Source of the DNA: Chloroflexota bacterium
GTDB lineage: Bacteria; Chloroflexota; Dehalococcoidia; Tepidiformales; Tepidiformaceae
Length of the DNA: 64,000 bases
NCBI GenBank assembly: GCA_026702615.1
Contig: JAPPBY010000033.1
Coordinates: 124,001 to 188,000 of the forward strand
Direction: 5' to 3'
In this document: in pieces, positions 1-64,000 of the stretch
How the letters are laid out: each line of letters begins with the position of its first letter
How positions within the stretch are numbered: position 1 is the stretch's first letter
Translations under genes and position numbers: made by a program
Notes under the pieces: generated by a model
Told to the model about the DNA's origin: nothing
The model's input: the letters and a program-made list of their open reading frames with translations, nothing else
Database searches by the model: none

Positions 1-605
1 TCGATGACGGAGAGGTGAGCTGCTAGGCCATCGGCAACGAGCAGGCGGCCAATGAGGGTCGGGCCGTGGTCGTCCTCGTGCATCCCCTCGTCTTCATGCT
101 CGTGCTCGTCTTCATGCTCGTGCTCATCTTCGTGGTCGTGCTCGTCTTCGTGCTCGTCTTCGTGCTCGTCTTCGTGCTCGTGCTCGTCTTCGTGCTCGTC
201 GTGGTCATCGTGGTCATCGTGGTCATCGTGCGCCAGCGCCTCCGGGAACGGCCGCAGCTCCATGTCGTGCGTTAGTTCCAGCACGGAGCCCCTGGCGCTT
301 TCCGCAAGCTGCTCCTCGACCACGCTTAGTGAGCTGCCCACGATTACGAGCAGGTCCGCCTCGGTGGTCTTGCTGATGTCACTCGGTGTGACGTGGAACG
401 TGTGCACGTCCGCGTTGAGGGGAACAATGCTCGTGGTCGACACGCGGTCGCCGCCCACCTGCTTCACCAGGTCCTCGACGATCGTCGTGGATGTCACGAC
501 TGAGAGCGTGGTTGTGGTGTCTTCCGCCCTCTCCTCTTCGCCACCGCAGGCGATCACCAGCATGGCAACGGCGATGACCGCTGCGGTTCCAAGTCGACTG
601 AGCAC
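1..605 (-). CDS. Metal (zinc-type) ABC substrate-binding lipoprotein with His-rich region, 3' end outside window
   Basis: Partial gene; 201 residues are visible. GTG start at 605 with AAGGAGAG 8 nt upstream. A short hydrophobic leader ends in VIACGG, a lipobox, so the product should be an exported lipoprotein. Residues about 25-122 look like the N-terminal lobe of ZnuA/TroA proteins (LSVVTSTTIVEDLVKQVGGD, then DVHTFHVTPSD and EADLLVIVGSSL). Residues 126-180 are almost only His, Glu and Asp, with about 17 His, as in the metal-collecting loop of ZnuA. After this loop ZnuA normally continues with a DPHxW stretch. Here the text is PTLIGRLLVADGLAAHLSVI, which resembles a beta-propeller repeat. A fusion to an AztD-like propeller is therefore possible (inference). 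Zinc as the metal is inferred from the family. Confidence 0.72.
   Translation of the reverse strand, partial: MLSRLGTAAVIAVAMLVIACGGEEERAEDTTTTLSVVTSTTIVEDLVKQVGGDRVSTTSIVPLNADVHTFHVTPSDISKTTEADLLVIVGSSLSVVEEQLAESARGSVLELTHDMELRPFPEALAHDDHDDHDDHDEHEDEHEHEDEHEDEHEDEHDHEDEHEHEDEHEHEDEGMHEDDHGPTLIGRLLVADGLAAHLSVI
66..231. repeat. Low-complexity tandem DNA repeat encoding the His/Glu/Asp loop
   Basis: Near-perfect 9- and 12-base units (on the minus strand CAC GAT GAC, then CAC GAA GAC GAG) run through the coding sequence of the metal lipoprotein without breaking its frame. The repeat gives long false open frames on both strands. Slippage would add or remove metal-binding residues in multiples of three. 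Confidence 0.8.
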
Positions 606-632
606 TACGTTCGCTCTCCTTCGTGTCGGGGC

Positions 633-649
633 ATACTGAGACGCAGTAT
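633..649. promoter_or_regulatory. Palindrome upstream of the metal lipoprotein, candidate operator
   Basis: ATACTG AGACG CAGTAT is a perfect 6-base inverted repeat with a 5-base spacer, 28 bases upstream of the GTG start. Position and symmetry fit a repressor site; a metal regulator such as Zur is a guess from the gene it precedes. Confidence 0.4.
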
Positions 650-726
650 CAGTACCGATTCGGTGAGCGTCAAACCGCATGCGGCGCGCAGTCAGAGCCA
701 TCGGCTCCGATAGCCTCGGCGGGGAG

Positions 727-1413
727 CTAGGGGAGGGGGCGGTCGGCGAGGATGCGACCGTCGCGAATCTCGACGAGACGGTCGGCGCGCTGCGCCATGC
801 GGTCGTCGTGCGTGACCATGATGCAGGCCTTGTCGCGCGAGTGAACCTCGCTCAGGAGGGCATCGACGACGCGGCTGCCGAGCTCGAAATTGAGGCTGGC
901 GGTGGGCTCGTCGACGAGGAGGAGGGAGGGGTCGCGCATCAGCGCGCGGGCGATCGCGACACGCTGGCGTTCGCCGCCGGAGAGGCTCGTGGCGACCTGG
1001 TTGCGGACGGGGGTGAGGTCGAGCTGGTCGAGGAGTTCGTCGGCGCGACGGCGGAGGGCGGAACGGTCGGCGCCCCCAAACTGGCCGACCACGAGCAGGT
1101 TCTCGCGGGCGGTGAGGAAGGGGACCATGTTGCTGCCCTGGAAGACGAAGCCGACGCGGTCGCGCCGGTAGCGCGTGCGGGCTCGGGTGCCGTAGTTCGT
1201 TATGTCGTCTCCGCCGACGCGAATGGCGCCGTCGGTCGGGGTGAGGAGGGCTCCGGCAAGGGCGAGCAGGGTGGTCTTGCCTGAGCCGGACGGCCCCTCA
1301 AGCGCCACCACCTCACCGCGATCGACCTCGAGCGTGACCTTGCGGACGGCATCGACCCGCCGGGCGCCAGACCCGAAGGATTTGGAGACATCGCGCAGTT
1401 CGAGGATGGCCAC
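727..1413 (-). CDS. ABC transporter ATPase, MacB/LolD/DevA type
   Basis: 228 residues, the usual length for the stand-alone ATPase of FtsX-type exporters. Walker A GPSGSGKTT at residues 40-48, signature [15 protein letters not shown] near 144, Walker B LLLVDEPTA just after, and a conserved His in IMVTHDD. The N-terminal KSFGSGARRVDAVRKV is typical of the MacB/LolD group. The gene starts 9 bases after the permease stop, so the two form one leftward transcription unit. It should power the neighbouring permease at the inner face of the membrane. The substrate is unknown; the metal lipoprotein 121 bases downstream suggests a metal or envelope-stress link (inference). Confidence 0.88.
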   Translation of the reverse strand: MAILELRDVSKSFGSGARRVDAVRKVTLEVDRGEVVALEGPSGSGKTTLLALAGALLTPTDGAIRVGGDDITNYGTRARTRYRRDRVGFVFQGSNMVPFLTARENLLVVGQFGGADRSALRRRADELLDQLDLTPVRNQVATSLSGGERQRVAIARALMRDPSLLLVDEPTASLNFELGSRVVDALLSEVHSRDKACIMVTHDDRMAQRADRLVEIRDGRILADRPLP

Positions 1414-1422
1414 GGGAATGCC

Positions 1423-2514
1423 CTACTGCTGCTGCATCGCGATGATGGGGTCGACGGAGGCGACCTGTCGGGCGGAGAGCAGCGAGCCCACGACGCCGGC
1501 GATGACCACGGAGATGGAGCTCGTCGCCATGGCGTTCGCGGTGAAGTCGATGGGGATGGTGTCGGAGGAGAGCACGGTGGCTTCGGTGAGGAGCGCGAGC
1601 CCGACGGCGACAACGGCGCCGACGACGCAGACGATGAGCACCTGCAGCAGCCCCTGCACGACGAGGTAGCTTCCGGGCGCGCCTATCGCCTTGAGGATCC
1701 CGAGGAGGGACACCTTCTGGAGGGTGATGACGTAGAAGAAGACGCCGATCACCATCGCGCCGATGAGCAGCCCCATGTAGCGGAGGGCGTCGACGGTGGA
1801 CTGTTGGGCCTGAACGCCCTCGATGTTGTTGAAGCCATCCTGCTTGGTGACGATGCGCCAACCCTCGCCGCGGACTCCGTCGAGGTCACGCCCCTGAATC
1901 AGGACCAGGCTGGCGGCGGGCTGCTGGTCGGCATCGCCGATGAAGACGAGGTCCCTCCACGAGGCGAGGTCGACGAACATGGCGGGCTGGAAGAAGAAAT
2001 AGCCCTGGTCGACGATGCCCACGACGGTGAACTCGCGGGTTTCGAAGCCAACGGGCAGGGCAAGCGTGTCGCCGATACGGGTGCCGGCAACCCGGATCCA
2101 GGCGCGGTCGATGAGGATGTCAGTCGGTCCCGAGAGCGAGCGGCCTTCGACGACCCTGGGCTCGGAAAAGGAGCCGGGGATGACGCCGATGATGGCGGCG
2201 GTGTCACTCTCCTCGGGGGCGAACTCGATGACGGCGGCGACGTAGCCGATGGGGGTGGCGCGCTCGGCGGCGGGGAGGGCCTGAACCTCGGAGACATCCT
2301 GGTCGCTCAGGCGGGAGCGGATGACGGAGAGATTGGAGTTGGCGGCGTAGGCGAGGTGGTCGCCGTTGAGGCGGAGGAGGGCGGTGCCGGCGGCCTCATA
2401 GAGGCCGAGCCCGAGACCCGTAACCATGATGATCAGGTAGGCGATAAGGGCGACAACGCCGGTGACGAAGCCGAACTGCAGCTTCCGGCGCCTGATCTCG
2501 ATGAGCGCGAGCAC
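1423..2514 (-). CDS. FtsX-like ABC transporter permease, DevC/MacB type
   Basis: 363 residues from a GTG at 2514 preceded by GAGGG. A longer frame to 2610 exists but its extra N-terminus is polar and unlike the family. One transmembrane helix follows the start (FGFVTGVVALIAYLIIMVTG), then a large extracytoplasmic region of about 200 residues, then three hydrophobic segments (YMGLLIGAMVIGVFFYVITL, VLIVCVVGAVVAVGLALL and a last one near the C-terminus). This is the four-helix FtsX layout, and LLGILKAIGAP is the usual coupling motif. It pairs with the ATPase directly downstream. No membrane-fusion (DevB-like) partner is visible in the window. Confidence 0.85.
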   Translation of the reverse strand: MLALIEIRRRKLQFGFVTGVVALIAYLIIMVTGLGLGLYEAAGTALLRLNGDHLAYAANSNLSVIRSRLSDQDVSEVQALPAAERATPIGYVAAVIEFAPEESDTAAIIGVIPGSFSEPRVVEGRSLSGPTDILIDRAWIRVAGTRIGDTLALPVGFETREFTVVGIVDQGYFFFQPAMFVDLASWRDLVFIGDADQQPAASLVLIQGRDLDGVRGEGWRIVTKQDGFNNIEGVQAQQSTVDALRYMGLLIGAMVIGVFFYVITLQKVSLLGILKAIGAPGSYLVVQGLLQVLIVCVVGAVVAVGLALLTEATVLSSDTIPIDFTANAMATSSISVVIAGVVGSLLSARQVASVDPIIAMQQQ

Positions 2515-2677
2515 TCGAAACCGACCCTCGTGAACCGGGGATTCCGGGACGTGGGAACACGGAAGGGATTCCGCTGACGGCGGCCCGCCATGACCTTCCC
2601 TTGACCACACCTCGGTCAGGTTCCCGGTAGAGTAGCGTCAAATCTTCGGGCCAGGAAACCTGCGGTAGGGGCGCGCT

Positions 2678-3388
2678 ATGAGCACGGCAGGAATCGTGGC
2701 ACTCCTCTCAGCAGCGGACTTCGGCGTGTACGCGATGTCGCTGGACCAGCGAATCGTGTTCTGGAACCGGGGGGCGGAGCGAATCCTGGGGTACGCCGCC
2801 AACGAGGTCGTAGGCCGTCACTGCTACGAGGTGGTGGCGGGAGTGGCCCCGGGGGGTCTCACACCGGCATGCCAGAACGGATGCCCCTCCATGCGCTCCC
2901 TTCAGGACGGACGAGTGCCTAGCGCCGGCAGGCTGGAGATGCTGTGCGCATCCGGAGAGCGGAAGTCAGTTTCCGTTACTCCGATGGTGGTATCGGGGGT
3001 CGTGGGCGACGCGCCCCTGCTCGTTCACCTGTTCGAGGACCGAGAGGAGCGGGGCAGTGCCGACGCAGCGCTGGACGAGGTCCGGAAGGAGTTCTCGCAG
3101 AGCGGCGCCGACATCGTTTCGGACCAGCCGGTGCTGATCCCCTCCCCGGCAGCCTCGACGGCGCTGACGGGCCGGGAGCTGGAAGTTCTGCACCTGGTGG
3201 CTCTCGGCCGTGGGACGGCGGACATCGCCATAGAGCTGGGAATCAGCCAGCACACGGTGCGGAACCACGTCCGCCACTTCCGCAGCAAGCTCAATGCTTC
3301 GACGAAACTCGAGGCGGTGATCACCGCCCTGCGCCAGGGCATCCTTGAGTGGCCCGATGGCCCCGGCAACCCTGCCCCGGGGACGTAG
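2678..3388 (+). CDS. PAS domain - LuxR-type HTH transcriptional regulator
   Basis: 236 residues. Residues 10-125 form a PAS domain (FGVYAMSLDQRIVFWNRGAE, then ILGYAANEVVGRHCYEV). Residues 165-225 form a LuxR/FixJ helix-turn-helix starting at LTGRELEVLHLVALG, with recognition helix SQHTVRNHVRHFRSKL. There is no receiver or kinase domain and no membrane segment, so this is a soluble one-component sensor. Four Cys in the PAS domain (C49, C67, C71 and C90) might bind a cofactor or sense redox, but this is only a possibility. Divergent from the FtsX-type permease; the small gene at 3399 follows by 10 bases and may share its transcript. Confidence 0.85.
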   Translation: MSTAGIVALLSAADFGVYAMSLDQRIVFWNRGAERILGYAANEVVGRHCYEVVAGVAPGGLTPACQNGCPSMRSLQDGRVPSAGRLEMLCASGERKSVSVTPMVVSGVVGDAPLLVHLFEDREERGSADAALDEVRKEFSQSGADIVSDQPVLIPSPAASTALTGRELEVLHLVALGRGTADIAIELGISQHTVRNHVRHFRSKLNASTKLEAVITALRQGILEWPDGPGNPAPGT

Positions 3389-3398
3389 CAGGACCGAG

Positions 3399-3638
3399 AT
3401 GGCCGACGAGGCAACCCGCGATGCGTACCGCGACGCCTGGCAGGCGTGGATGAAGCAGCTTGAGCGCGTCCACGGGGTGCTGCTGGAAGGGGAGCGGTTG
3501 TCGCCGGACCGGCTGAAAGGACTCCTGAACCGGGAGGCGCGGGCCAAGCAGGCCTACGACGAGGCGCGGCTGAAGCTGCTGGGGCTCGATGAGACGGCGG
3601 CGCCCGCTCCATCGGGCGACGAAAACCCGTTTCGCTAA
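3399..3638 (+). CDS. Small conserved-looking hypothetical protein, helical
   Basis: 79 residues from an ATG at 3399 with AGGA upstream, 10 bases after the PAS-LuxR stop. It is charged, without membrane segments, and predicted helical (DAYRDAWQAWMKQLERVHGV, then LNREARAKQAYDEARLKLLG). I do not recognise the family. Position suggests co-transcription with the regulator. An in-frame extension to 3345 would overlap the regulator and is less likely. Confidence 0.6.
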   Translation: MADEATRDAYRDAWQAWMKQLERVHGVLLEGERLSPDRLKGLLNREARAKQAYDEARLKLLGLDETAAPAPSGDENPFR

Positions 3639-3649
3639 CGGACACCTCG

Positions 3650-3677
3650 TTGGGCGACGGGCCTCGTCTGGTAGACT
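3650..3677 (+). promoter_or_regulatory. Candidate sigma70-type promoter for the molybdopterin oxidoreductase
   Basis: TTGGGC at 3650-3655 and TAGACT at 3672-3677 are separated by 16 bases and lie 33 bases upstream of the ATG at 3711. A Shine-Dalgarno-like TGGAGA precedes that ATG. Confidence 0.5.
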
Positions 3678-3710
3678 CGCGCCCGCATACCAGTTTCCTG
3701 GAGATTTCCC

Positions 3711-5858
3711 ATGGTCGAGACCAAGAAATCGTTTTGCCGCTTTTGCCATGCCTTCTGCGCCATTGAAGTGGACGTCGAAGACAACAAGGTCATCGAGGTT
3801 CGTGGCGACACGAGCGACCCGGTCTACGGCGGTTACACCTGCATCAAGGGCCGTCACCTGCCGGACCAGCACAACCACGCGGACCGGCTGCGCACGTCGC
3901 TGAAGCGCATGCCGGACGGCAGCTTCCAGCCGATCCCGAGCGAGCAGGCGCTCGACGAGATCGCCGAGAAGCTACGCTCCATCATCGACGAGCACGGGCC
4001 TCGCTCGGTCGCCAGCTACAACGGCACGTATGCCTTCTGCAACGCGATCACGCTCTCGGTGACGCGGGCCTGGCACGCGGGCATCGAGTCGCCCTCGTAC
4101 TACACGAGCGTGACCATCGACCAGCCAGCGAAGGCGATCGCCGCCTCGCGGGCGGGCACGTGGCTGGGCGGCAGCCAGAACTTCGAGACGGCGGACGTGG
4201 CGATGCTCATCGGGAACAACCCGGTCGTGTCGATGTTCGGGGGGATTCCCCCGTTCAACCCGTGGAAGCGCCTTCGGGACGCGCAGAAGCGCGGGCTGAA
4301 GCTGATCGTGATCGACCCGCGGGAAACGGACGTGGCCAAGCGGGCGGACCTCTACCTGCAGGTGAGGCCGGGCGAAGATCCGACGCTGCTGGCGGGGATC
4401 GTTCGCGTGATGTTCGAAGAGGGGCTCGTGGACGGCGACTTCCTTGCCGGGAACGTGGCCCACGTGGAGGACCTGCGGCAGGCGGTCGACAGCTTCACGC
4501 TGGACTACGTGGAGGAGCGCACGGGCGTGGCCGCCGCGCTGGTGGAGCGCGCGGCGCGCATGTTCGCGGAAGCGCAGCGCGGCGTCGCCTCGAGCGGCAC
4601 GGGCGCCAACATGTCGCCTCACCCGAACCTGACGGAGCACTTCGTGCAGACGCTGAATACGCTCTGCGGGCGGCACCTGCGCGAGGGCGAAGTGGTGCCG
4701 AACCCGGGCGTCATCGGGCCGGAGCGGCCGTGGGTGGCGCAGGCGAACCCGCCGAATCCCGCCTGGGGCAAGGGCGAGCCGAGCCGCGTCCGCGGTCTTG
4801 GCGAGGTGTTCGGCGAGATGCCGACGGCGGCCCTGAGCGACGAGATCATCACGCCGGGCGAGGGACGCGTGCGCGCGCTCATTAGCGTGGGCGGCAACCC
4901 CGTTGGGGCGTGGCCCGACCAGCTGAAGACGATCGAGGCGATGAAGCACCTCGACCTGAACGTGAGCATCGACATCAAGATGTCGCAGACGGCGAAGACG
5001 GCGGACTACGTGATCGCCCCGAAGCTCTCGCTGGAGCGGCCGGACCTGACGGTGCTGACCGACTCGTGGTACCCGGTGCCGTACGCGCACTACACGCCCG
5101 CGATGGTCGAGGCCGAGGACGACGTGATGGAGGAATGGGAGTTCTTCTGGGGCATCGCCCAGCGGCTGGGGACGGAGATCGAACTGGTCGGCGGCCCGAT
5201 GCCCATGGACGCGAAGCCGAGCACGGACGACGTGCTGGACCTGATCACGGCAAAGTCGCGCATCCCGCTGGACGAGGTTCGCGCCATAGACGGCGGGGGC
5301 ATCTTCGAGCGCGAGACGGTTCATGTCGGCGCGAAGGCGGCGGGGACGGACGCGCGTCTCGACGCGGCGCCGCCGGACCTGGTGGAGGAAATCGCCGAGG
5401 TGCGGGAGCAGCCAATCGTGGAAGGCGCAGGCTACCTGCCCGGCGAGGAGTTCTCGCACCGGCTGATCAGCCGCCGCATGCGCGAGTTCTACAACTCCTC
5501 CGGCCGCGACATCGCGGGGCTGACCGCGCGGGACGGCGGCACGAACCCGGCCTTCATGAATCCGCGTGACGGCGAGGCGTTCGGCATCGAAGACGGCGCG
5601 ATCATCGAGATCGAGTCGAGCCGAGCGACCATCCTGGGCGTGGCCGCGTTCGCCGAAGACGTGCCCTCGGGCGTCATCTCGATGGCCCACTCGTGGGGGG
5701 ACGTTCCGGAGACGGACCACGACGTTCGCAACATCGGCGGGAGCACGAACCGCCTCGTGAACAACGAGGAGGCGTACGACCCGATCACGGGCATGGCGCG
5801 GCAGAGCGCGATCCCGGTCAACATCCGGCCGGCGAAGGAGCCGGTGGGCGCCAGCTAG
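3711..5858 (+). CDS. Molybdopterin (bis-MGD) oxidoreductase catalytic subunit
   Basis: 715 residues. The N-terminus has the [4Fe-4S] motif of the DMSO-reductase family: C9-x2-C12-x3-C16 and C44 (CRFCHAFC, GYTCIKGR), with the Lys after the last Cys conserved. The middle carries cofactor-binding signatures (MLIGNNPVVSMFGG, LKLIVIDPRETDVAKRADLY). The C-terminal 120 residues are the molybdopterin dinucleotide-binding domain (EFSHRLISRRMREFYNSSG, FMNPRDGEAFGIEDGAIIEI). There is no Tat signal, so the enzyme is probably cytoplasmic. I cannot identify the Mo-ligand residue with confidence. No Fe-S or membrane subunit is adjacent, so the physiological acceptor is unknown. The nitroreductase 13 bases downstream is likely in the same operon. 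Confidence 0.87.
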   Translation: MVETKKSFCRFCHAFCAIEVDVEDNKVIEVRGDTSDPVYGGYTCIKGRHLPDQHNHADRLRTSLKRMPDGSFQPIPSEQALDEIAEKLRSIIDEHGPRSVASYNGTYAFCNAITLSVTRAWHAGIESPSYYTSVTIDQPAKAIAASRAGTWLGGSQNFETADVAMLIGNNPVVSMFGGIPPFNPWKRLRDAQKRGLKLIVIDPRETDVAKRADLYLQVRPGEDPTLLAGIVRVMFEEGLVDGDFLAGNVAHVEDLRQAVDSFTLDYVEERTGVAAALVERAARMFAEAQRGVASSGTGANMSPHPNLTEHFVQTLNTLCGRHLREGEVVPNPGVIGPERPWVAQANPPNPAWGKGEPSRVRGLGEVFGEMPTAALSDEIITPGEGRVRALISVGGNPVGAWPDQLKTIEAMKHLDLNVSIDIKMSQTAKTADYVIAPKLSLERPDLTVLTDSWYPVPYAHYTPAMVEAEDDVMEEWEFFWGIAQRLGTEIELVGGPMPMDAKPSTDDVLDLITAKSRIPLDEVRAIDGGGIFERETVHVGAKAAGTDARLDAAPPDLVEEIAEVREQPIVEGAGYLPGEEFSHRLISRRMREFYNSSGRDIAGLTARDGGTNPAFMNPRDGEAFGIEDGAIIEIESSRATILGVAAFAEDVPSGVISMAHSWGDVPETDHDVRNIGGSTNRLVNNEEAYDPITGMARQSAIPVNIRPAKEPVGAS

Positions 5859-5871
5859 GCGAGGAGGCACC

Positions 5872-6531
5872 ATGGCCGACGCGAAGTCCGGCACGAACGA
5901 TGTCTGGGAGGCGATCTACACGCAGCGGGCCATCCGCCGCTGGACGGATCAGGAAGTCCCGGACGAGCTCATCTGGAAGGTGATCGAGGCGGGCACGAAG
6001 GCCCCGTCGGGGAGCAACACGCAGCCCTGGCGCTTCCTCGTGATCAAAGACCAGGAGACGCGGGACGCGATCTCGGCGCAGCTGCGCAAGGGGCTCGAGA
6101 ACCCGGGTCTGCAGTCGATGATCGACAACGCGATCAAGTCCGGGACGAAGGGCGAGCGCCTGATGATGACGGGCGCGCGCGGGCTCTTCGAGAACCTGGC
6201 GTCAGCGCCGGTGTTCATCGTGCCGTGCCTCTACCAGGTGTCCTCGCCGACGCAGGATCCGACGACGCTGCTGGCGGGGAGCTCGATCTACCAGGCGGTG
6301 CAGAACATCATGCTGGCCGCACGGGCGCTGGGGCTCGGCACCGTGATGACGACGTTCCAGGGCGCCGTCGACGGCGTCCTGCGGGAGCGCTGCGGGATTC
6401 CCGACGAGGCGGTCCCGACGGCCATCATCCCGATGGGGTTCCCCGACGCGAACTTCGGTCCGACCAACCGCAAGCCGGTGGACGAAGTGACGAACTGGGA
6501 GCGCTGGGACGCCACGCAGGCGCGCGCCTAG
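5872..6531 (+). CDS. Nitroreductase-family FMN-dependent oxidoreductase
   Basis: 219 residues, normal for the family. The N-terminal FMN-binding arginines lie in YTQRAIRRWTDQEVP, followed by the phosphate-contact motif APSGSNTQPWRFLVIKD. Further on come SIYQAVQNIMLAARALGLGT and the C-terminal IIPMGFPDANFGPTNRKPVDE, both typical. The ATG has AGGAGGCACC upstream and lies 13 bases after the molybdopterin enzyme stop. These proteins reduce nitro, quinone or enone groups with NAD(P)H, usually as dimers; the actual substrate here cannot be read from the sequence. Confidence 0.88.
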   Translation: MADAKSGTNDVWEAIYTQRAIRRWTDQEVPDELIWKVIEAGTKAPSGSNTQPWRFLVIKDQETRDAISAQLRKGLENPGLQSMIDNAIKSGTKGERLMMTGARGLFENLASAPVFIVPCLYQVSSPTQDPTTLLAGSSIYQAVQNIMLAARALGLGTVMTTFQGAVDGVLRERCGIPDEAVPTAIIPMGFPDANFGPTNRKPVDEVTNWERWDATQARA

Positions 6532-6567
6532 CGCGGAGCGCAGCCAGCCCAAGCGAGGGGTCGAGCG

Positions 6568-7299
6568 ATGATCGCGCTCTACCGCTTCTTGCCGGAGTCG
6601 CGCGCGGCTGTGCGCGCGACGGTCGAGGGGGCGGGAGCGGCCACACCCGGCGACGGCGGGCTGGCGCTCGCCGAGGTGACGACAACGCTGGGCGCGTACG
6701 ACCTCGCGGTCGACCTGGGGGAGTCGGGGAGGGCCGGAGAGGCGGCGTCGCGGGCGCTGGGGGTGGCGGAGGCCGTGGTCGCGGGACAGGTGTGGCGCGA
6801 TGGGACGGGCTGGGAGGTCGGGCTGGAGGCGACGGGCATCGCGATTCCCGAGCCGGAGATCGAGGCGTTCGACGACATCGCGGCAGATGTGCCGTTCCTG
6901 CTGCTGCGGGCGATGGGGGGCTGGAACCTCGTGGCCTCGCCGGACCGGGAGACATGGCTGACGCTCTCGATGACGTTCCTGAACCGGCGCGCTTACCAAC
7001 GCTTCAACACCGAGGGGGCGTGGTTCAGTCCAGACGTCAACGAGCTGGCCTCGCTGGTGATGGGCACGCACAACACGCGCGATGTGGAGGGCACGTGCCT
7101 GACCTACGACATCCCGGGGCTCTCACTGGTGGACTGGGAGGACGAGGGGCAGGCCGCGCTGAGCGGCGGCGAGCCTGAGGCGTCGCGGAGCGCGATGCTG
7201 GCTGAGGAACTGCACTACGCGGCGCTGCTGAGGACGCCGGGCGACTCGCTGCGTGAGGCGCTCGCGCCGCTGGGGTCGGAGCTGTTCGTCGAGGGGTAG
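6568..7299 (+). CDS. Hypothetical protein
   Basis: 243 residues, 36 bases after the nitroreductase and probably co-transcribed. No signal peptide or membrane helix. The composition is acidic and rich in Ala, Gly and Leu. I recognise no catalytic motif or family. A WNLVASPDRETWLTLSMTFL stretch and a His-containing LVMGTHNTRDVEGTCLTYD stretch look structured. It ends 10 bases before the convergent DinB-like gene. Confidence 0.6.
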   Translation: MIALYRFLPESRAAVRATVEGAGAATPGDGGLALAEVTTTLGAYDLAVDLGESGRAGEAASRALGVAEAVVAGQVWRDGTGWEVGLEATGIAIPEPEIEAFDDIAADVPFLLLRAMGGWNLVASPDRETWLTLSMTFLNRRAYQRFNTEGAWFSPDVNELASLVMGTHNTRDVEGTCLTYDIPGLSLVDWEDEGQAALSGGEPEASRSAMLAEELHYAALLRTPGDSLREALAPLGSELFVEG

Positions 7300-7308
7300 C
7301 CCTCGTCG

Positions 7309-7722
7309 CTACCGACTGTGTTTCGCGAAGTCGTCCTGGTGCTCCCGATAATGGGCGGCTCCGTTCGCATCGACGATGAAGGCCCCGAGTCCGTCATGCG
7401 CGGCGAGCGCCTCGTGCGGGAGTTGCTCGACCGCCTCCCGAAAGGCGGCCCGGGCAGCCGAGGCCTCCGCCAGTACGTGCGCCCAGCTCTGTCCAGCCGC
7501 AGCCGCGTGGACCCGCGCGTTGAGCGCATCAATGTCTGGAGGCTCGACCTTCTCGCCGATGGCCAGCTTCTCCAGGCGGTTCACCGCCATGCGCTGCCAC
7601 GCCGCCAGGTGGGCGACCACATCACGCAGGGTCCAGCCGTCGTCGCGTCGCGCCTCTGGCCGGAGGTCTTCGATCACGGCGGACCAGCGCGCGAAGGCAT
7701 CGCGTTCCAGAGCCAGCAACAC
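7309..7722 (-). CDS. DinB/MDMPI-type four-helix bundle protein
   Basis: About 137 residues from a GTG at 7722. The exact start is uncertain, because the upstream gene stops at 7746 and the usual codons are few. The text LRDVVAHLAAWQRMAVNRLE, with the metal-binding His after a WTLRDV stretch, and the C-terminal HYREHQDDFAKHS carrying the third His, are hallmarks of the DinB/maleylpyruvate-isomerase superfamily. These proteins often bind a divalent metal and act in low-molecular-weight thiol chemistry. Likely in one transcript with the oxidoreductase and the oxygenase-like gene upstream. Confidence 0.68.
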   Translation of the reverse strand: MLLALERDAFARWSAVIEDLRPEARRDDGWTLRDVVAHLAAWQRMAVNRLEKLAIGEKVEPPDIDALNARVHAAAAGQSWAHVLAEASAARAAFREAVEQLPHEALAAHDGLGAFIVDANGAAHYREHQDDFAKHSR

Positions 7723-7745
7723 GTCCCTGTCCAGGGTTAAAGCCC

Positions 7746-8780
7746 TCAGCGCAGCGGCTCGATGACCATGACCGCCTGCCCGACGATCTCGCCGTTCTCC
7801 AGCATGGCCGTAGCCTCGTTCACCTGCTCGATGGTGCAGCGGAAGGTCACGATGGTGGGGATGGGGAGGCGGCCGTCCTCGATCCACTCGAGGAGGACGG
7901 GGATGTCCTCGTCGGGGCTGGGAGGGTCGGGGAGGGTGTAGCCGCCGGCGGCGACGATGGCGTCGAGATCGTCCTGGCGCTCATCGGTGCCGGGAAGTCC
8001 GACGACAAGGGCGCTGCCGCCATCGCGTACGGGCGTGCGGCCCGGGCGGGAGGCCGTCTCGAACTCATAGACGCAGTCAAAAAGGTGGTCGACCCCGCCG
8101 GGGACGAGCTCGGCGATGCGCTCGACGGCGGCGGCGCTGCTCAGGTTCAGGGACTCGGTGGCGCCGGCGGCGGTCGCGGCCTTGAGGCGCTCGTCGTCGC
8201 GGGCAACGGCGATGATCGTGCCGGCCCCGGCGGCGGCAGCCGCGGCGATGGTCGAGAGACCAACGCCCGCGCAGCCGAAGACGGCCACGCTGTCACCTTC
8301 CCCAACGCCCGCGGTGCGGACCGCGCTGACGGCGAGGAGCGTGGTGTTCCCGAGGACGGAGGCGCCCTCCTTGTCCATGAGGTTGGGGATGGGAACGACG
8401 AACTGCTCGTCGAGGATGAGGTTCGTTCCCCAGGCGCCGGCGGGAGCCACCTCGGTCTCCGTGCCATCGTCGAACTCGACGAGGGGGAGCTCGGGTTCAC
8501 GGCCCGGGTCCGCGCTCCAGGGCGTTATCAGGACAACGTCGCCAACCTTGCAGCGGCTGACCTCGCTGCCGACCTCAAGGACGCGGGCGGTGCCCTCCCG
8601 GCCGGGGATGAGGGGAAGGGGCTGGGGCTCCTCGACCTGCTGCAGCTGCCCGTGCTCAATGCCGGCGGCGTAGATCTCGAGGACGGCCTGGTGCGGTCCG
8701 GGGTCGGGGAGTTCCAGTTCCTGGATGGCACAGACTCCGAAGTCGCCCTCGAGGACGACGACGCGGGCGGTTGTTGGCAT
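7746..8780 (-). CDS. MDR-superfamily oxidoreductase lacking zinc ligands
   Basis: 344 residues with the two-domain medium-chain dehydrogenase layout: GroES-like N-terminal domain, then a Rossmann domain with VAVFGCAGVGLSTIAAAAAA. In zinc alcohol dehydrogenases the segment after the first strands reads CGxCxTDxH and later GHE. Here it reads AAGIEHGQLQQ and IPGREGTARV, so the catalytic Cys and His are gone, and no structural-zinc Cys cluster is present. A quinone-oxidoreductase-like, zinc-free NAD(P)H enzyme is the best reading. It lies 15 bases downstream of the oxygenase-like gene, so joint action on one substrate is plausible (inference). Confidence 0.82.
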   Translation of the reverse strand: MPTTARVVVLEGDFGVCAIQELELPDPGPHQAVLEIYAAGIEHGQLQQVEEPQPLPLIPGREGTARVLEVGSEVSRCKVGDVVLITPWSADPGREPELPLVEFDDGTETEVAPAGAWGTNLILDEQFVVPIPNLMDKEGASVLGNTTLLAVSAVRTAGVGEGDSVAVFGCAGVGLSTIAAAAAAGAGTIIAVARDDERLKAATAAGATESLNLSSAAAVERIAELVPGGVDHLFDCVYEFETASRPGRTPVRDGGSALVVGLPGTDERQDDLDAIVAAGGYTLPDPPSPDEDIPVLLEWIEDGRLPIPTIVTFRCTIEQVNEATAMLENGEIVGQAVMVIEPLR

Positions 8781-8795
8781 AGGGCGCGATAACTC

Positions 8796-10136
8796 CTAGC
8801 GCTCGACGTAGGGCGCGAGCAGTTGGGGCACGCGCAGGTCTTCGGGGATGCGCCCGGGCCCGATCATGCGGTCGAGCTGCTCGGCGCAGTTCCAGATGCG
8901 CCGCTCCTGGTAGCTGACGGGCATGCCGGTGAGGCCGGGCGAGTTGAGCGACTTCTGCATGGGCGCCATGTTGCGCGTGTCCTCTTCCATGACGACGTCG
9001 AACCCATCGAGGCGGTTCTGCCAGACCTCGGAGGAGGCGGGGGAGGGGCCGTCGCCCCAGTCGACACAGAACGTGATCCACTCGAAGCGGGTCGTGCCCA
9101 CATCGAGGGGCCAGGCGAGGAGGAAGGGCATGCCCGTGGCGCTCACGGGCGTGACGAGGTTGGGAAAGGCGCTGAAGGCGGTGCTGGTGCAACGCGTCAT
9201 GCCGTTGACGGTCTTGATCTCGGCCATGCCGTCGTGCAGGGCGCCGAAGGCCTGTCGGTCGAGGTCGGTGCGCCAGTCGAGCTGGTGGTCCATGCCGGTC
9301 ATCTCGGCGGCGCGCTTGGAGAGGGGCGTGATCATGCGGGAGTGGCCGTTGGGCAGGACGCCCATCGTGGCGCCGCGCTGGTCGAGCCCGGAGACGCCCG
9401 CCTTCTGGTGAATGTGCTTGAAGTGATAGACCTCCTGGAAGGCCTCGACGGTGACCTTCCAGTTGCAGGGGATGATGGTCCAGCGCTTGTCGATCATGCG
9501 GAGCGTGGCGCCCTGGAACATCGACATCTGCTCGGGGAGGGGGTGGAGCCAGTCGAGGAGGGGTTCGGCGTCCGGGTCCTGGTTGATGAAGACCCAGCCA
9601 TCCCACGTCTCGCAGCGGAGCTCACGAATGCGGTGTTTCTCCCTGGGAATTCCGGCCTTGTCGCCCACGAACTTCCCGGTGGTGAAGTCGTAGAGGTGCC
9701 CCTCGGAGGAGCGGAAGACGCCCTCAGGGAGCTTCCGGCGGGGAAACTCCTGCTGGAACTGGAGGTTGTTCCCGGCGGAGTCGAACTCCTTCCAGTGGAA
9801 GAGGTCGCTGTCGTCGGGGACGTCGAAGATGGGCGAGCCGTCTACGGAGGCGTTCTCGAAGGCGTGGATGGCCAGGTCCTCGCCCCGGACGAGGATGACC
9901 TGGATGCCGAGGTGGTCCCAGACCTGGTAGGAGCCGGGCTCGGGAAGCTCCTCCTCGCGAGTGGCGTAGAGCCAGACGGTGGGCCAGAAGTGCTTCATCT
10001 CGAGCTCGAAGAACTCCTGGCTGCGGTAGCGGCCAGCGGGAATGTCGGGGAACCTGGGGAAGCCCTCGGGCGGCCCCTCACGCGAGAACTCGTACCGGAT
10101 TTCCTGCTTCAGCTGCTCGACGAGGGCTTCTTTCAC
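8796..10136 (-). CDS. Ring-hydroxylating oxygenase alpha-subunit homologue with no Rieske cluster ligands
   Basis: 446 residues from a GTG at 10136 with GGAGG 5 bases upstream; its paralogue starts at the same point. The overall pattern is that of aromatic ring-hydroxylating dioxygenase alpha subunits: an N-terminal Rieske-like fold, then NWKVTVEAFQEVYHFKHIHQ with the iron ligands H238 and H243, and an EED motif near the C-terminus that fits the third ligand. The Rieske motifs CxH and CxxH are absent. At the first site NASVDG stands where NxCxHxG is expected (S97, D99); at the second FRSSEGH stands for FRCPxHG (S143, G146). No other CxH exists in the protein. The spacing between the two sites is about 43 residues, longer than usual. 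It could be an iron enzyme fed by another electron donor, or a non-catalytic binding protein. Confidence 0.82.
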   Translation of the reverse strand: MKEALVEQLKQEIRYEFSREGPPEGFPRFPDIPAGRYRSQEFFELEMKHFWPTVWLYATREEELPEPGSYQVWDHLGIQVILVRGEDLAIHAFENASVDGSPIFDVPDDSDLFHWKEFDSAGNNLQFQQEFPRRKLPEGVFRSSEGHLYDFTTGKFVGDKAGIPREKHRIRELRCETWDGWVFINQDPDAEPLLDWLHPLPEQMSMFQGATLRMIDKRWTIIPCNWKVTVEAFQEVYHFKHIHQKAGVSGLDQRGATMGVLPNGHSRMITPLSKRAAEMTGMDHQLDWRTDLDRQAFGALHDGMAEIKTVNGMTRCTSTAFSAFPNLVTPVSATGMPFLLAWPLDVGTTRFEWITFCVDWGDGPSPASSEVWQNRLDGFDVVMEEDTRNMAPMQKSLNSPGLTGMPVSYQERRIWNCAEQLDRMIGPGRIPEDLRVPQLLAPYVER

Positions 10137-10182
10137 GGGGTCCTCCACGGACCGGCGCTGGCCGCGCCGGTCGCGTCCTGCG

Positions 10183-10188
10183 ATTCTA
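10183..10188 (-). promoter_or_regulatory. Candidate -10 box of the oxygenase-like gene
   Basis: TAGAAT on the minus strand, 47 bases upstream of the GTG at 10136. The same hexamer occurs before several other genes in this window. Confidence 0.35.
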
Positions 10189-10231
10189 CGCGCTGGCGGC
10201 AACGCCGCCGACGGGTAAGGGGAGACGTTTC

Positions 10232-10570
10232 ATGATTCGCCACATCGTCACGATCACGCTGCGGGAAGACGCCTCGACCGAGGACCTGGAGACCTTCTTC
10301 GAGCGACTGGGGCCGATCAGCGAGCACCCGAAGGCAATCGACTACTACTGCGGCTGGAACTTCCAGGACCTCGGCGATCCGTGCGACATCGGCATCTCGT
10401 GCTCGTTCGAGAACCACGCCGACTTCGAGGAGTACATGGCCTCCCCGCACCACGGTCCGCCGGGGGAGATCCTGCGGCGCATCTCGGACCACTGGAGCGT
10501 TATCGACTACGTCGAGGGGTCGCCCCAGGACGCGAAAGCGGCGACGCGGTCGGAGCGGGAGGGGGCATGA
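10232..10570 (+). CDS. Dabb (stress-responsive A/B barrel) domain protein
   Basis: 112 residues. MIRHIVTITLREDASTEDLE and the later DIGISCSFENHADFEEYMAS plus HHGPPGEILRRIS match the ferredoxin-like dimeric alpha/beta barrel (Dabb/EthD-like) pattern, including the usual final His-containing segment. A good GGGGAG lies 8 bases before the ATG. Members bind small hydrophobic molecules or act as cyclases and decarboxylases; the role here is open. The stop overlaps the pdxA start (ATGA), so the two are translationally coupled. Confidence 0.75.
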   Translation: MIRHIVTITLREDASTEDLETFFERLGPISEHPKAIDYYCGWNFQDLGDPCDIGISCSFENHADFEEYMASPHHGPPGEILRRISDHWSVIDYVEGSPQDAKAATRSEREGA

Positions 10571-11571
10571 CCGAGCGGCCGCTCATTGCGATCACGCTGG
10601 GGGACCCGGCCGGGATCGGACCGGAGGTCGCGGCAAAGGCGCTGCAACGGGACGAACTGCGGGAGGATGCGCGGCTGTTTCTCCTGGGATCGCCCACGAG
10701 CGCGGCGGCGGCGCTGCGCCTGATCGGCTCGACGCACGAGCTGCGGCCGGTGCGGCGTCCGGGGGACGTGCGCGGGGAGGCGGGGACGACGGAGGTGCTG
10801 GCGGTCGGGGGGTTCCGCGAGGACTACTTCGCGATGGGGGAGCACTCGGTGGTGGCGGGGGAGGCGTCGCACATCTGGGTGGAGGAGGCGGCGCGGCTGG
10901 CGCTGGCGGGGGAGGTGGACGCGATTGTGACCGCGCCCATCAACAAGGAGTCGTGGCAGCTCGCGGGGAGCTCGGACACGGGGCACCAGGAGGTGTTCAA
11001 GCGGCTGTCGGGGTCGGACCACGTGGCGACGATGCTGATCACGGGGACTCTGCGCTGCATGCACCTCTCGACGCACAAGACGCTGGCGGAGGCGTGCGCC
11101 TACGTGACGCGCGCGAACGTGCTAGAGGCGATTCGGCTGACGGACCGGCACTTCCGCGAGTGGGGGTTCGGGGAGCCGCGCATAGGGGTGGCGGCGCTCA
11201 ACCCGCATGCGGGGGATGGGGGGCTGATCGGCACGGAGGAGCTGACGGAGATTAGGCCGGCGGTGGAGGATGCGCGGGCGGAGGGGATCGCGGCGACGGG
11301 GCCGGTCCCGGCGGACTCGGTGTTCCCGCAGGCGATCGCGGGGCAGTACGACGTGGTGGTCGTGATGTACCACGACCAGGGGCACATCGCGATCAAGGTG
11401 CACGGCTTCGAGGAGAGCATCAGCGTGAACCTGGGGTTGCCGTTCATCCGCACGTCGGTCGACCACGGGACGGCGTTCGACATCGCGGGGAAGGGCGTTG
11501 CGGACGAGACGAGCATGGTCGAGGCGATCACAACGGCGATCCGGCTGGCGAAGCGGCAGGGGCTCGCCTAG
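10567..11571 (+). CDS. pdxA: 4-hydroxythreonine-4-phosphate dehydrogenase family (PdxA)
   Basis: 334 residues. ITLGDPAGIGPEVAAKAL is the family's opening motif. Divalent-metal His ligands appear in SDTGHQEVFKRL, LNPHAGDGG and MYHDQGHIAIKV. TAPINKESW carries the substrate-phosphate contact. PdxA oxidises 4-phosphohydroxy-L-threonine with NAD in vitamin B6 synthesis. The family also includes PdxA2 enzymes that act on D-threonate or D-erythronate 4-phosphate, and isolated copies beside catabolic genes can be of that type. No pdxJ or four-carbon-acid kinase lies nearby, so the assignment to B6 synthesis is likely but not proven. Confidence 0.88.
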   Translation: MTERPLIAITLGDPAGIGPEVAAKALQRDELREDARLFLLGSPTSAAAALRLIGSTHELRPVRRPGDVRGEAGTTEVLAVGGFREDYFAMGEHSVVAGEASHIWVEEAARLALAGEVDAIVTAPINKESWQLAGSSDTGHQEVFKRLSGSDHVATMLITGTLRCMHLSTHKTLAEACAYVTRANVLEAIRLTDRHFREWGFGEPRIGVAALNPHAGDGGLIGTEELTEIRPAVEDARAEGIAATGPVPADSVFPQAIAGQYDVVVVMYHDQGHIAIKVHGFEESISVNLGLPFIRTSVDHGTAFDIAGKGVADETSMVEAITTAIRLAKRQGLA

Positions 11572-11635
11572 GCGAAAGGCAACGGCTTCACCCCTCGCGG
11601 CGCCCGTGGTTCAGCAGGCTTGAACTTCCTCCGAC

Positions 11636-12592
11636 CTAGAAAATAGCGAGGGGGTTGGCGGGGCTGCCGGTGCCGCCGCTCATGCGCAGAGGCGAGAGGA
11701 CGAACTGGAACTCCCAGCGGCCGAGCCGTTCGCAGGTCTCGGCGAGCTGTTCGAGGTTGCAGTTGTCGATGAGGTGGAGGCCCATGGCGGTGAGGCTGAC
11801 GATATGCACGGGCTGGTTCATGGCGGTGTAACCGGAGGGCATGGCGTCCTGGGCAGTATCGGCGCCGATGACGGCGGCGCCACGCTCGTGCAGCCAGGGG
11901 AGGCTGGCGGCATGCCAGCCGGGGTAGCCGTTGGCGGGGAGCTGCTCGCGGCCGAGCTCACCCTTCTTGCGGCCGTACCCGGTGCGCAGGAGGACGGCGT
12001 CGCCGGGCTCGACGCGCACGTTCTGGCGGGCCTCGGCGGCCTCAAGGTGCTCGGGGAAGGCGCCCTCGCCGGGATCGAGCCAGGGACGGTCCTGGGCGGC
12101 GGCGACGTCGAGGAGAACGCCGCGGGTGACGATGCCGTCCCTGAGGGCGGTGATGGCGTGGTGGGTGGCGCCGAGGCCGGAGGTGACGAGCTCGGCGGGC
12201 TTGCCGTTGTACATCTTGCTGTCCCAGAAGAAGTGGCAGAGACCGTCGATGTGGGTGATGGCGTAGCCGTGGAAGATGAAGCCGATGAACTCGAGGGCGC
12301 CGGCGTTGCGGGCCCCCGTAGCGCCAACGCGGTGCTCGTCGTTGAGGCCCTGGCCGGTGGAGAGCATGTAGCGCTGGGGCGTGCCGAAGGCGTGGTCGGG
12401 CTGGGGGCGCGTCTCGATCTCCCAGGAGCAGGAGACGCTGACGCCTTCCTGGACGAGGGCGGCGGCGGCCCGGCGTTTCTCGGGCGTGATCAGGTTGAGC
12501 GTGCCGAGCTCGTCGTCATCCCCCCAGCGGCCCCAGTTGGAAAGGGTATCGAGATAGTCCAGGACCTCGTTTTCGGCGGGTGGCGTGGGCAT
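11636..12592 (-). CDS. Cyclase-family protein (kynurenine formamidase-like)
   Basis: 318 residues. The family metal motif HxGTHxDxPxH is present in altered form as THIDGLCHFFW: the outer His, Asp and His are kept and Pro is replaced. SNWGRWGDDDELGTLNLITPEKR at the N-terminus is split here by the usual NWGRWG and LGTLN signatures. DAVLLRTGYGRK and WLHERGAAVIGADTAQDAM are also typical. Such enzymes hydrolyse amide or lactone-type bonds with a metal; kynurenine as substrate is not implied, since no tryptophan-pathway genes are near. Convergent with pdxA. Confidence 0.85.
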   Translation of the reverse strand: MPTPPAENEVLDYLDTLSNWGRWGDDDELGTLNLITPEKRRAAAALVQEGVSVSCSWEIETRPQPDHAFGTPQRYMLSTGQGLNDEHRVGATGARNAGALEFIGFIFHGYAITHIDGLCHFFWDSKMYNGKPAELVTSGLGATHHAITALRDGIVTRGVLLDVAAAQDRPWLDPGEGAFPEHLEAAEARQNVRVEPGDAVLLRTGYGRKKGELGREQLPANGYPGWHAASLPWLHERGAAVIGADTAQDAMPSGYTAMNQPVHIVSLTAMGLHLIDNCNLEQLAETCERLGRWEFQFVLSPLRMSGGTGSPANPLAIF

Positions 12593-12661
12593 GGCTGGCC
12601 TCCGGCGCGGTGGATGCGGGGAGGATGGGCGGGGGCGAGGGGCGGGTCAAGGGGGAGGGGC

Positions 12662-14701
12662 TCAGCACCGATCGGCGATGACCGACGAGGGGATGACGAT
12701 TTCGATTCCGGTGACGTCTGCGCCATCGACGGGGATCTGGGTTCCGTTCCGCAGGCCGCCGTGGACGCTCCATTCAATCAGACCGTGAGCCTCGTGGTAG
12801 ATGCCAATGAACGTCCCGCAGCTGTCCTGCACTTGAAAGGCGTACGTGTGCCCATCCGGGGCGGCGATCGTGAAGCGACCATCCTGATCGGTGTGGTTCA
12901 GATCGATGGAGTTTTGGTCAAACCGGTGGGTGAGGGCGTAGGCATTGACGTCGTAGCCTTCCAGGGGTTCCCCTGAAGCGTTCGTGACCCTGCCCTCGAT
13001 GTTGAAGCGCGGCCCGTTGTAGCAGTTGAGCTTCAACTCACCGGGCGAGCCCGCGAGGTTGACCGTGATTGCGAGATCCTCACCGGCGACCACGAGTACG
13101 ACGCCGGCGCCGGTCGTGCGAGGCGTGCCATCGAGGGTGTAGCTCCCTATCCGGTCACGATAGGCGGATGCATGGAACGGGCCTCCGAAGACCCGGCAGA
13201 CGGCGCTGACCGTTACTGAATACGTTCCATCGGGGATTTCGAGTTCCGCGCCACCCTCTTCCATGGTTGCACTACCGGAGAAAGAGGCGCTGCTCGCATG
13301 AGCACGCAGCGGGTGTCCGTTCCACTCCCTGAGGGCCGTACCGTCGGGGAGGAGAGCGGTAACCGTCACACGGTTCACCACCGTGACGAATTGCGCAGCG
13401 TACTCGGCGAAGGAGGCATAGAACTCCGAGGTCGAAGCGTTGAAGGAGTTCTGAAAGGCGTCTTGCCAGCGCTCGCCAGCGGGAACGTTCCGGAAGAACG
13501 AAATCACCGCCCCTTCACCCACTTCACTCACCGCGAGGCGGACGGCAGCCATCGCCCCCAGGTAGCTCCAGCGATCGAAGCCCGGGATGTCGCTCTCAAG
13601 CTGCCGGAGATCCGGAACACCCTGACTCAGGACGTCGTCGAGTGCCTGCTCCACCTCGTGGCGGGTGATGTGGCCACGCGAAATCTGGTACTCGATAGCC
13701 TCATACTCCGCCGTCCCCTCCAGGAGCCAGTCGGCGACGTAGACGGTCCCCGCCACGGGCGTAAGGGCGACCAGGTGGGTCTGGAGGACATGAAAGTACT
13801 CGTGGGCCAGAGGAGAACTGACATCGTGTGTGGCCGTGGCGCACCAGTCAGCAACGAAGACCAAGTTGTTGACTGCTTCGCCGCATTGCACGTCGGAGGG
13901 ATCCTGGATGTCGAGAAACTCCCTGCGAGCCTGGTCAAGGGAGGACCGGTCCGCCCCGACAAAGAGGATGAAGTCGGGTTCGAGGAGGCCGTAGCGCTCG
14001 GCGAACCAGGTCACGACGGAGAGGGTCTCGGCGCGGATTTCGGCCTTCCGCTCCGCCGGGAAGCCGCCGTAGAACTCGACCCTCGGCACAACGCTGCCTG
14101 GCTGCAGCCAGTGCCTCTCCTCGGGTGACGACACCCAGACCGCATCGCCGACGCGGACCACGCCGCCACCGGTGGAGGCGGCGCCCGGAACATGAGAGAC
14201 GAACCACTGGCTCTCAGCGTCCCAGGCGAGGACGAACTGTGAGTCCGCGTCGAGGGTCGCGAAGGCGTGCTCGAAGGATTCGTTCTCACTGCCGTACCAG
14301 GCGACCAGGTTCCAGCCCGCCCGAAGTGTGACCAGGCCTGTAGCAGGGTCTGGAGTGGCGGTGCGGGTCCAGAAGATCGGTTGGTCGCCGTCGATGTCGA
14401 GCCAGAGGCCCATGCCGGGCGTGAGCGTGGTCAGGTCCCCGGCACGTTGCGGCCAGCTGCTGCGGTAGCGTTGTTCGACGGCGTCCCAGGCGTAGACGGC
14501 CTTCAGCTCGGGGAGCACCTCGAAGAGTACGTCGACGCTTGCCTCGGGTTCGATCCAGCCGGCCAGGTTGAAGCCGGGCAGGAGCACGGTCGTAACCGGG
14601 TGGGAGGGGTGCGCGCTGGCGATCTGCGGCGCCGGTGTCAGGACAAGGGCGAGGAGGACAGCCGCAAGTCCTGCTGCGAACGCACGCTTGGGGAGAGTCA
14701 C
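12662..14701 (-). CDS. Secreted HEXXH metallopeptidase-like protein with carboxypeptidase-regulatory-like C-terminus
   Basis: 679 residues from a GTG at 14701, probably leaderless (TAGGGT at 14708-14713). Signal peptide residues 1-30 ends ASA. Residues 38-205 hold two copies of an approximately 85-residue unit around FNLAGW/WNLVAW and AWDAxxxxW. The peptidase region has HEYFH at 300-304 and a downstream Glu at 328 in ADWLLEGTAEYEA. This HEXXH-x23-E pattern fits a gluzincin zinc site. The C-terminal 110 residues contain an Ig-like CarboxypepD_reg type repeat (IEGRVTNASGEPLEGYDVNA). It should act outside the cell; the substrate is unknown. The LuxR fusion at 49482 has the same peptidase and C-terminal domains. 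Confidence 0.78.
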   Translation of the reverse strand: MTLPKRAFAAGLAAVLLALVLTPAPQIASAHPSHPVTTVLLPGFNLAGWIEPEASVDVLFEVLPELKAVYAWDAVEQRYRSSWPQRAGDLTTLTPGMGLWLDIDGDQPIFWTRTATPDPATGLVTLRAGWNLVAWYGSENESFEHAFATLDADSQFVLAWDAESQWFVSHVPGAASTGGGVVRVGDAVWVSSPEERHWLQPGSVVPRVEFYGGFPAERKAEIRAETLSVVTWFAERYGLLEPDFILFVGADRSSLDQARREFLDIQDPSDVQCGEAVNNLVFVADWCATATHDVSSPLAHEYFHVLQTHLVALTPVAGTVYVADWLLEGTAEYEAIEYQISRGHITRHEVEQALDDVLSQGVPDLRQLESDIPGFDRWSYLGAMAAVRLAVSEVGEGAVISFFRNVPAGERWQDAFQNSFNASTSEFYASFAEYAAQFVTVVNRVTVTALLPDGTALREWNGHPLRAHASSASFSGSATMEEGGAELEIPDGTYSVTVSAVCRVFGGPFHASAYRDRIGSYTLDGTPRTTGAGVVLVVAGEDLAITVNLAGSPGELKLNCYNGPRFNIEGRVTNASGEPLEGYDVNAYALTHRFDQNSIDLNHTDQDGRFTIAAPDGHTYAFQVQDSCGTFIGIYHEAHGLIEWSVHGGLRNGTQIPVDGADVTGIEIVIPSSVIADRC

Positions 14702-14707
14702 GGTCCT

Positions 14708-14713
14708 ACCCTA
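14708..14713 (-). promoter_or_regulatory. Candidate -10 box for leaderless transcription of the secreted peptidase gene
   Basis: TAGGGT on the minus strand ends 6 bases before the GTG start at 14701, so transcription would begin at or next to the start codon. Confidence 0.4.
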
Positions 14714-14761
14714 GCGGGGCCGGGCACGAATTGCCGTACCGCTTCGCGTGCGATCGCTGCG

Positions 14762-16042
14762 CTACTTGTGGGCGACGCTCTCCATCGAGCCGTGCTCGGC
14801 GCTGGTGGGGGTGACGCGGGAGATGACGAGCAGGAAGACGGCGCCGAGCGCCCCGGCGATGAGGGAGCCGGCGAGGACGCCCTTCTTCGCCTGGTCGAGC
14901 AGGGCAGGGGCATCGGCGAAGGAGAGCTCGGCGATGAAGAGGGAGACGGTGAAGCCGATGCCGGCCAGTAGGGAAGCGCCCACGACATGCCCGAGATTCA
15001 CACCGGCGGGGAGGCGTCCCACGCCGAGGCGAGCCCCGGCGATGGTGGTGGCGCTGATGCCGACAAATTTCCCCACAACGAGGCCGAGGACCACGCCCCA
15101 GGCGATGCTTCCGCCGAAGGCCTTGCCGAGGGAGTCGGGCGTGACCTCGACGCCCGCGTTCGCAAGGGCGAAGAGGGGCACGATGAGGAAGCTGGAGTAG
15201 GGCAGCAGCGTGTGCTCGAGGGAGTGCATCACGTCGCGGCCGCGGAAGGGGCGCGCGGGCGTGAGGAGTCCCAGCGCGACACCTGCGATGGTGGCGTGGA
15301 TGCCGGACTCATGGGTCGCGTACCAGAGGATGATTCCGACCACGACGTAGATGGCGATGTGGCGCACCCCGAAGCGCTGGCCGGCAAGGATGAGGGCGAG
15401 CAGACCGATGGCTGTGCCAAGGTGGGGGAGGGAGAGGTCGTCGGTGTAGAACACCGCGATGATGGCGATGCCGCCGATGTCGTCGGCGATGGCGAGGGTG
15501 AGGAGGAAGACGCGCAGCCCGGCGGGCAAGCGGCGCCCGAAGAGCGCGAGGACGCCGACGACGAAGGCGATATCGGTGGCGACGGGGATGCCCCACCCAT
15601 CGATACCCTCGCTCCCCTGATTGAGGAGGGCGAAGAAGCCGGCGGGGACGAGCATGCCGCCGAAGGCTCCGATGATGGGGAGGGCGGCGCGGCGGGGATC
15701 GCGAAGCTCGCCGACGACGAGCTCGCGCTTAATCTCCATGCCGACGACGAAGAAGAAGATGACCATGAGGCCATCGTTCACCCAGGCCTTCAGTCCCTCA
15801 TCGACGGCAAAGAGCTCATCGAAGAGGAGGATGCCGAACTCGGTGTGGTGGTCCCAGAAGTCATGGTAGGAGTCGCCGTGAACGTTCACCCAGACAAGGG
15901 CGGCGACGGCGGCGACGAGGAGGACGATCCCGCCCGCGGCCTCGAGCCGCATGAACTCGACGATGGTGGAGCGGACACGAGTAGCGGGCGCCCACCAGAC
16001 CGGGGCAGTGCCGCGCCTTCTGCTTGAGCCAAGAGCGGTCAT
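14762..16042 (-). CDS. nhaA: Na+/H+ antiporter NhaA
   Basis: 426 residues from the ATG at 16042. A frame continues upstream to 16132 but would run through the structured leader described below, so the shorter start is chosen. About 12 hydrophobic segments. Key family motifs are present: FFFVVGMEIKRELVVGEL, WGIPVATDIAFVVGVLAL (transport Asp pair region) and LTLAIADDIGGIAIIAVFYT, with the two consecutive Asp of the ion-binding site. It exports Na+ or Li+ in exchange for protons across the inner membrane. The C-terminal LAGSLIAGALGAVFLLVIS is typical. It is a single-gene unit. Confidence 0.93.
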   Translation of the reverse strand: MTALGSSRRRGTAPVWWAPATRVRSTIVEFMRLEAAGGIVLLVAAVAALVWVNVHGDSYHDFWDHHTEFGILLFDELFAVDEGLKAWVNDGLMVIFFFVVGMEIKRELVVGELRDPRRAALPIIGAFGGMLVPAGFFALLNQGSEGIDGWGIPVATDIAFVVGVLALFGRRLPAGLRVFLLTLAIADDIGGIAIIAVFYTDDLSLPHLGTAIGLLALILAGQRFGVRHIAIYVVVGIILWYATHESGIHATIAGVALGLLTPARPFRGRDVMHSLEHTLLPYSSFLIVPLFALANAGVEVTPDSLGKAFGGSIAWGVVLGLVVGKFVGISATTIAGARLGVGRLPAGVNLGHVVGASLLAGIGFTVSLFIAELSFADAPALLDQAKKGVLAGSLIAGALGAVFLLVISRVTPTSAEHGSMESVAHK

Positions 16043-16113
16043 GGGTTGCTGTGTGCTCGCACCATTCCGTTTCGCGGCGAGAAGCGCTGGGTCATTTCCT
16101 GCGCGCGCGTCCC

Positions 16114-16162
16114 GCCGCCGCGAGGGTAGCAACCAGCATGCTTCCGGTCAGCTAACGGCGGC
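16114..16162 (-). promoter_or_regulatory. Structured 5' leader of nhaA, candidate Li+/Na+-sensing riboswitch (nhaA-I-like)
   Basis: On the nhaA strand, GCCGCCG (16162-16156) can pair with CGGCGGC (16120-16114). Inside, ACCGG (16148-16144) pairs with CTGGT (16136-16132), closing an AAGCATG loop. The internal loops read TTAGCTG and TGCTACCCTCG. The element sits 72 bases upstream of the nhaA ATG. Two lithium-responsive riboswitch classes (nhaA-I and nhaA-II) are known upstream of this gene family. The position and two-stem shape fit, but I matched the class from memory only. The downstream GC-rich segment could form the expression platform. Confidence 0.5.
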
Positions 16163-16255
16163 CTCCGCGGGCTCGTGGTGCTCAATGAGCAGGGTGGGGG
16201 AGTCGCGGAGGCATTGCGTGCGATCCAGCGTACGGGAGCGGTGGAAAGCGCAGGT

Positions 16256-17161
16256 TCAGGGGGTGGGGAGGCGGCGGGCGCCGGGGACGGGGTGGTTGCC
16301 GGTGGGGTCGGCGAGGATGGCGCGGAGTGCTTCGATGCCGTCGAGGAGGCGGGGTCCGGGGCGGCTGAACCAGGCGTTGGCGTCGAGGGCCCAGACGGCG
16401 CCGCTCGCGACGGCGGGGAGGCCACGCCACTCGGGCCGCTCCGCCAGCGACCCGGCTTCGCGCACGACCTCGTCGAGGGAGAGGCCGCAGGGGAGAAGGA
16501 GCGCGACATCAGGAGCGGAGGCGGCGACGGTGTTCCATGTCACGCGCTCGGACTTCTGGCCGGGGCCGGCGAGCACGTCCTTCCCACCGGCGCGGGCGAT
16601 CTGCTCGGGCACCCAGTGCCCAGCGGTGAAGGGCGGGTCGAACCACTCGAGGGCGAGCACGCGGGGCGGTGGGGAGGGGAGGGATGTGGGCTGGGCCATA
16701 CGTCCGCGCAGGTCGGCGGCGAGGCGGGCGCCTTCGGAGGCGCGGCCGGTGGCCTGGCCGACCTCCTCAATGGAGCGGGCGACGCCCTCAAGGTCGAGGG
16801 GCGTGAGGGTGAGGACGCGCGCGCCGAGCTGTTCCTCGTGCACGACGCGGTGGACCTGGCCCTCGCTCACGGCGCAGACATCGCAGAGGGCCTGGGTGAT
16901 GACGAGGTCGGGCTGGAGCTCGCGCAGGCGGGAAACGTCGATGGCGTAGGTGGAGCCGCCGGAGGCGAGCAGGCTGCTGATGGCCGCGTCGATCTCGGCC
17001 TGCGGGAGGCCGCGCGTCTCGACGGCGGGGCCGGTGAGGACGGGGAGGTCCCGAGCGGCGGCGGGGTAGTCGCACTCGTGGGAGACGCCGACAACCTCGT
17101 CGCCGGCGCCGACGGCGAAGACGATCTCGGTGGCGCTGGGGAGGAGCGAGGCGATGCGCAT
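16256..17161 (-). CDS. BtuF-like cobalamin/helical-backbone metal-binding protein without signal peptide
   Basis: 301 residues. MRIASLLPSATEIVFAVGAG and GVSHECDYPAAA are characteristic of the BtuF-like group within periplasmic-binding fold III. QPDLVITQALCDVCAV and WNTVAASAPDVALLLPCGL follow the same pattern. There is no signal peptide or lipobox, which is common in this stand-alone subgroup. No BtuC, BtuD or cobalamin riboswitch is near, so it may bind a corrinoid or iron chelate in the cytoplasm rather than serve an ABC importer. Divergent from the thiolase-like gene. Confidence 0.78.
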   Translation of the reverse strand: MRIASLLPSATEIVFAVGAGDEVVGVSHECDYPAAARDLPVLTGPAVETRGLPQAEIDAAISSLLASGGSTYAIDVSRLRELQPDLVITQALCDVCAVSEGQVHRVVHEEQLGARVLTLTPLDLEGVARSIEEVGQATGRASEGARLAADLRGRMAQPTSLPSPPPRVLALEWFDPPFTAGHWVPEQIARAGGKDVLAGPGQKSERVTWNTVAASAPDVALLLPCGLSLDEVVREAGSLAERPEWRGLPAVASGAVWALDANAWFSRPGPRLLDGIEALRAILADPTGNHPVPGARRLPTP

Positions 17162-17265
17162 GGCTGAGGCGCAGCTTGGCCAGCGTCGGGCGCGGGCGCA
17201 AGCGGGCAGCGGGCGCGCTCCGCCGGGCCGGGGAGTAGGCTGGCGCGAGGCAAACGGAGGCGGGC

Positions 17266-18456
17266 ATGCGGAACGGTCGGCGAGCGGCGATCAGCGGGAC
17301 GGCGGAGTGGGCGCCACAGCGTCGCTGGGACACGCCCATGTTCGGGCTGGAAGCGTACGGGAAGCTCGCGCGCGAAGCGCTCGACGACGCGGGGATGGAG
17401 CTCGGGGAGATCGACGGGATCCTCTGCACGCGGCTGGGAGACGCGCCCATGTTCGCGCCGGCGGCAGTGGCCGAGTACCTGGGCATCGCCACTAACTTCG
17501 GGGAGGTGGTGGACCTGGGCGGGGCGAACGCGACGGGCATGGTGTGGCGGGCGGCCGCGGCGATCGAAGCCGGCGTGTGCGACGCCTGCCTCTGCCTGCT
17601 GCCTTCGGTGCCGGCGCCACCACAGCCGGGCGCATCGCCACGGACGCAGAACTGGATGATGGGGGCGGACGCGTGGGGGGCACCGCACGGACAGTTCGAT
17701 GCGCCCTACGGGCTGATCAACCCGAATTCGCACTTCGCGATGGTGGCGCAGCGGTACATGTACGAGTACGACCTGGCGCCGCGCACGCTCGCGAAGGTCG
17801 CGGTGCAGGGCCGGGAGAACGCGCTCCTGAACCCGAGGGCAATCTTTCGCGACCAGCCGATCACGATCGAGGACGTGCTGAGCTCGCCGATGGTGGTCGA
17901 CCCGCTGCACCTGCTGGAGATCGTGATGCCGTGCTCGGGGGGCGCGGGGGTGGTGGTGACGACGCTGGAGCGAGCGCAGCGGACAGGCCTGCGTCCGGTG
18001 GTGGTGAGCGGTTTCGGGGAGCACATCACGCACAAGTCGATCACGTACGCGCCCTCCCTCACGCAGATCCCGATCGTGGCGGCGGCGGACCGGGCCTTCG
18101 CGATGGCGGGGGTGGGGCGGGAGGCGATCGACGTGGCTTCGATGTACGACTGCTACACGATCACGGTGCTGGTCACGATCGAGGACTCGGGGTTCTGCGC
18201 GAAGGGCGATGGGGCGCGGTTCGTGGAAGAGCATGACCTGCGCTTCTCGGGCGACTGGCCGCTGAACACACACGGGGGGCAGCTGGGGATGGGCCAGGGC
18301 GGGGCGGCGGGCGGCATGTCGCACGTTGTGGACGTGGTGACGCAGCTGCAGGGGCGGGCGGGGCCACGGCAGGTGGGGTCGGCGGAGCGGGGGTACGTGA
18401 CGGGGACGGGGGGCTGCATGTCGGAGCAGGTGGCGCTGGTACTGGAGGGGGCGTGA
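17266..18456 (+). CDS. SCP2-type thiolase-like protein (Ltp2-like), catalytic Cys absent
   Basis: 396 residues of the non-decarboxylating thiolase fold. The region that carries the nucleophilic Cys in true thiolases reads DLGGANATGMVWRAAAAIEA (residues about 83-102), with no Cys. The C-terminal half keeps MPCSGGAGVVV, the YDCYTITVLVTIEDSGF stretch and the NTHGGQLGMGQGGAAGGMSH stretch typical of lipid-transfer/thiolase-like proteins. In Ltp2-type aldolases such a protein works with a DUF35 partner on steroid side-chain acyl-CoA. Here a DUF35 gene follows with a one-base overlap. TAGGCT at 17236-17241 is a possible -10 box. Confidence 0.85.
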   Translation: MRNGRRAAISGTAEWAPQRRWDTPMFGLEAYGKLAREALDDAGMELGEIDGILCTRLGDAPMFAPAAVAEYLGIATNFGEVVDLGGANATGMVWRAAAAIEAGVCDACLCLLPSVPAPPQPGASPRTQNWMMGADAWGAPHGQFDAPYGLINPNSHFAMVAQRYMYEYDLAPRTLAKVAVQGRENALLNPRAIFRDQPITIEDVLSSPMVVDPLHLLEIVMPCSGGAGVVVTTLERAQRTGLRPVVVSGFGEHITHKSITYAPSLTQIPIVAAADRAFAMAGVGREAIDVASMYDCYTITVLVTIEDSGFCAKGDGARFVEEHDLRFSGDWPLNTHGGQLGMGQGGAAGGMSHVVDVVTQLQGRAGPRQVGSAERGYVTGTGGCMSEQVALVLEGA

Positions 18457-18863
18457 TGGCGGAGCCGCCTCCGCGGATCCTGCCGAGCCCGACCGCCGCG
18501 ACGGCACCCTTCTGGCAGGCGGCGCGGGAGCACCGGCTGCTGCTGCCGCGCACGGCAGACGGCGAGCCGTACTTCTACCCGCGGCCCTTCAGTCCGGGGA
18601 ACCTGGCGCCGGGGACGGAATGGGTGGAGGCGAGCGGGCGGGGGGTGCTGTACTCCTACACCGTCGACCGGCGGGGGACGGCGCCGGCGTTCGCGGCGCG
18701 GGCGCCGTACGTCATCGGGATCGTGGAGCTGGAGGAGGGGCCGCGTATGACGACGAACATCGTCGAGTGCGCGATCGAGGACGTGCGCATCGGGATGGCG
18801 GTGGAGGCGGTCTACGAGGACGTGGACGACGAGGTCACGCTGGTGCAGTTCCGGCCGGTGTAG
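18456..18863 (+). CDS. DUF35 OB-fold protein, zinc-ribbon cysteines missing
   Basis: 135 residues. The ATG overlaps the TGA of the thiolase-like gene by one base; a GTG three bases earlier is the alternative. FWQAAREHRLLLPRTADGEP is where DUF35 proteins have a Cys-x2-Cys ribbon (LxxCxxCG); none of the four Cys is present. The OB-fold half is normal (GVLYSYTVDRRG, PYVIGIVELEEGPRMTTNI, VEAVYEDVDDEVTLVQF). DUF35 proteins form heteromers with thiolase-like partners and bind acyl-CoA. The loss of the ribbon in the partner of a Cys-less thiolase points to a non-thiolytic role such as aldol cleavage or binding. Confidence 0.82.
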   Translation: MAEPPPRILPSPTAATAPFWQAAREHRLLLPRTADGEPYFYPRPFSPGNLAPGTEWVEASGRGVLYSYTVDRRGTAPAFAARAPYVIGIVELEEGPRMTTNIVECAIEDVRIGMAVEAVYEDVDDEVTLVQFRPV

Positions 18864-18948
18864 GGGCTTCACCCCGGAGCGGGGCGGGGGCGCGTATCCT
18901 GCCCGCCACGCGGCGCGGCGGCGGGTGGACCGCCGGGGAGGAATCGCC

Positions 18949-20127
18949 ATGGCGACGGTCGTCGAGCGGATCAAGGTCATCGATGCGGACAGCCATATCT
19001 CGGAGCCCGAGGACCTGTGGACGAGCCGGGTTTCGAGCCAGAAGTGGGGCGACCTGGTTCCGCATGTGAAGTTCGACCCGGAGATCAACGAGGACCGCTG
19101 GTTCATGGGCGGCCAGCCGGCCGGTCCGACGGCGAGCGCGGCGATGGCGGGCTGGACCGACCCCCCGCCGAACCACCCGCCCTCCCTGCCGCAGGCGGAC
19201 CACGGGGCGTTCAGCGTGGGCGCGCGGCTGCAGCGCATGGACGAGTACGGCATCTACTCGCAGGTGATCTACCCGAACGTGGGCGGCTTCGGCTCGGGGA
19301 ACTTCCTGCGGCTGAAGGAGCCGGAGCTGATGAAGGAGTGCGTCCGCGCCTACAACGACTTCCTCATCGACTGGACGGAGCCGGCGAGCGAGCGCTTCAT
19401 CCCGATCATGGCGACGCCGTTCTGGGACGTGGACCTTTGCCTGGAAGAGATGCGGCGGGCGAAGGATCGCGGCCACCGGGGCATTCTGATGACGAGCCAG
19501 CCGCACTCCTTCGACTTCCCCCACATCACGGACCCGCACTGGGAGCCGCTGTGGGCGCAGGCGCAAGAGCTGGGCCTCTCGATCAACTTCCACATCGGCT
19601 CGGGCGACCTCTCGGTGATCCGGGACGCGAACGTGAACAACGGCCGGCAGGCGGCGTACGCGAAGGCGACGGTCGGGATCTTCCTGGACAACTCGACGGC
19701 GATGATGGACGTGATCCTGTCGGGCATCTGCCACCGTTACCCGGACCTGAAGTTCGTCTCGGTAGAGAGCGGGGTGGGCTGGGTGCCGTTCCTGCTGGAG
19801 GCGATGGACTGGCAGTGGGTGAACAGCGGCTGTCGCGAGGAACACCCGGAGATGGACCTGCTGCCGAGCGAGTACTTCAAGCGGCAGTGCTACGCCTGCT
19901 TCTGGTTCGAGCGGGGGAGCGCGATCAGCGCGATCGAGCAGATCGGGGCGGACAACATCCTGTACGAGACGGACTTCCCGCACCCGACGAGCATGTCGCC
20001 GGGGCCGAACTCGGTCGCGATCTACCCCAGGGACTTCATCGAGCAGGAGCTGAGCGGCCTGCCCGAGGACACGCTGCGCAAGATCCTCCACGACAACTCG
20101 GCGAAGGTGTACGGGGTAGGGGAGTGA
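18949..20127 (+). CDS. Amidohydrolase family 2 (TIM-barrel metal hydrolase/decarboxylase)
   Basis: 392 residues from the ATG at 18949 with GGAGG 8 bases upstream. Signature DADSHISEPEDLW opens the barrel; a metal His lies in LSINFHIGSGD; ETDFPHPTS near the C-terminus carries the last metal Asp. These features fit the ACMSD/gamma-resorcylate-decarboxylase-like branch, which hydrolyses or decarboxylates cyclic substrates with a divalent metal. The M20 peptidase gene downstream overlaps its stop by GTGA, so both are one operon. Belongs to the catabolic block from 17.3 to 28 kb. Confidence 0.87.
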   Translation: MATVVERIKVIDADSHISEPEDLWTSRVSSQKWGDLVPHVKFDPEINEDRWFMGGQPAGPTASAAMAGWTDPPPNHPPSLPQADHGAFSVGARLQRMDEYGIYSQVIYPNVGGFGSGNFLRLKEPELMKECVRAYNDFLIDWTEPASERFIPIMATPFWDVDLCLEEMRRAKDRGHRGILMTSQPHSFDFPHITDPHWEPLWAQAQELGLSINFHIGSGDLSVIRDANVNNGRQAAYAKATVGIFLDNSTAMMDVILSGICHRYPDLKFVSVESGVGWVPFLLEAMDWQWVNSGCREEHPEMDLLPSEYFKRQCYACFWFERGSAISAIEQIGADNILYETDFPHPTSMSPGPNSVAIYPRDFIEQELSGLPEDTLRKILHDNSAKVYGVGE

Positions 20128-21443
20128 CCATCACCGAGCCGCGGGTCGACTGGGACGCCGCGTTCGAAGAAGCGCTCGGCATCCTGCAGGAGTACCTGCG
20201 CATCGACACGTCGAACCCGCCGGGACGGGAGCGGCTGGCGTGCGACTTCCTCGGCGGCATCCTCGAGCGCGAGGGGGTGGAGTACGAGCTGTTCGACCCG
20301 GGCGATGACCGCGTCTCGCTGCGGGCGGTGCTCAAGGGCGACGGCAGCCGTCCGCCGCTGATGCTGCTGAACCACACGGACGTGGTGCCCGTGGAGCGGG
20401 AATTCTGGGACGAGGAGCCGTTCGCGGGGATCATCCGGAACGGGGAGATCTGGGGGCGGGGCACGCTCGACATGAAGGGGCTGGGGATAGCGGAGCTACT
20501 GACGTTCCTGCTGCTGAAACGCGCGGGGGCGCCGCTGGCGCGCGACATCGTGTTCCTGGCGGTGGCGGACGAGGAAGCGGGCGGGCTGCTCGGCATCGAG
20601 TGGCTGGCCGAGCACCACCCCGAGGCGCTGGAGGCGGAGTACGTCATCAACGAGGGCGGGGGCGGATCGACGGAGCTGTTCGGGGTGAAGCGGCCGGTGT
20701 TCACGGTGACGACGGGGGAGAAGGGGCCGCTCTGGCTGCGGATCGTGGCGGAGGGGCGACCGGGGCACGGCTCGGTGCCGCACAACGACAACCCCCTCGA
20801 CCGGCTCGTGCGCGCGCTGGGGAAGCTGCAGGAGTGGGAGCGCGAGCCGCATCTCTCGCCGGTGCTGGAGGAGTACTTCGAGCGGCTCAAGCGGGCCGGG
20901 ATCTACGCCGGTGGCACGTCGCTCAAGCAGCTGACGAAGACAGCGGCAACCGACGGGCGCGTGCGCGCCCTGCTGACGAACACGATCAGCGCCACCACAG
21001 CGACGGCGGGGATGAAGCACAACGTCATCCCCGGGCGAGCGGAGGCGACGATCGATTGCCGCCTGCTGCCGGGAGTCGACCCGGACGCCTTCGAGGCGGA
21101 GGTGGCGCGGGTCATCAACGACCCGAAGGTACGGCTCGAGCGGGTGTTCGCCGGAGCGTCGGACACGAGCTCGCACGACACGGAGCTGTTCGCGACGATC
21201 GAGTCGGTGGTGCGGGAGCTGGTCGAGGACGCGGTCGTGACGCCGGGGGTGACGGCGGGGTTCACGGACAGCCGCGTGTTCCGCAACCAGGGGGTCGTGG
21301 CGTACGGGTTCTCGGGCGGACTCACATCGCCGAACCTGGCGCGCACGGTGCATGGACACAACGAGCGCATGACGCTGGACAGCTTCCGGCTGAGCTGCCA
21401 GATGATCTACGAGGTCACGCGGCGGATGTGTAGTAGTGAATAG
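20124..21443 (+). CDS. M20-family metallopeptidase (ArgE/DapE-like)
   Basis: 439 residues from a GTG at 20124 that overlaps the preceding TGA. Metal ligands are visible in order: the His of LLNHTDVVPV, the Asp of WGRGTLDMKG, the Glu pair of VADEEAGG, and a late His in ARTVHGHNERM. A dimerisation/lid domain lies between about residues 190 and 320 (GRPGHGSVPHNDNPLDRLVR). M20 enzymes cleave amide bonds of N-acyl amino acids or dipeptides with two Zn ions in the cytoplasm. The last codons and stop run into a heptamer-repeat array. Confidence 0.9.
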   Translation: MTITEPRVDWDAAFEEALGILQEYLRIDTSNPPGRERLACDFLGGILEREGVEYELFDPGDDRVSLRAVLKGDGSRPPLMLLNHTDVVPVEREFWDEEPFAGIIRNGEIWGRGTLDMKGLGIAELLTFLLLKRAGAPLARDIVFLAVADEEAGGLLGIEWLAEHHPEALEAEYVINEGGGGSTELFGVKRPVFTVTTGEKGPLWLRIVAEGRPGHGSVPHNDNPLDRLVRALGKLQEWEREPHLSPVLEEYFERLKRAGIYAGGTSLKQLTKTAATDGRVRALLTNTISATTATAGMKHNVIPGRAEATIDCRLLPGVDPDAFEAEVARVINDPKVRLERVFAGASDTSSHDTELFATIESVVRELVEDAVVTPGVTAGFTDSRVFRNQGVVAYGFSGGLTSPNLARTVHGHNERMTLDSFRLSCQMIYEVTRRMCSSE

Positions 21444-21468
21444 TGGCTAGTGACTGGTGGCTAGTCCT
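21434..21468. repeat. Heptamer-repeat array A (TAGTGRN type)
   Basis: Five tandem heptamers start at 21434, 21441, 21448, 21455 and 21462: TAGTGAA, TAGTGGC, TAGTGAC, TGGTGGC, TAGTCCT. The second contains the TAG stop of the M20 gene. TCCTC after the array can pair with GAGGA further on, but no inverted heptamer arm follows. Related to arrays B and C. Confidence 0.75.
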
Positions 21469-21498
21469 CACCACACCACCCACGAGGAGCGGAGCGGG

Positions 21499-21720
21499 CT
21501 AGCCGTTGAGGATGGCGTCGAGGGCGAAGAGGGCGATGAGCGCGGCTATCGTTCCAAGGCTAAGGATGGCGTAGAGCACCTTCATCCAGAGCGGCAGCCC
21601 GAGAGCGCCGTTCCAGAACCAGACGAGGACCAGCTGTCCGAAGGGCACAGCGCCGCGCTTGCGCTCGCGGTCATAGGCGCGGCGCCAGCGATCCTGGTCG
21701 GATTCGTAGCCGGGCCCCAT
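21499..21720 (-). CDS. Small membrane protein, two helices
   Basis: 73 residues. A charged N-terminus (ESDQDRWRRAYDRERKRGA) precedes two hydrophobic stretches, one around FGQLVLVWFWNGALGLPLW and one around VLYAILSLGTIAALIALFAL. No known family recognised. It lies alone between convergent and divergent neighbours; coding potential is supported by the clean amphipathic/hydrophobic pattern. Confidence 0.55.
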   Translation of the reverse strand: MGPGYESDQDRWRRAYDRERKRGAVPFGQLVLVWFWNGALGLPLWMKVLYAILSLGTIAALIALFALDAILNG

Positions 21721-21757
21721 CGCGCGTCAGTATGACAGCCCGGTGTGAGGGGCGACG

Positions 21758-22618
21758 CTAGTCCCAGGGGTCTCCGGGGTTGATGGGCTTGCCGCGACCC
21801 TCGGGGTCGAACTCGTCCATGGGCCAGGGGCCGGGCGAGTAGCCGCGGCTGGCGGTGAGGCCGCCGTCGAGCGGCAGGATGGCCCCGGTGACGTACTGGG
21901 ATGCGTCGGAGGCGAGGAAGACGATGGGGCCGACGAGGTCCTCGGTCTGGCCGATGCGGCGCATGGGGGTGCGCCCTTCGAGCATCTCCATGACGCCGCT
22001 CTGAATGAGGCCGTCGTGGGTCATGGGGGTGTCGAAGACGGTGGGGGCGAGGGCGTTCACGCGGATACCGCGGTCGCCCCACTCGGTGGCGAGGAACTCG
22101 GTAAGGCGGGTGACGCCGCCCTTGGCGGCGAAGTAGCCGGGGGTGCGGCCCTCGAAGCCGCCGACGCCGAAGATGGAGCTGAGGTTGATGATGTTGCCGT
22201 GGCCCTGGCGCAGGAAGTACTGGGCGGCGGCGCGGCAGCAGTGCCAGAGACCGGTGAGGTCGGTCTCGACGATCTGGCGGAACATGTCGTTGTCGGAGTG
22301 CTCCGCGCGCCAGGCGCTGAGGTCGGAGATGCCGGCGTTGTTGATGAGCACATCAACGGTGCCGAACTCGTCCCAGGCGGCTTTCATGAGGTTCTCGACC
22401 TGCTCGTAGTCGGTGACGTCGCAGGCGACGGGGAGGAAGCGGCGGCCCTTGGCCTCGACCATGGCGGCGGTGTCCCCGAGGCGATCGAGGCTGCGCGAGG
22501 TGCCGACGATGTTGGCGCCGCGCTCCGAGAGGGCGTCCGCCCAGATGACACCGAACCCATAGCTCGCGCCGGTGACGATGACCGTCTTGCCTTCCATCGA
22601 GAACACGTCGTCTGACAT
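21758..22618 (-). CDS. Short-chain dehydrogenase/reductase
   Basis: 286 residues from the ATG at 22618. Cofactor motif VTGASYGFG (TGxxxGxG) near residue 15, NNAG near 95, catalytic Ser in INLSSIFGVGG, and Tyr/Lys in GYFAAKGG (YxxxK). VNALAPTVFDTPM and a C-terminal GGLTASRGYSP tail follow. This is a classical NAD(P)-dependent SDR of the FabG-like group, likely acting on a hydroxyacyl or alcohol intermediate of the surrounding catabolic genes. Divergent from the gene at 22736 over a short shared promoter region. Confidence 0.9.
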   Translation of the reverse strand: MSDDVFSMEGKTVIVTGASYGFGVIWADALSERGANIVGTSRSLDRLGDTAAMVEAKGRRFLPVACDVTDYEQVENLMKAAWDEFGTVDVLINNAGISDLSAWRAEHSDNDMFRQIVETDLTGLWHCCRAAAQYFLRQGHGNIINLSSIFGVGGFEGRTPGYFAAKGGVTRLTEFLATEWGDRGIRVNALAPTVFDTPMTHDGLIQSGVMEMLEGRTPMRRIGQTEDLVGPIVFLASDASQYVTGAILPLDGGLTASRGYSPGPWPMDEFDPEGRGKPINPGDPWD

Positions 22619-22735
22619 AGCGAAACCCTCCGGGACGGGGATTGTACGGACGGTGCCGTTGCGCGCACGGGCGTTCACGCGGGCGGTGTTCGCACGGCGT
22701 ATCCTGCGCGGGCACGAACCTCCGGAGGTAGCCGC

Positions 22736-23953
22736 ATGTCCCCAAAACGCGTCCTGACCGAGCTGGATGAGTACCCCCGCCACCAGACGATCGACACGTT
22801 CGACATCATCGCGAACCCGAGTCCGGGCTGGAGCGACGGGTACTGGCACTGCATCGGCGACCCGGACGGCGAGGTCAACCTGATCACGGCCCTGCGGCTC
22901 TACCACAACACGAACACAATCGACGCCTATTCGATCCTGAGCACGGGCGACGGGAAGCAGTACAACGTGCGGGCGACGCGCCGCCTGCGGCCCGACATCG
23001 ACGACCTGACGGTGGGGCCGTTCTCGCAGGAGATCATCCGGGGGCTGCGCACGCTGCGGCTGGGGCTGGAGGAGACGGACGTCGACTGCTCGTTCGACAT
23101 CCTCTGGGAGAGTTCGGCACCGCCGTACGACGAGTGCCCGGGCGTGAAGATGTACCAGGACGGCAGGATGGTGGGGGAGCGCTCGAACCTCGTGCAGCTC
23201 GGCTGGCTCTCGGGCTGGATCAAGGTGGGGGGCAAGGAGTACCGCTTCGACGTGGACGACGGCTGGGTGGGGGCGAAGGACCACTCCTGGGGCCAGGCGA
23301 ACACGGGCGAGGGCGAGCAGCCGAACCGCCACGCGGCGCCGGCGCTGGAGCGGCGGTCAGTCTGGGGGAAGCCGGGAGCGCGCTGGTGGGCGCTCGTGCG
23401 GTTCCCGGACCGCTCGATGTACTGCTCGTTCCGGCACCACACCGACGGGACGATCGTGGCCTCGGGCACGGGCGGCGGAAACCTGCCGGAGTACGGAAGG
23501 GTGCATAGCCGCATCGACTACCCCTACGACTCCGGGAAGGAGGGGTGGGCGTACACGGACGTGGACGTGGTGAGCACGGAGTTCGAGGACGGCTTCCCGC
23601 GGTTGAAGAGCGCGCGGCTGGACCTGACGCGTCCGGACGGTGGCGTGGACCGGTTCCTGCTGGAGACGGTGAGCAAGCCCGTCTACATGCAGGGGGGAGG
23701 CTATTGGGGTGGCTGGGACGACGGTCTCGGGCGGGGCGTGTATCGCGACGAACTGGTGGAGGGGGAGGTCTGGGACGTCTCCCACCCGGTAATCGTGCGT
23801 GACCTGGACGGGAACGAGGTGAAGCAGCGGCCCGGAGGCCACTTCGCCGAGCTGTACACACGCTACACGAACCTCGACGACCCGAACGACGTGGGTCTCG
23901 GGCTGCAGGAGTGCGTGTTCGCCCAGGAGTACCAGGGCATCAAGGCCATGTAG
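22736..23953 (+). CDS. Uncharacterised protein, CrtC/AttH-like lipocalin fold (DUF7064/7065-like)
   Basis: 405 residues with GGAGG 8 bases before the ATG and TATCCT as a possible -10 box. No signal peptide. The text WVGAKDHSWGQANTGEG matches the DHSWG signature of carotenoid-hydratase-like/AttH-like beta-barrel proteins, and the first half (SDGYWHCIGDPDGEVNLITA) is consistent with the paired barrel found in that group. Proteins of this type are common in bacteria that degrade steroids or terpenoids but lack a defined function. Its stop codon TAG is the first triplet of heptamer array B. Confidence 0.65.
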   Translation: MSPKRVLTELDEYPRHQTIDTFDIIANPSPGWSDGYWHCIGDPDGEVNLITALRLYHNTNTIDAYSILSTGDGKQYNVRATRRLRPDIDDLTVGPFSQEIIRGLRTLRLGLEETDVDCSFDILWESSAPPYDECPGVKMYQDGRMVGERSNLVQLGWLSGWIKVGGKEYRFDVDDGWVGAKDHSWGQANTGEGEQPNRHAAPALERRSVWGKPGARWWALVRFPDRSMYCSFRHHTDGTIVASGTGGGNLPEYGRVHSRIDYPYDSGKEGWAYTDVDVVSTEFEDGFPRLKSARLDLTRPDGGVDRFLLETVSKPVYMQGGGYWGGWDDGLGRGVYRDELVEGEVWDVSHPVIVRDLDGNEVKQRPGGHFAELYTRYTNLDDPNDVGLGLQECVFAQEYQGIKAM

Positions 23954-24051
23954 TGACTAGTGGCTGGTGACTGGTGACTGGTCCACTCCGCCACCCCCGA
24001 TGGGGGGTGGCGTGGGGACTAACCACCAATCACTAATCACCATTCACTAGC
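23951..24051. repeat. Heptamer-repeat inverted element B with central hairpin
   Basis: Left arm: heptamers at 23951, 23958, 23965, 23972 and 23979 (TAGTGAC, TAGTGGC, TGGTGAC twice, TGGTCCA). Centre: CCACCCCC (23991-23998) and GGGGGTGG (24003-24010) form an 8-base hairpin. Right arm: inverted heptamers of the CACYANN type from 24017 to 24051. The arms can pair with wobble into a long stem. The element fills the space between two convergent stop codons (23951 and 24056), so it probably acts in transcript ends. Confidence 0.75.
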
Positions 24052-24053
24052 GG

Positions 24054-24341
24054 CTACATGCCCGGGAGGATCACCAGGGTGCCGGGGGCGCCTTCGATAC
24101 GGAGGCCGCGCACGGCCGCGTAGCCGTCGGAGTTGTACCAGGCCTTGGCCGTCTCGACGTCGGCGAACTCGATGAGGACGAAGCGGTTGTTCGGGACTTC
24201 GCCCTCGATGACCTCGGGCTCCTCAGTGTAGGCGAGCACCTTGGCGTTGTGGGGGGCGAGGGTTCCGCCCGCTCCGGCGAGGTACTCGTTGAGCTTGTCC
24301 CGGTCTTCGACTCGACCCTGCGCGAGCACGTATGCGGCCAT
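24054..24341 (-). CDS. DUF1330 family protein
   Basis: 95 residues. MAAYVLAQGRVEDRDKLNEY and FVLIEFADVETAKAWYNSDG, ending in the RGLRIEGAPGTLVIL stretch, are the standard DUF1330 pattern, a small ferredoxin-like dimeric barrel. ATG preceded by CAGGAGG. Function in the family is unknown; dimeric barrels of this kind often bind small aromatic or isoprenoid molecules. Confidence 0.85.
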   Translation of the reverse strand: MAAYVLAQGRVEDRDKLNEYLAGAGGTLAPHNAKVLAYTEEPEVIEGEVPNNRFVLIEFADVETAKAWYNSDGYAAVRGLRIEGAPGTLVILPGM

Positions 24342-24401
24342 GGGGATCCTCCTGTTTGGGGGGCTTTGAGGTGGGCGCCAATGCTACAGCGATCCTGGAG
24401 G

Positions 24402-24490
24402 TCGGTGATCAGTGGTCGGTGGTCAGTCCCCGCCCGGCCTCCCCGGGGGAAGGGAGGACCAGCCACCAGTCACTATCCACTAGCCACTAG
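24402..24490. repeat. Heptamer-repeat inverted element C
   Basis: Left arm heptamers at 24402, 24409, 24416 and 24423 (TCGGTGA, TCAGTGG, TCGGTGG, TCAGTCC). GC-rich centre with CCTCCC/GGGAGG arms around CCCCGGGG. Right arm inverted heptamers at 24463, 24470, 24477 and 24484 (CCACCAG, TCACTAT, CCACTAG twice). The last heptamer contains the stop codon of the minus-strand YqgE gene (24487-24489). Same design as element B. Confidence 0.75.
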
Positions 24491-25044
24491 TTGACGCCGG
24501 GTTCGGCGGGGTGGCTGGCGAAGCGCGCGAGCTCGCCGCCCTGGCGACGGAGGACATCGCGCCAGAGGTCGGCGGGGGTGTCGGCGAAGGGGTCGTCGGG
24601 GAGGGCGTCGACGATGAACCAGCCGTGGGTCGCGATCTCACCCTCGAGCTGGCCCGCTCCCCAGCCGGCGTAACCGGCGAAGAAGCGCATGCGGCCGAGG
24701 CGGCCCTCGAAGTGGTCGGGGCCCTTGCCGGGGTCGACGAGGCCCAGCCCGGGGGCGATGCGCAGGCCCCAGCGGTCGACGGGCATGTCGTCGCCGGTGG
24801 CCATGGCGAAGACGGAGGCGGTGGAGACGGGGCCGCCGCGGAAGAGGACGGCCGGGGCGACGGCGTGGCCGTCCCACTCGGGGAGGTGGCCGGCGACGGT
24901 CTCGCCGTTCATGGCGTGGTTGAGGACGAGGCCGAAGGCGCCTTCCTTGTCGTGCGCGCAGAGGAGAACGACGGTGCGCCAGAAGTTCGGGTCCTCGATA
25001 TTAGGCGTGGCGACGAGGAGGCGGCCGGTGTGGAAGTCGGGCAT
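24487..25044 (-). CDS. YqgE/AlgH family protein (UPF0301)
   Basis: 185 residues. TGRLLVATPNIEDPNFWRTV opens all members; GAFGLVLNHAMN, VLFRGGPVS and RFFAGYAGWGAGQLEGEI are the other signatures. The start lies 2 bases after the CoA-transferase stop with no clear ribosome-binding site, so translation is probably coupled to the upstream gene. The family is conserved in bacteria but has no settled biochemical role. Confidence 0.92.
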   Translation of the reverse strand: MPDFHTGRLLVATPNIEDPNFWRTVVLLCAHDKEGAFGLVLNHAMNGETVAGHLPEWDGHAVAPAVLFRGGPVSTASVFAMATGDDMPVDRWGLRIAPGLGLVDPGKGPDHFEGRLGRMRFFAGYAGWGAGQLEGEIATHGWFIVDALPDDPFADTPADLWRDVLRRQGGELARFASHPAEPGVN

Positions 25045-25046
25045 GG

Positions 25047-27476
25047 TCAGGCCGTGACGGCAGCGAGCGGGGCAGGCGTCTCGGACCAGACGACGCCCTT
25101 CGCGCGGAGGGCCTCGACAGCGTCGGGGTCGTAGCCAAGCTCGGCGAGGATGGCATCGGCCTGCTCGCCGGCGAGAGGGAAGCCGCGGAGCTCGAGCTTG
25201 TTCTCGCTGAAGTCGGTGAGGGGGCCGTAGCGCTCGTACTCGCCGAAGTTGGCGCTGTGGGCGGGGACCCGCAGGCCGTTGGCGGCAACGTGCTCGTCGC
25301 GGGCGATGAACTCGTGGACGGGCGCCGAATCGGCGCGAACACAGCCGATACCCTCGGTCGCGAGCAGCGCCTCCCATTCGTCCGCGGAACGCGCGGCGAA
25401 GAGAGCGGCCAGCGCCTCGGCGAGGGCAGCGGCGTTGGCGGTACGGGCGGCGGGGGTGGCGAAGCGGGGGTCGGCGGCGAGGTCGAGGCGGCCAGCCAGC
25501 TCGCAGAAGCGCTCCCACTCGGGCTGCACGGCCAGCCCGAGGAAGACCCAGCCCGCGGCCGCTTCGTACAGCCGCCAGGTGGGACCGAGGCCATAGAGGT
25601 CGCGGTCGAGGGTGGGACGCGGGGGCTTGCCCTCGTAGGCGATGAAGTCGTCGGCGTTGGCCCAGGCGTTCGCCCCGAACATGTCGACGAACACCTCCTG
25701 GCCGTGGCCGAAGCGGCGACGAGCGTAGAGACCGAGGAGGGAGGCGGAGGCGACGACGACGGAGGTGTTGGGGTCGGGGTTGAGCTCGTTGGCGCGGAAG
25801 AACTTGCGGGCGATCTCGCGCAGCTCGGGGATGGTGGTGCAGACCGGAGGCATCCCCTCACCCATCTGCATGAGCGCTCCCCCAAGGCCGGCGCCGGGGA
25901 TGGGGTGGGTGGAAGGACGGTGCGCGCCGGGACCGTTGCGGCCGTACCCATTGACGTACACGTAGACGAGCTCGGGGCGGATGGCCTTGAGGGTCTCGTA
26001 GCCGATGCCGAGGCGCTCGGGCACGCCGGGGCGGTAGTTGTGGATGATGATGTCGGTGGAGGCGGCGAGGGACTGAACGATCTCCTGACCCTCCGCGGTC
26101 TTGAGATCGAGGGCGATGCTCTCCTTGCTGCCGTTGCAGCGGCCGGCCCCGAGAGAGGCAATGCCCATGGCGCGGAAGGGGTCGCCTCCGATGGGCTCGA
26201 CCTTGATCACGCGCGCGCCGAGGTCGGCGAGGATGGCGGCCCCGAGGGGCGCGGCGATGACGGTGGCGAACTCGAGGACGGTGACGCCCTGGAGGGGCGG
26301 GCCGGAGGCGGGGGGCGCGGGGACGGAGCGGCGGGACGGGGCGGTCTCGGCGAGGACCTCGGCGGTGTGCTCGCCCGGCTCGGGACCGGCTTCGCCGGCG
26401 GCGCCGGGGGTGGCGGTGAGGCGGGCCAGGGCGCCGAGCTGCCGCACCGTGCCAAGGGCGGGATGCTCGCGCTCGACGACGTGCTGGTTGAGGACGAGGT
26501 CGGGGTCGTCGAGGGCCTGCTGGGTGCTCTGGAAGGGGGTGGCGGCGACGCCGCCGTGCTCGATAAAGGTGTCCATCCACTCGTCGGCGGTGCGTTCGAG
26601 CATGCGCTCGAACATGCGGTCGCGGAGGCGCTCGCGGGCTTCCTCCGACCACGTCGCGGGACTCCCCTCGTAGTCGGGGTCGGCGAAGATGTCGGCGAGG
26701 TCGACGGCGGCGAGGTAGTTATCGAAGAGGTGGGCCATGAGGTTGCCGAACTGGAGCCAGCGGCCGTCCTTCGTCTGGAGGGCGTGGTAGTTGAGGGTGG
26801 GCATGACGGGCATGGCGAGCCCCGCGAAGATCTCGGGGAAGCGCTCGCCGAGCTGTGCGCGGAAGAGGCCGCCGAGGTCGTAGGCGAAGAGTCCCTGGAG
26901 GAGGCTCGTCTCGACGAGCTGGCCGCGGCCGCTCTCCTCGCGGGCCATGAGGGCGGCGAGGATGCCGTGGAGGGCGGCCTGGGAGGTGGCGTGGGAGCCG
27001 GCCTGGACGGCGGGATAGGCAGGGCCCTCCCGGTCGGCGAGGCCGCTGAAGGTGAGCATGCGGCCGAGGCGGGCGGCGACGACGGCCTCGTAGCCGGGGT
27101 ACCCGGCGTAAGGGCCTTCCGGCCCGAAACCGGTGATGGCGCAGTAGACAAGGGCGGGGTTGATGGCGCTGAGGGTATCGTAGTCCGCGCCGAGGGCTCC
27201 GGCCTTGTCGGGGCGGCCGCTCATGACCACGACGTCGGCGCCTTCGGCGAGGCGGGCGAGGGACTCGCGGCCCTCGTCGGTCGTCAGGTCGAGGATGGCG
27301 CTGCGCTTCCCGCGCAGCCACATGGGTGCGTTCGCGACGGAGCGCCAGGGGTCGCCGCCGGGGCGTTCGACCTTGACGACGTCGGCGCCGAAGTCGGCGA
27401 GCACCATGGTGGTGATACCACCGATGGGGCCTTCGCTGAGGTCGAGAACGCGGAGATCGTCGAGCAGTTCGGGCAT
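25047..27476 (-). CDS. Tandem class III (CaiB/BaiF) CoA-transferase, two fused copies
   Basis: 809 residues, twice the normal length. Copy 1 spans about residues 1-375 (LRVLDLSEGPIGGITTMVLA, FGADVVKVERPGGDPWR) and copy 2 about 395-809 (GVTVLEFATVIAAPLGAAIL, LGARVIKVEPIGGDPFR). Family enzymes move CoA between carboxylic acids through an aspartyl-CoA intermediate. In copy 2 the catalytic Asp fits D568 (PDPNTS, cf. GDSNTG in formyl-CoA transferase). In copy 1 the aligned residue is S161 (AGSHATS). So one active half and one structural half is likely. An ATG at 27485 is an alternative start. Neighbouring SDR and YqgE genes are in the same orientation. Confidence 0.87.
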   Translation of the reverse strand: MPELLDDLRVLDLSEGPIGGITTMVLADFGADVVKVERPGGDPWRSVANAPMWLRGKRSAILDLTTDEGRESLARLAEGADVVVMSGRPDKAGALGADYDTLSAINPALVYCAITGFGPEGPYAGYPGYEAVVAARLGRMLTFSGLADREGPAYPAVQAGSHATSQAALHGILAALMAREESGRGQLVETSLLQGLFAYDLGGLFRAQLGERFPEIFAGLAMPVMPTLNYHALQTKDGRWLQFGNLMAHLFDNYLAAVDLADIFADPDYEGSPATWSEEARERLRDRMFERMLERTADEWMDTFIEHGGVAATPFQSTQQALDDPDLVLNQHVVEREHPALGTVRQLGALARLTATPGAAGEAGPEPGEHTAEVLAETAPSRRSVPAPPASGPPLQGVTVLEFATVIAAPLGAAILADLGARVIKVEPIGGDPFRAMGIASLGAGRCNGSKESIALDLKTAEGQEIVQSLAASTDIIIHNYRPGVPERLGIGYETLKAIRPELVYVYVNGYGRNGPGAHRPSTHPIPGAGLGGALMQMGEGMPPVCTTIPELREIARKFFRANELNPDPNTSVVVASASLLGLYARRRFGHGQEVFVDMFGANAWANADDFIAYEGKPPRPTLDRDLYGLGPTWRLYEAAAGWVFLGLAVQPEWERFCELAGRLDLAADPRFATPAARTANAAALAEALAALFAARSADEWEALLATEGIGCVRADSAPVHEFIARDEHVAANGLRVPAHSANFGEYERYGPLTDFSENKLELRGFPLAGEQADAILAELGYDPDAVEALRAKGVVWSETPAPLAAVTA

Positions 27477-27504
27477 GGCGACCATCCGCGGCGATGATAC
27501 GCCG

Positions 27505-28245
27505 CTAGGCGGGTGCGACGGTGCGAACCTCGCCGGCCTTCGAGTCGTCGCGGATGAAGTCGAGGACGGCCTCGGCGATGGCCTCGGGGGGCAGGATGCT
27601 GTCGGCGTGCCGCTCGATGGAAGGCGCCAGCCACGAGGCGGGACGCTCGCCATCGCCGGTCTTGCCCTGGAAAGCGGTGCGGACCATGCCGGGGGAGACG
27701 GCGTTGACGCGGATGTTGTCGCTCTCGGCGAAGGGAGCGCAGCTCTGGGTGAAGGACATGACGGCCTTCTTGGTGGCGGAGTACATGGGGTCGAAGGGGA
27801 GGTGGCTGTCGCCGGCGACCGAGGCGGTGTTGACGATGACGCCGCCGCCGCGCTTGCGCATGGCGTGGATGGCCTCACGCGTGCCCATCATGACGCCGGA
27901 GGTGTTGATGTGAGTCTCCTCGGCGATGCGCTCAAGGGGGGCGTCGGGCCAGTGGGGTTCGCCGCTGGAGATACCGGCGTTGTTGTAGACGATGTCGACG
28001 CCGCCGTAGGCCGCCTCGGCCTGGGCAAAGAGGTTGGCGATGCTCTCGGGGCTGGTCACGTCGCAGGCGACGAAGGTGGCGGAGCCGTCGGCGCCGGTAA
28101 TCTCGCCGAGGGTGGCGGCGCCACCCGTGGCGTCGACATCGGCGATGACGACGCTGGCTCCCTCGGCAGCGAGGGCGATGGCGGTGGCGCGCCCGATGCC
28201 GGACGCGGCGCCAGTGACAATGGCGACTTTCCCTTCGATCTCCAC
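27505..28245 (-). CDS. Short-chain dehydrogenase/reductase
   Basis: 246 residues from a GTG at 28245. VTGAASGIGRATAIALAAEG at the N-terminus, YNNAGISSGE near residue 90, catalytic Ser in VNTASVAGDS and Tyr/Lys in YSATKKAVMSF. A classical NAD(P)-dependent SDR. TAGAAT on its strand at 28272-28277 is a likely -10 box. It precedes the tandem CoA-transferase by 28 bases and is probably in one operon with it, oxidising an alcohol of the same pathway (inference). Confidence 0.9.
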   Translation of the reverse strand: MEIEGKVAIVTGAASGIGRATAIALAAEGASVVIADVDATGGAATLGEITGADGSATFVACDVTSPESIANLFAQAEAAYGGVDIVYNNAGISSGEPHWPDAPLERIAEETHINTSGVMMGTREAIHAMRKRGGGVIVNTASVAGDSHLPFDPMYSATKKAVMSFTQSCAPFAESDNIRVNAVSPGMVRTAFQGKTGDGERPASWLAPSIERHADSILPPEAIAEAVLDFIRDDSKAGEVRTVAPA

Positions 28246-28292
28246 GGTGAACCCCCCTAGTGAGCCGGAAGATTCTAGCGTGGCGGGAGGTG

Positions 28293-29174
28293 TCAGGCGG
28301 GGAGGATGCCGGTCTCGCGCATGCGCTGGGCGAGGGCGGAGCGGCCGAGACCGACGTAGCGCTCCTCCTCCGTGTCGAGGCCATAGAGGATGTCGTAGAG
28401 GCCCATGGTCCAGTAGTGGAACTCGACGCGCTCGTGGAAGCCCTCGCCGAGGGGGCGACCATAGAAGCGAACAATGTCATCGACGGCATGCCAGCCGCCC
28501 TCGGCGAGGATGACGGCGAAGTCGCAGGCGGGATCGCGCAGGTCTGCATCACTGAAGTCGATGACACCAACGAGACGCCCGTGCCGCTCCAGAATGTGCG
28601 TGAAGCCGAAGTCGGCGTGCACGAGCCGGGGTTGCGGATCGAAGCCGTGGCCGACGTAGCGGGTGAAGCCGCTGTCGACGGCGACGCGGAGGGTGGCGGA
28701 GAGGCGGGGGAAGACGCGCATGCGGATCTTCTCGAGCCAGTCGCGGGGGTCGGGGACGTGCTCGGGGAGGGGCGCGCCGAGGGCTTCGGCGGCCTGCTCG
28801 GGGGGGAAGTCGTGGAGGGCGGTGAGGAACTGGCCGATCTCGCGAGCGATGGCGCCACCGCCGGGGCCGAAGAGGGTGACGCGTCGCAGGGCCTGGCCCT
28901 CGATCACGGGGTAGCCCGCGAAGGGACGGCCGCCCCACTCGCCCACCCACTCGGGGACGGGGACTGGGGCGGGGAGGTGGGGGGCGAGGAGGGGGAGGAG
29001 GCGCATCTCGCCTTCGAGCAGGCGCGCATCGTTGGGGGTGCGGGGGAAGCGGAAGACGCGGTCGCCGTGGGCGAAGGTCCAGTGCGACCAGCCGTGCTTA
29101 AGCGCGCGGACGGGAGCCTCTCCGAGGTCGGGAAAGGCGCTGTGGATGGCTTCGGCGGCTTCGCAGGCTTCCAT
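28293..29174 (-). CDS. APH-family phosphotransferase-like protein
   Basis: 293 residues with the aminoglycoside-phosphotransferase/choline-kinase fold. The glycine-loop region reads WTFAHGDRVFRFPRTPND, the catalytic loop HADFGFTHILE, and the Mg-binding site VIDFSDADLRDPACDFA. The Asn of the usual HxDxxxxN loop is replaced by His here, which may lower or change kinase activity. The substrate is unknown; antibiotic resistance should not be assumed. Divergent from coaE with overlapping control regions. Confidence 0.82.
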   Translation of the reverse strand: MEACEAAEAIHSAFPDLGEAPVRALKHGWSHWTFAHGDRVFRFPRTPNDARLLEGEMRLLPLLAPHLPAPVPVPEWVGEWGGRPFAGYPVIEGQALRRVTLFGPGGGAIAREIGQFLTALHDFPPEQAAEALGAPLPEHVPDPRDWLEKIRMRVFPRLSATLRVAVDSGFTRYVGHGFDPQPRLVHADFGFTHILERHGRLVGVIDFSDADLRDPACDFAVILAEGGWHAVDDIVRFYGRPLGEGFHERVEFHYWTMGLYDILYGLDTEEERYVGLGRSALAQRMRETGILPA

Positions 29175-29189
29175 TGGGATTCGGAGTTC

Positions 29190-29195
29190 TAGAAT
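29190..29195 (+). promoter_or_regulatory. Candidate -10 box for leaderless coaE
   Basis: TAGAAT ends 5 bases before the GTG start at 29201. No ribosome-binding site precedes the GTG at the normal distance. Confidence 0.45.
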
Positions 29196-29200
29196 ACGGC

Positions 29201-29863
29201 GTGCCCCTCTTACTCGGCGTCACCGGCTCGATCGCGGCAGGCAAGAGCCTGCTCTGCACGCACCTCGCGGAGCGGCACGGCGCCGTGCACGTCGACGCGG
29301 ACCGGGAGGTGCATCGGATGTACGCGCCCGACACGCCGGGGTTCGAGCGCGTGGTGGCGGAGTTCGGCGAGGAGATCGTTGGGGAGGACGGCGTCATCGA
29401 CCGGCGCGTGCTCGGGGGCATGGTGTTCGGGAAGCCGGAGCGGATGGAGGCCCTGCGCACGGCCATCGGGGACATTCCCGCGTACTTCATGGCGCTGCTC
29501 GAACGCTGGCGGGAGGAGCTTCCGGAGGACGGCATCGGCGTGCTGGAGGCGGTGAACCTGCTCGAGCGGGACTACCTGACGAAGGCGGACGCGGCCTGGC
29601 TGGTGGTGACGGCGGACGAGACGGCGATCACGCGGCTGATGGAGACGCGCTCACTCTCGCGGGAGGAGGCGGAGCAGCGGCTGGCCTCGGCGCGCGACTG
29701 GCGCGAGCGCGCTCCCGCGGCGGACCGGATCTTCCACAACGACGGGACGCAGGAGACGTACCTGGCGGCAGTCGATGAGGCGATCGCGGAGACGGTCGCG
29801 GCCCACCGCGCGGGCACGCTGCCGCGACCGCGCTGGTACGCGGCGCAGGAGCCGGGGATCTAA
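29201..29863 (+). CDS. coaE: Dephospho-CoA kinase
   Basis: 220 residues from a GTG at 29201; an in-frame TTG at 29174 overlaps the divergent gene and is less likely. P-loop GVTGSIAAGKSLLC at residues 6-19, VHVDADREVHRMYAPDTPGF (the DAD of the CoaE family), VIDRRVLGGMVFG and the lid-type arginines in RLMETRSLSREEAEQRLASA. It carries out the last step of coenzyme A synthesis with ATP, in the cytoplasm. It ends 4 bases before the convergent RdgB-like gene. Confidence 0.88.
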   Translation: MPLLLGVTGSIAAGKSLLCTHLAERHGAVHVDADREVHRMYAPDTPGFERVVAEFGEEIVGEDGVIDRRVLGGMVFGKPERMEALRTAIGDIPAYFMALLERWREELPEDGIGVLEAVNLLERDYLTKADAAWLVVTADETAITRLMETRSLSREEAEQRLASARDWRERAPAADRIFHNDGTQETYLAAVDEAIAETVAAHRAGTLPRPRWYAAQEPGI

Positions 29864-29867
29864 GGCC

Positions 29868-30446
29868 TCAGTCGAGGCGCTTGAGCAGGGGTTTGACGGC
29901 CTTGCCGCGATGGCCGAGGCGGGCGCGCTCGTCGTCGTCGAGCTCGGCGAGGGTCTTGCCGTTCAGGATCTGGGTGACGGCGTCGAGGCCGTAGCCGCCT
30001 TCGCCGCGCGGTTCCATCGGGATCTCGCACTCGATGATGGACATGGAGACGGCTACGTCCGGGTCGCCAGGGGTGGCGAGGGCGGCGGCGGCGCGCCCGA
30101 CGGTGATGCGCTGGCCGACGGGGGTCTGGGCGAGGCGCTGGAGCAAGGCCTGGCAGCGATCGGCGTCGGGGAGTCCGGCGTGGAAGGTCTCGGTGAGGGC
30201 GCCCGGCTGGAGGTCCATGGGGTAGACCTCGATGCCGGCGCAGAGGGCGATGGCCATCTCGCCGGTGGCCTCGGCGCAGGCGCGGGCGCGGTGGGTGGCA
30301 CGGGCGGCGTAGTCGCCCCCGGGAGGGGAATCGGGAGGCGTCTCGGGATCGACGCACTCAACGGGGGCATCGGCGAGGAGGGCGCGGAGGTCGGCGCGCT
30401 CGACGGGATCGGCGGAGGCGAGGACGAGGCGGGGCTGGTCAGTCAT
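29868..30446 (-). CDS. RdgB/HAM1-like protein with degenerate active site
   Basis: 192 residues from the ATG at 30446. The HAM1 pattern is visible but worn: RLVLASADPVERADLRALLA for the N-terminal ATxNxxK motif, EMAIALCAGIEVYPMD where LADDSGLEVDAL is expected, EGGYGLDAVTQI for GFGYDPIF, and LAELDDDERARLGHRGKAV for the SHRGKA end. The catalytic Asp pair and the first-motif Lys are missing. True RdgB removes XTP and ITP from the nucleotide pool; this copy is probably inactive or altered. Assignment rests mostly on the C-terminal half. Confidence 0.62.
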   Translation of the reverse strand: MTDQPRLVLASADPVERADLRALLADAPVECVDPETPPDSPPGGDYAARATHRARACAEATGEMAIALCAGIEVYPMDLQPGALTETFHAGLPDADRCQALLQRLAQTPVGQRITVGRAAAALATPGDPDVAVSMSIIECEIPMEPRGEGGYGLDAVTQILNGKTLAELDDDERARLGHRGKAVKPLLKRLD

Positions 30447-30552
30447 GGGCGCATCGTGAGGGGGCGGCGGGGATCGCGCAACGGGGCCGCGCAGGGAGGG
30501 AGCCACCGCACCCTCGTTGACCGGTCACGTGCCGCGCGCCGATCATGGCCGG

Positions 30553-32430
30553 ATGGCGACGCGCGGGTCGGGTCACGAGAACGGGGACGCAACACCGGGG
30601 AGACAGTCCCGGCTCGCAAGGCGGGCCGCCACCATCTCATTCGCAATCCTGGTCGGGAGCCTGGGCGCGCTGGCGGTCCTGCTACTGGATCGCGGGATGA
30701 ACGGGGAGGAGCCGGCGCCGCAGCCGGTAGCCTCGACGGCGGCGGCTACGGAACCACCGGCGACGGCGGGGGTGGAGGCGACACCCACGACGGCACCCAC
30801 GGCGACGCCGGACACGCCGGACACGCCCACCGCCACGGCCACGCCGGGCATGGCTCAGAAGGTGCGGTACTCGGGGGATCTGCCCGGGGAGCTGACTGGT
30901 TCGGAGGACCTTGAGCCGGCTACGGAAGGCGCGGACCTCGCCTTCCTCTCGGAGGGGGAGGGGGAGTACCGGCTGGTGCGTCGCTACTACGTGCCGGTGG
31001 TGGCGATGGGGACGGGGGTGGACTCGCTGACCCAGACGCAGGTGGAGGACCTCGCGAGCGGCGCGATCACGGACTGGTCGGATGTGGGGGGAATCGCGGG
31101 GCCGGTACGGGCGTTCGCGATCGTTCGGGGGAGGGGATCAACGGTGCTGCCCTTCGAGCCAGTCTCCCCGGAGCGGTCGTTCGCGACGTACCGGGAGCTG
31201 CTGGCGGCCATGACGCTGGACTCCGGAGCGTGGGCGTTCGTGCCAATCGAGAAGTTGCTCCCGACGGTGACGGCGGTCGCAGTAGGCGAGGTCGACATCG
31301 TTCGGGGGCGGGGTGATACGCGGGAGTGGCCGTACGTGGAGGCAGTGGCGATTCTGCCCCTCACGGAGGAGGGGAAAGCGACGGCGGAAGCGATCGTGGA
31401 GGAGCACTCGGAGCCGCTGCCGGAGGCGGTGACGGTGATCGCGACGGGCGACATCCTCCAGTCGCGCTGCTCACTGACGCAGATCCGGGCAACGGGGGAC
31501 TGGGGGGCGGCACTGCGGGGGCCGGTGGGGGAGTACCTCGCCTCGGCGGACCTGACGCTGGGTTCGATCGACGGGAGTATCCAGGACATCGCGGAGCCGC
31601 TGGGCTGCTTCTCGCACGTGAATCTGAGCTCGCCACCGGAGGTGATCGAAGCGCTGACGCTCTCGGGGTTCGACGAGGTGACGGTCGCGACGAACCACGT
31701 GTTCGACTGCGGGGCGGAACCATGCGGGGCAGCCGCGTTCCTGCGCACGATCCAGCTGCTGGAAGAGGCGGGAATCGCGGTCGTCGGTGGGGGCGAGAAC
31801 CTCGCCGAGGCGCTGGCGCCGGCCATCTTCGAGGTGGGAGGGACGACGTTCGGGGTCCTCGGATTCGACGACGTGGCGGCGTACTTCCTGGAGGCGGGGA
31901 CGAGTCGCCCGGGGACGGCGCCACTCGACGACGACTACAGCGAGGAGAACGCCGCGGGCGAGCCCGCGTTCTTCAGGCCTGCCTCGGAGCTGGGGCTGGA
32001 ACGCTTCCGGGCGACGGTGCGGGCGCTGGCGGACGAGGTCGACGTGGTCATCGTGCAGGTGCAGACGGGAACGGAGGACACGCACGACCCGAGCCCGCGC
32101 AGCATCAAGGCGCTGCGGGCGGCGGTGGAGGAAGGGGCGACGCTGGTGGTGGGGAACCAGGCGCACCACGTGCAGGCGATCGAGCCGGGCAGGGACGCGT
32201 TCATCGCGTACGCGCTGGGGAACTTCATTTACGACCAGACGCGGCTCGAGGGGCACATGCAGGGGTACCTGCTCGAGGCGACGTTCTGGGGGGCGAGGCT
32301 GGTGAACCTGCGCTTCGCGCCGTACGTGATCGAGGACCTGTACCGGCCCGTGTTCGCCGAGGGCGAGGTGCGGGCGAAAATCCTCAACGATGTCTTTGAA
32401 GCATCGATACGGTTGGCGGAAGGGCAATAG
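30553..32430 (+). CDS. CapA-like (PGA_cap) metallophosphatase-fold protein with N-terminal PstS-like domain
   Basis: 625 residues from the ATG at 30553 (a TTG at 30517 is possible). One membrane anchor at about 25-46, a Thr/Pro-rich linker, then about 120-285 resembling a phosphate-binding PstS domain (YYVPVVAMGTGVDSLTQTQV, ITDWSDVGG). From 292 on it is CapA-like: VIATGDILQSRC, VATNHVFDCG, VVGNQAHHVQAIEPG, IAYALGNFIYDQ. CapA proteins take part in poly-gamma-glutamate capsule assembly. The canonical HWGxE segment is QTGTED here and GHHPH is GNQAHH, so metal binding may be altered. No capB or capC is nearby. Confidence 0.78.
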   Translation: MATRGSGHENGDATPGRQSRLARRAATISFAILVGSLGALAVLLLDRGMNGEEPAPQPVASTAAATEPPATAGVEATPTTAPTATPDTPDTPTATATPGMAQKVRYSGDLPGELTGSEDLEPATEGADLAFLSEGEGEYRLVRRYYVPVVAMGTGVDSLTQTQVEDLASGAITDWSDVGGIAGPVRAFAIVRGRGSTVLPFEPVSPERSFATYRELLAAMTLDSGAWAFVPIEKLLPTVTAVAVGEVDIVRGRGDTREWPYVEAVAILPLTEEGKATAEAIVEEHSEPLPEAVTVIATGDILQSRCSLTQIRATGDWGAALRGPVGEYLASADLTLGSIDGSIQDIAEPLGCFSHVNLSSPPEVIEALTLSGFDEVTVATNHVFDCGAEPCGAAAFLRTIQLLEEAGIAVVGGGENLAEALAPAIFEVGGTTFGVLGFDDVAAYFLEAGTSRPGTAPLDDDYSEENAAGEPAFFRPASELGLERFRATVRALADEVDVVIVQVQTGTEDTHDPSPRSIKALRAAVEEGATLVVGNQAHHVQAIEPGRDAFIAYALGNFIYDQTRLEGHMQGYLLEATFWGARLVNLRFAPYVIEDLYRPVFAEGEVRAKILNDVFEASIRLAEGQ

Positions 32431-32528
32431 TCTGGTGGGGTGCTCGGAGGCTGCGGCGACTGGAGGGTTGCAGTGGGTCGAGCTCGGGGGCGGGCGGATA
32501 GCGGCGGAATCGCGGAGAATCGACGGCC

Positions 32529-32930
32529 ATGCGCATCTTTTTCGACGTCGACGACACGATCATCACGTGGGACGTCCGGCTGCGGCCGGGGGTGGTGGAG
32601 GTGTTCGAGAAGCTGCGCGAAGAGGGGCACGAGGTGTACCTCTGGAGCGGGAACGGGCCGCGCTGGGAGATCGTGCGGCGCTTCGACCTGCACGAGCACA
32701 TCATCGACTGCTACTGGAAGCCCCTGTACCGGCACCACGAGCGGCTCGAGGAGGTAGGCGTGCCGTTCACGCCGGACTACGTGATCGACGACCACCAGGA
32801 GGTCATCGACGCGTTCCCGGGGGTGCGCATCGCGCCGCCGAGCTACCCGCTCGAGAAGGACAACGAGTTGTGGCGCGTGTACGACGCGATCCAGGAATTC
32901 GTCGCGAACATGAACGGCGCCGCCGAGTAG
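32529..32930 (+). CDS. Small HAD-family phosphatase-like protein
   Basis: 133 residues. Motif I FFDVDDTIITWD at the N-terminus, motif II LWSGNGPRW near residue 45, motif IV DYVIDDHQEVID near 85. A Lys for motif III is visible in CYWKPLYR. The absence of a cap domain and the short length fit a C0-type HAD acting on a large or protein substrate. An AGAATCGACGGCC stretch precedes the ATG without a clear ribosome-binding site. Ends 4 bases before the convergent pncB. Confidence 0.82.
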   Translation: MRIFFDVDDTIITWDVRLRPGVVEVFEKLREEGHEVYLWSGNGPRWEIVRRFDLHEHIIDCYWKPLYRHHERLEEVGVPFTPDYVIDDHQEVIDAFPGVRIAPPSYPLEKDNELWRVYDAIQEFVANMNGAAE

Positions 32931-32933
32931 GCG

Positions 32934-34274
32934 TCAGCCGCCCAGCTGCCGGACCAGGTTCGCGAGGCCCCCGGAGAGACGCACGGGGTAGGCGTCCGCG
33001 GGCGCCTTGAGGTCCCGCACCGCCTCGGGGAGGCGGGCGACGGCGGCTGCGCGGCGCTCGCGCAGGGCGGCGAGGGGTTCGGCGGACGACAGGCGTTTCC
33101 CGGACGCCATCACCTGCGCCAGCAGGGGACGGCCGGGGATGCGGGGCTCGTCCGCGAGGGCGATCGCGTCGGCGACGGACCCGCCGCCGCGCTCCTCGCG
33201 ATAAACCTGCTTCACGCCGGGGAGGCTGCCCTTGCCGGCTGAGCGCTTCATGACAGGGCCGCGGGGACCGGCGACCAGCTTGTAGACGCCGCCGAGCGAG
33301 GGGGCGTCGGCGCTCGTGCCGAGGCGGGTGCCGACGCCGAAGGCGTCGATGGGCGCGCCCCCGGCCAGGAGCTCGGCGATGCGGTACTCATCGAGGTCGC
33401 TGGACGCGAAGATGCGGATGTCGCCACAGCCGGCCTCATCGAGGACGCCACGGACCGTGCGGGCAAGGGAGGCGAGGTCGCCGGAGTCGAGGCGGACAGC
33501 ATGGATCGTGACGCCCTCCGCACGTAACTCGTTGGCGATCGCGGCGGCGCGGCGCGCGCCCTCGACGGTGTCGTAGGTATCGATGAGGAGGACGGCGCTC
33601 TCGGGGAAGTCGCGGGCGTAGGCGCGGAAGGCCTCGGTCTCGTCGGCGAAGGAGAGGACGTAGGAGTGGGCCATCGTGCCGCTCAGGTCGAGGCTGTAGA
33701 GCTGGCCCGCGAGCACGTTCGAGGTGCCGGAGGCGCCGCCCAAGAAGGCGGCGCGCGCCACCCTGAGGGCCGCGTCGGCTCCGTGGTCGCGGCGTCCCGA
33801 AAAGTCGACGAAGGCGCGGCCGCCGCAGGCGAGGGCAATGCGCGCGGCCTTTGTCGCGATCATGGTCTGGAAGGTGATGGCGTTGAGGATGAAGGTCTCC
33901 GCCAGCTGGGCCTCAATCAGGGGGGCGGTGACGCGGAGGAGGGGTTCCTGGGCGAAGACGGCCTCTCCCTCGGGCACGGCCCAGACGTCGCCGGTGAACC
34001 GGAGGCGCGCGAGGAAGTCGAGGAACGCCGTATCGAACGTGCCGAGTGAGCGGAGGTAGTCGATGGTGTCATCACTGAAGGCGAGGCCATCGAGGTAGGC
34101 GAGGGCGTCATCAAGGCCACAGGCGACGAGGAAGCCGCGGCGCTCGGGAAGCTGGCGAACGGACAGCTCGAAGGTGGCGGGCTCGTTCATGCCGTGGGCG
34201 AAATAGCTCGCGGCCATGGTGAGCTCGTAGAGATCGACGAAGGCGGCGACGTTGTCGTCGGAGACCCACGGCAT
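32934..34274 (-). CDS. pncB: Nicotinate phosphoribosyltransferase
   Basis: 446 residues. DLYELTMAASYFAHGMNEPA and FELSVRQLPERRGFLVACGL open the family; FVDFSGRRDHGADAALRVAR and GTSNVLAGQLYSL follow. DSGDLASLARTVRG and FASSDLDEYRIAELLAGG, with VGTRLGTSADAPSLGGVYKL, form the phosphoribosyl site. It joins nicotinate and PRPP, with ATP hydrolysis, in NAD salvage. A single gene, convergent with the HAD-like gene and divergent from the amidohydrolase. Confidence 0.93.
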   Translation of the reverse strand: MPWVSDDNVAAFVDLYELTMAASYFAHGMNEPATFELSVRQLPERRGFLVACGLDDALAYLDGLAFSDDTIDYLRSLGTFDTAFLDFLARLRFTGDVWAVPEGEAVFAQEPLLRVTAPLIEAQLAETFILNAITFQTMIATKAARIALACGGRAFVDFSGRRDHGADAALRVARAAFLGGASGTSNVLAGQLYSLDLSGTMAHSYVLSFADETEAFRAYARDFPESAVLLIDTYDTVEGARRAAAIANELRAEGVTIHAVRLDSGDLASLARTVRGVLDEAGCGDIRIFASSDLDEYRIAELLAGGAPIDAFGVGTRLGTSADAPSLGGVYKLVAGPRGPVMKRSAGKGSLPGVKQVYREERGGGSVADAIALADEPRIPGRPLLAQVMASGKRLSSAEPLAALRERRAAAVARLPEAVRDLKAPADAYPVRLSGGLANLVRQLGG

Positions 34275-34419
34275 GGGGCCAGTATGCGGCAGGGCGGGCG
34301 GCGGATGGGCTCCTCGTTATGGGAACCGCATGACCGGAGTGGTAGGCTCAGCGCAGGGCCCTGCGCGCCCTGCACGCGGTGCGGATCGGGGCCCTGAGAC
34401 TCCTGGAGGCGACCCCGAC

Positions 34420-36153
34420 ATGTTCGACACCATCATCCGCGGCGGGACCGTGATCGACGGCCTGCAGACGCCCCGCTTCCGCGGCGACATCGGCATCAAG
34501 GACGGGCGGGTGGCCTCGATCGGGCGCATCCACAACGGCGACGGGGCGCGGGTGATCGACGCGGAGGGGCTGATCGTCGCGCCGGGGTTCGTCGACCTGC
34601 ACACGCACTACGACTCGCAGGTGTACTGGGACCCATGGTGCAGCATCTCGGGCTGGCACGGGGTGACCTCGGTGGTGATCGGGAACTGCGGCTTTGGGTT
34701 CGCGCCGGTGCGGGCGGAGGACCAGGAGCGGGCAATGCTCACGATGGCCCGGAACGAGGCCGTGCCGATGGAGTCGATGCGGGAGGGGATGGCCTGGGAC
34801 TGGGAGACCTACCCGGAGTTCCTCGACAGCCTGGAGCGGACGCCGAAGGGCGTGAACCTGCTGAGCTACGTGGGCCTGAACCCGCTGATGGCGTACGTCA
34901 TGGGGCTGGAATCGGCGAAGAACCGTTCCGCCACAGAGGCCGAGCGCGAGGAGATGTGCCGCCTGTTCGAGGAGGCGCTGAGGGCCGGGGCGTGCGGCTT
35001 CTCCGTGCAGCTCGGGGGCGAGGAGAGCGTCCAGCGCGACTACGACGGCACGCCGATGATCACGGACCTGATGTCGGAGGAGGACCTGCTGGCGTTCGCG
35101 GGGGTGATGGGGAAGGTGGGGCGCGGGTTCGCGCAGATCACGGGGCCGTTCGAGGCGGCGGAGAAGGTGGCGGAGGTGAGCGGCCGGCCGGTTATCTGGA
35201 ACCTGCTGGCGCCGGCGACGGACCAGCACGGCCAGAACACGCCGCCGCACCGGCTCATGATCGAGAAGCTGGACGAGGCGAACGCGAGGGGCCTGCGCAT
35301 CTTCGGGCAGGCGCTGACGGTGGACGTCGGCTTCGAGTTCAACCTGGAGGACTGGAACCTGTTCGACTCCAGCCCCATCTGGCGGGAGGTCACGCTCGGG
35401 ACGCGCGAGGTGCGCATGGACAAGATGCGCGACGGTGAAATCCGTCAGGCGCTGCGGGACGAGTTCGACGCAGGCCACGGGCCGATCGCGGGCGGGGGCA
35501 TCGAGTCACAGATGAAGGCGGCCGGAGGCGGCGCGAACGTCTCGGGTATCGCGCAGCTGACCGTCGAGGAGGTCGAGAGCCCGGAGCTGAAGGACTACGA
35601 GGGCCTGGGCCTCGCCGAGATCGCACAGAACGAGGGGAAGCACATCATCGACGCCTTCCTCGACCTCTCGCTGGAGGACGACCTGCAGGCGACGTTCGTG
35701 ACGCCGCCGCGCCCAACTGACCCGGACGCGATGGCGGAGGTGGCGAACTCCTCGGTGGCGATACCGGGCGTGTCGGACGGGGGCGCGCACACGAAGTTCA
35801 TCACGCTGGGGGCGTACCCGACGGAGTTCCTGGCGCGCTGGGTACGGGACGCGGGGATCATGGACCTCGAGCAGGCTCACTGGCGGCTCGCCGCGTACCC
35901 GGCGCTGGCGGCAGGCTTCCGCGACCGGGGCTGCATTCGCGAGGGCGCTCCGGCGGACATCGTGGTGTACGACTACGAGAAGCTGGAGATGCTGCCGATC
36001 GTGAAGGCGTGGGACTTCCCGGCGGGGGCCTGGCGTCGCGTACGCAAGGCCGAGGGGTATCGCTACACGCTCGTGAACGGCGAGGTCACGTTCCAGGACC
36101 GGGACTGCACGGGCGCGACCCCGGGCCAGCTCCTGCGGCACGGGTCGGCGTAG
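34420..36153 (+). CDS. N-acyl-D-amino-acid deacylase-type amidohydrolase
   Basis: 577 residues from the ATG at 34420 with GGAGG 10 bases upstream; TAGGCT at 34343-34348 is a possible -10 box. IIRGGTVIDGLQTPRFRGDI opens the beta-sandwich; VAPGFVDLHTHYDSQVYWDP gives the HxH metal pair. VVIGNCGFGFAPV has the bridging Cys of D-aminoacylases. VSDGGAHTKFI carries the late Asp, and GAPADIVVYDYEKLEML closes the sandwich. It removes acyl groups from D-amino acids or related amides; the exact substrate is open. Stands alone. Confidence 0.88.
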   Translation: MFDTIIRGGTVIDGLQTPRFRGDIGIKDGRVASIGRIHNGDGARVIDAEGLIVAPGFVDLHTHYDSQVYWDPWCSISGWHGVTSVVIGNCGFGFAPVRAEDQERAMLTMARNEAVPMESMREGMAWDWETYPEFLDSLERTPKGVNLLSYVGLNPLMAYVMGLESAKNRSATEAEREEMCRLFEEALRAGACGFSVQLGGEESVQRDYDGTPMITDLMSEEDLLAFAGVMGKVGRGFAQITGPFEAAEKVAEVSGRPVIWNLLAPATDQHGQNTPPHRLMIEKLDEANARGLRIFGQALTVDVGFEFNLEDWNLFDSSPIWREVTLGTREVRMDKMRDGEIRQALRDEFDAGHGPIAGGGIESQMKAAGGGANVSGIAQLTVEEVESPELKDYEGLGLAEIAQNEGKHIIDAFLDLSLEDDLQATFVTPPRPTDPDAMAEVANSSVAIPGVSDGGAHTKFITLGAYPTEFLARWVRDAGIMDLEQAHWRLAAYPALAAGFRDRGCIREGAPADIVVYDYEKLEMLPIVKAWDFPAGAWRRVRKAEGYRYTLVNGEVTFQDRDCTGATPGQLLRHGSA

Positions 36154-36172
36154 GGGCGCCAGCGAGGGCTTG

Positions 36173-36469
36173 CTAGAGTCCTACACGGCCGGTGAGCGGC
36201 CCCATGTCTTCAAGATTGGCATAGAAGGTGTCGGCGTCCATTTGGCAAGACACCAGGTCTGAGAGCTGACGCTGGCTGAGGCCGATCTGGCGTGCGATGC
36301 GCCCAGCGACCCGGACATCGACATCTCCTCGCCCGTGAGACACCTTCGTTTGGGCGTAGATGGTGTTGCCTATGCGGAAGTGAAACCAGATGTGGTCGCG
36401 GGTGGTCTCCTCAGCCCGGCACTTCCGCCCAAAAGTAGAGCGAAGATCCTGCTTCCTGAAGGGAGGCAC
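36173..36469 (-). CDS. HicA-like toxin of a type II toxin-antitoxin pair
   Basis: 98 residues from a GTG at 36469, 4 bases after the upstream partner's stop. HIWFHFRIGNTIYAQTKVSH, with the conserved His and the final SH, and IARQIGLSQRQLSDLVSCQM fit the short HicA/YcfA-like dsRNA-binding-fold toxins that cleave mRNA. The homology is judged by eye and is moderate. Gene order (antitoxin first) and tight spacing support the module. Confidence 0.55.
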   Translation of the reverse strand: MPPFRKQDLRSTFGRKCRAEETTRDHIWFHFRIGNTIYAQTKVSHGRGDVDVRVAGRIARQIGLSQRQLSDLVSCQMDADTFYANLEDMGPLTGRVGL

Positions 36470-36473
36470 GGAG

Positions 36474-36737
36474 CTACGGCATCTCGTCGGGAAGGGATGC
36501 TTCGAGCACTGCCAGCTGTTGTGCCAGGTGGTCGCTCAGGTGCTCCCTCCGTTCCCGGAGTAGCTCGCGGCTCTCATACAGAGTCCCGATGAGGTCGCGG
36601 ACCGCTTCCTCACAGGTCGCACCCTCACCGTACTCGCCAACCAAGTGGTCAACGGCCACCCAGTGGCCAGACTCGGCGCACGAGAGCTCCAACTCGATCG
36701 CAACCGGCTCTGCGGACTCAGCCTCGACAGTCGTCAT
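36474..36737 (-). CDS. HicB-like antitoxin
   Basis: 87 residues. IELELSCAESGHWVAVDHLV, then GEYGEGATCEEAVRDLIGTL, is the partial RNase-H-like HicB fold: the strand pattern with a GEGAT turn and an EAVxxL helix. The C-terminus is helical and charged and has no separate DNA-binding domain. It should neutralise the product of the next gene. The pair sits between unrelated single genes, consistent with a mobile module. Confidence 0.58.
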   Translation of the reverse strand: MTTVEAESAEPVAIELELSCAESGHWVAVDHLVGEYGEGATCEEAVRDLIGTLYESRELLRERREHLSDHLAQQLAVLEASLPDEMP

Positions 36738-36776
36738 TCGTGCGGCCCCTTGCCTCTGTCACATCCTACAACCGGG

Positions 36777-38036
36777 CTACGGTTCGTAGCGGGAGAAGAC
36801 GAGGCAGCTGTTCTGGCCGCCGAAGCCGAAGCTGTTCTTCATGATGACCTGGGGGTCGACGCGGCGCTGGCCCTCGGGGATGTAGTCGAGGTCGCAGGTG
36901 GGGTCGGGGTTCTCGAGGTTGATCGTGGGGTGGGCGAGCCCTGTTTCCAGCGTCTTGATGGCCGCGACGGTCTCCATGCCGCCGCTGGCCCCGAGGCCGT
37001 GGCCGATGAGGCTCTTGGTGGCGCTGATGGGGATGTCGTAGGCACGCTCGCCGAAAACGGTCTTGATGGCATCGGTCTCGGCGGTGTCGCCGGCGGGCGT
37101 GCTGGTGGCGTGGGCGTTGATGTAGCCGATCGTGTCCGGGTGCATGCCGGCATCGTCGAGCGCTTCCTGCATGGCGCGGGCGGCGCCCTCGCCGCCCTCG
37201 GGCGGGGCGACAACGTGGAAGGCATCGGAGGTGCAGCCGAAGCCCGCGAGCTCGGCGTAAACGCTGGCGCCGCGGCGCCTGGCGTGCTCCTCGCTCTCAA
37301 GGAGGATGGCGCCAGCGCCCTCGCAAGGCACAAAGCCGTCGCGGGTGGCATCGAAGGGACGGCTCGCTTTTTCGGGAGCTCCATCGGCACTGGTAACGGC
37401 CTTCATGACGCAGAAGCCGGCAAGGCCGAGCTCGCTGATGCCGGCCTCGCAACCGCCCGCGAGGACGACGTCGGCGCGGCCGCTGCGGATCATGAGGGCG
37501 GCTTCGCCAATGGCCTGGGTTCCGGCGGCGCAGGCCGTGACGATGGTGCCGTTGTAGCCGCGCAGGCCGAACTGCATCGCGACCTGGGCCCCCGCCATGT
37601 TGGCGAGCTGCTTCGAGAAGAAGAAGGGGTCGATGCGCATGCCGCCGCGCTCGAAGAGCGTATAAGCGGCCTCCTGGATGCCGGGATAGCCGCCGCCGCC
37701 GTTCCCAACGAGGACGCCGATCCGGTTGAGGTTCTGCGACTCCAGGTCGAGGGAGCCGTCGTGGATGGCTTCGCGGGCGGCGGCCACCATCAGCTGCGAG
37801 AAGCGGCCCATGCGGCGGGCAGCCTTGCGGTCCATGAATTCGGCGGGGACGAACTCGGGAATCTCGCCGGCGAACTTGCAGGGGAACTCGGTCGTGTCGA
37901 AGAAGGTGATGTGATCGATGCCGGAACGACCCTCCAGCATGTTCTCCCAGAAGTCGGGCACGTTCGTACCAGCCGGGGTCACCGCTCCAAGGCCCGTTAC
38001 GACAACGCGGGTGCGCGAGCGCAGCAGCTCGTTCAT
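36777..38036 (-). CDS. fabF: Beta-ketoacyl-[acyl-carrier-protein] synthase II
   Basis: 419 residues. RVVVTGLGAVTPAGTNVPDF at the start; nucleophile Cys in VTACAAGTQAIGEAAL; catalytic His in YINAHATSTPAGD and in LIGHGLGASGGMETV; Lys in SATKSLIGH. KNSFGFGGQNSCLVF ends the fold. FabF extends acyl-ACP chains in fatty acid synthesis by Claisen condensation with malonyl-ACP. No acpP, fabD or fabG cluster is adjacent. ATG at 38036 chosen because the family begins here; a longer frame exists without support. Confidence 0.92.
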   Translation of the reverse strand: MNELLRSRTRVVVTGLGAVTPAGTNVPDFWENMLEGRSGIDHITFFDTTEFPCKFAGEIPEFVPAEFMDRKAARRMGRFSQLMVAAAREAIHDGSLDLESQNLNRIGVLVGNGGGGYPGIQEAAYTLFERGGMRIDPFFFSKQLANMAGAQVAMQFGLRGYNGTIVTACAAGTQAIGEAALMIRSGRADVVLAGGCEAGISELGLAGFCVMKAVTSADGAPEKASRPFDATRDGFVPCEGAGAILLESEEHARRRGASVYAELAGFGCTSDAFHVVAPPEGGEGAARAMQEALDDAGMHPDTIGYINAHATSTPAGDTAETDAIKTVFGERAYDIPISATKSLIGHGLGASGGMETVAAIKTLETGLAHPTINLENPDPTCDLDYIPEGQRRVDPQVIMKNSFGFGGQNSCLVFSRYEP

Positions 38037-38104
38037 TTCTTCAGTAAGCGTACAGGCACGCCCGATCACCCGCGAGCGACGGCGCGCCCCATGCGCCTCC
38101 CTGC

Positions 38105-38110
38105 TACGCT
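38105..38110 (+). promoter_or_regulatory. Candidate -10 box for leaderless transcription of the gene at 38117
   Basis: TACGCT ends 6 bases before the ATG at 38117, and no Shine-Dalgarno sequence can fit between them. Confidence 0.35.
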
Positions 38111-38116
38111 TCCTGC

Positions 38117-38794
38117 ATGGTCGACGCCGCCCTTCCGAGCCACGTGGCCGCACGCCGCCGGGACGGGCGGTACGAGGTGCTGCTGCACCGCTCGCTGGCG
38201 CTGATCGGCAAGGATCGGGTGGAGATCCGGAGCGCCCGGAGCACCGTCGTGCTGCCGCTACTGGGGGTGGTCCTGGGCGGGGGCGCGGGAGCGCTGATCG
38301 CGATCGAGGCGGGGGACCTGCACTTCGGTCTGCTGGTGGCGCTCCTGCTGTTCGCGCTGATCGCCTTCCCCATCTCCACGATGGCGCTGGTGACGGCGGT
38401 GATGGGGGCGGACGTGGTGGTCGACGGGCGCAAGGGGTCGGCGACGTGGCAGCAGGGGTACCTGGGGATGGGGGTGGGGACGCGCGAGCTGGTGCCATTC
38501 GCGAAGATCGACCACCTCGCCATCACGATCGAGGGGGATTCGCCGGACCGTTGGCGCGAGGAGACGGATACGCTGCGGCAGTTCGCGCTGGTGCTGGTGA
38601 AGCAGTCGGGGAAGCGGCTGACACTGGCGCAGGTGCCCGTTCCCGCGGGGGACCAGACGGACGGCATGGACCGCACGCTCGCGGTGGCCACTGCCGTCGC
38701 GAACCTGACGGGGGCCGAGGTGAAGCTGCCGGAGGGCTGGGAACTCGTCGAGCTGAGCGAAGAGGAAGCGGCGGGAGGCACGCGCGATGAGTAG
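38117..38794 (+). CDS. Membrane protein of unknown function, two central helices
   Basis: 225 residues. A soluble N-terminus of about 45 residues is followed by two close helices (VVLPLLGVVLGGGAGALIAI, then FGLLVALLLFALIAFPISTM) and a C-terminal soluble beta-rich domain of about 130 residues (TRELVPFAKIDHLAITIEGD). The layout resembles PH-like membrane proteins, but I do not recognise the family. The stop overlaps the CoA-binding gene by 8 bases, so both are one operon. Confidence 0.68.
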   Translation: MVDAALPSHVAARRRDGRYEVLLHRSLALIGKDRVEIRSARSTVVLPLLGVVLGGGAGALIAIEAGDLHFGLLVALLLFALIAFPISTMALVTAVMGADVVVDGRKGSATWQQGYLGMGVGTRELVPFAKIDHLAITIEGDSPDRWREETDTLRQFALVLVKQSGKRLTLAQVPVPAGDQTDGMDRTLAVATAVANLTGAEVKLPEGWELVELSEEEAAGGTRDE

Positions 38795-39206
38795 CGACCC
38801 GGCCCTCGACGCGCTTCTGGGGGCGAAGACCATCGCGGTCGTGGGGCTCGATACGCGCACGTTCCGCCCGGCGTACGAGGTGGCGGCCTACCTGCAGTCG
38901 CAGGGGTACCGGATCATCCCCGTGCCGGTGCAGCAGCCCGCTGACGAGGTGCTGGGGGAACGGGCCTACGCCAGCCTTCGCGACATCCCTGAGCATGTTG
39001 ACCTTGTGGACGTGTTCGTGCGGCCCGGTCACACCGGTCGCTTCGTGGACGACGCGATCGCGATCGGAGCGGGGGCTGTGTGGCTGCAGCTCGGCATCAG
39101 GAACGAGGCGGCGATCGAGCGAGCGCTCGGGGCGGGGCTGGTCGCGACGCAGGATCGCTGCACCAAGGTCGAGCACCAGCGCGCACAGGCGCTGGGGCTG
39201 CGGTAG
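38787..39206 (+). CDS. CoA-binding domain protein (YccU-like)
   Basis: 139 residues. LLGAKTIAVVGLDTRTFRPA, VAAYLQSQGYRIIPVPVQQ and DLVDVFVRPGHTGRFVDDAI, then AVWLQLGIRNEAAIERALGA and VATQDRCTKVEHQR, show the Rossmann-type CoA-binding fold of stand-alone YccU proteins. The Cys of DRCTKVEH is conserved in the family. Cofactor binding is known from structures of relatives; the physiological role is unclear. Overlaps the preceding membrane-protein gene. Confidence 0.9.
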   Translation: MSSDPALDALLGAKTIAVVGLDTRTFRPAYEVAAYLQSQGYRIIPVPVQQPADEVLGERAYASLRDIPEHVDLVDVFVRPGHTGRFVDDAIAIGAGAVWLQLGIRNEAAIERALGAGLVATQDRCTKVEHQRAQALGLR

Positions 39207-39278
39207 GGGCGAAGGGTCCGAGGGCCCTTCGGGAGGCGCGCCCGTAGAATGCCGGGACGCCCACTTCACGGAGCTCCC

Positions 39279-40835
39279 ATGACAGCCAACGAAGCCTTCG
39301 CGCCCCCACCCGGCCTGGAAGAGACCTCACTACGCCTGATCCCGCACGTGCTGCGGCCGCTGCCGCCCCTCGCGCAGGAGATGTTCGAGGCGTTCATGCT
39401 GGCCTTCGGCGGGCGGGCGGTACACATCAACGGCTACACGTTCCTCGGAGGAGGGCCAGGGCAGCCTGCGGCTGCGCTCGACCCGCCTCCTTCGAACGAC
39501 GGTCGGGAGGCGTGGGAGCAGCACGCGTTGCCACGCGTCCGCGAGATCTGCGAGGGGCTGTGGTCGGAGGACTACGGGCCCTGGCCGATCGAGGAGCTGG
39601 CGCAGGCCCTTCCGGGTTACGTGGCGGAGGCGGCGCGGGGGTTCGCGTACACGATGCAGCCGCTCATGATCATCGCCGCCCCGGCGAGCGCGCTGATGGT
39701 GTTCTGCGGCGAGAAGCTCCAGTCGATGGGCGACCGCGACCAGCTGGTGGCGGCGCTCGTCCAGGGGGTCGACAACGAGTCGGCGGCACGGGGGCTGAAG
39801 CTGGAGGCGCTAGCGCCGCTGGCGCAGGCATCGCCAGCGCTGCTGGAGGCGGTCGGCGCAGGCGATCTCGCGGGGGCGCGGGCGGCGGAGGGCGGCGAGA
39901 CGTTCGGGGAGGCGTTCGAGGCGTACCTCGAGGACTACGGGCACGGCTCGCAGACGTGGTGGGAGCTGCACACGCCAACGTGGCGGGAAGAGCCGGGGGC
40001 GGCGCTGCGCCTGCTTGCGGGCTACGCAGCCGACCCTTCGCGGGCTCCGGTGGCGGCGCATACGCGCTCGGCAGCGGAACGCGCCGAAACGATCGCGCGC
40101 TGCGAAGCGGCCCTATCGGACGACGGCGACCAGGAACGGTTCCGGGCGCTGGTCGAGGGGGCCGTCGACTACGTGTTCGTGATCGAGGGGCGCGCGCACT
40201 GGCAGCAGAACTGCGTGGGGGCGCTCCGGCCAGCGTGCCTGGCGCTGGGAAGCAAGCTTGCGGAGGCGGGGGCGCTGGCGGCTTCCGAGGATGTGTTCCA
40301 CCTGCGGCTGGCGGAGCTGGCTCCGCTCGCCGCAAACCCCTCCGGGGCGATGCTGGAGACGATCGAGAACCGGAAGGCCGAACTCGCCTCGTGGGCGGGG
40401 CTCGCGCCTCCCCTCCTGCTCGGTCCGCCGCCACCACCGCCGCCCGCGGACGGGCCACCGAATCCGATCGCGCTCATGTTCGGGGGGCCACCGAAGCCAA
40501 GCGACGACCCGATGCTGCTGAACGGCAAGGGCGCCAGCCGCGGGGTTGTGACGGGGCGGGCGCGGGTCGTGTTCAGCCTGGAGGAGGCGGAAACGCTGGA
40601 GCCGGGGGACATCCTGGTTTGCCCGTTCACGGCTCCATCGTGGATGCCGGTGTTCACGACGGCGGCGGCGATCGTGACGAACCAGGGCGGGGTGCTCTCG
40701 CACGCCGCCATCGAGGCGCGCGAGTACGGCATTCCCTGCGTGACCGGCACGGCATCGGGCACACAGCGCATCCCGAACGGGGCCACGGTCACGGTTGACG
40801 GCGAGGCCGGGACCGTACGGATTCACGCGGACTGA
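39279..40835 (+). CDS. Protein with C-terminal PEP-utilising (phosphohistidine) swivelling domain
   Basis: 518 residues from the ATG at 39279 with GGAG 5 bases upstream; TAGAAT at 39245-39250 is a likely -10 box. The last 100 residues are the mobile phosphohistidine domain of PEP synthase/rifampin-phosphotransferase-like enzymes: GKGASRGVVTGRARVVFSLE and TNQGGVLSHAAIEAREYGIP, with the reactive His in LSHA. The first 400 residues are helical and correspond to the middle part of such enzymes (PLMIIAAPASALMVFCGEKL). No ATP-grasp or PEP-binding domain is present in the protein or nearby. A Pro-rich linker (PPPPPPPAD) precedes the swivelling domain. Confidence 0.82.
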   Translation: MTANEAFAPPPGLEETSLRLIPHVLRPLPPLAQEMFEAFMLAFGGRAVHINGYTFLGGGPGQPAAALDPPPSNDGREAWEQHALPRVREICEGLWSEDYGPWPIEELAQALPGYVAEAARGFAYTMQPLMIIAAPASALMVFCGEKLQSMGDRDQLVAALVQGVDNESAARGLKLEALAPLAQASPALLEAVGAGDLAGARAAEGGETFGEAFEAYLEDYGHGSQTWWELHTPTWREEPGAALRLLAGYAADPSRAPVAAHTRSAAERAETIARCEAALSDDGDQERFRALVEGAVDYVFVIEGRAHWQQNCVGALRPACLALGSKLAEAGALAASEDVFHLRLAELAPLAANPSGAMLETIENRKAELASWAGLAPPLLLGPPPPPPPADGPPNPIALMFGGPPKPSDDPMLLNGKGASRGVVTGRARVVFSLEEAETLEPGDILVCPFTAPSWMPVFTTAAAIVTNQGGVLSHAAIEAREYGIPCVTGTASGTQRIPNGATVTVDGEAGTVRIHAD

Positions 40836-40851
40836 TCGCCCGGAGGAGCCG

Positions 40852-41376
40852 GTGGCGGACGAAACGCAGGAGGTCGCGGGGTACGTCTCGCCGTACCCGT
40901 ACGTCCAGCGGCTGCAGGATCGGATGGACGAGATCCTCGACCACCAGATCCCGAACTCGGGACGCTTCTGCGGGTTCTGCTACGCCCGCCTGGCACGCGA
41001 CGTCGAGCGCTGCCCCTACTGCGGGGTAGAGACATCGGATCCCCCCACGGTCGACCGGGTGCCGCGGGAGGCGCTCATCATCTATCGCGAGAAGAAGCGG
41101 ACGGAGGAGCGGTGGGTGTACGGCGGCGCGATGCTGGGGCTGCTGATCGCGGCGGGCGTGTTCGTGGCACTGGTGGTCTACGGGACGGACCTGGTCGGGA
41201 ACCGGAGCATCGCGCTGGGGATCGCGTTCCTGGCGCTCATCGGCGGGGGGTATCTGCTGGCGCAGCTCTTCGGGCCGCTCATCTGCGGGCAGGTGGGGTA
41301 CCTGCGGGGGTCGCGCAAACGCGACAAGCTGTGGGGACGGTTCCTGGACGAGCGCGGACGCGAGGACGCGGGCTAG
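40852..41376 (+). CDS. Zinc-ribbon membrane protein
   Basis: 174 residues from a GTG at 40852 with GGAGG 5 bases upstream, 16 bases after the preceding stop. FCGFCYARL and CPYCGVET form a CxxC...CxxC zinc ribbon near residues 43-62. Two hydrophobic helices follow (MLGLLIAAGVFVALVVYGTD; IALGIAFLALIGGGYLLAQL). The tail is basic and probably cytoplasmic. Family and function unknown. Converges with the biotinyl-domain gene with a 4-base overlap. Confidence 0.68.
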   Translation: MADETQEVAGYVSPYPYVQRLQDRMDEILDHQIPNSGRFCGFCYARLARDVERCPYCGVETSDPPTVDRVPREALIIYREKKRTEERWVYGGAMLGLLIAAGVFVALVVYGTDLVGNRSIALGIAFLALIGGGYLLAQLFGPLICGQVGYLRGSRKRDKLWGRFLDERGREDAG

Positions 41377-41594
41377 GACTCGACGCGGACGAGGGTCTGG
41401 CCCTCCTCAACGGTCTCCTCGGGGGAGACGAGCACCTCGGCGACGACGCCGGCCTCGGGGCTCTCGACGGGAATCTCCATCTTCATGGACTCCAGCACGA
41501 TCACTTCCTGGCCGGCGCTCACGGAGGCGCCAGCGCTTACGAGCACCTCGAACACGGAACCGGACATGGGGGCGGGGATGTCGACGACAGCCAC
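41373..41594 (-). CDS. Stand-alone biotinyl/lipoyl attachment domain protein
   Basis: 73 residues, the size of a single biotinyl domain. The attachment Lys is in VLESMKMEIPVESP (Met-Lys-Met). VDIPAPMSGSVFEVLVSAGA and GVVAEVLVSPEETVEEGQTL complete the barrel. In biotin carboxylases this domain carries carboxyl groups between subunits. No carboxylase or transcarboxylase subunit is adjacent, so its partner must be encoded elsewhere. Confidence 0.88.
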   Translation of the reverse strand: MAVVDIPAPMSGSVFEVLVSAGASVSAGQEVIVLESMKMEIPVESPEAGVVAEVLVSPEETVEEGQTLVRVES

Positions 41595-41643
41595 GACGGC
41601 ACTCTACCGTGCCGGGGGGAGGGGAGGCGAGGCCCCCTCGCGC

Positions 41644-41657
41644 GGGAGGCGGGAGGC
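41644..41657. repeat. Two GGGAGGC heptamers upstream of purA
   Basis: Two direct copies of GGGAGGC lie just before TGTACACT, a possible -10 region of purA. The same heptamer recurs upstream of the P450 gene at 63184-63197. Confidence 0.45.
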
Positions 41658-41718
41658 TGTACACTTTCTGAACGGGCGGGCTTCCCATAAGAGGGGGAGC
41701 GCCCGGAGCGAGTCCACC

Positions 41719-43023
41719 ATGCCGGTTGTTGTGGTTGTTGGTGGGCAGTGGGGCGACGAAGGCAAGGGCCGGATCATCGACCTGCTGGCCCGAAAGGCAC
41801 GTGTCGTCGCGCGGTACTCGGCGGGGAACAACGCCGGGCACACGATCGTGAACGAGCTTGGCGAGTTCAAGCTGCACCTCGTGCCGGCGGGCATCTTCTA
41901 CCCGGAAAAGACGTGCGTCATCGGCAACGGGGTCGCCGTCGACCCCGAGGTGCTGCTGGGCGAGATCTCACAGCTCGAGTCACGGGGCATCAACACGAGC
42001 AAACTGGCTGTGAGCGCGCGCGCGCAGGTCGTGATGCCCTGGCACCGGCTCATCGACAGGCTGGAAGAGGAACGCCTCGGAGCGGAAGCGATCGGGACGA
42101 CGGGGAAAGGCATCGGGCCGTGCTTCACCGACAAGGTGGCGCGCCGCGGTATCCGCATCATCGACCTGCTGGAGCCCGAGGACCTGCTCTCGCGCATGCG
42201 CTCGGTGCTGGACTACCAGAACCGTGTGATCACGGGCGTCTACGGCGGGGAACCGATCGACTTCGACGCGTGTTTCGAGGAGTACACGGAGTTCGGCCGG
42301 CGCCTGCAGCCGTTCGTCGCGGACACACAGGCGATCGTGACCGACGCGCTGCAGGCGGGCGAATACGTGCTGCTCGAGGGGGCGCAGGGTTCCCTGCTGG
42401 ACCTCGACCACGGCACTTACGAGTACGTGACCTCGAGCGTGCCCAGCAGCACCGCCGGCGGGGCGACGCTTGGCATCGGCATCGGGCCGACAAACGTGCA
42501 GCGGGCGGTGGGCGTGTTCAAGAGCTACTGCACGCGGGTCGGCAATGGGCCCTTCCCGACGGAGCTGTTCGGGGAGATCAGCGACCAACTGCGCGACCAT
42601 GGCAAGGAGTTCGGGCGGGGCGAGTACGGCACGACCACGGGCCGTCCGCGGCGCATCGGATGGCTCGACACGGTGGCGGCGCGCTACTCGGTGCGCTTCA
42701 ACGGGCTCTCGGCGCTGGCGCTGACGCGGCTCGACGTGCTCGACGGCCTGCCGGCGCTGAAGCTGTGCACGGCCTACGAGATCGACGGCGAGATCGTGAA
42801 GACGATGCCGGCGAGCGCCTCGGCCCTGCGCAAGGTGAAGCCGGTGTACGAGGAGCTTCCGGGTTGGGACGCGCCCACCTCGGGCGTGCGCAACTTCGAC
42901 GATCTGCCGGCCGAAGCGCAGGTGTACATCCGACGCGTGGAGTCGCTGCTGGGGGTCCCGGTGGACCTGATTTCGGTCGGGCCGGAGCGCGAGCAGGCGA
43001 TCATCGTCAACCCGATTTTCTAG
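41719..43023 (+). CDS. purA: Adenylosuccinate synthetase
   Basis: 434 residues from the ATG at 41719. VVVVGGQWGDEGKGRIIDLL is the GTP/IMP motif; YSAGNNAGHTIV contains the catalytic His. GTTGKGIGPCFTDKVARRGI, LLEGAQGSLLDLDHGTYEYV and GEYGTTTGRPRRIGWLDTVA are the other family blocks. It joins IMP and aspartate with GTP in the AMP branch of purine synthesis; PurF is encoded 8 kb further. A tandem hairpin repeat follows the stop. Possible -10 TACACT about 60 bases upstream. Confidence 0.96.
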   Translation: MPVVVVVGGQWGDEGKGRIIDLLARKARVVARYSAGNNAGHTIVNELGEFKLHLVPAGIFYPEKTCVIGNGVAVDPEVLLGEISQLESRGINTSKLAVSARAQVVMPWHRLIDRLEEERLGAEAIGTTGKGIGPCFTDKVARRGIRIIDLLEPEDLLSRMRSVLDYQNRVITGVYGGEPIDFDACFEEYTEFGRRLQPFVADTQAIVTDALQAGEYVLLEGAQGSLLDLDHGTYEYVTSSVPSSTAGGATLGIGIGPTNVQRAVGVFKSYCTRVGNGPFPTELFGEISDQLRDHGKEFGRGEYGTTTGRPRRIGWLDTVAARYSVRFNGLSALALTRLDVLDGLPALKLCTAYEIDGEIVKTMPASASALRKVKPVYEELPGWDAPTSGVRNFDDLPAEAQVYIRRVESLLGVPVDLISVGPEREQAIIVNPIF

Positions 43024-43026
43024 GGG

Positions 43027-43088
43027 AGCGCTCGCTTCGCGCGCTGAGTGGAGCGCCGCGTTTCGCTTCGCTACACGCGGCTGAGTGG
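43027..43088. repeat. Two hairpin-plus-GAGTGG units after purA
   Basis: Unit 1: AGCGC (43027-43031) pairs with GCGCT (43041-43045), followed by GAGTGG. Unit 2: CCGCGT (43056-43061) pairs with ACGCGG (43075-43080), followed by CTGAGTGG. Both loops contain CGCTTCGC. No T-run follows, so a rho-independent terminator is unlikely; an mRNA-end or dispersed repeat element fits better. Confidence 0.5.
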
Positions 43089-43124
43089 GGTGTACGCTGG
43101 AGGTCGGTGAGGAAGAGGACAAAG

Positions 43125-43304
43125 GTGAAGCTCTCCTGGAAGTGGCTACTGCCCGGGAAACGACGGCGAGTCAGCGACATCGAGCCCGCGACGGCCGATG
43201 ATCCCGACGCGCTGCAGCAACAGCTCCGGGGGGAGTTCCGGAGGCAGGCAGAGATCGACCGGGAGATCACGCGGCAGCGCGGGATGCACGGGGGCGGCCC
43301 CTAG
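43125..43304 (+). CDS. Small hypothetical protein, basic N-terminus
   Basis: 59 residues from a GTG at 43125, with AGAGGA upstream at a good distance; a GTG at 43107 is the alternative. KLSWKWLLPGKRRRVSDIEP, then a helical acidic/basic part (LQQQLRGEFRRQAEIDREIT). No family recognised. TACGCT about 30 bases upstream may be its -10 box. It precedes the peptidase lipoprotein gene by 26 bases. Confidence 0.42.
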   Translation: MKLSWKWLLPGKRRRVSDIEPATADDPDALQQQLRGEFRRQAEIDREITRQRGMHGGGP

Positions 43305-43330
43305 AAGGGCGCCACGACGAGGCGGCGGGG

Positions 43331-44830
43331 ATGGCGGTCACTACAACTCTTGGCCGTGCAACCCTGGTAGCAACCGTGCTGGCGAGCAGCCTGGCCGCGT
43401 CCGCGTGCGGCGGCGGCGCTCCCGCGTCAGCTCCGACTCCTGCGGGAACAGCATCTCCCACACCTGAAGGGACGGCATCTCCTACACCGGAGGGGACGGC
43501 GTCCCCGCCAGCCGCGTCGGGTGAGTGGACCGACGAAGTCATCGCCAACCTCGCAGCCGCCTACACCGGGGCCACGGGAGTCTGGGAGGGCTTTGACCCT
43601 GGCGCCTACCCCGCGCTCGCGGTGTACCGAACCCCCGACAACGCGTTTACGTCCGCGCTGGCGATCAACTTTCCGTCACCCGAGACGATCGGTGAGCCGA
43701 CGCCGCTCAGCGTGGAAGGCACGCCCTTCACGTCGTTGCACTACTTCACCGATCTGAACGCTGACATCAAGGAGCGAATCGCCACGATCCCGCGCTTCGA
43801 TCTGGATACCGGACTGGGGGGCGTCGCCACGTTCGTCATGATCGCCGGCGGCGGCGAAGAATATTTCGAGCCATCCAGTCTCGTGTGGACTGCCACGTTC
43901 ATGCACGAACTGTTCCATCGCCACCAGATCGTGCAGTTCAGAGGCTTTGCCACCAGCCAGGATTTTGAGAACTACCCCTTCACCGCCGAGAACATTGCGC
44001 TGGCGATTCTGGAAGATCGCGCACTCAGGGAAGCCGTCACGACGGGTGACGCGGACATCCGCAAGACAGCGGCGCGCCAGTTCGCCGCGCTCCGCATGGC
44101 CCGGCTCGATACCGACAACCGGGTGGCGCATGACAACGACCAGGAACGGATCGAAGGGAGCGCCCGCTACATCGAACACCGCATGGCCGGCGACGACACT
44201 CGCTTCTTCCACCATGCAGGGAACTACGAGTGGGGCCTCTTCGGCGACCCACAGCAGCGGCAGGAGATGCAAGTGCCGGTGAAGCAGTACTTCGGCTTTA
44301 TCCGCTTCTATGCGTCGGGCGCCGCAGTTCTGCGGACGCTGGACCTGCTGGGGGTTGCCGGCGTCGCGAAAAGCGTCCAGGGCGGCAAGTCCCCGGCGGA
44401 GGTTCTGATCGAGCACCTGGGAGTTACCGACTCCGACGTGCCGCAGCTCGTCGCGGACGCCCGCGCAGCCTACGACCAGGACGACACGTTGATGGCTGCG
44501 GCCGAGCAAGCCGCTACGACGGCAGCCAGCGAGGAGTCGGTCTTCGGTGAAGGCGCGGGCGGAGGTGCACCCGAGCCAATCGTGCTCACCAAGGAGCAAG
44601 TGCAATGCCTGCAGGACCATGGCGTGGGGTCGGGCCAGGTCATCCCCAGTGAGGTCCACCAGAAGTGCATCGAGTCAGGCGAATTCGGTGAGAGTGCGGG
44701 CGGGGTTGCAGACGAGGGGATCGTGCTCACCGAGGAGCAAGTGCAATGCCTGCACGATCATGGCGTCGCGTCAGGCCAAGCGATCCCGAGGGAGGTCCAC
44801 GAGGAGTGCATCAGGGGGTCAGACGAATAG
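43331..44830 (+). CDS. Lipoprotein with HEXXH metallopeptidase-like domain and C-terminal Cys/His repeats
   Basis: 499 residues. Signal peptide with lipobox ending at C26 (LAASAC), then a Thr/Pro repeat linker (PTPEGTAS). HELFH at residues 192-196 in TATFMHELFHRHQIVQF is a zinc-peptidase motif; the third ligand may be a Glu in FTAENIALAILED. The C-terminus holds two approximately 37-residue repeats (about 415-452 and 461-497), each with QVQCLxDHGVxSGQxIPxEV and a second Cys in HxxCI. The DNA of the repeats is nearly identical in the first half, so the duplication is recent. The product should sit on the outer face of the membrane; substrate unknown. Confidence 0.75.
   Translation: MAVTTTLGRATLVATVLASSLAASACGGGAPASAPTPAGTASPTPEGTASPTPEGTASPPAASGEWTDEVIANLAAAYTGATGVWEGFDPGAYPALAVYRTPDNAFTSALAINFPSPETIGEPTPLSVEGTPFTSLHYFTDLNADIKERIATIPRFDLDTGLGGVATFVMIAGGGEEYFEPSSLVWTATFMHELFHRHQIVQFRGFATSQDFENYPFTAENIALAILEDRALREAVTTGDADIRKTAARQFAALRMARLDTDNRVAHDNDQERIEGSARYIEHRMAGDDTRFFHHAGNYEWGLFGDPQQRQEMQVPVKQYFGFIRFYASGAAVLRTLDLLGVAGVAKSVQGGKSPAEVLIEHLGVTDSDVPQLVADARAAYDQDDTLMAAAEQAATTAASEESVFGEGAGGGAPEPIVLTKEQVQCLQDHGVGSGQVIPSEVHQKCIESGEFGESAGGVADEGIVLTEEQVQCLHDHGVASGQAIPREVHEECIRGSDE
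44573..44827. repeat. Internal tandem duplication in the peptidase lipoprotein gene
   Basis: Two copies of about 115 bases, one from 44573 and one from about 44711, encode the Cys/His repeat. GAGCAAGTGCAATGCCTGCA is shared exactly by both. Confidence 0.7.
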
Positions 44831-44918
44831 GCTGACCCCTACGGGCGTGCTGCAGGAGCTCCTGGTGCCCCACGTATGCAGGATGGCCTTCCCGCGAGCC
44901 GATCCTCCCAACGTGAGC

Positions 44919-44931
44919 GCCCCAGCGGGGC
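44919..44931. terminator. Short GC hairpin between convergent genes
   Basis: GCCCC AGC GGGGC lies 3 bases from the cofD stop and about 90 bases after the lipoprotein stop. It has a 5-base stem and no T-run, so it is weak evidence. Confidence 0.25.
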
Positions 44932-44933
44932 CC

Positions 44934-45851
44934 CTACAGCGTCGTGAGGAACTGCGCGAGGGCGGCCTTGCGTGCGGGGCTGGTCATCATGGTGTTGGTG
45001 ACGGCGCAGGTTAGGCCGAGCGCCTCGATTCGGGGGGCGAGGGCGCGGTCTTCGTCGTCGATGACCATGACGTCGACGAGGTCGCGGTAGATTTCGCCGA
45101 CGCCAACGGCGGACACCTCGTGGCCAAGGCTGGCGAGCATCTTCGCCGCCGGGCCCTTGATCGCCTGACCTCCGACGATGGGGCTGATACCGATGCGCCG
45201 GGCGTTGCTCTCGACAACCGCCTCGCGGACCCCGGGGACAGCGAGGATGGGGCCGATGCTCACGAACGGGTTGCTGGGCGCGATGATGAGGCGGTCGGCT
45301 TCGCGGATGGCGTCGAGGACCCCGGGGGCGGGGGCGGCTTCGCCGGCGCCGGCGAAACGCACGCCGGTCACGTCGGGCTCGGTGCCGAGCCGCACCATGT
45401 AGTCCTGGAAATCGAGCTCGCCGTCGGATGTGAGCACACGCGTCGCGACGCGCTCGTTGGTGACGGGCAGAATCGTCGAGGCGACGCCGAAGGCCGCCGT
45501 AAGCTCGGCGACGATCTCGTGCATGGGGCGACCTTCGCGGAGGAGGCGGGTGCGGTGGACGGCGGTCGCGAGGTCGCGGTCGCCGAGGTTGAACCAGCGC
45601 CCGTAGCCGAAGCGGCGGAGGGCGTCGACGACATCGAAGGTATCGCCTTCCAGGCCCCAGCCGGTCTCGGGATTGATGACGCCGGCGAGCGAGTAGATGA
45701 CGATGTCGGTGTCAGGGGAGACGTGCAGGCCGAACATCTCGACATCGTCGGCGACATTGGAGATGACGGTGACGGAGGCGGGGTCGACGACCTGCACGAG
45801 TCCCTGGAGGAATCGGGCAGCGCCAACACCACCGGCGAGCACGGTGTCCAT
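44934..45851 (-). CDS. cofD: 2-phospho-L-lactate transferase (coenzyme F420 synthesis)
   Basis: 305 residues. VLAGGVGAARFLQGLVQVVD opens the family, followed by ISNVADDVEMFGLHVSPDTD (conserved DD) and GRWFNLGDRDLATAVHRTRL. IIAPSNPFVSIGPILAVPG and SPIVGGQAIKGPAAKML complete the signature. CofD transfers the phospho-lactyl (or enolpyruvyl) group onto Fo to make F420-0. It implies F420-dependent enzymes in this organism. No cofC, cofE or cofGH is in the window. Divergent from the HigBA-like module. Confidence 0.93.
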   Translation of the reverse strand: MDTVLAGGVGAARFLQGLVQVVDPASVTVISNVADDVEMFGLHVSPDTDIVIYSLAGVINPETGWGLEGDTFDVVDALRRFGYGRWFNLGDRDLATAVHRTRLLREGRPMHEIVAELTAAFGVASTILPVTNERVATRVLTSDGELDFQDYMVRLGTEPDVTGVRFAGAGEAAPAPGVLDAIREADRLIIAPSNPFVSIGPILAVPGVREAVVESNARRIGISPIVGGQAIKGPAAKMLASLGHEVSAVGVGEIYRDLVDVMVIDDEDRALAPRIEALGLTCAVTNTMMTSPARKAALAQFLTTL

Positions 45852-45921
45852 GGGGCGCCATTGTAGGGGGGAGTTGGGTCGAGGCTGGCGAGGGACATAG
45901 CGTTCCTGCTATATTGAACCG

Positions 45922-46284
45922 GTGCCATGGGCCGTGCGGACATTCACGTCGGACACAGGAACGAAGCCGGTGGACGACTGGATGCGAAGTCTGGAGCCGG
46001 AGGCGAGGGCTGTCGTGATCAACGTCATTGACTTGCTCGAGGAGCACGGTGGAGGCCTGGGGATGCCTCACGCGCGGTCCCTGGGCGACGGCCTGTGGGA
46101 ACTGCGAGCACGAGACCAGTCCGGCATCTATCGCGTGATCTACTTTCACTGGTTCCGCCGCACGTTTGGACTGCTCCACGGCTTCACGAAGAAGAGCCAG
46201 CGGGCGCCGCGAGGTGAGATCGAAACAGCACGAAGGCGGCAGGCGACCTGGCTTGCCCGAGAGGAGAGGCACACGAGCACCTGA
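45922..46284 (+). CDS. RelE/HigB-family toxin (phage-derived Gp49-like)
   Basis: 120 residues from a GTG at 45922. FTSDTGTKPVDDWMRSLEPE, LWELRARDQSGIYRVIYFHW and LLHGFTKKSQRAPRGEIETA are the Gp49-like toxin pattern, with the basic residues used in ribosome-dependent mRNA cleavage. TATATT 13 bases upstream is an AT-rich -10 box. The XRE gene follows by 31 bases. This toxin-first order is typical for HigBA. Confidence 0.85.
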   Translation: MPWAVRTFTSDTGTKPVDDWMRSLEPEARAVVINVIDLLEEHGGGLGMPHARSLGDGLWELRARDQSGIYRVIYFHWFRRTFGLLHGFTKKSQRAPRGEIETARRRQATWLAREERHTST

Positions 46285-46315
46285 TAGCACTCTGATATTG
46301 GAAGAGGTGACTGAT

Positions 46316-46648
46316 ATGAGCGATTGGAAAGAACTCAAGGCCGAGCTGCTGGCCGACCCGGACACACGCGTTGCCTATGACGCGATCAGGCCGCAGTACC
46401 AGCTTGCGAGCCTGCTGATCACGCTGCGGCGAGTGACCGGGCTCTCGCAGGCTGCGGTCGCGAAGCGGGCGGGGATGACCCAGCCGGAGATTTCCCGAAT
46501 CGAGGCGGCCGAAGTGCAGCCCACGTGGCGAACCATTCAGCGGCTACTCGCGGCCTTCGATGCAGAAATCGAGGTCAAGGTTCGTGGAGCCGACGGAGAG
46601 GTTGAGAGCCTGGCTCTGGAGCCACCCTCGCTGGCGGCCGTTCGCTGA
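46316..46648 (+). CDS. XRE-family antitoxin
   Basis: 110 residues from the ATG at 46316 with GAGG 8 bases upstream. Helix-turn-helix SQAAVAKRAGMTQPEISRIE at about residues 43-62, followed by PTWRTIQRLLAAFDAEIEVK. It should bind the toxin and repress the shared promoter. It lies 21 bases from the 3' end of tRNA-Arg, on the opposite strand. Confidence 0.88.
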   Translation: MSDWKELKAELLADPDTRVAYDAIRPQYQLASLLITLRRVTGLSQAAVAKRAGMTQPEISRIEAAEVQPTWRTIQRLLAAFDAEIEVKVRGADGEVESLALEPPSLAAVR

Positions 46649-46669
46649 ACCAAACGCCAGAGCGAGCAT

Positions 46670-46745
46670 TGGCGCCCCCGGCAGGACTCGAACCCACAAC
46701 CCCCTGGTCCGAAGCCAGGTGCTCTATCCGTTGAGCTACGGAGGC
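46670..46745 (-). tRNA. tRNA-Arg (anticodon UCG)
   Basis: 76 bases with a 7-base acceptor stem GCCTCCG/CGGGGGC (one G-T pair), D arm with AGCTCAACGGATAGAGC, anticodon stem CCTGG/CCAGG around loop CTTCGGA (anticodon TCG), and T arm with GGTTCGAGTCC. The CCA end is encoded at 46672-46670. It reads the CGA codon. The HigBA-like module ends 21 bases from its 3' end. Confidence 0.95.
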
Positions 46746-46811
46746 GTGCTTCAAGCTTACTACGCGGGTTCGCACGAGCCCGTGGGCGGGAGAGGCCGCT
46801 AAGCTGGGGGA

Positions 46812-47921
46812 ATGGCGGAAGCTTCACCGTTCATGCAGCGGGCGCTGGCGGCGGCGCGCGGGGTGCGAGGGCACACGAGCCCCAATCCCTGGGTGGGCGC
46901 TGCGCTCGTGCGCGGGGACCGGGTCGTGGCGGAGGGGGCGACCTCGCCGGACGGGGGTCCGCATGCGGAGGCGGGGGCGCTGGCGGGAGGCGAACGGGGC
47001 GGCACGCTCTACGTGACGCTCGAGCCGTGCGCGCCGTTCCCGGGAAAGCGGACGCAACCGTGTGCGGAGGCGATCATCGATGCTGGGATTGAGCGGGTGG
47101 TTGTGGCGCTGCTGGATGCGGAACCGCGCGTCCGAGGGCGGGGGGTGGCGCTGCTGCGGGAGGCGGGCGTCGAGGTGGAGGTCGGGGACGGGGCGGAAGA
47201 GGCGACAACACTCCTGCGGCCCTACCTGAAGCACCGCGAGACGGGGCGGCCGTACGTCATCGCCAAGTTCGCGGCGACGCTAGACGGGCGCATCGCGGCG
47301 GCTGGTGGCGACTCCCAGTGGATCACGGGCGAGGCGGCGCGGGAGCGGGCGCATGAGCAGCGCGCCTGGGTCGACGCGGTACTGGTGGGGAGCGGCACGG
47401 CGCTTGCGGACGACCCGTCGCTGACGGCGCGGCCGGGGGGTGAGACCGCGGGGCGGCAGCCGCTTCGGGTCGTGCTCGACGGGCGGGGGCGGCTTTCGCC
47501 GGGGGCGAAGCTGTTCTCGGAGCCGGGGTGGACGCTCGTGGCGACCTCGCACGAGGCAGACGCTGGATGGAAAGCCTCGATCGCCGGGGCTGGGGCGCAG
47601 GTGGTGGAGTGCGAACGGGACGGAGAGGGGCTGAATCTCGACCAACTGCTGTCGGCGCTTGCGGAGCGGGGGGTGCTCTCCATCTGGGCAGAGGGTGGCG
47701 GGGCGGTGCTGGGGTCGCTGGTCGAGGGCGGGCACGTTGACGAGGTGTGGGCGTTCCTGGCGCCGAGCATCATCGGCGGGGACGGGGTGGCGGCGGTTGG
47801 CGGGGCGGGCGTCGGGCGCGCGCCGGACGCGTTCCGCCTGCGGGAGCGTACCATCGAGGAGCTGGGCGACGACATCCTCGTGCGGGGGTACGCGGGGGAC
47901 TGGTCGCCGCAGGTACAGTAG
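46812..47921 (+). CDS. ribD: Bifunctional riboflavin deaminase/reductase RibD
   Basis: 369 residues. Deaminase half: GHTSPNPWVGAALVRGDRVV, the zinc/catalytic HAE in GGPHAEAGAL, and PCAPFPGKRTQPC for the Cys ligands. Reductase half from about 145: PYVIAKFAATLDGRIAAAGG, WITGEAARERAHEQRAWVDA and WAEGGGAVLGSLVEGGHVDE. It makes the pyrimidine precursor of riboflavin in two steps with NADPH. No FMN riboswitch is visible upstream and no other rib gene is near. Confidence 0.93.
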   Translation: MAEASPFMQRALAAARGVRGHTSPNPWVGAALVRGDRVVAEGATSPDGGPHAEAGALAGGERGGTLYVTLEPCAPFPGKRTQPCAEAIIDAGIERVVVALLDAEPRVRGRGVALLREAGVEVEVGDGAEEATTLLRPYLKHRETGRPYVIAKFAATLDGRIAAAGGDSQWITGEAARERAHEQRAWVDAVLVGSGTALADDPSLTARPGGETAGRQPLRVVLDGRGRLSPGAKLFSEPGWTLVATSHEADAGWKASIAGAGAQVVECERDGEGLNLDQLLSALAERGVLSIWAEGGGAVLGSLVEGGHVDEVWAFLAPSIIGGDGVAAVGGAGVGRAPDAFRLRERTIEELGDDILVRGYAGDWSPQVQ

Positions 47922-47955
47922 AGGCGACAGGAGACACACCGGGAGGAACTGAATC

Positions 47956-48420
47956 GTGCCGAAGTACTGGATGGTGACGCAGGGCCCGGAGATCTTCGGG
48001 AAGACGCGCGAGCTGGGGTTCGCGCGTCATGCGTTCAAGAGCACGCGCAGCAAGATGGTGTACCGCATTGAGGCGGGCGATGCGCTCGTGTTCTACGTGA
48101 CGGGGAAGAAACAGATCGCGGGGGCGGTGCGGGTGACCTCGGGGATCGTCGAGGAGAGCACGCGCATCTGGCGGAGCAGCAAGAAGCCGGACGAGCTGTA
48201 CCCCTTCCGGGTCGACACGGAGCCGCTGGTGGAATTGGACGAGGAGCAGTGGCTCGACGCGGAGCCGTACCACGACCGCATGGAGTGGACGCAGCGGTGG
48301 CCTCGGGAGCACTGGACGCTGGCCTACCAGGGCAACCTGCGCGAGATTCCGGAGGGCGACTTCGAGGTGCTGCTGGCGGACCTGCAGGAGGCGGCGCGCA
48401 CGGCGCCGGCGAAAGCGTAG
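47956..48420 (+). CDS. EVE-domain protein
   Basis: 154 residues from a GTG at 47956 with GGGAGGA 8 bases upstream. PKYWMVTQGPEIFGKTRELG, MVYRIEAGDALVFYVTGKKQ, IAGAVRVTSGIVEES and YPFRVDTEPLVELDEEQW follow the PUA-like EVE fold. Such domains bind modified bases in DNA or RNA. Adjacent to ribD and possibly co-transcribed; no restriction system is near, so the role is open. Confidence 0.82.
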   Translation: MPKYWMVTQGPEIFGKTRELGFARHAFKSTRSKMVYRIEAGDALVFYVTGKKQIAGAVRVTSGIVEESTRIWRSSKKPDELYPFRVDTEPLVELDEEQWLDAEPYHDRMEWTQRWPREHWTLAYQGNLREIPEGDFEVLLADLQEAARTAPAKA

Positions 48421-48500
48421 GGACTGCGTTCGCGGAGACCGTTGCCCGGCGTGGGGGCGATTGGTAGGATTCCGCGACTACCACGGGTTGGGGTGGAGGA

Positions 48501-48704
48501 ATGGAAGAGCTACCGCGCTGCCGTCGGTGTGACGACGGTGATCTCGTTCCCTTTTCGGACTTCGGAAGTCAGGGCGCTCCCATTCACTGGAAAGCATGGG
48601 CGTGCACGAATCCGGAGTGCGGCTACAACATGAAGATCCGGAACGGCGATCTGTTTATCGACGAGCCGATCAATGACGGGGCGTACTACTCGGGACGGCG
48701 CTAG
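48501..48704 (+). CDS. Small zinc-ribbon protein
   Basis: 67 residues. CRRCDDGDLVPF and ACTNPECGYNMKIRNG form a CxxC...CxxxxC ribbon like those in topoisomerase tails. GTGGAGGA precedes the ATG, and TAGGAT at 48465-48470 is a probable -10 box. Family not identified; a nucleic-acid or protein-binding role is usual for such ribbons. Confidence 0.7.
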   Translation: MEELPRCRRCDDGDLVPFSDFGSQGAPIHWKAWACTNPECGYNMKIRNGDLFIDEPINDGAYYSGRR

Positions 48705-48724
48705 CGCCTGCCCCGACGCCGCCG

Positions 48725-48730
48725 TAGGCT
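48725..48730 (+). promoter_or_regulatory. Candidate -10 box for leaderless nuoB
   Basis: TAGGCT ends 7 bases before the ATG at 48738. No ribosome-binding site precedes this ATG. Confidence 0.4.
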
Positions 48731-48737
48731 GAACGCG

Positions 48738-49409
48738 ATGCCCGCCGAACATTCGACCAAGGTCTACGAGTCGCTGCCACTTCACGACGTCACGGGCGTG
48801 GAGGAGGAGTTCCAGCAGACCGTGCTCGTGACGAGCGTGGACCAGGTGCTGAACTGGGCGCGCCGCTCCTCGCTGTGGCCGGCGATGTTCGGGCTGGCGT
48901 GCTGCGCGATGGAGATGATCGCGACGGCGATGCCGCGCTACGACATCGCGCGCTTCGGCGCCGAGATCTTCCGGGCGTCGCCGAGGCAGGCGGACCTGCT
49001 GATCGTGCCGGGCACGGTGACGTGGAAGATGGCGCCGGCCGTTCGGCGTGTCTGGCTGCAGATGCCGGAGCCGAAGTGGGCGATCGCGATGGGCGGCTGC
49101 GCCACCATGGGCGGGCCCTTCGCCTACGCCTATAGCGTGACGCCGGGCGTGAACGTGCTGCTTCCGGTGGATGTGTACGTGCCCGGGTGTCCGCCGCGAC
49201 CGGAGTCGCTGCTGACGGGCCTGATGCTCCTCCAGGACAAGATCAAGGAAGACACGATCGCGGGTGGCTGGCAGCGTCGCGACGTGGAGCCGCAGTTCCA
49301 CCGCTACCTGCCCGAGGGCGACCCCATCAGGAACGAGCTTGAGTCGCTTTGGCCGCCGTACGTCGACTACGACAAGCCGCCGACTGACCCGTTCGAACCG
49401 ACCGACTAG
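48738..49409 (+). CDS. nuoB: NADH-quinone oxidoreductase subunit B (isolated copy)
   Basis: 223 residues. The N2 cluster ligands are present: the double Cys in GLACCAMEM, Cys in [10 protein letters not shown] and Cys in [34 protein letters not shown] is also typical. NuoB carries the terminal [4Fe-4S] cluster of complex I beside the quinone site. Normally it lies between nuoA and nuoC. Here the neighbours are a zinc-ribbon gene and a LuxR-type gene, so it is an orphan copy. The extra C-terminal 50 residues ([13 protein letters not shown]) are longer than in many NuoB. It may serve complex I or another Fe-S hydrogenase-like complex. Confidence 0.9.
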
Positions 49410-49444
49410 CGCTTCCCGCGGGTCTGACACAAATTTGGGGGGCT

Positions 49445-49475
49445 GGGGAAATTCCCCGGTCTGACGGCTTAGATT
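49445..49475 (+). promoter_or_regulatory. Promoter with palindrome upstream of the LuxR/pseudo-peptidase gene
   Basis: GGGGAA A TTCCCC (49445-49457) is a perfect inverted repeat covering the -35 position. TAGATT (49470-49475) ends 6 bases before the GTG at 49482. GGTCTGAC also occurs twice, at about 49421 and 49458. The arrangement suggests an operator, perhaps for autoregulation, and leaderless transcription. Confidence 0.42.
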
Positions 49476-49481
49476 GACGGC

Positions 49482-51155
49482 GTGCTCAAACGAGGGCGTG
49501 GGCGTCCGCCTCATCCCGACATCCTCACTCCGGCGGAGTGGCGTGTCCTGCGCGAGATACGCACCGGCGCGACGAACGCGGAGATCGCCGTTCGCCTCGG
49601 CCTCAGCCTTGCGACGGTCAAGTTTCACATCAGGAACATCCGCAACAAGCTTGACCTGACGGAACGGGCGGAATTGGTCGCATGGCGTGGCGAGCCGCAG
49701 CCAGCATCACAACGAGCCGCGCGGCGCTGGATGCTGGCCCCGATTGGACTGCTCGTCGGTTTCTGGAAGCCGGTGTTGGCTGGTGCGGCGATCACGGTGG
49801 TCGGCGGGGGCGCAGTTGCCGCCGGATTCCTGGCCTACCTGATCGTGAACGACGGGGAGCCGGCGGCGAGCCCCGGGGACGAACCCGCCAGCGCCGCAAC
49901 CGTCAGCCCGACGCCCACTGTGGCGGAGGCGACCGCGCCACCTGCAGGACCCAGCCCCGGCGGAACCACAACGCCCGCACCAGCTGATACGCCCGCCGCC
50001 ACGGCTACATCTACGCCGGTTCCCACACCCGAGCCGACGACCGAAGCGACACCCACGCCTGCCGCAACTGGGGTGCCTGTAGCGACGCCGACCCCGGAGG
50101 CCAGAGAAGAGGGTGATCCGATTGTCACGTTCTGGGGGGACGTGCCGGATGAGGAGCGAGACACGCTGCGCGCCAGGGTGACCGACGTCATCCAGTTCTT
50201 CGACGAACGCTTCGGGATTCATGTGCCCAACCTTCCCATTCACATCGCGGCGGACGACGACGCTTGGGCAACAGCGCTGGGAGGACCGGTCGAACCCGTG
50301 GACCAGATTCACAAGGCCGCCTACCGGAACGGCGCCCTCTTCGTCCAGGCGACGCGAACTTTCGATTGGATCGAGAGGTTCTACTTCGAGGCGTTCCAGG
50401 AGCAGGCCGCAGAGGGCAGGGACCTCGGGCCCGAGTGGTTGAGCGAGGGCGCGGCGATGTACACAGCGCACCTCTTTCGCCACTGGAGGGGCGAGAAGAC
50501 ACTGGGGGACGCGCTTGCCTTGGTGACCTGGGCGGCAAGCTTCGACTCAACTCCCCTTGAGGACCTGGAACGGCAGTCGCCAACAGCGGCGGAATTGACA
50601 GGCGTGGAGACCGCATCCACCGCGACGCTGGCAGCCGAGTGGCTCGTTAGCCGGGCAGGTGAAGCCGCCCTGGTTGCGTACTACGAATCGCTGCCGAACA
50701 GCGAGAGCTGGGAGGAAGCGTTCGAGGACGCGTTCGGGCTTTCCCCGGGGGACGCCTATGAGGGAATCGCCGCCCATCGTGCGACGGTCCTCGTGGTGCG
50801 GCGGTCCGTTTCCGGGAGTATCCGCGGCCCGGACGACAATCCTGTCGATGCCACTCGTCTCTCCGTGTACGCGGTCCGTGTCGACGGCTCGGGCAGCGAA
50901 GGGGTGACCGTCGCCAGAAATGCCCGCTTTACGATTCGTCCACCGGACAGCACCTACCGGCTTCAGGTCACCAGATACTGCCCCCCAGAGTCCGTCGAGC
51001 TTGGGTGGTACGAGGAAGAGAGTGGTTTCACGAGGGAGGAGAGCGAAGCCACGCGGATCGTCGTGGACGGAAGAGACCTGAGCGGCATCGTCATCAGGCT
51101 TCCGGGCACGGTGCGGGAGCTTGTGCCCGAGTGTTTCGGGGAAGGCGAGTCGTGA
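49482..51155 (+). CDS. LuxR-type HTH - membrane - inactive peptidase-like sensor protein
   Basis: 557 residues from a GTG at 49482. Residues 13-70 are a LuxR HTH (LTPAEWRVLREIRTGATNAE, SLATVKFHIRNIRNKLDLT). Residues 84-122 are hydrophobic, giving one or two membrane helices. A Thr/Pro-rich linker (about 125-205) leads to an outside domain like the peptidase at 12662. At the HEXXH position the text is FEAFQ (F302-Q306), so both zinc His are lost, while the downstream Glu region is kept as EWLSEGAAMYTA (E322). The last 130 residues match the C-terminal Ig-like domain of the 12662 protein (VSGSIRGPDDNPVDATRLSV). It looks like a membrane-bound transcription factor with a peptidase-derived sensor (inference). 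Confidence 0.78.
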   Translation: MLKRGRGRPPHPDILTPAEWRVLREIRTGATNAEIAVRLGLSLATVKFHIRNIRNKLDLTERAELVAWRGEPQPASQRAARRWMLAPIGLLVGFWKPVLAGAAITVVGGGAVAAGFLAYLIVNDGEPAASPGDEPASAATVSPTPTVAEATAPPAGPSPGGTTTPAPADTPAATATSTPVPTPEPTTEATPTPAATGVPVATPTPEAREEGDPIVTFWGDVPDEERDTLRARVTDVIQFFDERFGIHVPNLPIHIAADDDAWATALGGPVEPVDQIHKAAYRNGALFVQATRTFDWIERFYFEAFQEQAAEGRDLGPEWLSEGAAMYTAHLFRHWRGEKTLGDALALVTWAASFDSTPLEDLERQSPTAAELTGVETASTATLAAEWLVSRAGEAALVAYYESLPNSESWEEAFEDAFGLSPGDAYEGIAAHRATVLVVRRSVSGSIRGPDDNPVDATRLSVYAVRVDGSGSEGVTVARNARFTIRPPDSTYRLQVTRYCPPESVELGWYEEESGFTREESEATRIVVDGRDLSGIVIRLPGTVRELVPECFGEGES

Positions 51156-51272
51156 GGTCTGTCCCGATTCGGAGCTCGTGCGCGGGCCCGGCGTTCGCAT
51201 AGCCCCTCTGAACATCGGCGCTATACTGAGCCTGCGTGGCGACGAAGCCACGCGCGAAGGGCGGACGGGCCT

Positions 51273-52727
51273 TTGAGCGACGGCGGCGACCATCCACGGG
51301 AGGCCTGTGGCGTCTTCGGCGTCTACGGCCCGGGAGAGGACGTCGCTCGGCTCACCTTCTACGGCCTCTACTCACTCCAGCACCGCGGCCAGGAGAGCGC
51401 CGGCATCGCCACGAGCGATGGCGGTCCGGTACGGCTGCGTACAGGTATGGGGCTGGTGTCGCACGTGTTCGACGAGCCGGACCTGGCGCGCCTCCAGGGG
51501 CACATCGCCATCGGACACACGCGCTACAGCACCGCGGGTGGGTCGCTGGCGCGGAACGCGCAGCCGATCGTCGTGCGCGACCGGGAAAGCGGCTCGGAGA
51601 TTGCGGTCGCGCACAACGGCAATCTCGTGAACGCCAACGTGCTGCGCGAGGACGTCGCGGCGATGGGCGTCGAGCTGCACGGCACGGCCGACACGGAGCT
51701 GATCGCGCACCTGCTGACGCTGGCGCCCGCGGGTACCTGGGAGGAGCGCTTCCACTACGTGATGCGGCGCGTGAGCGGGGCGTACTCGCTGACGATCATG
51801 ACGCCAGACACGCTTTTCGCCGTGCGCGACCCGCTGGGCGTTCGCCCGCTCTGCCTGGGACGGCTGGGCGACGGCTGGATCGCGGCCTCGGAGACGTGCG
51901 CGCTTGAGCACCTGGGGGCGACGATCGAGCGGGAGGTGGAGCCGGGCGAGGTAGTCCAGATCGACGAGACGGGGATTCGCAGCTTCTTCCCGCTGGGGCA
52001 GTCGGAGCGGACGGCGGGGTGCACGCTGGAGTACGTCTACTTCGCGCGGCCCGACAGCCGCCTCTCGGGCGAGCTGATCTACCTGGCGCGGGAGCGGCTG
52101 GGCGAGGAGCTGGCCAAGGAGCAGCCGGCTCCGCCGAGCGCGGACCTCGTGATCGGCGTGCCCGATTCGGGCATCCCGGCGGCGATCGGGTTCGCGCGGG
52201 AGGCGGGGCTGCCGTATCGCGACGGGCTCGTGAAGAACCGCTACGTGGGACGGACGTTCATCCAGCCGGATCAGCGCATCCGCGACGCAGGTGTGGCGCT
52301 GAAGCTGAACGCGATGCGGGAGGTCCTGGAAGGACGGCGGGTGGTGGTGGTGGACGACTCGATCGTGCGGGGCACGACGAAACCGCGCGTGATGGAACTG
52401 CTGCGGCGGGCGGGGGCGAAGGAGGTGCACGTGCGCATCGCCTCGCCGCCGATCATCGCGCCCTGTCACCTCGGGGTGGACATGGCGACGCGGTCGGAGC
52501 TGATCGCGGCGAATAACACGGTGGCGGAGATCCGCGAGCACATCGCCGCGGACTCGCTGGGCTACCTGAGCGTCGAAGGGCTGGTGCGGTCGACGCGCCG
52601 GCCGGGGGACTCGCTCTGCAACGGCTGCTTCACTGACCGCTACCCGATGGACGTGCAGGACCAGTTGCCACTGGTGGCCCCCCGGCAGGAGCGCGAGCTG
52701 GCGCCGACGCGGTCTACCTCCGGCTGA
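51273..52727 (+). CDS. purF: Amidophosphoribosyltransferase
   Basis: 484 residues from a TTG at 51273 with AAGGGCGG upstream. No ATG or GTG fits: the family needs a short propeptide before the nucleophile, and here MSDGGDHPREA precedes C12 in ACGVFGVYG. Glutaminase motifs LQHRGQESAGIA and GHTRYSTAG follow. The PRPP site is VVVVDDSIVRGTT. Zinc/Fe-S-type Cys occur (SLCNGCFT). It commits PRPP to purine synthesis, using glutamine nitrogen. TATACT at 51222-51227 is a likely -10 box. Confidence 0.95.
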   Translation: MSDGGDHPREACGVFGVYGPGEDVARLTFYGLYSLQHRGQESAGIATSDGGPVRLRTGMGLVSHVFDEPDLARLQGHIAIGHTRYSTAGGSLARNAQPIVVRDRESGSEIAVAHNGNLVNANVLREDVAAMGVELHGTADTELIAHLLTLAPAGTWEERFHYVMRRVSGAYSLTIMTPDTLFAVRDPLGVRPLCLGRLGDGWIAASETCALEHLGATIEREVEPGEVVQIDETGIRSFFPLGQSERTAGCTLEYVYFARPDSRLSGELIYLARERLGEELAKEQPAPPSADLVIGVPDSGIPAAIGFAREAGLPYRDGLVKNRYVGRTFIQPDQRIRDAGVALKLNAMREVLEGRRVVVVDDSIVRGTTKPRVMELLRRAGAKEVHVRIASPPIIAPCHLGVDMATRSELIAANNTVAEIREHIAADSLGYLSVEGLVRSTRRPGDSLCNGCFTDRYPMDVQDQLPLVAPRQERELAPTRSTSG

Positions 52728-52757
52728 CCAAGCCGGTCACAACCCGAAGGGACAGGC

Positions 52758-53171
52758 ATGGGCGCCTCTGAGGTATCGACGGGAGCGGCGCGGCTGACGG
52801 CCGCCTACCCGCAGCTGTTCACGGGCAGCATGGAGCGTGCGGCCGAGTTCTACCGCGAGCAACTGGGTTTCGAGGTTCGCTTCCTGTTCGGCGACCCGCC
52901 CGTGTACGCACAGTTCTCGCGGGACGCAGTGCGGCTGAACATGCGCCTCGTCCAGGCTCCCGTGCTCGACCGCGAGGCGGCCGAGCGAGGCGAGCTGCTG
53001 GCCGCCTACCTGGAGGTCGACGATGTCGAGGGGCTGTACCGCGAGTACGCCGGCCGCGACGTCGACTTCCGCCGACCGCTTGAGACGAAGCCGTGGGGAC
53101 TCACCGGCTTCATCGTCCGGGACCCGGACGGAAACCTGCTCAACTTCTCCGAACCGGCGGGCCCGGCCTAG
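52758..53171 (+). CDS. VOC-superfamily (glyoxalase/bleomycin-resistance-like) protein
   Basis: 137 residues from the ATG at 52758. PQLFTGSMERAAEFYREQLG and FEVRFLFGDPPVYAQFSRDA, then AAYLEVDDVEGLYREYAG and TGFIVRDPDGNLLNF, are the paired beta-alpha-beta modules of the VOC fold. A metal-binding Glu fits AYLEVDD. Substrate cannot be told. Its stop overlaps the convergent oxygenase-like gene by 4 bases. Confidence 0.85.
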   Translation: MGASEVSTGAARLTAAYPQLFTGSMERAAEFYREQLGFEVRFLFGDPPVYAQFSRDAVRLNMRLVQAPVLDREAAERGELLAAYLEVDDVEGLYREYAGRDVDFRRPLETKPWGLTGFIVRDPDGNLLNFSEPAGPA

Positions 53172-54520
53172 CGCTCAAGGTAGGGCTCGAGGAGCTGCGG
53201 CACGCGCAGGTGCTCGGGGATGCGCTCGGGGCCGATCGCGCGGTCGAGGGTTTCGGCGCAGTGCCAGATGCGACGCTCCTGGTAGCTGACGGGGATACCG
53301 ATGAGGCCCGGAGAGTCGAGCGACTTCTGCATGGGCGTCATGTTGCGGGTGTCCTCCTCCATCACGACCGTGCGCTGGTGGAGGCGGTCGGCGCGCATCT
53401 GGACGATGGCGGGGTCGTCGTCGTCGCCCCAGTCGTTCATGAAGGTGACCCACTCGAAAAGCGTGTGGCCGATATCGATGGGCCAGCAGAGGAGGAAGGG
53501 CATACCCGTCGTGCCCACGGGGGTGATGAGGTTGGGGAAGATGCTGAAGGCGGTGCTGGTGCAGCTGACCATGGGGACGACGGTGTCGATCTCGCGAATG
53601 GGACCCATATCGCCGAAGCCACCCATCATGCCCCCGGGCTTCCAGTCGAGGGCGTCCTCCATTCCGGAAGCGGCAGCGGCGCGCTTGGTGATGGGGGTGA
53701 TCATGCGCGAGTGACCGTGGGGGAAGAGCCCCATGGTGGCGCCCCGCTGGTCGAGCATGGTGACGCCTTCCTTCTGGTGGATGTGCTTGAAGTGGTAGAC
53801 CTCCTGGAAGGCTTCGACCGTGACCTTCCAGTTGCAGCTGATGACCAGCGAGTCTTTCTCGAAGAGGCGGAGATTCTCTCCCTGGAACTGGGCCATCTGG
53901 CGGGCGATGGGGCCGAGCCACTCGATGAGGGGCATGGCGTCGGGGTCCTGGTTCACGAAGACCCAGCCGTCCCAGACCTCGCAGCGGTACTCGGTGAGGC
54001 TGCGGTCCTCGTAGGGGATGGCGTCGAGCTGTTCGCCGAAGGGCACGGCGACGAGGTGGCCGTTCGTGTCGTAGGCCCAGCCGCGGCGCTGGCAGCGGAG
54101 GACGCCATCGGGGAGGGTGCGGCGGGGGAAGTGCTGCTGGCGGAAGAGCGTCCCCGGAGCGTCGAACTCGACCTCGGTCCGGAGATCGCTATCGTCATGC
54201 CAGGGCACGAGGGGGGCGCTGTTGGGGCTCTCGTTGCGGAAGGCGCGGATGCGCATGTCCGCGTCGCGGACGAGGACGACGGGCGTATCGCGAAGCGACT
54301 CCCAGACCCAGTAGCTGCCGACTTCGGGCAGGTCCTCCTGGCGTCCGGCAAAGAGCCAGGTTCGGGGCCAGTGGTACTTCTGCTCAAGCTCGAAGAAGGC
54401 GGGGTCGGTATAGCGGCCGCCGGGGATGTCGGGGAACTTGGGGAAACCCTCTGGGGGACCCTCGCGGGAGAACTCGTAGCGGATCTCGTTCTTCAGCTGC
54501 TCGATGAGCGCGTCTTCCAT
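53168..54520 (-). CDS. Ring-hydroxylating oxygenase alpha-subunit homologue with degenerate Rieske site (paralogue 2)
   Basis: 450 residues, clearly paralogous to the protein at 8796 over the whole length (LIEQLKNEIRYEFSREGPPE at the N-terminus). The first Rieske motif is NESPNS instead of NxCxHxG (S98, N100). The second is LRCQRRGW, keeping C143 but with Arg at the His position (R146). Three of four [2Fe-2S] ligands are therefore missing. The mononuclear-iron His pair is intact in VYHFKHIHQ, and EEDTRNMTPMQKSL carries the probable Asp. GGAGG 8 bases upstream of the ATG. Stands alone between a VOC gene and an ArsC-like gene. Confidence 0.82.
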   Translation of the reverse strand: MEDALIEQLKNEIRYEFSREGPPEGFPKFPDIPGGRYTDPAFFELEQKYHWPRTWLFAGRQEDLPEVGSYWVWESLRDTPVVLVRDADMRIRAFRNESPNSAPLVPWHDDSDLRTEVEFDAPGTLFRQQHFPRRTLPDGVLRCQRRGWAYDTNGHLVAVPFGEQLDAIPYEDRSLTEYRCEVWDGWVFVNQDPDAMPLIEWLGPIARQMAQFQGENLRLFEKDSLVISCNWKVTVEAFQEVYHFKHIHQKEGVTMLDQRGATMGLFPHGHSRMITPITKRAAAASGMEDALDWKPGGMMGGFGDMGPIREIDTVVPMVSCTSTAFSIFPNLITPVGTTGMPFLLCWPIDIGHTLFEWVTFMNDWGDDDDPAIVQMRADRLHQRTVVMEEDTRNMTPMQKSLDSPGLIGIPVSYQERRIWHCAETLDRAIGPERIPEHLRVPQLLEPYLER

Positions 54521-54624
54521 CTGGGGGCCTCCGGGGGCACAACGCAGGGCGATTCACGCCATGCGCAGGTAGCGTGGCAGAGCGGCAGAAGGGGGTCAAC
54601 GACTCGAAAGGGATGGGGCGCAGG

Positions 54625-55056
54625 CTATTCCAGCTCCGCTGCCAGCAGCTCGCGGCTGAACTTGCCGATGGCGTCACGGATGCCGCGGAAGACGTCCGTC
54701 ATTTCCTCGTCGTTCATCCAGGGATAGTCGGGGTCTTCGAACGCGCGATGGAGCGTTCGCCTGGCGCGGGGGAAGACGGGGCAGACCTCGCGGGCGGCGT
54801 CGCAGACGGTCAGGACCAGGTCGAAGTCGGCGTCGAGGTAGCGGTCGACGTGGTCGGAGGTGTGCCCGGAGATGTCGATACCGACCTCGGCCATGACGTG
54901 AATGGCGATCGGGTGAACGGTCTTGGGTTGGGTGCCGGCGCTCGACACGGCGACCCGGTCCCCGCCCAGCCACTGCAGCCAGCCGTGCGCCATCTGGGAG
55001 CGGGCGCGGTTTCCGGTGCAGATCACCAGCAGGCGAAACGGTTCGGCGCTTTCCAT
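54625..55056 (-). CDS. arsC: Thioredoxin-coupled arsenate reductase / low-molecular-weight phosphatase
   Basis: 143 residues. P-loop VICTGNRARSQMAHGWLQW has the C-x5-R signature. VSSAGTQPKTVHPIAIHVMA and HTSDHVDRYL follow. Resolving Cys occur in LTVCDAAREVCPVFP, and the Asp general acid in FEDPDYPWM. Reduces arsenate to arsenite using thioredoxin in ArsC of this type. No arsenite pump or ArsR is in the window, so a phosphatase role remains possible. GGAGG precedes the ATG. Confidence 0.85.
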   Translation of the reverse strand: MESAEPFRLLVICTGNRARSQMAHGWLQWLGGDRVAVSSAGTQPKTVHPIAIHVMAEVGIDISGHTSDHVDRYLDADFDLVLTVCDAAREVCPVFPRARRTLHRAFEDPDYPWMNDEEMTDVFRGIRDAIGKFSRELLAAELE

Positions 55057-55185
55057 GGGGCCTCCGGGAACAGACGAGCGGGGATGGGCATCCAGCGTGA
55101 CAGGGCCCAGCGATAACGGTCAACGGCTACGGGGTTGCGCGCGTCCGTATCATCGTGAGCGCCAGCTGAACGCGAGGAGGACGCA

Positions 55186-55602
55186 ATGGCCAGCTTCGAG
55201 GACGTGAACATCGACGACGAGCTGGAGCCGCTGGACCGCACGCCGACCGAGGACGACGCGCTCCGCTTCATGGGGCAGGACCCGGCGACGAAGAGCCGCT
55301 TCAGCGACTCGGCGACCGCGCAGCGCGAGGGCTTCCGGGGGGCGGTGGTGCCAGGGCTGATGAAACTGGCGTGGATCACGAGCTACGCGAGCGACTGGGC
55401 GGGGCAGGGAGCAACAGTTCGGAGCGTACGCGTCGCGTACCGGCGGCCCGATTTCGCGGGGAACCCGCTCATGGTCGCGGGGCGGGTGGTGGACAAGCGG
55501 GAGGAGGAGGGCCGGAAGCTCGTGGACCTGGAAGTGGTCACGCTGATGGAAGACGGGCAGCCCTCGGTGCGGGGAAACGTGCAGGTGGAGTTCGACGCCT
55601 AG
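55186..55602 (+). CDS. MaoC-like hot-dog-fold protein
   Basis: 138 residues. FSDSATAQREGFRGAVVPGL and MLKLAW-like helix text, then SVRVAYRRPDFAGNPLMVAG, fit the MaoC/hydratase hot-dog fold. In active hydratases the catalytic Asp and His lie in a DxNxxH segment; here the text is GQDPATKSRFSDS, with the Asp kept and no His. It may bind acyl-CoA without hydrating it. AGGAGGACGC precedes the ATG; followed by the MmcQ-like gene by 13 bases. Confidence 0.78.
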   Translation: MASFEDVNIDDELEPLDRTPTEDDALRFMGQDPATKSRFSDSATAQREGFRGAVVPGLMKLAWITSYASDWAGQGATVRSVRVAYRRPDFAGNPLMVAGRVVDKREEEGRKLVDLEVVTLMEDGQPSVRGNVQVEFDA

Positions 55603-55615
55603 GGGACTCGTCGAG

Positions 55616-55990
55616 ATGGGAGACGCGGCGGCGACGCTGGAGCAGGTGCGGACGATCTGCCTCGCGCTGCCGGAGGCGGAGGAGAAGGAGGCGTGGGGCA
55701 TGCCCACGTTCCGGGTTCGGGGGAAGCTGTTCGCGCATTTCGCCGACAACCACCACGGGGACGGGCGCGTGGCGCTCTGGCTGAAGCCGGAGCCGGGTGC
55801 TCGGGATCTGCTGGTGGAGGCGGCGCCGGAACGATTCTTCGTGCCGGCCTACGTCGGGCCGCGGGGATGGGTGGGGCTACGGGTAGACGGGGAGGTGGAC
55901 TGGGACGAGGTGGTGGATCTGGTCGAGGGCTCGTGGCGGCAGATCGCGCCGAAGCGGGTGGCGGCGGCGTTCGACTCGGCCCGGTCCTAG
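55616..55990 (+). CDS. MmcQ/YjbR family protein
   Basis: 124 residues. ICLALPEAEEKEAWGMPTFR, GKLFAHFADNHHGDGRVALW, LKPEPGARDLLVEAAPERFF and VGPRGWVGLRVDGEVDWDEV are the standard CyaY-like, DNA-binding-fold pattern of this family. Molecular function is not settled. Last 4 bases overlap the convergent membrane-protein gene. Confidence 0.88.
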   Translation: MGDAAATLEQVRTICLALPEAEEKEAWGMPTFRVRGKLFAHFADNHHGDGRVALWLKPEPGARDLLVEAAPERFFVPAYVGPRGWVGLRVDGEVDWDEVVDLVEGSWRQIAPKRVAAAFDSARS

Positions 55991-56364
55991 CGGGGCCAGC
56001 CGCCCAGCCCCAGCCAGACGCCGACCGACGCGGCGATGGAGATGACGACGAGGGACACCCCGACCCAGAAGAGGGAAGCGCCCTGCCCTACGAGGCCGGG
56101 AGTGCCGCGGCGGCGTGCGGCGATAGTGCTGAGCACAACTCCGGGGAGCACAAGCGCCAGCCAGGCGATGGAGGCGCTGAAGAGCACGATCGACCAGACG
56201 CGCAGGGCGTGCCTTGCGACGTTCTCGGCAGTGGCGTTGAAGGCGCCCCCCCAGGCGGCGAAGGCAAGCGCCAGCGGAACGATCACGGCAATGATGACGG
56301 CCCACTGCCAGAGCGGGCCGAGGAGCACGCGTCGCGCACCACGGGGAGCCGTGACCCTCGTCAT
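55987..56364 (-). CDS. Small membrane protein, three helices
   Basis: 125 residues from the ATG at 56364; a GTG at 56370 is the alternative. Three hydrophobic segments: WAVIIAVIVPLALAFAAWGG, WSIVLFSASIAWLALVLPGV and LFWVGVSLVVISIAASVGVW. A basic N-terminus (TRVTAPRGARRVLLG) suggests it is inside. No family recognised. Next to HU but with a 95-base gap. Confidence 0.6.
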   Translation of the reverse strand: MTRVTAPRGARRVLLGPLWQWAVIIAVIVPLALAFAAWGGAFNATAENVARHALRVWSIVLFSASIAWLALVLPGVVLSTIAARRRGTPGLVGQGASLFWVGVSLVVISIAASVGVWLGLGGWPR

Positions 56365-56459
56365 GGTCACGATGGTACCGCCGACCGGGGTTGTGGGGAG
56401 AGGAGTGGCCGAGGCGGCCCCGGCATATGGATGGAGCCGCCCCGAGCCAGTGGTAGCGC

Positions 56460-56747
56460 CTAGATGGAGTCCTTCAGGTTCTTGGCGGCCTTGAAGGCTG
56501 GCGCGCGCTTGGCGGCTATCTGGATGGTCGCGCCGGTGGCGGGGTTGCGGCCCATGCGGGCGCCCCGCTCACGCGTCTCGAACTTGCCGAAGCCGCCGAT
56601 AGAGACCTCGCCACCACCCTGGAGCTCGCCTGCGATGAGGCCCTGCCCGGGAACGGTGCTGAAGATCGCATCGACGACCTCAGCAGCCTTGGCTTGCGTG
56701 ATCTCGGTCTTCCTGGCCAGTGCGGCCACCATCTCGGTCTTGTTCAT
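56460..56747 (-). CDS. hup: HU-family DNA-binding protein
   Basis: 95 residues. MNKTEMVAALARKTEITQAK, GGGEVSIGGFGKFETRERGA and RMGRNPATGATIQIAAKRAP are the canonical HU/IHF blocks, with the intercalating Pro in GRNPATG. CAGGAGGGC precedes the ATG at a good distance. It bends and compacts DNA as a dimer. Single-gene unit. Confidence 0.95.
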   Translation of the reverse strand: MNKTEMVAALARKTEITQAKAAEVVDAIFSTVPGQGLIAGELQGGGEVSIGGFGKFETRERGARMGRNPATGATIQIAAKRAPAFKAAKNLKDSI

Positions 56748-56925
56748 GGCAATCTGCCCTCCTGAACAGTCGAAACTGGTAAGAGACTATAGCGCATTAG
56801 CGCTTTCGTCACCTGCCTTCGCCAACTGTCGGGGGAGGAAGGGAGCGGCTGGGGGGAGGCGCGGGTATCATCTGCGGCTGCCGCGGGGGCGGGCCGAGCC
56901 CCCCGGCGGCTGGAGGGAACCAGGC

Positions 56926-57393
56926 GTGCGACCGACGAGCGACGAGCTGATCGTGGGCATACGCAACGTGCTCGAGGACGTGCTCATCCCGGAGCTGCAA
57001 TCGGACTGGGCGCAGGCGATGGGCACGCAGATGGCGCTCATGCTGCAGCACCTGGAGGGACGGGCGGATCGCGAGCCGGACTTCCTGGCGGGCGAGAACG
57101 CGAAGCTCGAGGGCGTGCTGGCGAAGGCGAACGCCGCCCTGGGAGACGATGCGGTGGCGGCGCCGGCGCCCCCCGCGGAGGCGGGGCTGGAGGGGCTGCG
57201 CGAGCACAACGAGGCCCTGCGCCAGGCAATCACCGACGCTATCCACGCCGCCTACGAGCAGGGCGAATACGGCTTCCACGACCTTCCCGCGGACCGGCTC
57301 GGGATCACGGAAGACCTGATGGAGATCGCGACGCGGCAGGCGGAGTTCTGGCAGCCGATCGGGTTCACCTATCCGGGAAGGCAGCGGAGGTAG
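56926..57393 (+). CDS. Hypothetical protein linked to an APH-like kinase
   Basis: 155 residues from a GTG at 56926 with GGAGG about 10 bases upstream. Almost entirely helical (PTSDELIVGIRNVLEDVLIP, then AQAMGTQMALMLQHLEG), with an Ala/Pro-rich linker in the middle. The stop is 3 bases before the APH-like start, so the two are coupled. This pairing is common in acyl-CoA-metabolising bacteria, but no activity is known to me. Confidence 0.68.
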   Translation: MRPTSDELIVGIRNVLEDVLIPELQSDWAQAMGTQMALMLQHLEGRADREPDFLAGENAKLEGVLAKANAALGDDAVAAPAPPAEAGLEGLREHNEALRQAITDAIHAAYEQGEYGFHDLPADRLGITEDLMEIATRQAEFWQPIGFTYPGRQRR

Positions 57394-57396
57394 GCG

Positions 57397-58377
57397 ATGC
57401 CGTACCAGCCGGAAGTTCGCAAGGACGACGCGGCCGCCTTCCTCTCCGACGCGCTCGGCAAGCCGGTGCAGGTGGTGGAGCTGAAGCGGCTCGCCTCGGG
57501 GCAGTCGCGGGAGACGCTGGTGGTGAAGACGGACCAGCCGGATGAGGCCGAGCTCGTCTTCCGCATCGAGCAGGGCGGGGTGCTGGGCACCTCCAGCGAG
57601 CCGGAGTTCAAGCTGCTGCAGGCGCTGCACGGCGGGCCCGTGCCGGTGCCGAAACCGCGCTGGCTGGTGGAGGACCCGCAGTGGTTCGGCTACCCCTTCA
57701 TGGTCACGGAACGGGTGGAGGGGGACGGCAGCTTCGGCTACCTGGCGGAGCCGGAGAAAGCGCAGACCATCCTGCGCACCTACATCAAGTCAATCGGAGA
57801 GATGCACCGCTACTCGTGCGAGGAGCTGGGGCTGCACGAACTCGGCATCCCGAAGGACACTCGCCAGAGCACACTCGAGCAGCTCGACCTGTGGACGGAT
57901 CGGTACGAGCGCTACCGCTACGTACGGGAGCCGCTGCTGGAAGAGGCGATCGCGTGGCTGCGCCGCAACATCCCGGAGCCGAAGCGCCCGGTGCGTCTGA
58001 ACCACGGCGACCTGAGCGCAGGGAACTTCATCCTGCACGAAGGGAAGATCATGGCCCACGTCGACTGGGAGTGGTCGAACCTGGGGGACCCGATGGAAGA
58101 CGTGGCCTTCTTCGCCTACATCAAGGGGCGGATGTTCGGGCCGCCGGAGCCGATCCTCGACCTGCTGCGAGAGGTGGAGGAGTTCGAGATCGGCGGTGAC
58201 GAGTTGCTCTACTGGGAAATCTTCAACTACTTCAAGGCAGCTTGCGCGAACATCGCGACGCTGAAGGTGTTCAACGAAGGGCGCAACTACGGCCTGAACA
58301 TGGTGGCGATCGGGACCGGCGGCTTCCTGGGGTTCACGCGACGCACGGCGGAAGCGCTGCGAACCGCTTCCGGGTAA
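57397..58377 (+). CDS. APH-family phosphotransferase (ACAD10-N-like)
   Basis: 326 residues. The catalytic loop NHGDLSAGNFILHEGKI has the complete HxDxxxxN motif, and the Mg site is VDWEWSNLGDPMEDVAFFAY. N-terminal ELKRLASGQSRETLVVKTDQ carries the ATP-loop region. This subfamily, seen in ACAD10/11, phosphorylates 4-hydroxyacyl-CoA. Unlike the paralogue at 28293, all kinase residues are present. Works probably with the helical protein encoded just before it. Confidence 0.85.
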   Translation: MPYQPEVRKDDAAAFLSDALGKPVQVVELKRLASGQSRETLVVKTDQPDEAELVFRIEQGGVLGTSSEPEFKLLQALHGGPVPVPKPRWLVEDPQWFGYPFMVTERVEGDGSFGYLAEPEKAQTILRTYIKSIGEMHRYSCEELGLHELGIPKDTRQSTLEQLDLWTDRYERYRYVREPLLEEAIAWLRRNIPEPKRPVRLNHGDLSAGNFILHEGKIMAHVDWEWSNLGDPMEDVAFFAYIKGRMFGPPEPILDLLREVEEFEIGGDELLYWEIFNYFKAACANIATLKVFNEGRNYGLNMVAIGTGGFLGFTRRTAEALRTASG

Positions 58378-58472
58378 GCAATCCGACACGACTCGGTAAA
58401 GGGAACTGGCCGGAACTTGACCGGACGCGTAGACTCGGGCGGCCATATACCCATGGAACGGAAAGGGGACTC

Positions 58473-59567
58473 ATGAAGAAACTACGCTTTGGCCTCCTCG
58501 CTGCCGCGGTGGTAGCGATAGTGGCACTGGTCGCGGTCGCATGCGGCGACGACGACGGAGACGGCGGCGGCGAAGGCCGCGGCAACACGGTCCAGACGAT
58601 CAAGGACCGCGGGGAGCTCAAGTGCGGCGTCAAGCAGACGCAGCCGCTCTTCGGGTTCCGCGAGGCGGACGGCACGGTCGTCGGCTTCGACATCGAGTTC
58701 TGCAAGGCGCTTGCGGCCGCGGTTTTGAAGGACCACACGAAGGTCGAGTACATCGACGCTTCGGACGCGTCCACGCGCTTCGAGCTGCTGAACGAAGAAG
58801 AGATCGACGTGCTCATCCGCACGACGACGATCACGGCCTCGCGTGACCGTGAGCTTGGGGTGGACTTCGCCCAGACGACGTTCTACACCGGCCAGGGCTT
58901 CGCGGTTCGCACCGACTCCGGGATCGACTCGACCTCGGACATGGGTGAGGCGATCATCTGCGTGCAGACCGGTACGACCACCGAGCAGAACGTGGCCGAC
59001 CACTTCACGGACATCGGACTTGAGTACGACCCGCAGGGCGGCCTGAGCCAGGACGTCGCGGACGCGTTCTTCGCCGGACGCTGTGACGTGCTGACGGCGG
59101 ACGCTTCGGACCTCGCCTCGCGCATCGCCGTTCGCGACGACGCAGCCGACTACAAGATCCTTCCGCAGATCATCTCGAAGGAGCCGCTCGCTCCCGGCGT
59201 GCGGGACTACGACAGCGAGTGGAAGGACGTCGTGAACTGGGTCGTCCACGGCCTGATCAGGGCCGAGGAGATCGGCATCACGAAGGCGAACGTGGGCCAG
59301 ATGGCGGCGAACCCGCCGAACACTGAGGTCGCGCGCCTGCTCGGCGTCCCGTTCCAGGGCGGCGAGGTAGCGGCCCTCGGCTTCGACAGTGTTGACCCGC
59401 AGTTCATCCAGCGGGCCATCGCGGCCGTCGGCAACTACGGCGAGATCTACGACCGCACCATCGGGGACAACATCCCGCGCGCGTGCACGTTGAACGACCT
59501 CGTCCTCAACAACTCCGGCTGCCCCGACGGGCAGGGCGGCATCCAGTACGCATTGCCGTACCGCTAG
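58473..59567 (+). CDS. aapJ: Amino-acid ABC transporter substrate-binding lipoprotein
   Basis: 364 residues from the ATG at 58473 with AAGGGGAC upstream. Lipobox with C24 (LVAVAC), then an Asp/Gly-rich linker. TIKDRGELKCGVKQTQPLFG, GFREADGTVVGFDIEFCKAL and LLNEEEIDVLIRTTTITASR are the AapJ/BztA family pattern. PNTEVARLLGVPFQGGEVAA and IGDNIPRACTLNDL fit the long C-terminus of this group. It should capture general L-amino acids outside the membrane for the permease pair downstream. A strong terminator follows its gene. Confidence 0.92.
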   Translation: MKKLRFGLLAAAVVAIVALVAVACGDDDGDGGGEGRGNTVQTIKDRGELKCGVKQTQPLFGFREADGTVVGFDIEFCKALAAAVLKDHTKVEYIDASDASTRFELLNEEEIDVLIRTTTITASRDRELGVDFAQTTFYTGQGFAVRTDSGIDSTSDMGEAIICVQTGTTTEQNVADHFTDIGLEYDPQGGLSQDVADAFFAGRCDVLTADASDLASRIAVRDDAADYKILPQIISKEPLAPGVRDYDSEWKDVVNWVVHGLIRAEEIGITKANVGQMAANPPNTEVARLLGVPFQGGEVAALGFDSVDPQFIQRAIAAVGNYGEIYDRTIGDNIPRACTLNDLVLNNSGCPDGQGGIQYALPYR

Positions 59568-59614
59568 GCCACACCGCTGAGAGCCCTTCGGGGTTCGCAG
59601 GGGCAACTACACCG

Positions 59615-59642
59615 AAGGGGGCGCCCAGTGGGCGCCCCCTTT
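59615..59642 (+). terminator. Strong hairpin terminator between aapJ and the permease genes
   Basis: AAGGGGGCGCCC (59615-59626) and GGGCGCCCCCTT (59630-59641) pair perfectly over 12 bases around the loop AGT, followed by TTTGTGT. Its place inside the operon fits partial termination, giving more binding protein than membrane subunits. Confidence 0.82.
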
Positions 59643-59740
59643 GTGTCTCCTCCCGGTCCCCATAATCTTGCCCCACATTTGCCTCCGATCCGGTTATTCT
59701 TGCGCCTGCGTTCTGTGACGCGCCGGGGGAAGGGGTTGCA

Positions 59741-59830
59741 ATGACCCAGGGGGCGCCAGGTATCCACGCGGCCGTGCCCGCAACACGGGCGCACGGCGGC
59801 CTGCAGCCAGGTGAAGGCCCATGGCAGTAG
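59741..59830 (+). CDS. Possible 29-residue leader peptide overlapping the aapQ start
   Basis: ATG with GGGGAAGGGG upstream. The frame MTQGAPGIHAAVPATR... ends at TAG (59828-59830), overlapping the permease start at 59821 by 10 bases in another frame. Good ribosome-binding site and overlap suggest coupled translation or attenuation. No homology can be judged; this could be chance. Confidence 0.3.
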   Translation: MTQGAPGIHAAVPATRAHGGLQPGEGPWQ

Positions 59831-61023
59831 CGGCGGGCGGCGCGCCACCACCATCGTCGGAGGTCCCGCTCCTCTACCGGCGTGGCGTTCGCCGGCTGCT
59901 AACGCAGGGCATCTACGTGGCCCTCACGGCCGTGGTGATCGGCTACGTCTACACGTCGCTCGACCTGCGTGAGTTTGGCTTCGGATTCCTGAGCGAACCG
60001 GCGGCGTTCAAGGTCGGCAACCAGTGGCTGACTGACGTCGACGGCGTCACGAACTCGCGCATCACCATGTACCTGGTCGGCGTGTGGTCGTCGTTGCGGG
60101 CGGTGCTCGTGGCGATCGCGCTGTCGACAGTGATTGGCGTGCTCATCGGTGTCGCCCGGCTGTCCTCGAACTGGCTCGTGGCGCAAATGGCGATGCTGTA
60201 CGTGGAGATCTTCCGGAACACGCCCCTGCTGGTGCAGGTGGTGCTGGTCTACACGATCCTGCTCATCGGGGCCCCGCTCATCGAGAACGTCGTCAACGTG
60301 GGCGACTTCTTCTTCATCTCGAATCGCGGGATGGCAATGCCCTGGCCGGTGCCGGATTCGGGGTTCTGGGGCACCCCGGACTGGTTCGTGGGGGTGTGGG
60401 TGGCGGCCCTGCTGGCGATCGGGTTCGTGGCTCAGCGGGTGCGAGCCGACCGGCAGGGCCGAGAGCGGGAGACCGGCCAGCCGCACTACCCCAACCGCTG
60501 GGCACTGGGCGTGTTCGCGGTGGGCGCGGTGATCTCGTTCTTCGCGCTGGGGGCGCCGGTGAGCATTGACGAGCCGGTCATCGTCGGCACGCACTACATC
60601 GAGGGCATGGTGATGGAGCCCGAGTTCACCGCGCTGGTGGCGGGGCTCACGCTCTATACGAGCGCCTTCATCGCCGAGATCGTGCGGGGCGGCATCCAGG
60701 CGCTTCCCAGAGGGCAGACCGAGGCGGCCAATGCCGTCGGGCTCTCCGGCTACCAGCGACTGACACTCGTGATTCTTCCGCAGGCGCTACGGCAGATCAT
60801 CCCGTCGGTCACGAACCAGTACCTGAACATCAACAAGAACTCCTCGCTGGCATACGCGGTGCTGTACGACGACCTCTTCCGGGTCGCGAACATCGTGCAG
60901 AACAAGGCGGGGCACGCGCTCGAGATGTTCTTCGTCATCATCGTCACCTACATGCTGATCTCGTTCGCGATCTCGGTGGTGATGAACTTCTTCAACGCGC
61001 GCGTTACGGCGCAGAGGATCTAG
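59821..61023 (+). CDS. aapQ: General amino-acid ABC transporter permease
   Basis: 400 residues. About eight hydrophobic segments. The extra middle region between helices (GDFFFISNRGMAMPWPVPDS) is typical of AapQ/BztB. The coupling motif is in ALPRGQTEAANAVGLSGYQR (EAA loop), after YTSAFIAEIVRGGIQ. YVYTSLDLREFGFGFLSEPA fits the periplasmic start. It forms the channel with the next gene product and takes amino acids from the binding protein encoded at 58473. Confidence 0.9.
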   Translation: MAVAAGGAPPPSSEVPLLYRRGVRRLLTQGIYVALTAVVIGYVYTSLDLREFGFGFLSEPAAFKVGNQWLTDVDGVTNSRITMYLVGVWSSLRAVLVAIALSTVIGVLIGVARLSSNWLVAQMAMLYVEIFRNTPLLVQVVLVYTILLIGAPLIENVVNVGDFFFISNRGMAMPWPVPDSGFWGTPDWFVGVWVAALLAIGFVAQRVRADRQGRERETGQPHYPNRWALGVFAVGAVISFFALGAPVSIDEPVIVGTHYIEGMVMEPEFTALVAGLTLYTSAFIAEIVRGGIQALPRGQTEAANAVGLSGYQRLTLVILPQALRQIIPSVTNQYLNINKNSSLAYAVLYDDLFRVANIVQNKAGHALEMFFVIIVTYMLISFAISVVMNFFNARVTAQRI

Positions 61024-61036
61024 GGAGGGTGCGCTG

Positions 61037-62272
61037 ATGGTCGACATGCCGGCACAGAACCCGCAGCGCATCGTGCTGCCACCCCACCGCGAGCGGGCGC
61101 GGCGTCCACGGATCGTGCGCCTGCGCGAGTGGGCGCGCCGCAACCTCTTCAACTCACGGGCGGGCACGTTCCTGACGATCATCACGGCCGCGATCCTGGC
61201 GCTGATCATCTACGGCGTCGTCTACTTCGTGTTCGTCGATGCGAACTGGCGGGTGATCACGGAGAACCGCTGGCTGCTGTTCGCGGGCGGCTACCCGATG
61301 GACCAGGAGTGGCGGCTCTGGTTCAGCGTCATGTTCGTGTTCCTGCTGATCGGGCTGACCTACGGCACGTGGGCAAGCCTGGGGCGGCGGGACCACCTCT
61401 TCATCGTCCTGGCCTCGGGCTTCGCGATCCTCCTGCTGGCACACGGGGGCGCGGCCATCTGGTCGACCATCTGGTACCTGATCGCGGTGGGACTGCTGTA
61501 CGCCGGCTACGCGATCACGATCCGGATGCCGCGCGAAGCGGGTCCTGGGCGGACGCTGCAGCAGCGCAGCGTAGCCGGCCTCCTGATCGCGGCGTTGCCG
61601 ATCGTGCTGATCGTGCTGCTGGCCTTCGGCGGGGCGCGCCCGCGCGAGCTCGAAGGGTTCGTGCTGAACCTGGTGCTGGCGCCGGTGGGCATCGTGGGAG
61701 GCCTCATCATCGCCATCCCGCTGGCGCTCGGGCGGGCGTCGCGGATGCGGGCCATCTCGTGGACGTGCACCACCTACATCGAGGTGGTGCGAGGGGCGCC
61801 GCTGCTGGGCTGGCTCTTCGTGGCGCTGTTCATCCTCGACGACGTGATCGGTGGCGAGCTGATCGTGCGGGCGATGGTGGTGCTGGCGGTGTTCACCGCG
61901 GCGTACATGGCCGAGTACATCCGCGGCGCGCTGCAGGCGCTCCCACACGGCCAGTCAGAGGCGGCGCACGCCGTGGGTCTGAATCAGTTCCAGTCGATGC
62001 AACTGATCGTCATGCCGCAGGCATTACGTATCTCCATCCCGCCGATGGTGGGTCAGGCGATCTCCATCTGGAAGGACACAACGCTGGTGACGGTGATCCT
62101 GCCCCTGCGGGAGCTGAAGGGGAACGCCGACTCGGCGATCGCGCAGTTCGAGTTCACACCCGACCGGATCGAGGCGTACGTGTTCGTAGCCGTGGTCTTC
62201 TGGGTCGTGGCGTTCATCATGTCGCGCATTTCGCAGCGCGTTGAAGGCTCGCTGGGCATCGGCGAGCGCTAG
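61037..62272 (+). CDS. aapM: General amino-acid ABC transporter permease
   Basis: 411 residues from the ATG at 61037 with GGGAGGG upstream, 13 bases after aapQ. Multiple hydrophobic segments; EAA loop ALPHGQSEAAHAVGLNQFQS. VYFVFVDANWRVITENRWLL near the N-terminus matches AapM/BztC. TTYIEVVRGAPLLGWLFVAL and AYMAEYIRGALQ are typical for polar amino-acid permeases. Partner of AapQ. Confidence 0.9.
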   Translation: MVDMPAQNPQRIVLPPHRERARRPRIVRLREWARRNLFNSRAGTFLTIITAAILALIIYGVVYFVFVDANWRVITENRWLLFAGGYPMDQEWRLWFSVMFVFLLIGLTYGTWASLGRRDHLFIVLASGFAILLLAHGGAAIWSTIWYLIAVGLLYAGYAITIRMPREAGPGRTLQQRSVAGLLIAALPIVLIVLLAFGGARPRELEGFVLNLVLAPVGIVGGLIIAIPLALGRASRMRAISWTCTTYIEVVRGAPLLGWLFVALFILDDVIGGELIVRAMVVLAVFTAAYMAEYIRGALQALPHGQSEAAHAVGLNQFQSMQLIVMPQALRISIPPMVGQAISIWKDTTLVTVILPLRELKGNADSAIAQFEFTPDRIEAYVFVAVVFWVVAFIMSRISQRVEGSLGIGER

Positions 62273-62291
62273 CATCTGAGGGGAGAGCCCG

Positions 62292-63068
62292 ATGACGACC
62301 GAAACCGAAGCCACGCCCACCAGGGACCTCGAGTCCATGGAAGACATCATCATCGCCGAGAACGTCGACAAGTGGTTCGGCGACTTCCAGGCGCTGGACA
62401 ACATCTCGATGCGGATCAAGGAGCACGAGATCGTCGTGGTGCTGGGGCCATCGGGCTCGGGGAAGTCGACCTTCATCCGCTGCCTCAACCGCCTCGAGGA
62501 GCACGATGCCGGCCGCATCGTGATCGACGGCATCGAGATGAACGACGACGTCCGCAACCTGAACGCCATCCGCTCCGAGGTAGGGATGGTGTTCCAGCAG
62601 TTCAACCTGTTCCCCCACCTCTCGGTGATGAACAACATCACCCTGGGGCCGCGCAAGGTGCGGCGCATGCCGAAGCTGGACGCGGACGCGCTGGCGATGC
62701 AGCTGCTGGAACGGGTCGGGATCCCCGAGCAGGCGGAGAAGTATCCGGCTCAACTCTCGGGTGGCCAGCAGCAGCGCGTCGCGATCGCGCGGGCGCTGGC
62801 GATGCAGCCGAAGATCATGCTCTTCGACGAGCCGACCTCGGCGCTGGACCCGGAGATGATCAAGGAAGTGCTGGACGTGATGCAGGAGCTGGCGCGCTCA
62901 GGCATGACGATGATCGTGGTCACCCACGAGATGGGCTTCGCGCGCGAGGTGGCGGACCGCCTCATCTTCTTCGACGAGGGCTCGCTCGTGGAGGAAGGCA
63001 CACCCCAGCACTTCTTCGAGAACCCACAAGAGGACCGCACCAAACTCTTCCTCTCCCAAATCCTTTAA
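62292..63068 (+). CDS. aapP: General amino-acid ABC transporter ATPase
   Basis: 258 residues. Walker [22 protein letters not shown]-loop [17 protein letters not shown], signature [17 protein letters not shown], Walker [16 protein letters not shown] and the switch His in [16 protein letters not shown] near-perfect GlnQ/AapP family member. It drives the AapQM channel. Start 19 bases after aapM; a second Met at about residue 20 ([14 protein letters not shown]) is an alternative. Confidence 0.94.
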
Positions 63069-63169
63069 TTCTCTGGGTCGGAGCACGTTCTAGCCTTCCC
63101 TCTGATCTCCGCCGCGAGGGGTGGAGGTGTTGCAGGGCGTCTCTTGCGAGGGACGTAGCCGCGCCGGGC

Positions 63170-63197
63170 GGCAGGCGGCAGGCGGGAGGCGGGAGGC
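63170..63197. repeat. Four tandem GGSAGGC heptamers upstream of the P450 gene
   Basis: GGCAGGC twice then GGGAGGC twice, at 63170, 63177, 63184 and 63191. TACGAT (63233-63238), a possible -10 box of the P450 gene, follows. No gene lies between 63069 and 63271; nothing else stands out there. Confidence 0.5.
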
Positions 63198-63271
63198 GGA
63201 TGCGGCTGCGGGGCAAAGTCCGTACGATTCGGCGACCACGCCCGCCCGCAGGGCGACTGGAGTGAACCGCC

Positions 63272-64000
63272 ATGTCCGTTGCCGACTTCAACCTGATCGC
63301 GCCTGAGACGCTCGAGTGCCCGTACCCGTTTTATGAGGCGCTCCACGAGGAGGCGCCCGTGCACTTCGTGCCAGAACTGGGGATGGCCGTGGTGAGCACG
63401 TACGAGCTGCTGTCCGAGGTCGTGCACGACCCGATCACGTACTCCTCGTCCATCCCGACGGGGCCGGCCGACCTGGTCATGCAGCAGGACCAAGACGTGG
63501 ACGACGAGCTGAAGATGCTGCGCGAGACCACGAATCGGGCAAGCGCGCCCACGCTCCTGGCGGCCGACCCGCCCTATCACATGCGGTACCGCTCGCTCGT
63601 GAACAAGGCCCTCTCGGCTCGGCGCGTGGCCAGCATGGAGGGCTACGTACGCGAGATCGTGACCGGGTTGATCGACGAGTTCATCGACGACGGCAAGGTG
63701 GATTTCACGAAGCAGTTCGCCGATGAGGTGCCGATGGCGGTGATCGCCGACCAGATCGGGGTGCCGCGGAAGGACCTGAAGGACTACAAGGCGCGCGCGG
63801 ACGCGGCCATCGGGGGCATCGAGCGACAGATTCCCCCGGAGGAGGAACGCTCCATCCTGAAGGCGGGGCTGGAGCTGCAGGAGTACTTCCTGATGCGGGC
63901 CCAGGAGGCTCGGGACAACCCCAAGGACAACATCATCACGACCCTGGCGACAGTCGAGATGGACCACCCCGACGACGGGAAGCGCCCGCTGAACGACGCC
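63272..64000 (+). CDS. Cytochrome P450, 3' end outside window
   Basis: 243 residues visible of about 400. ATG at 63272. PYPFYEALHEEAPVHFVPEL and LAADPPYHMRYRSLVNKALS are the B/C-helix signatures of bacterial class I P450s; the His and Arg contact the heme propionates. FADEVPMAVIADQIGVPRKD fits helix F entry. The I-helix, ExxR and heme-Cys motif lie beyond the end. It should hydroxylate a hydrophobic substrate using a ferredoxin, in line with the catabolic genes elsewhere in the window. Confidence 0.9.
   Translation, partial: MSVADFNLIAPETLECPYPFYEALHEEAPVHFVPELGMAVVSTYELLSEVVHDPITYSSSIPTGPADLVMQQDQDVDDELKMLRETTNRASAPTLLAADPPYHMRYRSLVNKALSARRVASMEGYVREIVTGLIDEFIDDGKVDFTKQFADEVPMAVIADQIGVPRKDLKDYKARADAAIGGIERQIPPEEERSILKAGLELQEYFLMRAQEARDNPKDNIITTLATVEMDHPDDGKRPLNDA

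Follow-up and report, generated by a model that had tools for sequence, protein, structure and literature searches.

One-chain Rieske oxygenases already pass electrons between neighboring subunits, so splitting the two metal centers over two chains needs no new chemistry. A division of this kind was reportedly found by Kunugi et al. 2013 in Micromonas CAO, with the iron on one chain and the Rieske cluster on the other. This prasinophyte chlorophyllide a oxygenase consists of two polypeptide chains (PMC9615114). In the caffeine N7-demethylase NdmCDE of Pseudomonas putida CBB5, the catalytic subunit NdmC has no Rieske cluster and is supplied with one by NdmD (PMC4408171), in which the Rieske domain is fused to a reductase; the GST-like protein NdmE is also needed. 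Enzymes of the CntA/GbcA type, unlike the protein described here, carry both iron centers on one chain. In CntA the cluster is 44 A from the iron of its own chain but about 12 A from that of a neighboring chain, to which it is bridged by E205, mutants of which are inactive (PMC7948474). Beyond NdmC, we found nothing relevant in the literature on Rieske-less or split bacterial oxygenases. Large dioxygenase expansions have been described in SAR202 Chloroflexota, in passages that make no mention of cluster-less forms (PMC6946804).

We analyzed a stretch of 64,000 nucleotides from a Chloroflexota genome, which we refer to as the window, and focused on a gene that we call A (positions 8796-10136, minus strand, GTG start, 446 aa). 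Based on the evidence below, we consider it very likely that A provides the catalytic subunit in a split Rieske oxygenase, its electrons coming from a second protein, C, encoded elsewhere in the same genome. The sole Pfam match in A is PF00848 (Ring_hydroxyl_A), which covers residues 218-425 (E 3.8e-19) and scores 69.9 bits, above the curated cut-off of 24.9, and Pfam gave no match to the Rieske domain PF00355. When A was searched against PDB sequences only weak matches were returned, the best of them to CntA, and these flank the cluster region without any running across it. The AlphaFold model of A (mean pLDDT 69) nonetheless predicts that the alpha-subunit fold is kept whole, former Rieske domain included, because it can be superposed on CntA (6y9d) from residue 28 to residue 427 (Z 26.6, rmsd 3.2, with 304 aligned residues and 20% identity); across CntA and other structures, Z ranges from 22 to 27 and the matched residues from 28 to 438.

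Within this fold, the degenerate Rieske domain of A spans residues 79-160 (9657-9902, minus strand), and alignment with 44 intact relatives, each of which has CHCH at all four cluster positions, places S97, D99, S143 and E145 at those positions. The initial annotation had claimed that the Rieske cluster was lost from A while the fold and the mononuclear site were kept, and both claims hold: all four ligand positions are substituted and PF00355 is missing, whereas H238 and H243 are present together with D386 and E235, and the fold matches that of CntA. Its assignments of S97, D99 and S143 agree with ours, but the fourth position is E145, after a one-residue deletion, rather than G146. The bridging glutamate E235 and the two iron-ligand histidines H238 and H243 are encoded at 9408-9434, and the third ligand of the mononuclear iron, D386, at 8979-8981 (both minus strand). 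This E-x2-H-x4-H...D layout with its glutamate bridge is that of CntA/GbcA-type enzymes, CntA being the closest solved fold to A, and E235 is the equivalent of CntA E205.

A second Rieske-less paralog, B (53168-54520, minus strand, 450 aa), is 62% identical to A, has S/N/C/R at the cluster positions and keeps E-HHD. According to a hand count from the match table, the window's genome encodes 16 PF00848 proteins and one borderline partial match, the latter being C. In fourteen of the 16 full proteins the frame also encodes a Rieske domain, and the two exceptions are A and B. That A and B might complete one another can be ruled out since the cluster is missing from both. B was not detected in genomes G005 and G016, although both have A.

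The loss of cluster ligands extends to every full-length relative of A and B that we sampled, namely nine A orthologs in the window's genus (A included), one from another genus (L017, in G016), and eight B orthologs. Pfam finds only PF00848 in A, B and L017. The histidine of CxxH is gone in 18/18 rows and the full four-ligand set is present in none, whereas E-H-H-D is intact in all 18 as well as in the 44 one-chain relatives. The orthologs of A hold zero to three cluster ligands, with the states CHCE (four), CD-E (one) and SD-E (four, A among them); L017 has TSDT and has thus lost all four ligands in another way than A, and the B orthologs have SNCR in 8/8. The identical loss of all four ligands is found in four of the ten A rows. 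All 18 also share an extra segment of about 26 added residues, which in A separates the lost ligand motifs from each other (residues ~105-138; 9723-9824, minus strand), so that the motifs are 42-46 residues apart rather than 16-19 as in intact relatives. Samples of 393 members of the class and 400 members of the phylum yielded no additional full-length member, and a third genus (G018) has A as a fragment of 83 residues, lying at the end of a contig. The initial annotation had also raised the prospect of displaced but working ligands. We reject it for A, in which the alignment leaves no cysteine at either motif and the extra segment has no Cys or His conserved in all members. The four CHC-E orthologs, however, might still bind an altered cluster, and their motifs, CVH...CPEEGH, could in principle use the histidine two residues on.

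A Rieske search of four relatives revealed the candidate partner, in the form of a Rieske domain 2.4 kb from A in G016. This C (L017:9224-10009, 261 aa, P0003) has a complete cluster motif in the style of those in the Actinomycetota enzymes (FYNSCRHRGAP...RALRCQYHSWTYDT), followed by NWKLMQETLTDNFASTNDE where iron histidines would be expected. In the window's genome C lies outside the window, on contig C18 of G000 at 82325-83551 (= L204:6326-7552). We identified 11 C proteins. The Rieske motif CRHR...CQYHSW is complete in 11/11, as are the cluster ligands C-H-C-H, while the iron histidines are absent from all 11 and 0/33 positions of the iron triad are kept. PF00355 scores 52-68 bits in these proteins, PF00848 is absent or at most a borderline fragment, and Pfam detects no reductase domain. 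One other frame that appeared to be Rieske-only (330 aa, G008 contig C14) was discarded, being a gene that runs off its contig end and is only 26% like C.

The selective constraints on the two kinds of protein are mirrored: the catalytic part is the tightest in A, the extra segment aside, and the Rieske part is the tightest in C. Pooled dN/dS is 0.106 for A and 0.106 for B. By part, dN/dS in A is 0.154 for the former Rieske core, 0.084-0.091 for the catalytic part and 0.064 for the extra segment, and in B it is 0.158 for the Rieske core and 0.085-0.096 for the catalytic part; the former Rieske core is thus the laxest part of both proteins, though still constrained. In C, the Rieske core has a dN/dS of 0.071 and the dead catalytic part one of 0.347. 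That A is a pseudogene or an assembly error is ruled out by 18 relatives in independent assemblies with a dN/dS of about 0.1, and because these assemblies share the ligand loss under strong purifying selection, the loss goes beyond chance or faulty assembly. The extra segment is the most conserved part of A even though it lies inside the domain without a cluster, and it may fill the cluster site or make a new interface.

C also follows A across genomes. Among 60 relatives, comprising 11 genomes with A (three genera) and 49 others (39 genera), C is present in all 11 of the former (nine of the window's genus, G016 and G018), with one C per genome, and a C with these features is found in 0/49 of the genomes without A. 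Fisher tests of this co-occurrence give 3e-12 by genome and 9e-5 by genus (3/3 vs 0/39), values that are not corrected for kinship and count close species, mostly from metagenome assemblies, so that the pairs are not independent events. Because all 11 genomes belong to one family, the co-occurrence is partly a matter of shared descent. Both genes are present in the single-contig chromosome of G005 (L015).

Further evidence comes from the genomic neighborhood. In the window's genus and in G016, A and the gene of an MDR-type dehydrogenase converge with a row of three genes. In the window, 15 bp separate A from the MDR gene that follows it on the same strand (7746-8780, minus strand), and the convergent genes, all on the plus strand, encode a molybdopterin oxidoreductase of the DMSO-reductase type (3711-5858) and a nitroreductase-family flavoprotein (5872-6531, PF00881), both placed in the block by synteny, and p6568 (6568-7299, 243 aa), a protein of no known family and a possible third component. 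In G016, C itself is part of this operon, placed between the nitroreductase gene and p6568 with intergenic gaps that range from a few bases to about 20, and A is about 2 kb away. In G018, a short contig carries C, p6568 and A in that order and in one direction, with only 83 residues of A. The linkage of A and C thus rests on two genera other than the window's own, in which C lies away from A on the chromosome (840 kb apart in closed G005). There C is near MTHFR-like and folylpolyglutamate-synthase-like genes, which, judging by inspection of protein starts, are near A in G016, and this suggests that the A-C locus broke up in the window's genus. Apart from C, the conserved block contains no Rieske or reductase gene and no NdmD-like reductase, and Pfam detects no GST-like protein within it.

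We favor the following scenario. The ancestor would have been an ordinary one-chain enzyme of the type still present in Actinomycetota relatives. A and B would have kept the mononuclear 2-His-1-Asp iron and the bridging glutamate and lost the Rieske cluster, and C would have kept the cluster and lost the mononuclear site. C would receive electrons from a reductase or ferredoxin, and these would pass from its cluster across the subunit interface, close to A's E235, to the mononuclear iron of A, and probably to that of B as well, where O2 and substrate would react. By analogy, contact between A and C would rebuild the electron path of CntA, and A presumably makes use of it. We infer the A-C complex, the flow of electrons from C to A, the sharing of C with B and oxygenation as the reaction from features read in the sequences: complementary loss, mirrored selection, exact co-occurrence, linkage in two genera and membership in the same subfamily. 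Because there is one C per genome and one or two catalytic genes, the gene counts suggest that C serves both A and B. In a ring of three subunits, C could donate productively to A at one contact at most, and the stoichiometry may therefore depart from that of known alpha-3 enzymes.

This arrangement resembles Micromonas CAO in that an iron-only chain and a Rieske-only chain, both of one oxygenase family, go together, here as genes for A/B and C in the same genome in 11/11 cases. It differs in being bacterial and of a different subfamily, whereas Micromonas CAO is a eukaryotic plastid enzyme acting on chlorophyllide, and chlorophyllide a is not expected in A's lineage. A further difference is that up to two catalytic paralogs go with each Rieske subunit, and that a third protein may be involved. 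A is like NdmC in being a catalytic subunit without a cluster, the cluster being on another protein, but C, unlike NdmD, is a relative of oxygenase alpha subunits with a dead catalytic domain and has no reductase part. What would be new here is a bacterial system built of complementary decayed paralogs, the two-chain principle being known already.

Other explanations must be weighed against this split enzyme. In extradiol and other 2-His-1-carboxylate dioxygenases the electrons come from the substrate, and A and B could likewise be self-sufficient mononuclear iron enzymes, with substrate-supplied electrons or a non-redox reaction, while C serves something else. The retention of all iron ligands under strong purifying selection after loss of the cluster fits such enzymes, as does the conserved extra segment in the part that lost it. 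Under this explanation, however, the bridging glutamate would not be expected to be invariant, since its known job is to contact the Rieske histidine of a neighbor (PMC7948474), nor would one expect C, a dead enzyme with a perfect cluster site, to co-occur exactly with A and to be linked to it in two genera, and we regard self-sufficiency as unlikely. The new non-redox chemistry that the initial annotation offered as one option is neither needed nor supported, given that no A/B row has lost the bridging glutamate or any iron ligand. Still less is to be said for A and B as iron-free pseudoenzymes that act structurally or in regulation: half of the redox machinery is indeed missing from the chain, but iron ligands that are invariant in 18/18 and a catalytic part that is the most constrained, A's extra segment aside, make this very improbable.

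A different possibility is that the electrons come from a general donor, either a free-standing Rieske ferredoxin or, as in NdmCDE, a Rieske domain fused to a reductase, with C as a side branch. NdmC does use the Rieske domain of NdmD (PMC4408171), and there are other Rieske proteins in the genome. Given that the conserved block holds no Rieske or reductase gene except C, and that the other small Rieske proteins either show no linkage to A or have an intact oxygenase beside them, we think a general donor improbable. The initial annotation had suggested that another donor acts on A and had named the adjacent MDR protein. We agree with the former, C being the most likely donor, but not with the latter. 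In both genera with a readable neighborhood the MDR gene is linked to A, and in the window it lies 15 bp downstream on A's strand. Its product is an NAD(P)-binding dehydrogenase-type protein akin to zinc alcohol dehydrogenases (mycothiol-dependent formaldehyde dehydrogenase, 1p0c). MDR proteins move hydride from NAD(P)H to substrate, and we know of no established way for a hydride donor to feed single electrons to a mononuclear iron. As Pfam detects no flavin or iron-sulfur domain in this hydride-transfer protein and its zinc ligands are replaced, direct reduction of A by MDR is hardly credible.

The phylogenetic analysis bears on how the split enzyme may have arisen. A, B and L017 form one clade (support 100/100), which is the clade of common losses that the initial annotation had suggested looking for. 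Its sister group (100/99) consists of intact Actinomycetota proteins, with ~44-47% identity to A in the closest of them; these intact relatives (L024, L110-L115) have the cluster and iron ligands on one chain and no extra segment. Three of them, L112, L024 and L111, are the best intact matches shared by A/B and most C. C belongs to the subfamily that also contains A, B, the intact Actinomycetota proteins and sphingomonad enzymes (100/99 vs distant oxygenases). A tree that groups A, B and C is not rejected (AU p 0.31) and C may be the direct duplicate of A/B, although the tree does not favor any one exact branch for it. The simplest reading of these sequences would be that an intact enzyme was duplicated and then underwent complementary loss, living relatives retaining intermediates with three, two, one and no ligands left; the alternative is that C was acquired separately.

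Rieske oxygenase chains carry two centers that never serve each other directly, and here evolution seems to have parted them. The apparently broken gene in the window is probably half of a working pair in a marine Chloroflexota lineage, and other "degenerate" oxygenase genes of Chloroflexota may likewise be halves of working enzymes, which annotation should not discard. If confirmed, the pair would form a naturally mixed ring with every electron path defined, allowing tests of half-site reactivity and stoichiometry that homotrimers hide. We give about even chances to the fuller proposal that A and B are interchangeable catalytic subunits served by a single Rieske-only C, perhaps together with p6568 as a third subunit from a new family, and that this is the first bacterial Rieske oxygenase split by duplication and complementary decay. 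Were it true, one electron-delivery chain would feed enzymes differing in substrate range.

Several observations concern the neighboring genes. In every MDR ortholog read, all three catalytic zinc ligands are replaced (Cys by E/G/Q, the His of GHE by R/S, and Cys by N/D/Q) and the structural zinc lobe is missing; given the cluster loss in A, two adjoining genes are thus each without a metal site. p6568 has no relative in Pfam, NCBIfam or PDB, the last searched by profile, adjoins C in two genera and is confined, among the genomes searched, to those with A and C. Its invariant residues include G117-G118, H168 and C177, and it may be an adaptor. The DMSO-reductase-type enzyme is about as conserved across genera (70%) as A, and it may belong to A's pathway. 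On the other side of A, a Dabb-domain protein (10232-10570, plus strand, PF07876) is divergent in orientation from A and is conserved in the genus only.

Two further observations concern relatives of A. L011 pairs with L013 in the whole-protein tree, yet it has A's ligand state (SVD/SS-EG) whereas L013 has CCD/CC-EG, for which reversal, parallel loss or recombination inside the Rieske part are possible readings. In Croceicoccus sediminis (L026, 3975-5592), an intact relative of A adjoins, by inspection, a cytochrome P450-like gene and a small ferredoxin-like gene, neighbors that are a possible clue to the electron donors of the subfamily.
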